Positions 1 to 24,555 of a DNA stretch of 24,555 nucleotides are shown in pieces. Source of the stretch: Candidatus Bathyarchaeota archaeon. Its GTDB lineage: Archaea; Thermoproteota; Bathyarchaeia; 40CM-2-53-6. The position numbers and the translations under genes were made by a program. The notes beneath the pieces are model-generated. The model saw only the letters and a list, made by a program, of their open reading frames with translations. It ran no database searches and was not told the origin of the DNA. Each line of letters starts with the position of its first letter. Positions within the stretch are counted from its first letter, which is position 1. Location: NCBI GenBank assembly GCA_005888755.1, contig VBBQ01000015.1, forward strand, positions 1 to 24,555, written 5' to 3'.

Positions 1-329
1 CCGAAGAAACCTAGGATGCTGAAGACCAGTACTAGTATGCCCCACGTCTGGCGCTGGTTGGGCTTCAGGCGTAGCAGAACGGCTGACATTGTGACGATGA
101 TGCCACAGATGAGGCCGAATACTGCGATTGCCCCGACGAAGCCTGCGGCGAGAGCGCCGGGATTGCCTGTGTAGCCGCGTGGCGGCGTGAAGTTGGTGTA
201 GTTGAGATGTGGCAGTATGACCAAGCTGACGGCCAGGAGAAATATGTCAACGAGTACTATCAAAGCGCCTCCCACGAGAGCTAGTATCGAGGGAATGTTC
301 GGGTATTCGACGGTTGTTCTTGACGACAT
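1..329 (-). CDS. Partial multi-helix membrane protein, C-terminus off the left edge
   Basis: An ATG at 327-329 opens a minus-strand frame that stays open to the window edge, giving 109 residues. Hydrophobic helices lie at about residues 13-40, 58-86 and from 96 onward. A short outside loop at 41-57 carries two N-glycosylation sequons (NYT, NFT). The R-L-K-P-N-Q-R...W-G stretch before the third helix resembles small archaeal four-helix proteins in which a short basic loop precedes a W-G-I helix; I do not recognise a named family. A GGAGGT ribosome site lies 12 bases before the ATG, slightly farther than usual. Codons end mostly in C or A, as in the core genes here. No function is assigned. Confidence 0.7.
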   Translation of the reverse strand, partial: MSSRTTVEYPNIPSILALVGGALIVLVDIFLLAVSLVILPHLNYTNFTPPRGYTGNPGALAAGFVGAIAVFGLICGIIVTMSAVLLRLKPNQRQTWGILVLVFSILGFF

Positions 330-482
330 TTTTGATTTCTTACCTCCAGCCTTACCGCGTGTTGGAGATAGGGGAAATAGGTTGGGTGAAACGATCTTGA
401 TACAACCGCCCAGATAGCTGGACTTCGACTAGCCCGATTCTGAATCCAAGCAGAGCGCCTGGTGCATCTAGTATACCCATTG

Positions 483-543
483 AGGAACTAGCCCGTTCCG
501 GGTTGCTGTAGTTCCTAAGGATGACGGACTCTCCGAATCATCC
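483..543. other. Two adjacent strong hairpins
   Basis: The first hairpin pairs AGGAACTA (483-490) with TAGTTCCT (509-516). Inside it CCCG and CGGG can pair around TTC. The second pairs GGATGA (519-524) with TCATCC (538-543) and, inside, CGGA (525-528) with TCCG (532-535) around a three-base loop, leaving AA unpaired. Only two bases separate the two. There is no T run on either strand, so an ordinary archaeal terminator is unlikely. They could be a structured RNA, a palindromic repeat unit or the end of a lost mobile element. The pairing is seen directly; the role is unknown. Confidence 0.45.
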
Positions 544-569
544 AAAGGATGACAGGGTCACGCTCCAAA

Positions 570-720
570 CTACCCTCTCTTGATTTTCCTTTCAGTCTCT
601 CGGAACAGTCGTTTAAGTCAGACCTCAACGCCAATGAGCACCATGAAAAAGACAGATATGATAACCAATCCTAACCAGAGAAACCTTCACCGTGCTAGTA
701 GTTGCAGCGTCGAATGTCAC
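570..720 (-). pseudogene. Degraded tail of a single-pass membrane protein
   Basis: Three consecutive minus-strand pieces in different frames look like the end of one surface protein. The first, from 720 downward, reads VTFDAATTSTVKVS, a beta-type extracellular stretch. The second is a hydrophobic helix reading WLGLVIISVFFMVLIG. The third is a basic tail reading RLFRETERKIKRG followed by a TAG at 570-572. Outside domain, helix and short basic tail is the normal order for an anchored archaeal surface protein, but at least two frameshifts separate the pieces and no start is visible. A chance resemblance cannot be excluded. Confidence 0.25.
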
Positions 721-820
721 CCGAAGGGGAGGCGTTCAGGAACGCTAGGCATTACTCGAATAGGAGTCGCATCTTATTCCCTGGCGGCTATCCAGAGGAC
801 TGGTCCCGGCTCGGTCAGTG

Positions 821-1213
821 ATGATTATCGGCCTGATTGGTGGTTCTCTTTTCCTCTTAGCCGGGTTCTTGTCGCTTCTTCCGTGGGCGGTGAGCGGCTC
901 TATCGCTGGCGTCTTGCTTGGGAGCTGGTTTGGGGGAGAGATCAAGAAGCGGCTGGATAGGGTGAATGAGGAGGGGAAGGAGACCAGGGTCATTAGGTTC
1001 AGGAAGAGAGCCCTGCTTGAGGATAATGTGTCGAAGATGAGAACTGCGGGGTGGGAGCCGAGATGGGAATCTTACCGTAAGACTCAGACAGGCCTTCTAG
1101 TCCGCCGGATCATATACTCGGTCGTAATGGAGAGGAAACAGCGAAAACTAGAACGCAGAGCGCTCAAACAGCTCTCGAAATTCCTATTCCCAGGCAACGT
1201 TACGAGCTCTTAG
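821..1213 (+). CDS. Small membrane protein with a basic cytoplasmic tail
   Basis: This encodes 130 residues from ATG 821; a GTG one codon earlier is also possible. Residues 1-40 form two hydrophobic segments (IIGLIGGSLFLLAGFLSLL, then a Gly-rich AVSGSIAGVLLGSWFGG). The rest is strongly charged and helical, rich in Lys and Arg. This suggests a helical hairpin in the membrane with a basic inside domain. No ribosome site precedes the start, which would fit a leaderless or near-leaderless mRNA. I recognise no family, and the neighbours, a decayed membrane-protein tail and a RAM-like pseudogene, give no functional clue. The hydrophobic-then-charged layout is why I prefer this frame to the overlapping one. 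Confidence 0.5.
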   Translation: MIIGLIGGSLFLLAGFLSLLPWAVSGSIAGVLLGSWFGGEIKKRLDRVNEEGKETRVIRFRKRALLEDNVSKMRTAGWEPRWESYRKTQTGLLVRRIIYSVVMERKQRKLERRALKQLSKFLFPGNVTSS

Positions 1214-1257
1214 GAGGGGGTGTCTCCTTCTGCTGCCGGCAATAGCTCTCTACCTGC

Positions 1258-1485
1258 TCACATGTTCAGAAGAAACATTCGCGTTCCAAGAACCGTGATC
1301 TCTGGCATACAGTCGTGGAGGACCACTGGTAGCCCGGTGAGAGATTCAACCTAGAAGTCGAATATACCATCAGTCAGACTATACCGTCCCGGAATCGGGC
1401 TGCGCCTGCTCTCGTCCACCACATCGTCTAGGATTTCCTGGCCTTTCTCGATGTCGAGAATGAAAAATAGGATACATCGTCTCAA
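1258..1485 (-). pseudogene. Lrp/AsnC RAM-like domain frame with one in-frame TAG
   Basis: One minus-strand frame runs 75 codons from TTG 1485 and is interrupted only by TAG at 1351-1353. The first part reads ILFFILDIEKGQEILDDVV, then PIPGRYSLTDGIFDF, then TAG, then VESLTGLPVVLHD and VLGTRMFLLN before a TGA. This order of strand, E-x-G-x-E helix, P-G turn, G-x-x-D-F strand and final T-R-x-F-L-L strand resembles stand-alone archaeal Lrp/AsnC ligand-binding (RAM) domains, which are about 75-80 residues long and act as small-molecule sensors. The TAG sits where such proteins usually carry Val or Ile. A GGAGCAGG sequence lies upstream. The simplest reading is a fresh pseudogene; a base-call error or UAG readthrough are alternatives. 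The family match is by eye. Confidence 0.45.
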
Positions 1486-1502
1486 AAATGGACCCTGCTC
1501 CG

Positions 1503-2459
1503 TTAGGTCTGCCTAGGCTTCATCCCGGAAACTATGTAGAGGGCATCAGTACTGATAGTCGGATCCCGACGAAGTTTCTGATCGTCCGCGAGCAAGCCCT
1601 CAATCTTGGACACGTATCCCTTGTTGTACTCCGATACTTTTGCATTTGAAAGACCGCCCGCAACCACATACTTTCGGTCCTTCTCCATCCTCTCTTTGAA
1701 GAATGCGAGATAGAATCGCAGCTCCTCTTTGACATCGTTCAGCGGCTGTCGTGGGTCAGAGGCGAGGTAGAGGTTATTCTGAATCTCCGCCTTCATGTCG
1801 ACCAGTCCAGCCTCTTGAAAGATGCCTGGTAGTTTCTCGCCGATCCTGAACTCCTTTCCTTCCAGCTTACGTATCCCTCGTAGCTGTGCTTCCCATACTT
1901 GGTCGGATAGGCGAGAGAAGCGCTTATCGTTTGGATCGTAGTAGATCCCCATCTTTCCCTGCTCGACTGCGACGACGTGTCCGCCTAGCTTCGTGATCCT
2001 CGCCATCTCTCTGACCGCTTTCAACGGGTCGTCAAGATGCATGAGCAAGGTACGACAACATGTTAGATCGGCATAGTCGTCGTCTATGGGAATCTTGTAG
2101 GCGTCACCGAGCTTGTAGGATACAACATGGGACAGATGCGCCCTCTTGGTATCCGCGATTCCAGCCTTTATCGACTCTGGGTTAGAGTCTACCCCTAGAA
2201 TCTTCGAATTTCCCTCTGATAATCTGGCGAGGTAGCGAGTAAAATCTCCCGGACCACAACCGACATCAACGATCTTTTGGCCGGGCCTAATGCCTAGGAA
2301 TGATTCGTAGAGCTGGTTCACCCACGGCCTGGAGTTGAGATATCGATTCCATAGCTTCCGGCTGCGTCGCAGGTATTTTACTCGAAAAGCCGACTTGGAA
2401 ATACTCTCTTTGCGCTTTCGCCTTTTCGTCTGAACTTGCGCTGTCCTGGTTGCGGACAA
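1503..2459 (-). CDS. Class I SAM-dependent methyltransferase
   Basis: This encodes 318 residues from TTG 2459; no other start lies before the conserved core. Residues 8-36 are a very basic extension. The Rossmann methyltransferase fold follows: motif I VDVGCGPGD at 64-72 binds S-adenosylmethionine, and the acidic end of strand 2 is D91 in LGVDSN. A D-L-T-C-C-R motif IV region and a methyltransferase-11-like G-G-H-V-V-A-V strand come next. The C-terminal third is helical and ends in a strand reading ALYIVSGMKP, typical of small-molecule methyltransferases. The substrate cannot be read from sequence. It is flanked by damaged genes and by no recognisable pathway partner, and stands alone on its strand. 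Confidence 0.85.
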   Translation of the reverse strand: MSATRTAQVQTKRRKRKESISKSAFRVKYLRRSRKLWNRYLNSRPWVNQLYESFLGIRPGQKIVDVGCGPGDFTRYLARLSEGNSKILGVDSNPESIKAGIADTKRAHLSHVVSYKLGDAYKIPIDDDYADLTCCRTLLMHLDDPLKAVREMARITKLGGHVVAVEQGKMGIYYDPNDKRFSRLSDQVWEAQLRGIRKLEGKEFRIGEKLPGIFQEAGLVDMKAEIQNNLYLASDPRQPLNDVKEELRFYLAFFKERMEKDRKYVVAGGLSNAKVSEYNKGYVSKIEGLLADDQKLRRDPTISTDALYIVSGMKPRQT

Positions 2460-2655
2460 TACCGACGGAGTATTCTACAACTACTACTATTGAAGGTTAC
2501 AACTACTTCGGTATCCCTCCTGGTGAGAAACCGAGATGGCTTGCGTGGTAGGGTCCCATCCGCCACCGGGGGGTTAGTAGCCCGAGGGGGGACATGCGCG
2601 GACGACCGCAACAGTATACCACAGGTATCGAAATTATCCTCGGGGGATTTGTAAA

Positions 2656-2871
2656 CTAAACCAATCTCTCAACCCACTTCCGAGTTGTCACGTTGTCTAC
2701 GCGACGACGAATGTAACCTCGGAATCGCAGCAGGTGAGTCGGGTGGTACTCGGCTAGTTCTCTAGGCGAGCCTACTATTCTCCTCTCGAAAACACCCCCC
2801 TACGGCTTGAAAGCAGGCTTAGAGCAGGAAACGACATACCTGTACTCACTACAGGTTTCAACTTCTCCCAT
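2656..2871 (-). pseudogene. Small unknown protein frame interrupted by one in-frame TAG
   Basis: ATG 2871 is preceded at good distance by a GCGGAG ribosome site and opens a frame reading MGEVETCSEYRYVVSCSKP. TAG follows at codon 24 (2800s; the triplet at 2810-2812 on the plus strand). The same frame continues 47 more codons through ERRIVGSPRELAEYHPTHLL, then FRGYIRRRVDN and RKWVERLV, and ends in TAG at 2656. Both halves have ordinary protein composition and share a frame, so this is probably one 71-residue protein with a premature UAG. The frame is also open upstream of the ATG to about 3003, where it lies antisense to the next gene and is probably accidental. I recognise no family. Pseudogene, sequencing error and UAG readthrough all remain possible. 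Confidence 0.4.
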
Positions 2872-2931
2872 TCCAAATATCTCCGCAACGTTCTTACGCT
2901 TGCTCAGTCTCTGAGGATCGGGAGCGAAGTA

Positions 2932-3378
2932 ATGATCCGCCCCGGGCTCCGGTATCTGATACTCTTTCTCTCTCTTGGGTTGGTTGCGAGTTATGCCTCT
3001 GGGATGATTCTAACCGTATACAGTTTTCTGCCCAGCGGAACACTCGAATGGGGCTATGGTTTCCCACTCGCGTGGCAGATAAGAACAGCAACTCCTTGCG
3101 GATCTTTCGAGCCACTAGACGTTTACCCCATTTTGAATGCTCAATGCTTGAATCCTTGTTGTGACACGAACTACACAAATTGGATTTACTTCACGCTTGA
3201 CGTGCTCTTCTACATGGGAATCGGTTACTTGCTACTTCTCAGCTATCACAAACTAATCCGAGGCATAGATAGGCAAGCTAGAGAACGGGTCAACAGCCAA
3301 CCGTCAGAGCCCGAGGCTAGCGTCGAGCCAGTGAAATCCCATTCTAAATACTTCCTAAGAGTCAGAATCGTAAGATAG
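2932..3378 (+). CDS. Two-helix membrane protein with Cys-rich outside loop
   Basis: This encodes 148 residues from ATG 2932, with a GGGAG ribosome site seven bases upstream. Transmembrane helices are at about residues 8-30 and 84-106. The intervening loop of about 50 residues carries Cys57, Cys72, Cys76 and Cys77 and a sequon (NYT), so it is probably outside the cell and could form disulfides. The C-terminal 40 residues are hydrophilic and presumably cytoplasmic. No family is recognised. The gene is convergent with the zinc-ribbon gene, and about 115 bases separate the two stop codons. Confidence 0.65.
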   Translation: MIRPGLRYLILFLSLGLVASYASGMILTVYSFLPSGTLEWGYGFPLAWQIRTATPCGSFEPLDVYPILNAQCLNPCCDTNYTNWIYFTLDVLFYMGIGYLLLLSYHKLIRGIDRQARERVNSQPSEPEASVEPVKSHSKYFLRVRIVR

Positions 3379-3492
3379 TCTATTCTTCCAGCCACTTTCT
3401 CAGTTTGCCACGCCCCAGGGGTCATTTCTCGATGAGTTCAGCTCTTCTCTGATATGATCTTTCTTTGAGCCTCACGAACAAAATGTGCTTAG

Positions 3493-4065
3493 TCAACGAT
3501 CACGTGACATTTCAGAAATGTCAGTGAACCGGTCTCCAGGGGCTTGTGAAGGCCCATCAGTCTCGTTGTCAGCGACAACCTTTCTCTTGGCTACTATGCG
3601 CTCGGTTTTCTCAATTACCTTCCTGACTATGTCCAAATAGGTTAGGGCTTCATGGATTCCGGTTGCCGCGAATCCGATACCTTGCGCAATCTCCCTGTTC
3701 GAGAATTTCTTCGAAATACGGCTGAGTTCTTTCTCCACATCTTCCAAGTAACGCTTACACTCCTTGATGGCAAGGAGCGTTTTTTCGGCTCTCTCATGCT
3801 GGGCTTGTTCGGATTCCTTTCTCAATCCGATTGCCTTTCCAGGCTCCTTGAGAGAACGACCGAAATCGCTAGTCCGACCTCGTGGCGAAGACGAAGTATA
3901 GACTATCGCCGCCGACTTGCCAGCCCAGAGAACCTTGCCACAGTAAGCACACTTCATCAATCCGCTTCTAGGGCCACCCACGTAAATGACCTGTTTTGTC
4001 TTGTCGCATCGTGGACACTTGAACTGAACGTTCTCAGCCGTGATGACGAGTTCTTGTTCTTCCAT
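3493..4065 (-). CDS. Zinc-ribbon protein with a helical C-terminal domain
   Basis: This encodes 190 residues from ATG 4065; a GTG at 4098 would add 11 residues. Cys17-x2-Cys20 and Cys39-x2-Cys42 form a four-cysteine zinc ribbon of about 26 residues. A variable Ser/Arg linker follows, then a helical segment (about 80-170) with heptad-like spacing and a conserved-looking GIGFAATGIHEALTYLD stretch, then a polar tail. The ribbon suggests nucleic-acid or protein binding, but no family is recognised. A short cysteine-containing frame with a much better ribosome site overlaps its start, which leaves the true N-terminus uncertain. The two could once have been one gene joined by a frameshift. Confidence 0.65.
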   Translation of the reverse strand: MEEQELVITAENVQFKCPRCDKTKQVIYVGGPRSGLMKCAYCGKVLWAGKSAAIVYTSSSPRGRTSDFGRSLKEPGKAIGLRKESEQAQHERAEKTLLAIKECKRYLEDVEKELSRISKKFSNREIAQGIGFAATGIHEALTYLDIVRKVIEKTERIVAKRKVVADNETDGPSQAPGDRFTDISEMSRDR

Positions 4066-4180
4066 CAAGACAATGTCGAGCCTCTCTCCACGCACCACAA
4101 AACTGTTTCACGTCAAACAGCCTACACTTGTAGGCACTACAAGAAGCGAAATTCGCTACATTCTCGTACTTGGTGGCCAT
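4034..4180 (-). CDS. Candidate 48-residue cysteine-containing peptide
   Basis: ATG 4180 follows a textbook GGAGG (4188-4192 on the plus strand) seven bases away, the best ribosome site on this strand nearby. The peptide begins MATKYENVANF and carries Cys14, Cys19, Cys28 and Cys37. Its end is basic (RTRTRHHG) and overlaps the start of the zinc-ribbon gene by 32 bases. It may be a real small protein translationally coupled to that gene, or the true N-terminus of the zinc-ribbon protein separated by a frameshift. No family is recognised. The strong ribosome site is the main support. Confidence 0.35.
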   Translation of the reverse strand: MATKYENVANFASCSAYKCRLFDVKQFCGAWREARHCLDGRTRTRHHG

Positions 4181-4442
4181 ATCCCATCCTCCATCTTTTT
4201 CCTCAAGACTAAGGTAAAAAGTGGCACGAATACAAGAGACCACAAGTGCTTCTGCCAAATCGCGGCCCCTCGAACCCGCTGATTCCGTATTATCCCAAAC
4301 ATTCTGATTAGTTGGCTATCGCCTTAGAGTCCCGAGAAATAGGGCAAGCGGAAGAGACTCTACGCTAGTCAGCACCCGTTCTAGAGCTATACTTAGTAAC
4401 TTGTAGAACGTGATATTGCGCCGTAGCGAGGTTCCCCAGGAC

Positions 4443-5275
4443 ATGGCCTCAGCACCGTCCCCCAATCCGATCGTCGGACTACTCATTCCCCTAATCCTGA
4501 TAGTCGTCGTGATATGGTCTATACACCGTTCTGCGAAGAGGATTCCGGTCTTCCATCCCTGTCCAATATGCACCGAAAATATTCGGTTCAACCTGGGACT
4601 GCAGGGGGGCATGCGAGGCCACTTCAAGAGTGTCCACACTGATTACTGGAAGTGGCTGAGAAGGTGGATTGCGATCAACACTCTGGTCGCTTTTACAGGT
4701 ATGTTCTCCATTTTTCCTCTGCTGATATACAACGTAATTCCCTCGCGACCGCCACATCGTACACCGGGATCGGAATAGCGATCTGGGTGGCTGTGATTTT
4801 CTCTGCGCTCGGGGCTGGAGCCGTTCATCAGCATCGGGGTCGTCGGAAATTCAGTGAAGAATGGTCTCAGAAGCATCCGCTCTACCAGCGAACCTACGGC
4901 AACCTTCGCGGGATAGAAGTTGCAGTCAGTCAAGTTCAAGGCCGGGCAGGTTCCGCAATGGGCTTCATAATAGCCCCGATAACCTCGGCTGTCTTACACA
5001 TAACGATTTTCATGACCAGGAAGGCGCACATATCCAGGCTCGACAAGTATGAAGACGGGAAACTATGGTTATACAATGGATTCGGCCAACTTGTAGTTAT
5101 GGACGTGAAAAATCCTGAACCTAGAATTGTTGATGAACAGCGTCTCAGGGTCGCGCTTAAGAAAGGCCAGGTAGAACTTAGGACTGAGAATTCAGCAGAC
5201 ATTGGCTTGATAATCTCCGTCCTAAGCCAAGCGCAGACGACTCGTACTAGTGATCCAAGTCTAAGGAGTCTTTGA
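4443..5275 (+). pseudogene. C2H2-finger multi-helix membrane protein, frameshifted
   Basis: Two frames join into one protein. Frame one, from ATG 4443 (GTG 4410 is possible), has a membrane helix at residues 9-28, a C2H2 zinc site Cys40-x2-Cys43...His60-x4-His65, and a second helix at about 76-99. It then reaches a nonsensical tail and a TAG near 4777. The next frame takes over with a third helix (GIGIAIWVAVIFSALGAGA), a basic loop, a fourth hydrophobic stretch and a cytoplasmic domain ending at 5275. Adding one C to the CCC at 4740-4742 restores a single frame reading NVIPLATATSYTG. So one base is missing, by mutation or by a homopolymer sequencing error. The restored protein is about 277 residues. 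No known family is recognised. Confidence 0.55.
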
Positions 5276-5350
5276 CCTTGAAGTGTCCCTCTCGACTACT
5301 CCAATCATTCCGGTGAGAGGGTTACCGTCTATTTCTAGTGCCCGCTTTGG

Positions 5351-5462
5351 TAGCCCGGGGGAGATTCGAACTCCCGTCGACGGGTCTCTTCCCTGGTAAC
5401 GGTCCAAAGCCCGTCATTGGCCGGGCACTCGGGCCCTTGCTAGTCCGCTACACCACCGGGCT
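5351..5462 (-). tRNA. trnQ: tRNA-Gln (UUG) with two introns
   Basis: The 112-base gene folds as a tRNA with acceptor AGCCCGG/CCGGGCT and discriminator A. The T arm is GGGAG-TTCGAAT-CTCCC and the anticodon stem is ACGGG/CCCGT around loop CTTTGGA, so the anticodon is UUG. The 3' CCA is not encoded. A canonical intron (5386-5403, 18 bases) lies after position 37. CTTT of the anticodon loop pairs with GAAG in the intron, leaving three-base bulges GGA and AGA, the bulge-helix-bulge cut by archaeal splicing endonuclease. A second insertion (about 5417-5437, 21 bases) lies near position 24/25. Removing both leaves 73 bases and a D stem GTG/CAT. I could not draw a clean bulge-helix-bulge for the second, so its ends are approximate. 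Confidence 0.85.
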
Positions 5463-5536
5463 ACAGTCGAGCCCCGACTTCGATTAGTCCAATAAGCCTT
5501 CCCAAGTCTCACGGATGCTGAACTAGAAAGAAGAGT

Positions 5537-5836
5537 CTAGACCCTCATTACTTGCACATGGGGGACGCCTGCGATCGATATTACGGCGTGCGGATGAACT
5601 AATCCTCTATCGATTGCGGCTCGGACAATGTTTTCGCCGACAAGGTTGAGGATGTCAGCTCCGTCCAACAACACTAGAGCCTCCAAGAGGTCAACTGTCG
5701 CGTTTCCGTAGAAGTTGGTCTGCAAGGAGAGTTTCAACTTGCCTTCCCGAAAAATTTTTCCAAGCAGTTCCTTATCGCAGCAAGCCACCATCGTGCCTTT
5801 TTCTGTTTTGTATGACCGGGCATAGACGAGGCCCAA
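5537..5836 (-). CDS. DUF424 family protein
   Basis: This encodes 99 residues from TTG 5836, with GAGG eight bases upstream. The opening Y-x-R-S-Y-K-T-E-K-G-T-M-V-A-C-C-D, the D/E-x-L-L-G-K-x-x-R-E-G motif and the central FYGNATVDLLEAL are characteristic of DUF424. This is a small archaeal family of unknown biochemical role that is commonly found beside the aIF2-beta gene. Here it starts 15 bases after aIF2-beta ends, on the same strand, so the two are probably cotranscribed. The conserved pairing with an initiation factor implies a translation-related role, but that is inference. It ends in TAG, one of several genes here showing UAG used as a routine stop. Confidence 0.85.
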   Translation of the reverse strand: MGLVYARSYKTEKGTMVACCDKELLGKIFREGKLKLSLQTNFYGNATVDLLEALVLLDGADILNLVGENIVRAAIDRGLVHPHAVISIAGVPHVQVMRV

Positions 5837-5851
5837 AGGGTCAGCCTCTTT

Positions 5852-6301
5852 TTACGTTGTCAGAATCGACGAGCGAGCGCCGCACGCCTCGCAGACGAGG
5901 AATGATAATCGGTCCCTTCGCTCGACTCTCGTATCCGGCCTGTGACAGACCGGGCAGATCACGAACCTGTTTGAATAGGCTCCGATTAGCCTGTTGATAG
6001 TTTCTCTGGAAAACTTGCCCTGGAAGTAGCCCTTTCCGCCTTCGAAAGACCCTGCGGTAGCCATCTCCTTAGCCAAGTATTTCAGAATCTGAAGCGGGTC
6101 TCTGTCCAAACGGTCAGCGACATCGGCAAAGTTGTGAACTATTGTACGCGCCCCAATCACCGATACGGATGCGATGGGAAGCTCGAACCGCTCCCCCGTC
6201 GTCCCAGGCTTCGTAATGCCTGCCAGTGCCCTGTCAAGTAACTGATCATAGTTGTCCGATTCGGTGACCCTACCCACAATACGCCCTTCCCGGTATTTCA
6301 A
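5852..6301 (-). CDS. eif2b: Translation initiation factor aIF2 subunit beta
   Basis: This encodes 149 residues, close to the usual 135-150 for aIF2-beta, the subunit of the heterotrimer that delivers initiator Met-tRNA to the ribosome. The N-terminal helix contains YDQLLDRAL. The core alpha-beta domain carries the family signature A-R-T-I-V-H-N-F-A-D-V-A-D-x-L-x-R-D-P and the L-K-Y-L-A-K-E-M-A-T-A-G motif. The C-terminal zinc ribbon has Cys116, Cys119, Cys137 and Cys140. The start is uncertain: TTG 6301 adds about 12 residues that look unlike the family, and an in-frame GTG at 6277 is an alternative. It is divergent from metG with at most about 75-100 bases between, and followed by DUF424. 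Confidence 0.95.
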   Translation of the reverse strand: MKYREGRIVGRVTESDNYDQLLDRALAGITKPGTTGERFELPIASVSVIGARTIVHNFADVADRLDRDPLQILKYLAKEMATAGSFEGGKGYFQGKFSRETINRLIGAYSNRFVICPVCHRPDTRVERRDRLSFLVCEACGARSSILTT

Positions 6302-6375
6302 CCGTTTCCAAGAACCGATTCTGCAAAACCCTTATCCAGCCCAGACAGCAAGAGGCGCATTTCTTTCTGGAACGG

Positions 6376-8070
6376 GTGAAAAAACTGGGAAGATGGGTTG
6401 TCTGCTCCGGATGGCCATACGTCAACGACCGGCCGCACCTCGGAACCTTCACCCAGCTTCTCTCCGCCGATGTCTACGCGCGCTATCTCAGACTGAAAGG
6501 CGAAGACGTCGTCATGGTCAGTGGAAGCGACGAGCATGGCACCCCCATCGAGGTAGAAGCCATCAAACTGGGTATTCCGCCCCGGCAGCTAACCAACAAG
6601 TATCACAAACTCATCGTCCATCTTCTCAAGGCTTTCGAGATAGAGTTCGACAACTATACTCGAACCGAGAGCCCAGTTCACAAACGGTTCGTTCGAGACT
6701 TCTACGTCAAAGTCGAAAAGAACGGCTACGTTTACAGCCAAAAGATAACACAGCTATACTGTCTGAAGGACAAACGATTCCTTCCTGACCGTTTCGTCGA
6801 AGGTGAATGCCCTTACTGTCACAACCCCAACGCCCGCGGCGACCAATGCGATAATTGTGGCAGGGTCCTCGACCCGAAGGACCTCATTAACCCTCGATGT
6901 GCCCTCGATCACGAGATCCCTGTCCAGAGAGAGTCGGAACACTGGTTCTTTGATCTGCCCAAGCTCGCAGAACTACTTCGAAAGTACATCGAAACAAATC
7001 CGAATTTTCCCGAAAACGCGCGAAACTTTAGCCTCGGCTGGATCAGGGACGGACTCAAGCCTCGCTCGCTGACTCGCGACAACGCCTGGGGCATACCAGC
7101 ACCCTTCAAGGGTGCAGAGGGAAAGACCATCTATGTTTGGATGGAAGCCGTCCTCGGATACGTTTCGGCAACAAAGGAATGGGCTGAAAAAAAGAAGAAA
7201 CCATCTTTATGGAAGAGGTACTGGTTTGACCCCCAAAGCCGCAACGTCCACTTCATAGGAAAAGACAACATTCCATTTCACGTTGTAATCTTTCCAGGGT
7301 TACTCTTGGCTACGAGAGAGAACTATGATTTGCCCTGGGAGGTCTCCTCCTCCGAGTACATACAACTCGAAGGACAAAAATTCTCCAGAAGCAGAAAAGT
7401 CGGCGTTTGGATGGACGAGGCCCTTGAGCTAGAAGGCCCAGAGTACTGGCGCTATGCCTTGATCAGCCTCAGACCCGAGCAGAAAGATACCAACTTTACC
7501 TGGGAAGAGTTCGCGAGAAAAGTCAACACAGAGCTCAACGATGTTCTCGGAAACTACGTTCATCGAACCATATCATTCACTCAAACACACTACAACGGAA
7601 AGGTCCCAAATTTCTCTGCGAGCAAGGAGCAACACGCAAAGATCCTGACATCACTTAGTTCTAGCCTCCCAAAGGTGGATGACAGGCTAGGACACTTTAG
7701 ATTGAAAGACGCTCTGGAACAAGTCGTCGAGCTGGCACGGGAAGGAAACCGGCACCTTAACGAGCATGAACCGTGGCGCCTGTACAAGACAGATGCTCAA
7801 GCTGCCGGCGAGACTCTTGGGATCTCATTACAGATCGTGGCAACCCTCGGCATACTCTTACAGCCTTTCCTTCCTTCAACTTCGAAGAAGATTTGCTCGA
7901 GCCTGACTGGGAAAGCGAGTCTTCCATGGGAATCCGCTGGCAAGACAATCATAAAACCCGGAGCGAAAATTCGCTCTCTCCAGCCTTTGTTCCACAAAAT
8001 CAGTGCGGAAAAGCTTCGTTCTCGGCTAGATGAAATCAGAAGCAGGGTTCCCATTGAAGCTGAAGCTTGA
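6376..8070 (+). CDS. metG: Methionyl-tRNA synthetase
   Basis: This encodes 564 residues from GTG 6376. The enzyme charges tRNA-Met with methionine. The class I motifs are WPYVNDRPHLGT at 13-24 (HIGH as H21-L-G-T24) and KFSRS at 335-339 (KMSKS). An inserted zinc knuckle has Cys145, Cys148, Cys158 and Cys161. The methionine-pocket region SGSDEHGTP near 50-58 is intact. The helical anticodon-binding domain follows from about 380. The C-terminal tRNA-binding extension found in bacterial MetRS is absent, as is common in archaea, where it can be a separate gene. The length and WPY-N start fit the archaeal/eukaryotic form. The 3' end overlaps the PHP gene by 41 bases if that gene starts at its first ATG. 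Confidence 0.97.
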   Translation: MKKLGRWVVCSGWPYVNDRPHLGTFTQLLSADVYARYLRLKGEDVVMVSGSDEHGTPIEVEAIKLGIPPRQLTNKYHKLIVHLLKAFEIEFDNYTRTESPVHKRFVRDFYVKVEKNGYVYSQKITQLYCLKDKRFLPDRFVEGECPYCHNPNARGDQCDNCGRVLDPKDLINPRCALDHEIPVQRESEHWFFDLPKLAELLRKYIETNPNFPENARNFSLGWIRDGLKPRSLTRDNAWGIPAPFKGAEGKTIYVWMEAVLGYVSATKEWAEKKKKPSLWKRYWFDPQSRNVHFIGKDNIPFHVVIFPGLLLATRENYDLPWEVSSSEYIQLEGQKFSRSRKVGVWMDEALELEGPEYWRYALISLRPEQKDTNFTWEEFARKVNTELNDVLGNYVHRTISFTQTHYNGKVPNFSASKEQHAKILTSLSSSLPKVDDRLGHFRLKDALEQVVELAREGNRHLNEHEPWRLYKTDAQAAGETLGISLQIVATLGILLQPFLPSTSKKICSSLTGKASLPWESAGKTIIKPGAKIRSLQPLFHKISAEKLRSRLDEIRSRVPIEAEA

Positions 8071-8689
8071 CCTACATGTACACACTAACAGATCTAACGA
8101 CGCCGTCACATCGCCCAAACAGCTCGCAACCATTTGTAGAGATCGTGGACTAGACGGTCTAGCGATAACCGACCACAACGTTCTTGCTGTCGACTCGAGC
8201 AAGGAAGTTGTGTTCCTTCCCGGGATCGAAATATCGACGAGAGACGGGCACATAATCGGGCTCGGACTCTCGGAGGCTGTTCCGCGAGGTCTGTCGGCTG
8301 ATGAGACAATTCAGAGAATCAAGGAACTCCAAGGAGTCTCAATAATTCCGCACCCCTATGATCTTCTGCGCTCGAGTGTAAGACCGCACAACCTTGCGGT
8401 CCGTCCTGACGCGATCGAAGTGATCAATTCCTCCAGCTTCCTCCACTCTTTGACTTGGAAGCGTGCACGGAAATTCGCGGAGAAACAGAACTATCCTATG
8501 ACAGCTGGCAGCGACTCGCATATTCCGGAAACAATAGGAAGAGCATACACTGAGGTGGAAAGCCCCTCGAAAGATACTGCATCAGTGCTGGCTGCCCTAA
8601 AATCTGGACTGATAACCCCTGTCGGCGGTCCAATCCGGGTATCTGAGCGAGTCCGAAAAATGTTCCATGCCAATCGCGAGGAAACCTAG
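8030..8689 (+). CDS. PHP-domain metal-dependent phosphoesterase
   Basis: This encodes 219 residues from ATG 8030. PHP metal ligands are visible in order: DLHVHT (His16, His18), TDHN (Asp48, His49), GIE (Glu67), DGH (His74), HPYD (His108) and SDSH (Asp162, His164). Such stand-alone archaeal PHP proteins resemble YciV/RNase AM and 3',5'-nucleotide phosphatases, but the substrate cannot be told from sequence. The reading frame begins inside metG. A TTG at 8054 would give the more usual start just before DLHVHT and shrink the overlap to 17 bases. Either way it is probably cotranscribed with metG. Its TAG stop shares bases with the convergent FtsZ-family stop at 8686-8689. Confidence 0.85.
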   Translation: MKSEAGFPLKLKLDLHVHTNRSNDAVTSPKQLATICRDRGLDGLAITDHNVLAVDSSKEVVFLPGIEISTRDGHIIGLGLSEAVPRGLSADETIQRIKELQGVSIIPHPYDLLRSSVRPHNLAVRPDAIEVINSSSFLHSLTWKRARKFAEKQNYPMTAGSDSHIPETIGRAYTEVESPSKDTASVLAALKSGLITPVGGPIRVSERVRKMFHANREET

Positions 8690-9750
8690 TCCCTTCGAGC
8701 TTGGACTTGCTCCATCTGATACAGTGGCACTGAGAGTGTCGTGAAATCCTCGCCGTCTTCTTGACCGTATTCCGCGTCGTATAGTTCGATGAAGTCGATG
8801 AATCCGTTTAGCGCGGTCCCGTAGGCGTACCCTGTCAGGAAGAGGCAAACGGAAGGCTCTGAGGGGCTGTAGACGCTTCCGTGCACGAAGGACAGATTTG
8901 ATCCCACGATGGAAACCAGCGTGTCGTACGCTTGAGCGAACTGGGCAGTGCTGAGAGTGGCGGGTCCTCGATAGAGTAGCAACGCTCCCTTGGCCTTGTT
9001 GAGAGGCAAGTTCGCGGAAGGCGTTCTAAGAGCCTCGATGACAGAAGCTTGAAGCGTATCTCCAGTTCTAAGCGAGAAACTGCAGACTGTGGCGAGGTCG
9101 CCTCTGGACAGTACTTGCAGAATGTCTCTCGCTTCGACATCCTCGGCCCCCGACAACAGTTCGGTGAGACTCCGAACGGCAATACTCGCTGTCTCGTCTG
9201 TGGTTCTTTTGGAAGTACTAAGATAGTCTCGGTTAACGCCGTTGTCTATTACGATGGTACAATCGCACGCCTCGACCATTTTTTTGAGTCCTCGCAGAGC
9301 GATGAATCGACGTTCTCTCTCGTGAATGAAGGGAATCGCGACGACTGACACTACTGGACGAACTGGGGTCCGTGATCTTTGTGCAATGATGGGCGCACTT
9401 TGCGTTCCGGTTTCACCGCCTAACCCTGTTACGACAATGGTGAAATCCGAGCCGTCAGTATATGATGTGACCCGGTGGGCTGCAGACTGAAACACTCTCT
9501 GGTCGTCTCGGCCAACGACTAGACTCGAGCTCGTTGACGCGACTGAGTCCTCAAGGAAGACCTTGTTTCGAGCGGGTGATCGCGAGAGCTGTCCTCTATC
9601 AGTGTTGACAGCTACACACCTGCTTGGGCTAACCCCTCCCCCTATCGCATGGCTCAGCAAATTATTCCCCGCACCCCCTACCCCAACAACGGAGACTCTC
9701 AGAATTGGATTCGCGAGTCTCTCGTCGGAAGAGATTTCTTCTGCAGACAA
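8686..9750 (-). CDS. Divergent FtsZ/tubulin-family protein
   Basis: This encodes 354 residues from TTG 9750. The nucleotide-binding half is recognisable: T1 loop VVGVGGAGNN at 21-30, AVNTD at 47-51, the T4 phosphate loop GLGGETGTQSAP at 109-120, and PF-x-x-E-R-x-R followed by IVIDN at 166-170. Canonical FtsZ has GGGTGTG in T4; here the third Gly is Glu and the last is Gln. The catalytic T7 loop, normally N-x-D-x-x-D, aligns with EDVEARD, keeping only the last Asp with certainty. The C-terminal peptide that binds division partners is absent; the protein ends QARRD. It probably binds nucleotide or polymerises differently, perhaps without efficient GTP hydrolysis. A TATA-like element is about 35 bases upstream and no ribosome site is seen. 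Confidence 0.85.
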   Translation of the reverse strand: MSAEEISSDERLANPILRVSVVGVGGAGNNLLSHAIGGGVSPSRCVAVNTDRGQLSRSPARNKVFLEDSVASTSSSLVVGRDDQRVFQSAAHRVTSYTDGSDFTIVVTGLGGETGTQSAPIIAQRSRTPVRPVVSVVAIPFIHERERRFIALRGLKKMVEACDCTIVIDNGVNRDYLSTSKRTTDETASIAVRSLTELLSGAEDVEARDILQVLSRGDLATVCSFSLRTGDTLQASVIEALRTPSANLPLNKAKGALLLYRGPATLSTAQFAQAYDTLVSIVGSNLSFVHGSVYSPSEPSVCLFLTGYAYGTALNGFIDFIELYDAEYGQEDGEDFTTLSVPLYQMEQVQARRD

Positions 9751-9780
9751 AATCGGTCAGGTCAGTTGGGAAGGGAACGA

Positions 9781-9790
9781 TCATATATCA
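9781..9790 (-). promoter_or_regulatory. TATA element of the FtsZ-family gene
   Basis: The minus strand reads TGATATATGA about 30-40 bases before the TTG start. No Shine-Dalgarno sequence follows it, which fits a short or absent leader. The rest of 9791-9970, including an AATAAATACA on the plus strand at about 9851, shows no gene that I can support. Confidence 0.45.
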
Positions 9791-9970
9791 TAGAATAGGC
9801 AAGCCGTATTCAAAACGTAATACGAAATGATAGTCTCACTTGTTTAAGCTAATAAATACACCTGTCAGAGGCAAGTCGAACCAGTCAACCGAGTGCTTCC
9901 GGGGCCTTTCCTGCATGAGGCGGGAGTGTCAAACTACATTGCGGCGATCTGTTGGAAGGGGAGTAAATCA

Positions 9971-11494
9971 TTAAGGGGTTTGACCGCGGGCTTTCGGGTT
10001 ATTCCACTTGAGTGTGAGCGTCTTGGGATGTGACGCCTTCACCTCATCGATTCTTCCGACCGAAGTGTTGTGGGGAGAACTTCTTAGTCTATCCGGGTCA
10101 GTCTCAGCTTCCTTTGCCACTTTGAGGAACGCCTCGACAAGTTCGTCGAGGTCCCGGAGACTCTCAGTCTCAGGCGCCTCGACCATCATCGCCTCGTCTA
10201 CAATTTGTGGAAAATAGACAGTGGGCGAATGAAGCCCAAAATCGAGCATCCTCTTCCCAATATCCAAAGCTCTGACGCCTGTCTGTTCGTTGATCCTCTT
10301 CGCGCTCAAGACGAACTCGTGTTTCCTCTTCCGACTAAAAGGAAGTTCAAACTTGCTCCGCTCTAGAACCTTGGAAAGGACGTAGTTTGTATTCAATACC
10401 GCAGTTTCAGCGACGGCTTTGAGTCCATCAGGGCCCAGACTAAGAATATACGCATAGGCTCGGACCAAAACGCCGATGTTGCCATGAAACGCAGTCACTT
10501 TACCAACAGAGTCAGGAGCATCATAGTCGAAGAAGTACTTCTTGCCATCAAAACCGACCAATGGTACAGGTAGGAACTTTTCCAGATCTTTCCTGACCCC
10601 GACTGGCCCGGCGCCCGGTCCACCGCCTCCGTGAGGCGTTGCAAACGTCTTGTGTAGGTTAAGATGGACGATGTCGAATCCCATGTCTCCCGGGCGGACC
10701 TTCCCCAGTATCGCGTTGAAGTTCGCTCCATCATAGTACAGGAGACCCCCGGCGTCATGAACGATTTTCGCGATTTCGAGCACATTCTTCTCGAAGATGC
10801 CTAGGGTGTTGGGATTGGTGATCATCAGGCCGGCTGTCCTAGGTCCAACAACCTTTCGGAGCGCCTCAAGGTCTACCATCCCGTCATCGTTTGATGGGAC
10901 AACGACCACGTTGAATCCGGCCATTGCTGCACTGGCGGGGTTTGTTCCGTGTGCCGAGTCGGGAATGATCATTTCGCGCCGTTCATCTAACTCGCCTTTC
11001 GATCTGTGATAGGCTCGCATGATGAGCGCTCCAAGGTATTCGCCAGCTGCCCCTGCGACAGGCTGGAGGGACATTCTGCTCATGCCCGTGATCTCCGCGA
11101 GGAACTGGTCCAGCCGGTGCATTAGGGCCAGGATTCCCTGCACCGTCGATTCGTCTTGCTCGGGATGTATCTTTTCCAGTTTCGGATTCTGGGCTATTGC
11201 TTCGGAGACTTTCGGGTTGTACTTCATTGTGCAACTCCCCAGTGGATAGATTCCCAAGTCGACTGCAAAGTTCTCCTGAGAGAGGCGCGTGTAGTGACGA
11301 ACAACTTCCGGTTCAGAAACCTCGGGCAACGGAGGCAGCCCGTTTCTCAACAAGGCTTTTGGGACGCCACTCCAAGGATCCCGCCCCACGACCTTCCGTT
11401 CGATATCGCTGGGTTTTGACGGGGTGTGTCCTCTCTTGCCGTTTCCGGATCGTTCTATGATGAGCGGTTCGTTCCACTTTGCCTGGTGAAACAA
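9971..11494 (-). CDS. gcvPB: Glycine dehydrogenase (decarboxylating) subunit 2
   Basis: This encodes 507 residues from TTG 11494. It is the C-terminal half of the glycine cleavage P-protein, which decarboxylates glycine and passes the aminomethyl group to lipoyl-GcvH. Visible hallmarks are the LGSCTMKYNP segment (86-95), the active-site PVAGAAGEY region, SAHGTNPASA (180-189), the Asp of LYYDGANFN, and the PLP-binding Lys282 in NLHKTFATPHGGGGPG. Length and order match subunit 2 of the split enzyme. It follows gcvPA after a three-base gap, so the two are cotranslated. GcvT, GcvH and lipoamide dehydrogenase are not in this window and must lie elsewhere. Confidence 0.97.
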   Translation of the reverse strand: MFHQAKWNEPLIIERSGNGKRGHTPSKPSDIERKVVGRDPWSGVPKALLRNGLPPLPEVSEPEVVRHYTRLSQENFAVDLGIYPLGSCTMKYNPKVSEAIAQNPKLEKIHPEQDESTVQGILALMHRLDQFLAEITGMSRMSLQPVAGAAGEYLGALIMRAYHRSKGELDERREMIIPDSAHGTNPASAAMAGFNVVVVPSNDDGMVDLEALRKVVGPRTAGLMITNPNTLGIFEKNVLEIAKIVHDAGGLLYYDGANFNAILGKVRPGDMGFDIVHLNLHKTFATPHGGGGPGAGPVGVRKDLEKFLPVPLVGFDGKKYFFDYDAPDSVGKVTAFHGNIGVLVRAYAYILSLGPDGLKAVAETAVLNTNYVLSKVLERSKFELPFSRKRKHEFVLSAKRINEQTGVRALDIGKRMLDFGLHSPTVYFPQIVDEAMMVEAPETESLRDLDELVEAFLKVAKEAETDPDRLRSSPHNTSVGRIDEVKASHPKTLTLKWNNPKARGQTP

Positions 11495-11497
11495 GCG

Positions 11498-12901
11498 CTA
11501 AGCCTCCTGAAGTTTTTCGATCAGAAGCCGAAGCCTATCGATCGCCTCGGTGGTATGAACCTCTGTCACGCAGAAGAGCGCACTCTCACCAAGCTCAGGG
11601 AAGTCCTTGACAAGACTCTTGCCACCGTGAACCCCGTGGCTGAGCAATGACTTGTTCAATCTGGCCAGGGTTCCCTTTGCCCCCTTGAAAGAAACGGCAA
11701 ACTCTTGATAGTGTTGGCTCGCGAACCGCGGCGCCACTACACCAGGTATCTCGCCAAGCATCTTGATCGCATAATTCGTCTTGACAAGAATACTCTCAAA
11801 CAGCTCTCGGAGACCTTGAGGCCCCAGTAGGGAAAGGTAGGCAGCCGCTCCTATTGCGAAAAGGGCCTCGTTCGTGCAAATATTAGACGTAGCTCTCTCT
11901 CGGCGAATATGCTGTTCCCGAGTTTGGAGAACCATGCTGAACGCCCTTTCCTTTCCGTCTAGGGTTGTAGTCATCCCGATCAGCCGCCCCGGTAGTTGGC
12001 GTATCAGATTCTCCCCTCGGCACCCGATCATTCCCAAAGCGGGCCCACCGAAGTTCATCTCTGTCGAGATGGATTGACCCTCGGCTATCACGATATCCGC
12101 CCCATACTCTCCCGGAGGCTTCAATCCCCCAAGTGATACTGGGTCAAAGCCCACTATCGACAACGCCCCCTTCTGATGAGATATCGAAGGTACGTTCGCT
12201 ACCTCCAGGTCGAGAACACCGAAGAAAGATGGGACCTCACAATATACGGCGGCAGTGTCGCGGTCGACTTTGGATTGCAAGTCGGCTAAATCTATGCTGC
12301 CAGTCTCCTTGTCAAACAGGAAGGTCTCGAGTCGAATACCTACCGGCTCGGTGTAGTTCTCGAGTACTGAAAATTTCGAGGGGTGCATGCCGTGGGGTAC
12401 GAGAATTTTCCTTCTTCCTGTTGCTCTACATGCCATCCGAGCCGCTTCGCCAAGGGCCGTCGACCCATCGTAGAGCGATGAATTAACGGCGTCCATCTGA
12501 GCAAGATCGGCGATCATGGACTGGAACTCGAACAGAGACTGGAGGAGCCCCTGAGAAATCTCCGCCTGATAGGGAGTGTAGGAGGTCTGGAACTCTGTAC
12601 GTGAGAGGATCGACTTAACGGCCGCCGGGAGATAATGGTTGTAAATGCCCGCCCCTAGAAAGATTGGCATGTCACTCGCGGACTTGTTCTCTCCCAACAC
12701 GCGGTCGACGTGGCTCTTGACCTCTTGTTCTGACGGTAGCCAATCGACCTTCAAGGAACGATTAGTGCGAACTTGAGCCGGAATGTCGGAATAGAGTTCC
12801 TCTATTGAGGCTACTCCGATAGCCTCCAGCATCACTTTCCGAATCGGTGCACCGGCATTGGGAAGAAAAGGATGGTCGAAAGTCGCCATCGGAATTCTCA
12901 T
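11498..12901 (-). CDS. gcvPA: Glycine dehydrogenase (decarboxylating) subunit 1
   Basis: This encodes 467 residues from ATG 12901; an ATG four codons on (MATFDHPFLPN) is equally reasonable. It is the N-terminal half of the P-protein, which lacks the PLP lysine and forms the heterotetramer with GcvPB. Family features are the F-L-P-N opening, IGVASIEELYSDIP, SFLGAG-type FLGAGIYNHYLP, FQTSYTPYQAEISQGLLQSLFEFQ, the ALGEAARMA stretch, and GGPALGMIGC with PGRLIGMTTTLDGK. The protein ends EKLQEA with the gcvPB ribosome site embedded. A GGATTATC element centred about 23 bases upstream suggests a leaderless transcript. This is the first gene of the gcvPA-gcvPB operon, divergent from the GPT-like gene. 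Confidence 0.97.
   Translation of the reverse strand: MRIPMATFDHPFLPNAGAPIRKVMLEAIGVASIEELYSDIPAQVRTNRSLKVDWLPSEQEVKSHVDRVLGENKSASDMPIFLGAGIYNHYLPAAVKSILSRTEFQTSYTPYQAEISQGLLQSLFEFQSMIADLAQMDAVNSSLYDGSTALGEAARMACRATGRRKILVPHGMHPSKFSVLENYTEPVGIRLETFLFDKETGSIDLADLQSKVDRDTAAVYCEVPSFFGVLDLEVANVPSISHQKGALSIVGFDPVSLGGLKPPGEYGADIVIAEGQSISTEMNFGGPALGMIGCRGENLIRQLPGRLIGMTTTLDGKERAFSMVLQTREQHIRRERATSNICTNEALFAIGAAAYLSLLGPQGLRELFESILVKTNYAIKMLGEIPGVVAPRFASQHYQEFAVSFKGAKGTLARLNKSLLSHGVHGGKSLVKDFPELGESALFCVTEVHTTEAIDRLRLLIEKLQEA
11503..11507 (-). promoter_or_regulatory. Ribosome site of gcvPB inside the gcvPA 3' end
   Basis: The minus strand reads GGAGG within the last codons of gcvPA, eight bases before the TTG at 11494. 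It decides the choice of TTG as the gcvPB start and indicates translational coupling of the two subunits. Confidence 0.7.
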
Positions 12902-12918
12902 CGCGGTCGGCTCCCGAC

Positions 12919-12928
12919 TACTGATAAT
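12919..12928 (-). promoter_or_regulatory. TATA-like element of gcvPA
   Basis: The minus strand reads GGATTATCAG centred about 23 bases before the ATG at 12901, which fits the spacing for a leaderless archaeal mRNA. Confidence 0.35.
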
Positions 12929-12950
12929 CCTTCGCTCAGGGAAATCATTT

Positions 12951-12960
12951 CTTTTATAAT
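12951..12960 (+). promoter_or_regulatory. TATA box of the GPT-like gene
   Basis: CTTTTATAAT is centred 26 bases before the ATG at 12982, the exact TATA-to-start distance of archaeal promoters. Transcription should begin at or next to the A of the start codon, giving a leaderless mRNA. The sequence is nearly symmetric and could also serve the opposite strand. Confidence 0.65.
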
Positions 12961-12981
12961 CGGCTAGGCCGACTCGACATT

Positions 12982-14001
12982 ATGCTCCCTAGCGGGTGGG
13001 AGGTCACCACCGCTGTCATACTTGCAATTGTCTCCTTTCCCGTGTCCCTAGTTCTCACCCGCTTCTTCATGCAAGTGAACTCAAAAAGGGGAATCATCGG
13101 GATAGACGTCCACAAACTTACCAAACCACGAATCCCCGAAATGTGCGGCGCCGCAATACCCCTTACGGTGATACTGTTGCCTTCAGCCTACGTTCTGATC
13201 GGAGGCGGAAACGCAATCACAATGCTTGCCTTCTCCCTAGTTGTCGGATCCGCGGCGATCGTAGGCGCGGTGGATGATAGACTGAAGATGAGAGGCATCT
13301 ACAAACCTCTACTGACTCTCCTCTGCGGCCTTCCAATCGTAGCCCTCGGATTGCTCTATCCCGATCAAGTGTACAATCCGACCCTACAAGTCCCCATCTT
13401 CGGAAGCTTCCACCTCCCCGTCATCTATCCACTGAGCATACCAGTCGCCATCTCTGTTACCTCGAACACGACTAACATGCTCGATCCGCTAAACGGAGCC
13501 ATGGCGGGCGGCGTCTCAATAATATCCGCGGCACTCCTCATAGGAGTCCTCATCACCGACCCCGCGCCGAGCATAGTCTTCCTATACGCTTGCCTACTCT
13601 TCTCGATGCTAGGTTTCTTTTACTTCAACAGATACCCGTCAAGAGCCTTCGCAGGAAACGTGGGACAATTGTCCGTCGGCGCAGCGCTCGGCGCGCTGGC
13701 GATACTTGGAAGGACAGAGATAGTAAGCATAGTAGCCATGTTCCCTCAGATCCAGAATTCGTTCTTTTTCCTATCAAAAATCAAGAGATTCACCGAGCAT
13801 CATGCTTTGACCGCAAAACCGACAAAATTGCTTGACGACGGTCGCCTAGCCTCGTCATCAGATCCCAACGCACCCCTGACCCTCGTCAGGACCCTGCTCG
13901 TTGGTCAACCGGCTAAAGAGTCCGAAATCGTCTCCACGATCTTTGCTCTCTTCCTCATCTCAGGCGCGCTAGCATTGATCACAATGATTCTGATAGGGTG
14001 A
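12982..14001 (+). CDS. GPT/WecA-type GlcNAc-1-phosphate polyprenyl transferase homologue
   Basis: This encodes 339 residues with about ten membrane helices, in the MraY/WecA/DPAGT1 superfamily that starts lipid-linked glycan assembly by moving sugar-1-phosphate from a UDP-sugar to polyprenyl phosphate. Motifs in order are HKLTKPRIPEMCG from 44, VGAVDDR with the acidic pair at 98-99, NTTNMLDPLNG at 162-172, and FNRYPSRAFAGNVG at 215-228. The Thr-Asn-Met-Leu-Asp-Pro and F-N-x-Y-P-S signatures are of the archaeal/eukaryotic GPT (AglH/Alg7) type. In relatives the last motif reads G-D, and that Asp is counted among the catalytic acids; here it is Asn226. The gene therefore may have altered activity. 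It starts leaderless and is coupled to the next gene. Confidence 0.85.
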   Translation: MLPSGWEVTTAVILAIVSFPVSLVLTRFFMQVNSKRGIIGIDVHKLTKPRIPEMCGAAIPLTVILLPSAYVLIGGGNAITMLAFSLVVGSAAIVGAVDDRLKMRGIYKPLLTLLCGLPIVALGLLYPDQVYNPTLQVPIFGSFHLPVIYPLSIPVAISVTSNTTNMLDPLNGAMAGGVSIISAALLIGVLITDPAPSIVFLYACLLFSMLGFFYFNRYPSRAFAGNVGQLSVGAALGALAILGRTEIVSIVAMFPQIQNSFFFLSKIKRFTEHHALTAKPTKLLDDGRLASSSDPNAPLTLVRTLLVGQPAKESEIVSTIFALFLISGALALITMILIG

Positions 14002-14258
14002 AAAGACTGAACCAAAGAGCGGTGGCTCTCCAACTCCTCGTCTTCATAACCCAGTGGGGCCTAATGATAATCGGATTCGGAATACTCGCCCTAATAGTCG
14101 CGCCTCTTCGAATACAATCAGACCCGAGTCTGGGCCGCTATTTTGACGCATCTGCGAAAGCCATGATAGCTCTGGTCTTGTCGATTTCATGGCTCTTCAT
14201 CTGGGACCGCCAAGTCCGGCTGTATTTCTACCGTAAGAAAGAGGCACTGCAGAGCTAG
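13998..14258 (+). CDS. Small two-helix membrane protein coupled to the GPT-like gene
   Basis: This encodes 86 residues from GTG 13998. The GTG overlaps the TGA of the upstream gene (GTGA), indicating translational coupling. Helices are at about 9-35 and 52-70. Both ends are basic (MKRLNQR and RLYFYRKKEALQS), so the termini probably face the cytoplasm. No family is recognised. Being coupled to a membrane phosphoglycosyltransferase suggests an accessory or stabilising subunit, by analogy with small partners of eukaryotic GPT, but no sequence similarity to those is claimed. It ends one base before the convergent ATP-grasp gene. Confidence 0.7.
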   Translation: MKRLNQRAVALQLLVFITQWGLMIIGFGILALIVAPLRIQSDPSLGRYFDASAKAMIALVLSISWLFIWDRQVRLYFYRKKEALQS

Positions 14259-14259
14259 T

Positions 14260-15330
14260 TTAGGAATAGGTTTCCGCGCTCCATTTTCCGCCTTCAACCA
14301 TTGTAAAACCCATGTCAGTATTCTTGGTGAACCACAGGTTAGCGGGCAACGCGTTCAGAGTCTTGCTCGATGGGATCTTCTCGCCGAGACACAGTCTTGC
14401 GGCCAGCCACGGAAAATTCCATTCAGGATGGCCTAGTCTCAACGAGGCCAAGGTGAGATAGTGTACGTTGGTTGTGAATCTGCAGTTGATCTCAGTCGGA
14501 CGCGGGACGCCTCTCGCATCTCCTTTTAGATCGACACAAAAAATCCCATGGGGTTTCTCGGAAACGGCTCTAATCGCCTCTAGAGCGGCCGTGTTTACTT
14601 TGTCTGAATGGACCACCCGGTTTAGCTTGGAGGTCCCGCCCGAGCCCACGATCCGGTGTCCCACCCAGCTCAGACGCTCACGAACCATAGAAGTCACAAG
14701 CTTCCCCTCGACCCAGATGGACATGAAACAGAAATCGCGATTCGGGAGATACTCTTCCACGATGAAATCCGTCTTCAAGCCTTCCGTCCAGTGGTAGCCA
14801 ATCCAGTACTCGACACTTCGCCAGCTTTTTGCCAAGCAACTCAGGCTTCCCCCGGCGCCCTGCCTCGCTCTCACCCAACAGGGAAACGCGAGCCTCCTAA
14901 CCAGTTGCCTTGTGTTTCGGCTGTCAGGCGACAGCACGATCGGCTCTCTCCTGAGTCCTTTCTTGAACCATCTCGACAATGCCTCGTACTTGTCCTGACA
15001 GATTCTTACGGCTTTACGATCCGGCAGGAACAAAGTAGCGCGAACTTCGTCCCTGTCTCTCGACAACCGGCCCACCTCCGAGTCTGGCTGAGGAAAGACC
15101 ATCTCAACCCTGTCTTTCTTGATAACTTGGTTAAGGCGCATCAAGTATCGCGGGCTGTTGGCTGGGGGAAGCTGGTAGGCTCTGTCGATCCATCCATTGA
15201 GTTCGATACTAGTCCTGTCTACATCTGTTCCATCGAGGAAGGTTTTCTTGCCATCTTTACTGACCCTCAAGCTCCAGCAAACGTTGTTACCCGCGCTACC
15301 TCCAGCACCAGTGACCAGAATACTTTCCAT
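14260..15330 (-). CDS. ATP-grasp enzyme, carbamoyl-phosphate-synthase-like
   Basis: This encodes 356 residues from ATG 15330. The pre-ATP-grasp domain begins SILVTGAGGSAGNNVCWSL, a Gly-rich turn, and carries the FPQPDSEV segment at 79-86. The ATP-grasp fold follows: WVRARQGAGGS (152-162) as the flexible Gly loop, VEEYLPNRDF (191-200), VDLKGD (Asp267) and the metal-binding PTEINCRF with Glu280, Asn282 and Arg284. Such stand-alone enzymes ligate a carboxylate to an amine or thiol; the substrate here is unknown. Tail-to-tail placement with the GPT operon and head-to-head placement with a sequon-rich surface protein suggest an envelope or glycan-modification role, as inference only. Confidence 0.85.
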   Translation of the reverse strand: MESILVTGAGGSAGNNVCWSLRVSKDGKKTFLDGTDVDRTSIELNGWIDRAYQLPPANSPRYLMRLNQVIKKDRVEMVFPQPDSEVGRLSRDRDEVRATLFLPDRKAVRICQDKYEALSRWFKKGLRREPIVLSPDSRNTRQLVRRLAFPCWVRARQGAGGSLSCLAKSWRSVEYWIGYHWTEGLKTDFIVEEYLPNRDFCFMSIWVEGKLVTSMVRERLSWVGHRIVGSGGTSKLNRVVHSDKVNTAALEAIRAVSEKPHGIFCVDLKGDARGVPRPTEINCRFTTNVHYLTLASLRLGHPEWNFPWLAARLCLGEKIPSSKTLNALPANLWFTKNTDMGFTMVEGGKWSAETYS

Positions 15331-15367
15331 AATGATACCTTAGTGTTCGCGTTTCGTGTTTGTATGG

Positions 15368-15380
15368 GAATAAATAAGTA
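15368..15380. promoter_or_regulatory. Shared AT-rich promoter element between divergent genes
   Basis: AATAAATAAG and its complement CTTATTTATT lie between the ATP-grasp and ribophorin-like genes. On the plus strand it would place transcription start near 15400, downstream of the TTG at 15388 and upstream of ATG 15436. That is one reason to prefer ATG 15436 as the start of the right-hand gene. Confidence 0.4.
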
Positions 15381-15435
15381 GGGAGTCTTGCCGGATGCTA
15401 CCCAAATCACCCACGGTGCACAATGGTCTCTGCAA

Positions 15436-17142
15436 ATGAAGGCACTCATACTCTCGCTCCTGCTGTTGGCATTATTGTCAACCCAGCTTCCTAGCCCTGC
15501 CACGGCTCAGACAAATTGCACCTCGAGCAGCTGCACCGCCGTCGTAAATAGATCCATAACGACAAACAACTGGGGCGTGACCTTTGTTAGTGATCAGTTC
15601 GCGCTGACCTTAGGATCATCCCCTGTATCCCAAATCGCTCTAGGCATACCCTCTGCTCTGAGCAGCAAGCTTCGATTCACGGAGGCTATGGATTCGCAAT
15701 CGAACCAGCTGCGAATTTCCCCCCCGAGGCTGCTAAGCTTACCCTCCGGGGGTAACTATTCCGCAATTGAGATCGCGTTCCCTTCCGCTAAGACCGGAGG
15801 CTACAGCTTCAACCTTACAAGCGTATACTCAGACCTACTGAACTTCAACTCGACATCAAACAACTTCACTTTTGCCTTCGAACCTTTCCCTCTCACCGAC
15901 GGAACCTACACCGTTACTAGCGCGCAACTCTCCGTGAAAACCAGCGACTGGCCGTCTCCGAAGGTATCCGCCGTGAACGGGACGTTCGCCAGCGCCACAT
16001 TCACGGCCCAAACAACTACCCTGAAGCCCTACAATACGACAGTCGCGACTATGACCTTCTCGTGGTCCGGCACCGCCCAAACTATTTTTGACGTCGTGGC
16101 AAATCGAACCATCACGCTTACACAAGCTGGCTCAATACAAGTCACGGACTTTTACAACATGACGAACAGGGGTCATGATCTGTCAAGTCTCACTCTACCT
16201 CTTCCGAAGAACGTTCAGACAGCCACAGCCCGCGACATCATAGGAGTAGTTAACACCCTTACCGCAGCAACCGCGACAGACGGGACAAATACAGTGACAT
16301 TCTTTCCGAGGTTCGGAACGGTAAAGACCGGAGCGGAGTCTTCGGTTACGATTACGTACGCACTTCCGAGCCAGTCCTACTTGACATCCAAAGGCTTGGG
16401 GCGATTTGAACTTAGCTTCCGCTTGTTCGACAACGTCAAGTTCTTCGAACCAACGCTGCAGATGAAAATAATCACCCCGATGGGGTTCCGTCTAGACTCT
16501 TTCAGCGGCCAAACCTTCACCACATCTGGCAACCAGATCCTCGTGCAGACATCAACGGTTACACCAATGTCCAACCTATCGTTTACCATGGACTATCAGC
16601 TCGACCCATTCTGGGCAAGTCTTTCTGCCCTCGGATGGGCCGGACTCGCTGTGGGATCAATCGCCGCCATTGTCCTAGCTGTCGGCGCAACCAGCACTGC
16701 AGGAGTAACACTCTCAGGCGCTCCGTCCGAGCTCATCGGACGGTTCGTGGAATTGTACGATGAAAAATCGGCCATGCGACTAGAAGCGGAAAAAATGGAC
16801 GAGGACCTTGCGAGAGGGGCGCTTAACCGTCATGAGTTCAAGAGAAGAAGACGCGTTGTCGACTTGAGAATCGCCGAGTTAGAAAGAACACTGGCACCGG
16901 TCAAAGACCAATTATCAAAGGCGAACCCCCGCTACCAAGACATGATCAAAAGGCTCGAACGAGCCGAGGCCGACATCCAGGTAGTCCGAACCACATCTGC
17001 AGACCTCAGGAACCAATACAGGAGCGGAAGAATAGCTAGAGAACTGTACGAGTCTTTGATGTCAGACCTCGCTAAGAGGAAAGAGAAAGCTCAGCAGACA
17101 ATGGACACCATAGTCATTAATCTGAGAGAGGAGACTAGGTAA
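15436..17142 (+). CDS. Ribophorin-I-like type I membrane protein
   Basis: This encodes 568 residues from ATG 15436; a TTG at 15388 would place 16 polar residues before the signal peptide. Residues 1-25 are a signal peptide (MKALILSLLLLALL, cleavage near ATAQ). An outside beta-rich region to about 392 carries eleven N-x-S/T sequons. One membrane helix follows (about 396-420, LGWAGLAVGSIAAIVLAVGA), then a cytoplasmic tail of about 150 residues rich in Arg, Lys and Glu with coiled-coil character. This layout and several patches resemble ribophorin I of the eukaryotic oligosaccharyltransferase: a strand then D-F-Y-N-M-x-N-R-G, FFPRFGTV, Y-A-L-P near 309, and F-R-L-F-D-N then I-I-T-P-x-G. The match is by eye. 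It probably forms an operon with the coiled-coil gene 25 bases downstream. Confidence 0.6.
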   Translation: MKALILSLLLLALLSTQLPSPATAQTNCTSSSCTAVVNRSITTNNWGVTFVSDQFALTLGSSPVSQIALGIPSALSSKLRFTEAMDSQSNQLRISPPRLLSLPSGGNYSAIEIAFPSAKTGGYSFNLTSVYSDLLNFNSTSNNFTFAFEPFPLTDGTYTVTSAQLSVKTSDWPSPKVSAVNGTFASATFTAQTTTLKPYNTTVATMTFSWSGTAQTIFDVVANRTITLTQAGSIQVTDFYNMTNRGHDLSSLTLPLPKNVQTATARDIIGVVNTLTAATATDGTNTVTFFPRFGTVKTGAESSVTITYALPSQSYLTSKGLGRFELSFRLFDNVKFFEPTLQMKIITPMGFRLDSFSGQTFTTSGNQILVQTSTVTPMSNLSFTMDYQLDPFWASLSALGWAGLAVGSIAAIVLAVGATSTAGVTLSGAPSELIGRFVELYDEKSAMRLEAEKMDEDLARGALNRHEFKRRRRVVDLRIAELERTLAPVKDQLSKANPRYQDMIKRLERAEADIQVVRTTSADLRNQYRSGRIARELYESLMSDLAKRKEKAQQTMDTIVINLREETR

Positions 17143-17167
17143 GAATCCTCCCCTGGTCCCCCGATAA

Positions 17168-18421
17168 TTGAAAATCCGCATAGAAGAATACGACAACTGG
17201 TTGGATCAAGAACTCGAGAAAGCACTGCGCCCTACGAGGAGTAAGGCTGGGAAACTTTCTGACGACGCGCGACGGGCACTTGATGAGGCTCGAAGCTTCT
17301 TCGAGGAACTCTCTCGCAAAGCCGACGGGAACCTTGCGACCAAGAAAGACCCTATCTCTTATCGAGCCGCAAGAGTCGTGGGAAGAGTGGCTCGCGACGC
17401 TATCTCAAGCATAGAAAAGATCGAAATACCCCAAGAAGTTAGCTGGGATTCCTACAAGGTTCTTCGAGACAACCTCTCCAACACAGCTCGTTCTCTTAGG
17501 GAGAGCAGAACCAATACCCAGAGAGAAGTCCACGGACTCTATCTTCTGGACATGCTGTCATTCTCGGGAATAGTCGAGAGAATTGCGAAAGTCGGAGAAA
17601 AAATATCACAATTCCTCGAGGGAGACGGAGAAAATCTTCAACGAGCTAGGACCCTTACCGGTATCGTTGAGACAATCCTTCAAACCCGACTGGAATTGGA
17701 CGAGAAAAAGACGGAGACCGTCGAACTTGAACGAGCCCGTGAAGCACTCTCGTCCGCGGTGAATGAGTTGTCAAGCGAGATGGAGAAGATCACATCAAAC
17801 GATTCCCTCAAACGAGTCCTGGAAATCGAGAAAGAACTCCGGAAGGAGAGCAGAGAATTCAGAACAGATACGCTGACCCATCTTCGAAGACCTCTCCGAA
17901 AACTCAGGGACCTGTCCCAGCGAGGCGAAATCGCCATTAGAACTGAGGAGAGAGACGCATTAGGCGAATATATTCAATCCCCGTATAGGAGCTTCCTTTC
18001 GCGAGACTCGGGTCCCTACCTCACCCCGATTTTGACGAACTTGAAGAGCGCTTTGGCCTCAGGCAAGATGGGGCTCAGCCATAGAAAGACCACCAGAGTT
18101 GTGCTTCAGCTGGACCAGCTAACAACAACGGAGCATCTCGCCGAGAAACAGAGCAAAGGCCGAACCCTCTTGGGGCAACGACAGCGACTCCTACACGATC
18201 CAAACTGCAAGAACCTTTATCTCGAAAGGAAAATCGTTCTCAAGAAAATCGAAGAGGGAAAAAAGAACGAGGCTCAAGCCACCGAGAAGCTTCACCTCGC
18301 GGAGGAGAAGATCAAGACCCTCAACAAGCACTTCGAAGAACTGTTAATTCAGGCAGAATCGAAGACTAAGCAATACTTGTCGCGCGACGTTCAGATAGAA
18401 CGACCTCGACCTTCGAAATAG
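17168..18421 (+). CDS. Long coiled-coil protein, function unknown
   Basis: This encodes 417 residues from TTG 17168, 25 bases after the ribophorin-like gene. It has no signal peptide or membrane helix, so it should be cytoplasmic. Nearly the whole sequence is charged helix with heptad patterns, strongest at about 160-260 (ETVELERAREALSSAVNELS) and 350-405. An embedded region at about 270-330 (IQSPYRSFLSRD...LTPILTNLKSAL) is less charged and may be a small globular domain. No nucleotide-binding motif is present, so this is not an SMC or Rad50 ATPase. Its position suggests it binds the basic coiled-coil tail of the preceding membrane protein, which would make it a scaffold at the membrane; this is inference. 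Confidence 0.7.
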   Translation: MKIRIEEYDNWLDQELEKALRPTRSKAGKLSDDARRALDEARSFFEELSRKADGNLATKKDPISYRAARVVGRVARDAISSIEKIEIPQEVSWDSYKVLRDNLSNTARSLRESRTNTQREVHGLYLLDMLSFSGIVERIAKVGEKISQFLEGDGENLQRARTLTGIVETILQTRLELDEKKTETVELERAREALSSAVNELSSEMEKITSNDSLKRVLEIEKELRKESREFRTDTLTHLRRPLRKLRDLSQRGEIAIRTEERDALGEYIQSPYRSFLSRDSGPYLTPILTNLKSALASGKMGLSHRKTTRVVLQLDQLTTTEHLAEKQSKGRTLLGQRQRLLHDPNCKNLYLERKIVLKKIEEGKKNEAQATEKLHLAEEKIKTLNKHFEELLIQAESKTKQYLSRDVQIERPRPSK

Positions 18422-18469
18422 ATTTGAGACCACTCTAGATTCGAGACGACGTAATACTCGCAGCGAAAA

Positions 18470-19213
18470 CTAAGAGGATCGCCCTAGACTCTTGTTTATC
18501 CTGTCGAGGAGAGAGTCGAACATATTCGCGGTTAGGGTGCCTGTCTGGGTATTCCTAGGGCTTGGATGGTACGACGCGAAGACCTTGCGGCCGTCTGAGA
18601 GGTCGATTTCTAGCCCGTGTTCAAACTTCGGAATCTTGTCTGAGAAGAGATTGTCTTGCTTCAATAAGATCATCGTTGAACGGTAGGCAAACTGGCCTAG
18701 GCAGAGGATGACTCTGGACCGATTGCATATCTCCAACTCCGATTTCAGAAAGTGCGCGCAGTTGGACATTTCTTCGATCGTGGGCTTGTTGTCGGGAGGA
18801 ACACATTTTACCGCAGCTGTCACGTAAATTCCATGCAATTCTAGTCCATCGTTTGCGTCGACCGAGCGTGGATGGTTTGCGTATCCAGCTTCGAAAAACG
18901 CTTTCACCAAGAAATCAGCGCTCCTATCCCCCGTGAACACTCTTCCAGTCCGATTCCCGCCGTGAGGTGCTGGAGCTAATCCTATCACAATAATCGGAGC
19001 CTTGATATCTCCAAAACCGGGGACTGGTCTGCCCCAGTAGTTCCACTTGAGAAATTGCTTCTTCTTGACCTTGGCGACAGACTCTCGGTAGTTGACCAGC
19101 CGAGGACAGACCCGGCATTCGACGACCTCTTTATTCAGAGACAAAAGTCTGTCCTTTGCGGATGATGGGGTCCCGTAGATTGAGTCCGAGTTCGTGATCG
19201 TCGCCTTGCTCAT
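18470..19213 (-). CDS. Uracil-DNA glycosylase, family 5 (UDGb)
   Basis: This encodes 247 residues from ATG 19213. UDGb removes uracil and other deaminated bases from DNA, opening base-excision repair. Motif A reads GLAPAPHGGNRTGRVFTGD (78-96), the family-5 form lacking the polar catalytic Asn/Asp of family 1. Motif B reads HPSPRN (216-221). Cys33, Cys36, Cys137 and Cys152 are placed to hold the [4Fe-4S] cluster of families 4 and 5, and VKCVPPDNKPT surrounds the third Cys. The length is normal for the family. The gene is monocistronic, convergent with the coiled-coil gene (49 bases apart) and divergent from the ParA gene. Confidence 0.95.
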   Translation of the reverse strand: MSKATITNSDSIYGTPSSAKDRLLSLNKEVVECRVCPRLVNYRESVAKVKKKQFLKWNYWGRPVPGFGDIKAPIIVIGLAPAPHGGNRTGRVFTGDRSADFLVKAFFEAGYANHPRSVDANDGLELHGIYVTAAVKCVPPDNKPTIEEMSNCAHFLKSELEICNRSRVILCLGQFAYRSTMILLKQDNLFSDKIPKFEHGLEIDLSDGRKVFASYHPSPRNTQTGTLTANMFDSLLDRINKSLGRSS

Positions 19214-19360
19214 CCTATCGGATCGCCTAGGGATAGATTAGCAAGTTCGCTGAAATGTTTGTTAACGAAGAGAGTCGTTCGTGTCTCGCCATATAAGCGG
19301 GGACCCTCTGGCTGTTTATATGAGATGACTTGAAACATCGCCAGTTCCTGAGCGTAGAGC

Positions 19361-19387
19361 AGGGAATTCTGAGGATATTGAATCCCT
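19361..19387. promoter_or_regulatory. Inverted repeat upstream of the ParA gene
   Basis: AGGGAATTC (19361-19369) and GAATCCCT (19380-19387) are complementary apart from one unpaired A, with a ten-base spacer. It lies about 70 bases before the ParA start and could be an operator or a ParA-system binding site. The wider 19214-19456 region also has TATA-like stretches at about 19290 and 19315 but no gene I can support. Confidence 0.3.
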
Positions 19388-19426
19388 CGCCTGTCCCCAT
19401 TAGCTGTTTTCTGCGAATCAATCTCT

Positions 19427-19436
19427 TAGTATTCAT
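19427..19436 (+). promoter_or_regulatory. TATA-like element of the ParA gene
   Basis: TAGTATTCAT is centred 26 bases before ATG 19457. This spacing supports a leaderless mRNA beginning at that ATG rather than at the TTG three codons earlier. Confidence 0.4.
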
Positions 19437-19456
19437 ACAGAATAGAATTGCCTAAC

Positions 19457-20224
19457 ATGATAGTTAGCGTACTAAACAACAAAGGCGGGACAGGAAAGAC
19501 CACAACAGCAGTAAACCTCGCAACCGCAACCGCGATTGAAGGCAAAAAGACACTCATCGTGGACTTGGACCCTCAGGGAAACGCCACCACCGGATTAGGC
19601 TTCGAGAAAGCAACGCTTTCTTCAACCGTGTACAACGTTCTCTCTCAATCGCGGAAGGCAGAAGAAGTAATTCTAAACACCCGCATCGAGAAACTCTCGC
19701 TACTACCAAGCAATCTGGACCTAGCCGGTGCAGAAGTCGAACTGTCATCCACACCCGGCAGAGAATACGTACTCAGAGAATCCATCGGTTCTATCAAAGA
19801 CCGGTTCGAACAAATTGTAATCGACTGCCCACCTAACATCGGACTACTCACGCTCAACGCTCTAGTGTCGTCCGACCTAGTCCTCATCCCAGTCCAATGC
19901 GAGTTCTATCCCATGGAAGGACTTCCAACACTTCTCAAGGTCATGGATCTCGTCAGATCCCGACTGAAGGCAGCTTTTGACTACCGGATCATACTGACAA
20001 TGTACGACCGAAGAACAGCACTATCACGCCGAGTCATGCAACAAGTAAACACCAACTTTGGCGAACGGGTTCTGAAATCCGTGATCCCCAGATCCGTACG
20101 AATGGCAGAAGCTCCAAGCAAAGGTCTACCAGGGATACTATACAGGCCAAGAAACCCTGCATCAGAACAATACCGTATACTGGCAAAGGAGTTGCTACAG
20201 GTCCAACCGGTCGCAGTAGCTTAA
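19457..20224 (+). CDS. ParA/Soj-family ATPase
   Basis: This encodes 255 residues from ATG 19457; TTG 19448 would add three. The deviant Walker A is NKGGTGKTTT, with the signature Lys9 and phosphate-binding Lys14. Switch residues follow in VDLDPQGNATTGLG, then Walker B in IVIDCPPNIGLLTLNAL, and the C-terminal Soj signature IPRSVRMAEAPSKGLPGILY. These ATPases dimerise with ATP, bind DNA non-specifically and move chromosomes, plasmids or protein cargoes. No ParB, CopG-like or other partner gene lies next to it, so it is an orphan. The codons end mostly in C or A like the core genes, suggesting a resident chromosomal gene rather than plasmid cargo. A hairpin and T run follow. Confidence 0.93.
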   Translation: MIVSVLNNKGGTGKTTTAVNLATATAIEGKKTLIVDLDPQGNATTGLGFEKATLSSTVYNVLSQSRKAEEVILNTRIEKLSLLPSNLDLAGAEVELSSTPGREYVLRESIGSIKDRFEQIVIDCPPNIGLLTLNALVSSDLVLIPVQCEFYPMEGLPTLLKVMDLVRSRLKAAFDYRIILTMYDRRTALSRRVMQQVNTNFGERVLKSVIPRSVRMAEAPSKGLPGILYRPRNPASEQYRILAKELLQVQPVAVA

Positions 20225-20266
20225 GCGTCATGCAGAGAAACCTCAGCACCTCAATTCTGAACTAGA

Positions 20267-20293
20267 ACGGCCTGACCGTCCAGCTTTTTTCTT
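20267..20293 (+). terminator. Terminator after the ParA gene
   Basis: ACGG (20267-20270) can pair with CCGT (20276-20279), and a run of six T follows at 20285-20290 with more T to 20293. Archaeal termination needs mainly the T run, so this is a good end for the ParA transcript, in the gap before the convergent DUF72 gene. Confidence 0.55.
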
Positions 20294-20366
20294 CCTTAGC
20301 TCTTAGACTATAGAACTCCCGTTCATATCCTGCCCTTCGATGCCGGGGATATCCTCAAGAAAGCCG

Positions 20367-21287
20367 TTAGAGAGACGTTTCTCCGAGTGATGATAGAACC
20401 TCGTCGATGGTCGTGAAGGTTTTCTCTGGGAGTTTCTCAAGGAATACACGAGCCCTGACTCGTTCTTCGGCAGTCTTGTCAAAGAGCTTCCACCCTTGTT
20501 CGTCTACGAGTCGGGACTTGCTAGTCGGGAACCTCGCATCTTCGCTCAAGACCTCGCTTAGTGATTTGAGCCCGACCTGCCCCGTTAGCGAATGAAACTG
20601 TCCTGAATTCAAGAAAGTCTTCAACCGGGCAGCATCTCTGTACATTCTTACCCCATGAAATGCTAGAATGCTATTCTCGAATTTTGGGCCGGAAGCTTTG
20701 GCGGCGATATCTTGGAGCTCGTTATCGTCAAACTCGTATACGTTCTGGTTTCCCTTGCCGAACAACCTGCTGTAGAGAATATTCGACTCCACATTGGGGT
20801 ACTGTCTTGAGATGTCAACACTGTGTACGGCGTCGTGGTCCTGTAGAGCCTTCAACGTATCATCTGTTGGCTCTCCTCCTCGAAACTCAAAGGCAACGCG
20901 GGTCCTGCCGAGGCTTACCGTCGAAAGAAACGCGCTGAGTTTGGAGGAGAGCTCTTCGTCCCCCACAAGCTCCTTCGGAATCAGGATTATCAAAGCGGTT
21001 GCCCTAAGTTGTCCGCAAATCTTCTCCATCGAATCCACCAGGCGAACGTTTTTCGATGTCAATTCTAGCCTGTGAAGTTCCGCGAGATCCTTGTGACACC
21101 TCACAGAGAACTCGAACCCAGACGGGACTCTGCGGCGCCAACTCGATACTGCCACCGGACTTGGTAGCCGATAGTACGTGCTGTTGACTTCTACGAAATC
21201 GTAGGCAGACGAGTAAGCTTTCAGCCGGTCACCGCTCGGGACAGAGAAGTAGTCCCACCCGCCTGCACCGATACTGAGCTGACCCAT
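20367..21287 (-). CDS. DUF72 (YecE-like) TIM-barrel protein
   Basis: This encodes 306 residues from ATG 21287. DUF72 proteins have a TIM-barrel-like fold of uncertain activity. Seen here are the opening IGAGGWDYFS, VEVNSTYYRLP (32-42) with the near-invariant E-x-N-S-T-Y-Y, FEFSVRCHKDL, an L-I-I-L-I-P strand and VAFEFRGGEP. Length is slightly above the usual 230-290, with a C-terminal extension from about 240 (LTGQVGLKSLSEVL onward) that is not a normal part of the family and could be an extra helical domain. A GTTTATGAG TATA-like element lies about 33 bases upstream. The gene converges on ParA and diverges from the Rep islet. Confidence 0.88.
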   Translation of the reverse strand: MGQLSIGAGGWDYFSVPSGDRLKAYSSAYDFVEVNSTYYRLPSPVAVSSWRRRVPSGFEFSVRCHKDLAELHRLELTSKNVRLVDSMEKICGQLRATALIILIPKELVGDEELSSKLSAFLSTVSLGRTRVAFEFRGGEPTDDTLKALQDHDAVHSVDISRQYPNVESNILYSRLFGKGNQNVYEFDDNELQDIAAKASGPKFENSILAFHGVRMYRDAARLKTFLNSGQFHSLTGQVGLKSLSEVLSEDARFPTSKSRLVDEQGWKLFDKTAEERVRARVFLEKLPEKTFTTIDEVLSSLGETSL

Positions 21288-21375
21288 ACCTTCATGCCTA
21301 ATTGATTTGTTTGACTCATAAACGGCGTGGTGGGTAAGAATGGGTGAGGGCTCTGAATGTGTCGGAGCCTGGAGG

Positions 21376-21418
21376 GAAGCGGTTTGCTTCGTTTCTCAGT
21401 CGGAGGAATTTGTCCTCC
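21376..21418. other. Tandem hairpins upstream of Rep, possible replication origin
   Basis: GAAGC-GGTTT-GCTTC (21376-21390) is a perfect five-base-pair hairpin with a five-base loop. GGAGGA-ATTTG-TCCTCC (21402-21418) is a perfect six-base-pair hairpin with a five-base loop. They are eleven bases apart and begin about 70 bases before the Rep start. HUH replication initiators commonly nick in or beside a small hairpin near their own gene, so one of these is a candidate double-strand origin. No experimental or consensus nick site can be assigned from sequence alone. Confidence 0.4.
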
Positions 21419-21447
21419 CCGGTATCTTTGCGTCTTCCGCTTGATGG

Positions 21448-22218
21448 TTGTCTCTTGATGCTTATCTTGCCTCTCGTTTAGAGGGGTATCGTAGCTGGCG
21501 TGATGATGCAGTCTCTCTGACTTTTGAGAAGCTTACTGCTCCCGTGGGCGTGAATCCGGTTGCTCATTGGGATCGTCCTGGTCCGGGCGCCATTAAGGTG
21601 CTTCCGAAAGGCGTCACTCGTGAGCTTATTGTTGTGAAGGGTTCGAAGCGTGGAAATGATGTGTATTCTCAGGCTTTGAATCGTCGGATTTCTCGTTGGC
21701 TTCAGTCTGTCAGTATTCCAGTTCGATTCTGGCCCTTCTGGAAGCGTCGAGTTCGAGGTTTTTGGTTGATGATAACGTATACTCTCGACCGCTCGCTTTT
21801 CTCGTTAGAGGAGGGTTGGCGGAAAATTCGGAAAGTGTCGAATCGGCATCTTTCATGGCTTCGGAAGCGTTTTGGTCGGCTTCGGTATGTCTCTGTGCTT
21901 CAGGCTCAATCTGACGGCTATGCTCATCTTCATTTTATCGTGGAATTCTTGAATCATACGTTTGCTGGTTTTCGTCATGTTGATCGTGATGGTAGGCTCT
22001 CCTGGCGCGTTAGTGAGAAGTACGATATTGCCGAGAACTGGGCTTCCGGTCACGTTGATGTTAAGCTCGTTCAATCGTTGAAAGGTGACTTGTGGTATCT
22101 CGCCAAGTATCTTGTTCGTTCAGCTGACTCCCTGAAGGGTGAATTAGGCATGGCCCTTTCCCGTGATTTTGGCCGTCGGGTCTGGTCCAAGAGTCGGAGC
22201 TGGCCGGCGTCGACTTGA
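21448..22218 (+). CDS. HUH rolling-circle replication initiator (Rep)
   Basis: This encodes 256 residues from TTG 21448; an in-frame stop directly upstream rules out an earlier start. Three Rep motifs are in order: motif 1, a hydrophobic strand FWLMITYTLDRS at 105-116; motif 2, GYAHLHFIVEF with HUH histidines 160 and 162; motif 3, WYLAKYLVRS with Tyr217, Lys220 and Tyr221. The Tyr-x-x-Lys-Tyr arrangement is that of the two-tyrosine phiX174 gene A superfamily, which nicks one strand and stays bound to the 5' end. No helicase domain follows. Codons end in T far more often (CGT, TCT, CTT, GTT) than in neighbouring ParA or GcvP genes, a sign of foreign origin. Two small ORFs follow with overlaps. 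It is probably an integrated plasmid or virus gene. Confidence 0.82.
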   Translation: MSLDAYLASRLEGYRSWRDDAVSLTFEKLTAPVGVNPVAHWDRPGPGAIKVLPKGVTRELIVVKGSKRGNDVYSQALNRRISRWLQSVSIPVRFWPFWKRRVRGFWLMITYTLDRSLFSLEEGWRKIRKVSNRHLSWLRKRFGRLRYVSVLQAQSDGYAHLHFIVEFLNHTFAGFRHVDRDGRLSWRVSEKYDIAENWASGHVDVKLVQSLKGDLWYLAKYLVRSADSLKGELGMALSRDFGRRVWSKSRSWPAST

Positions 22219-22379
22219 TTAGGAATAGTGATAACTCAAACCCAACTCTTCCGGATCTGTCTCAGGTTCGTGTCATCGTTCCTACGGATCCTCTTCGCTC
22301 TCTCTACTCTCGTTGCGTCATCGTGAGATGGCGGTTTGAGGGTGTTTCATACCCCTCTCGGATTGGTGGAGATGGTTAG
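22215..22379 (+). CDS. Small ORF overlapping the Rep stop
   Basis: TTG 22215 overlaps the Rep TGA (TTGA), the usual sign of translational coupling, and opens a 54-residue frame. It ends in TAG inside the next small ORF. The peptide starts polar and Asn/Pro-rich (IRNSDNSNPTLPDLS), then reads VRVIVPTDPLRSLYSRCVIV, which looks like two short beta strands. Codons share the T-ending habit of Rep. No family is recognised. It may be a copy-control or accessory protein of the same replicon, or a remnant. Confidence 0.4.
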   Translation: MIRNSDNSNPTLPDLSQVRVIVPTDPLRSLYSRCVIVRWRFEGVSYPSRIGGDG

Positions 22380-22524
22380 AATTGGGAGCACTCGTGTGTC
22401 TCATGGGCTTCGGAAGATTGCTTTACGGAAACTCTGGTGGCTAGCGAACAATGCCAGGTCTCTGGGTGTTCCACTTTCGTCTAGTTCAACCAGAGCGACA
22501 GCGAGGCGCATGAATGGGGTCTAG
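22372..22524 (+). CDS. Small very basic ORF downstream of Rep
   Basis: ATG 22372 overlaps the previous small ORF by eight bases and encodes 50 residues. TTG 22336 would add 12. The peptide is strongly basic, with about ten Arg/Lys and almost no acidic residues. It has a central amphipathic helix (LRKIALRKLWWLANNARSLG), which suggests nucleic-acid or membrane binding. It ends in a TAG that shares bases with the convergent secreted-protein stop. No family is recognised. Its overlap and codon habit tie it to the Rep islet. Confidence 0.4.
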   Translation: MVRIGSTRVSHGLRKIALRKLWWLANNARSLGVPLSSSSTRATARRMNGV

Positions 22525-23270
22525 GGAGCAGATACGTCCATGACAAATCCTGTGCTGCCCAACGGCGTGTAGAAGCTGAGAGTTGAGGATCCGCCCCCGA
22601 ACTGAGAATACGTAGTTATCGTGAATGTGAAGGTAGTGGTTCCGCCTGGTCGTATCAAGATACTAGTTGGGATTCCTGACGCGCCCCAGTAGAAACCGCT
22701 GTTCTGGTAAAAGGACGTTGTGAAGTTGCCCGCAAGCCCGTTCAAGGAGGTCAATGTCACTGACACGGTACTGGAGGAAGCGGGCGGGACTTTGATCGGG
22801 CTTGGGTTTGTACTAAGGGCCAATCCTCGCGCGATAACGTTCACGGTGACCGAGTGAGATAGTCTGCCGCTGGTCCCGGTGACGATCAAGGAATAGTTTC
22901 CTGCGGTAGCAACGCGGATGGTAAGATTCAGGCTTTGGTCTCGGCCCAGCAGAACTTGACTTACGTCAATCTGATTGCTGCCGTCCACCTTGAGAAGACG
23001 TTCGTTTACTCCGTTCGGGGAGGATACCGCCATAGAGACTATGCCTGTAAAGTTGTTCACTGCGCCAACGGTGATCGTACTCCAATAAGGGCCATCCGAC
23101 CCGTTCAGTAGAGTCTCGCGGTTTGGGTTGGCGGTAAGGCTGAAGTCAGGTTGTGAGGTGGTCGTTTTCAGATTCGTTGCGACATAAATCGATATTGAAG
23201 CAGCTGCACCTACGATCGCGACCAAGAGTAGCCAAGCAGGTACGGATTTTCTTAGCAGCGTGAATTTCAT
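22521..23270 (-). CDS. Secreted or anchored Ig-like beta-sandwich protein
   Basis: This encodes 249 residues from ATG 23270; a TTG at 23288 would add six. After a short basic start, one hydrophobic helix (about 10-31, VPAWLLLVAIVGAAASISIYVA) serves as signal anchor or signal peptide. The rest is Ser/Thr/Asn-rich beta sequence with two repeat units of about 90 residues, each opening with an L-x-x-N-P motif (SLTANPN near 46 and ALSTNPSP near 150) and carrying G-x-Y-S-L-I-V-T-G or similar strands. Several N-x-S/T sequons are present. This is typical of archaeal cell-surface proteins with tandem Ig-like folds; binding partner unknown. A weak TATA-like ATTATGC lies about 30 bases upstream. Confidence 0.75.
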   Translation of the reverse strand: MKFTLLRKSVPAWLLLVAIVGAAASISIYVATNLKTTTSQPDFSLTANPNRETLLNGSDGPYWSTITVGAVNNFTGIVSMAVSSPNGVNERLLKVDGSNQIDVSQVLLGRDQSLNLTIRVATAGNYSLIVTGTSGRLSHSVTVNVIARGLALSTNPSPIKVPPASSSTVSVTLTSLNGLAGNFTTSFYQNSGFYWGASGIPTSILIRPGGTTTFTFTITTYSQFGGGSSTLSFYTPLGSTGFVMDVSAP

Positions 23271-23445
23271 CGTACTCGTTGACTCCAATCCAGCTCTTTA
23301 GCATAATGTCGAAGTTGGACAGGCTTATTCGGTATTCATCTCGTGGGATTGCCGCCGAGATAGGCATAGTATGCCTTCGGGTGTTTCTGTTGGCGTCGGA
23401 AAAGTGCCTTAGGAAAACCCGTGGTTTGTGCTGGTTGTCTGCGGA

Positions 23446-23751
23446 TCAGGCGACGCTAGGAGCCGCCCGCTGTTCCTTTTCCTTCTTCAAGTGCCACGAC
23501 CTATGTAGGTTCATATCGTTAACACTGATGCTGCAAATTGGGCAAAACGGCGAGTCATCTTTCTCGAAAATGATCGTCGAGTAGCTTGAAATCTGCATAC
23601 TAAGACCTCCAAAATAACTCTCAGAACGTGAGAACTGAGAGATGTTCTTGACACTCCAACCGTTCATTACCCAGCGTTGAATGAGAAAGTGCATTGCCCG
23701 AATCTCTTCCTCGTCATCAGTTCGAACCGTGACACTCTGGATCTGCTTCAT
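23446..23751 (-). CDS. Small protein with a C-terminal C2H2 zinc finger
   Basis: This encodes 101 residues from ATG 23751. The open frame extends to 23904, but that extension is low-complexity and unlikely to be translated; GGGGAAG lies just before ATG 23751. The N-terminal domain (SVTVRTDDEEEIRAMHFLIQ...NISQFSRSESYFGG) looks like a small alpha-beta fold. The C-terminus carries C-P-I-C-x9-H-x3-H followed by a basic run (LKKEKEQR), a single classical-type C2H2 finger. Archaeal one-finger proteins of this kind often bind DNA and are common on archaeal plasmids and viruses. It lies about 900 bases from the Rep islet, but no direct link is visible. The family is otherwise unrecognised. Confidence 0.6.
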   Translation of the reverse strand: MKQIQSVTVRTDDEEEIRAMHFLIQRWVMNGWSVKNISQFSRSESYFGGLSMQISSYSTIIFEKDDSPFCPICSISVNDMNLHRSWHLKKEKEQRAAPSVA

Positions 23752-24035
23752 TCTTCCCCATGAATAAGCTAGCAAGAAGCCTATATCCTTAGGCGCTCGT
23801 TCGTTCCCTTTACTCTCTCTGATAGGGGCAGTCCCTAATCGTGGTGAGCCCTTGGGAAGGGTGCAAAGTTGTCTCTTTTGCTCTCGGAAGTCTTTATTTG
23901 GCAAGTTGTACCAATGGCTGTGGTGTTGACCGTGAGTCTCTCTCTGCTGGTCCAGAAGGGATTCTAGTGGGTTTTGCGGCGCTCACATTGTGTGTTCGAG
24001 TCCTGATCGCATAAATAACAGGAGGGCAAATTCAC

Positions 24036-24434
24036 TTGAGCATTGCTCCCATCTTACGGGTAGGATTGCCGTGGCTTGCGTTTCTTTCCAGCTTTCTTCT
24101 TGTTCTTGTAGTTCAGCCGCCGGTTGTATATGTCACATGGGTTGTCACAGCATTGGGCGTTTTTTACTTAGGTTTCGAGTCTCGTAGACTCAGATCTATG
24201 TCAGGCCGGCTTCACGCAACAGCTCGAACTATGATTCGAATTGGCTTTGGATTATTGACAGCTGCCGCTTTGATCTCACTGCTTGTTAACTTGCTTGTTC
24301 TTGCAAATAACCCAACTTCAATTGGTGTTTTCTCTTCCATCATCGAGCCTCTATGGATCTTGGGAACACTAATAACCTTCGGAGTCGTTCTCTACATTAG
24401 GATAGAAGGCTTAGGTCCGAACGGACCGAATTGA
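24036..24434 (+). CDS. Small four-helix membrane protein
   Basis: This encodes 132 residues from TTG 24036, with GGAGGG nine bases upstream deciding the start. Four hydrophobic segments lie at about 8-26, 30-46, 68-90 and 102-122, joined by a basic inside loop (SRRLRSMSGRLHATARTMIR). The ends are short. Codon endings are richer in T than in the core genes, as in the Rep islet. No family is recognised. The 130 bases before it hold no supportable gene. Confidence 0.65.
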   Translation: MSIAPILRVGLPWLAFLSSFLLVLVVQPPVVYVTWVVTALGVFYLGFESRRLRSMSGRLHATARTMIRIGFGLLTAAALISLLVNLLVLANNPTSIGVFSSIIEPLWILGTLITFGVVLYIRIEGLGPNGPN

Positions 24435-24555
24435 ACGCTCGGATCCAAACGAGGCCTTGTCGACTAAATCTTGGGTCGGCTGGCGAATGTGCGACGCCTT
24501 TCACTGTTTCCGGGTCGTTTTTGCCGTTTAGGAGAAGGGTGGGGTAGAAATCGAG
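24397..24555 (-). CDS. Possible C-terminal end of a gene entering from the right
   Basis: A minus-strand frame is open from the right edge to a TAA at 24397-24399. It reads DFYPTLLLNGKNDPETVKGV near the edge, with codons ending mostly in C as in the core genes, and then a less convincing stretch overlapping the four-helix gene by 38 bases. It could be the tail of a real protein, but too little is present to name a family and chance is possible. Confidence 0.3.
   Translation of the reverse strand, partial: LDFYPTLLLNGKNDPETVKGVAHSPADPRFSRQGLVWIRAFNSVRSDLSLLS

Follow-up and report, generated by a model that had tools for sequence, protein, structure and literature searches.

Small integrated elements that combine a rolling-circle replication protein with an integrase have been described in archaea. 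Among the cryptic integrated elements of Thaumarchaeota, NitAQ6f-E2 is a small element that encodes a rolling-circle endonuclease (Rep) together with a tyrosine integrase, and intergenic integration sites are also reported for the thaumarchaeal set (15 of 68; PMC6563490). The small Methanosarcina plasmid pC2A carries an HUH RepA, the recombinase SsrA, and two small ORFs (PMC9569500). The integrating archaeal element SNJ2, whose initiator belongs to the Rep-Arvir group, replicates by the rolling-circle mode after excision and has a hairpin origin beside rep (PMC13107129). The locus described here shares features with each of these systems and lies in a 24,555-nucleotide window, the whole stretch of DNA that was analyzed, which is contig C14 of a 2.0-Mb draft genome (G000) of Bathyarchaeia. 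It differs from NitAQ6f-E2 in host class and in its Rep, given that the Rep of NitAQ6f-E2 is SNJ1-like and the window Rep matches PF23343 (PMC6563490); for the bathyarchaeal element, moreover, the site, core repeat, skew, and cross-species sharing can be followed within one family. In contrast to the window element, pC2A is a free plasmid with a larger RepA (PMC9569500); our control search with PF23343 returned matches in Methanosarcina acetivorans. Unlike the window Rep, Rep-Arvir sits with Rep_trans rather than with HUH proteins (PMC13107129); its KHYYM motif is absent from the window Rep (which has YLAKY instead), and no viral genes accompany the bathyarchaeal Rep. Because thaumarchaeal elements with an integrase and rolling-circle protein are known, we assign the element to an already described kind, of which we found no bathyarchaeal example in the literature: small integrative plasmids of Bathyarchaeia are not described in the open-access papers searched, and the word "rolling" is absent from a 2024 survey of Bathyarchaeia viruses (PMC10848311). 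The suggestion in the first-pass annotation that the locus represents an undescribed plasmid or virus family therefore holds in that IMG/VR and the plasmid and phage collections contain no relative, but not in that integrated rolling-circle elements have already been described in archaea (PMC6563490). We consider it highly probable that the Rep islet forms the left end of a plasmid of soil Bathyarchaeia that replicates by the rolling-circle mode and integrates into the chromosome, in other words a cryptic integrated element.

Results

The Rep gene begins with TTG, and its 256-residue product matches PF23343 (REP_ORF2-G2P) in Pfam at 34.8 bits against a cut-off of 27.8 (E=2e-8) and the PHROGs family phrog_3584, "replication initiation protein" (E=3e-5). 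The Rep copies of two related genomes, G003 and G013, likewise score above the PF23343 cut-off. The HUH and Tyr-x-x-Lys-Tyr motifs follow one another in the order first reported, with KRGNDVY at residues 67-73, TLD at 112-114, HLH at 160-162 (H160-L-H162), and YLAKY at 217-221 (Y217-L-A-K-Y221). H162, Y217, K220, and Y221 are invariant and H160 is nearly invariant in an alignment of 11 bathyarchaeal Reps. Three residues separate the two tyrosines (YxxKY), a pattern that matches the phiX174-A two-tyrosine class at the level of the motif only. The earlier proposal of an HUH, two-tyrosine Rep in an archaeal host is thus borne out by the profile match, the motifs, and the bathyarchaeal origin of the contig. 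PDB sequence searches with Rep returned no solved relative, and an AlphaFold model built with two sequences had a pLDDT of 37.8, too low to use.

Alignment of the DNA with G003 and G013 showed that one base is absent from the window Rep at about position 22203, so that a 310-aa Rep is split into the 256-aa ORF and "mini-ORF 1." An error in the assembly could account for the absent base. Both overlaps in the first-pass annotation are real, namely, TTGA at 22215-22218 and the 8-base ATGGTTAG at 22372-22379, where mini-ORF 2 begins on the Rep stop; however, we rejected mini-ORF 1 as a gene of its own, given that it is the Rep C terminus read out of frame. Mini-ORF 2 is a possible candidate for a small regulator. 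Selection on Rep is purifying (dN/dS 0.09-0.15), and the C-terminal tail is constrained like the rest of the protein in the relatives (dN/dS 0.05-0.10). Given that Rep is constrained even though two of its three copies are damaged, selection is probably exerted on functional copies located elsewhere.

Table 1. Features of the Rep locus and its surroundings, in window coordinates
Feature	Position	Strand	Basis or remark
Host flank, DUF72 gene; upstream edge is the attachment site	20367..21287	-	Pfam match, locus comparison
attL core CATACCTTC, 9 bp	21285..21293	.	Overlaps DUF72 start codon; repeat at other element end
Rep leader, candidate promoter and/or double-strand origin	21294..21447	+	Conserved between genomes
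Hairpin 1, GAAGC-GGTTT-GCTTC, 5-bp stem	21376..21390	+	Identical in all three locus-bearing genomes
Hairpin 2, GGAGGA-ATTTG-TCCTCC, 6-bp stem	21402..21418	+	Kept in three genomes, one loop change in G013
Rep, HUH/two-tyrosine (PF23343), N-terminal 256 aa	21448..22218	+	Frameshift-truncated relative to 310-aa G003 protein
"Mini-ORF 1," C-terminal part of Rep in next frame	22215..22379	+	In frame and intact in G003 and G013 (DNA alignment)
"Mini-ORF 2," 50 aa from ATG, net charge +10	22372..22524	+	Truncated in G003, broken in G013
Cargo: Ig/fn3-like surface protein, N-terminal membrane segment	22521..23288	-	Member of large host family; unskewed codons
Cargo: 152-aa protein, C2H2-like motif	23446..23904	-	Near-identical in G013 (dS 0.016)
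Cargo: small multi-pass membrane protein, near contig end	24036..24434	+	Inside element

The two perfect small hairpins noted upstream of Rep are present in the leader (Table 1), which shows 7-10 differences per 154 nt between genomes and is thus less diverged than Rep is at synonymous sites (dS 0.21-0.38). At least two such perfect hairpins occur in 26% of same-sized (163 nt) stretches of the window; their number is no higher than chance, and only their conservation is notable. We also considered TCTCCCG as an origin motif and rejected it, given that it lies upstream of four of nine other Reps, which does not exceed block-shuffled sequence, and is absent from the window element.

The extent of the element was revealed by G003, a soil relative in which, when compared to the empty site of G006, where both flanks are joined directly, 4,276 bp are cleanly inserted at the same site with CATACCTTC at the boundaries. 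The 9-bp sequence flanks the G003 element as direct repeats, and the element has the genes for an unbroken 310-aa Rep and a 441-aa tyrosine recombinase at its opposite ends. The repeat was found at the far end of the element in G003, in G013, and on contig C15 of the window genome, and the earliest potential start of another, divergently oriented DUF72-family gene lies immediately beside the core. Seven genus members (G006, G007, G008, G011, G012, G015, and G017) have an empty site with a single copy of the core, which carries one mismatch in G011 and G015. Judged from these comparisons, the Rep islet makes up just the left end of an integrated element that extends further. It was first described as a minimal three-gene replicon, which does not fit the 4.28-kb element with its recombinase at the other end in G003; that the islet is foreign, on the other hand, is correct. 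The mode of integration had been left open for want of a visible integrase or attachment site, and it is now largely answered by the 9-bp repeats, the recombinase, and the empty sites.

In the G003 recombinase, R149, H249-x-x-R252, and Y284 are invariant and H275 is nearly invariant across 10 relatives. The G003 protein alone scores 19.2 against the Pfam Phage_integrase profile, below the cut-off of 27.1, and its relatives at loci L092 and L098 score above that cut-off, with the one at L087 reaching 27.0. Apart from this integrase, no capsid or conjugation genes were found in the G003 element with Pfam and PHROGs. HUH enzymes also serve as transposases, and the element could in principle be a transposon moved by the HUH enzyme itself, similar to IS91 or IS200, without a plasmid stage. 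We judge this extremely improbable given the site-specific insertion at one point, the 9-bp core, the tyrosine recombinase at the other end, and the Pfam assignment of Rep to a replication initiator family, PF23343, and to no transposase family.

The codon bias of Rep extends to the whole element as a strand skew. Rep favors T-ending codons (T3 0.46-0.48), with T3 of 0.46 and A3 of 0.08 compared to T3 of 0.11-0.23 in nine neighboring core genes. The G003 integrase, on the opposite strand, has A3 of 0.40, C3 of 0.38, and T3 of 0.07; read along a single strand, the two genes are alike rich in T and G. The TA skew is +0.31 across the whole 4.28 kb, is -0.10 and -0.05 in the flanks, ends at the att sites, and exceeds that of all 536 overlapping host segments of the same size (maximum 0.19). 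The T-ending codons set against the flanking core genes in the first-pass annotation are therefore real, but they reflect a strand-wide skew rather than a shared origin of the genes. From the mirrored bias and the element-wide skew we infer that the element passes through a rolling-circle stage in which the Rep-sense strand is exposed; a T/G excess is what would be expected of rolling-circle replication with exposed single strands. A comparable mirror of T-ending and A-ending genes in geminiviruses has been used to infer single-strand deamination (PMC3564115). Strong T3 skew was seen for two other bathyarchaeal Reps (L094 and L091) and was weak or absent in the others, and integrases of the same family located away from any PF23343 Rep are mostly without skew.

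The same mirror between strands, as in single-stranded DNA viruses (PMC3564115), would also suit a small integrating virus of Bathyarchaeia, perhaps single-stranded or pleomorphic, in which Rep and the integrase would serve replication and the membrane and Ig-like proteins would be virion parts. Ig-like and multi-pass membrane proteins are indeed among the cargo, and betapleolipoviruses such as SNJ2 also integrate via a recombinase (PMC13107129). We nevertheless regard a provirus as unlikely, since Pfam and PHROGs revealed no capsid, spike, packaging ATPase, or other viral hallmark, 4.28 kb leaves little space for virion genes, and the Ig-like protein is unskewed, belongs to a set of many host paralogues, and is missing from the G003 copy. 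A particular form of this idea, in which such a virus has a long-lived single-stranded genome and packages the Rep-sense strand, would explain the unusual strength of the T/G skew and is, in our estimation, quite unlikely. If true, it would add single-stranded DNA viruses to Bathyarchaeia, a host class whose viral families, as proposed in the 2024 survey, all fall within Duplodnaviria, Adnaviria, and the spindle-shaped viruses (PMC10848311).

Only one complete element is known, and only the G003 copy looks complete. The window contig ends at 24555, short of the right end of the element; contig C15 of the same genome holds attR and integrase residues 1-73 only, and no intact integrase gene was found in that genome. 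Given the frameshifted Rep and the recovery of only these first 73 residues, the window copy is probably damaged and inactive, as read from the draft assembly. Contigs C14 and C15 overlap by 273 bp (window 23154-23426 and the end of C15) at 96% identity inside the element and then diverge. The two contigs may therefore come from different strains, and their divergence suggests either that strains vary here or that the element exists in two versions. In G013, a TGA lies inside Rep, and the element has shrunk to 2,836 bp and lacks the integrase. The cargo genes look like later captures, given that they are without skew and that the Ig-like protein (T3 0.19) has many host paralogues. A small membrane protein encoded in the window far from the islet is also homologous to a cargo membrane protein of the G003 element (window 2932-3378 and L044:5828-6217).

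Rep occurs in 3 of 18 genus genomes and in none of 20 other genomes of the order, always beside the same DUF72 gene. Deposits of the genus with the same gene include "Candidatus Bathyarchaeota archaeon BA_21" and "Crenarchaeota archaeon 13_1_40CM_3_52_10." The identical site in three genomes, together with a Rep dS similar to that of the DUF72 flank (0.35-0.40), could reflect a domesticated, vertically inherited chromosomal locus without present mobility, with all three copies descending from one old insertion. Several observations make this very improbable. The empty G006 is nested among the occupied genomes in flank trees, and the trees of the two flanks disagree; the integrase fragments of G000 and G003 share 75% protein identity compared to 91.5% identity of the DNA flanks; and two of the three Reps are broken, which leaves no evident host function. 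A contig of G002 starts within the element, and its 45-bp right arm is identical to that of G003 (45/45), although the host flank past the core is only 78.8% identical (21% diverged); the matching G002 contig, which carries the DUF72 gene, terminates at CCCATA. The G002 arm is best explained, on this comparison, by a recent independent integration at the same site. In addition, the window and G013 share 98-99% identity over the cargo stretch at window positions 23337-23786, compared to about 91% for the flanks. The related free circles that the first-pass annotation had envisaged were not encountered: IMG/VR (searched with the single sequence and an alignment), PLSDB, and INPHARED yielded no free circle and no relative of Rep or the integrase, IMG/VR contained no attP junction or element arm, and the genus genomes contained no attP.

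Of the 256 genomes of the class, 16 contain PF23343 Reps that score above the cut-off, and one of these Reps (L084) probably stems from a contaminant. The L084 contig (G055:C24, 6,168 bp), which lies in a Bathyarchaeia MAG, was dropped from the Rep set as gokushovirus-like; its gokushovirus-like Rep and 55-bp terminal overlap make it likely that this contig is the complete, circular genome of a microvirus and entered the bin as a contaminant. The remaining Reps of the class share the KRGNDVY, TLTYD-like, HUH, and YxxKY motifs, and those beyond the genus are 21-33% identical to the window Rep. The window Rep resembles the PF23343 family at large in its above-cut-off score and in having HUH followed by YxxKY, whereas the bathyarchaeal members form a group of their own with the conserved N-terminal KRGNDVY. 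Recombinases of the same family as that of G003 adjoin Rep in L092 and lie within several kilobases of it in L087 and L098. Outside the class, we found fragments or weak Rep matches only and no close relative. Another contig, L096 (G223:C5, 7,719 bp), encodes a bathyarchaeal-type Rep at 6346-7299 and, at 953-2377, an ATPase that weakly matches a terminase; it may represent a virus or plasmid with a Rep of this type. Short Rep fragments that cover just the N or the C terminus are scattered in Bathyarchaeia (G065, G075, G076, and G094), suggesting many decayed insertions. At L086 (G216:C45), a broken Rep at 6222-7052 and a C-terminal Rep piece at 10090-10293 lie around approximately 3 kb of host-type genes.

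Discussion

The Rep family and motifs, the recombinase residues, the att repeats, the empty sites, the whole-element skew, and the sharing across species, as read from the genomes, all point to an integrative rolling-circle plasmid. We propose that the tyrosine recombinase would pair the 9-bp core on a circle of approximately 4.3 kb with the chromosomal core between the two divergent DUF72-family genes, resulting in insertion. The reverse part of the cycle, namely, excision, the free circle, nicking, and the position of the origin, is what we infer from these features. After excision, Rep would nick the origin using the tyrosines of YxxKY, and the origin probably lies within the conserved, hairpin-bearing leader. 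The displaced strand would then be copied via a single-stranded intermediate, and its repeated exposure could produce the T/G excess.

The mirrored bias of Rep and integrase offers a simple test of rolling-circle ancestry for integrated islets, in which the sign to look for is a skew that continues through genes of either orientation and ends at the att sites. Furthermore, a vector for Bathyarchaeia, a class that is hard to study, could plausibly be built, in replicating or integrating form, on a 4.28-kb element that has a Rep, an integrase, and a defined attB, a site that is vacant in no fewer than seven genomes of one genus.
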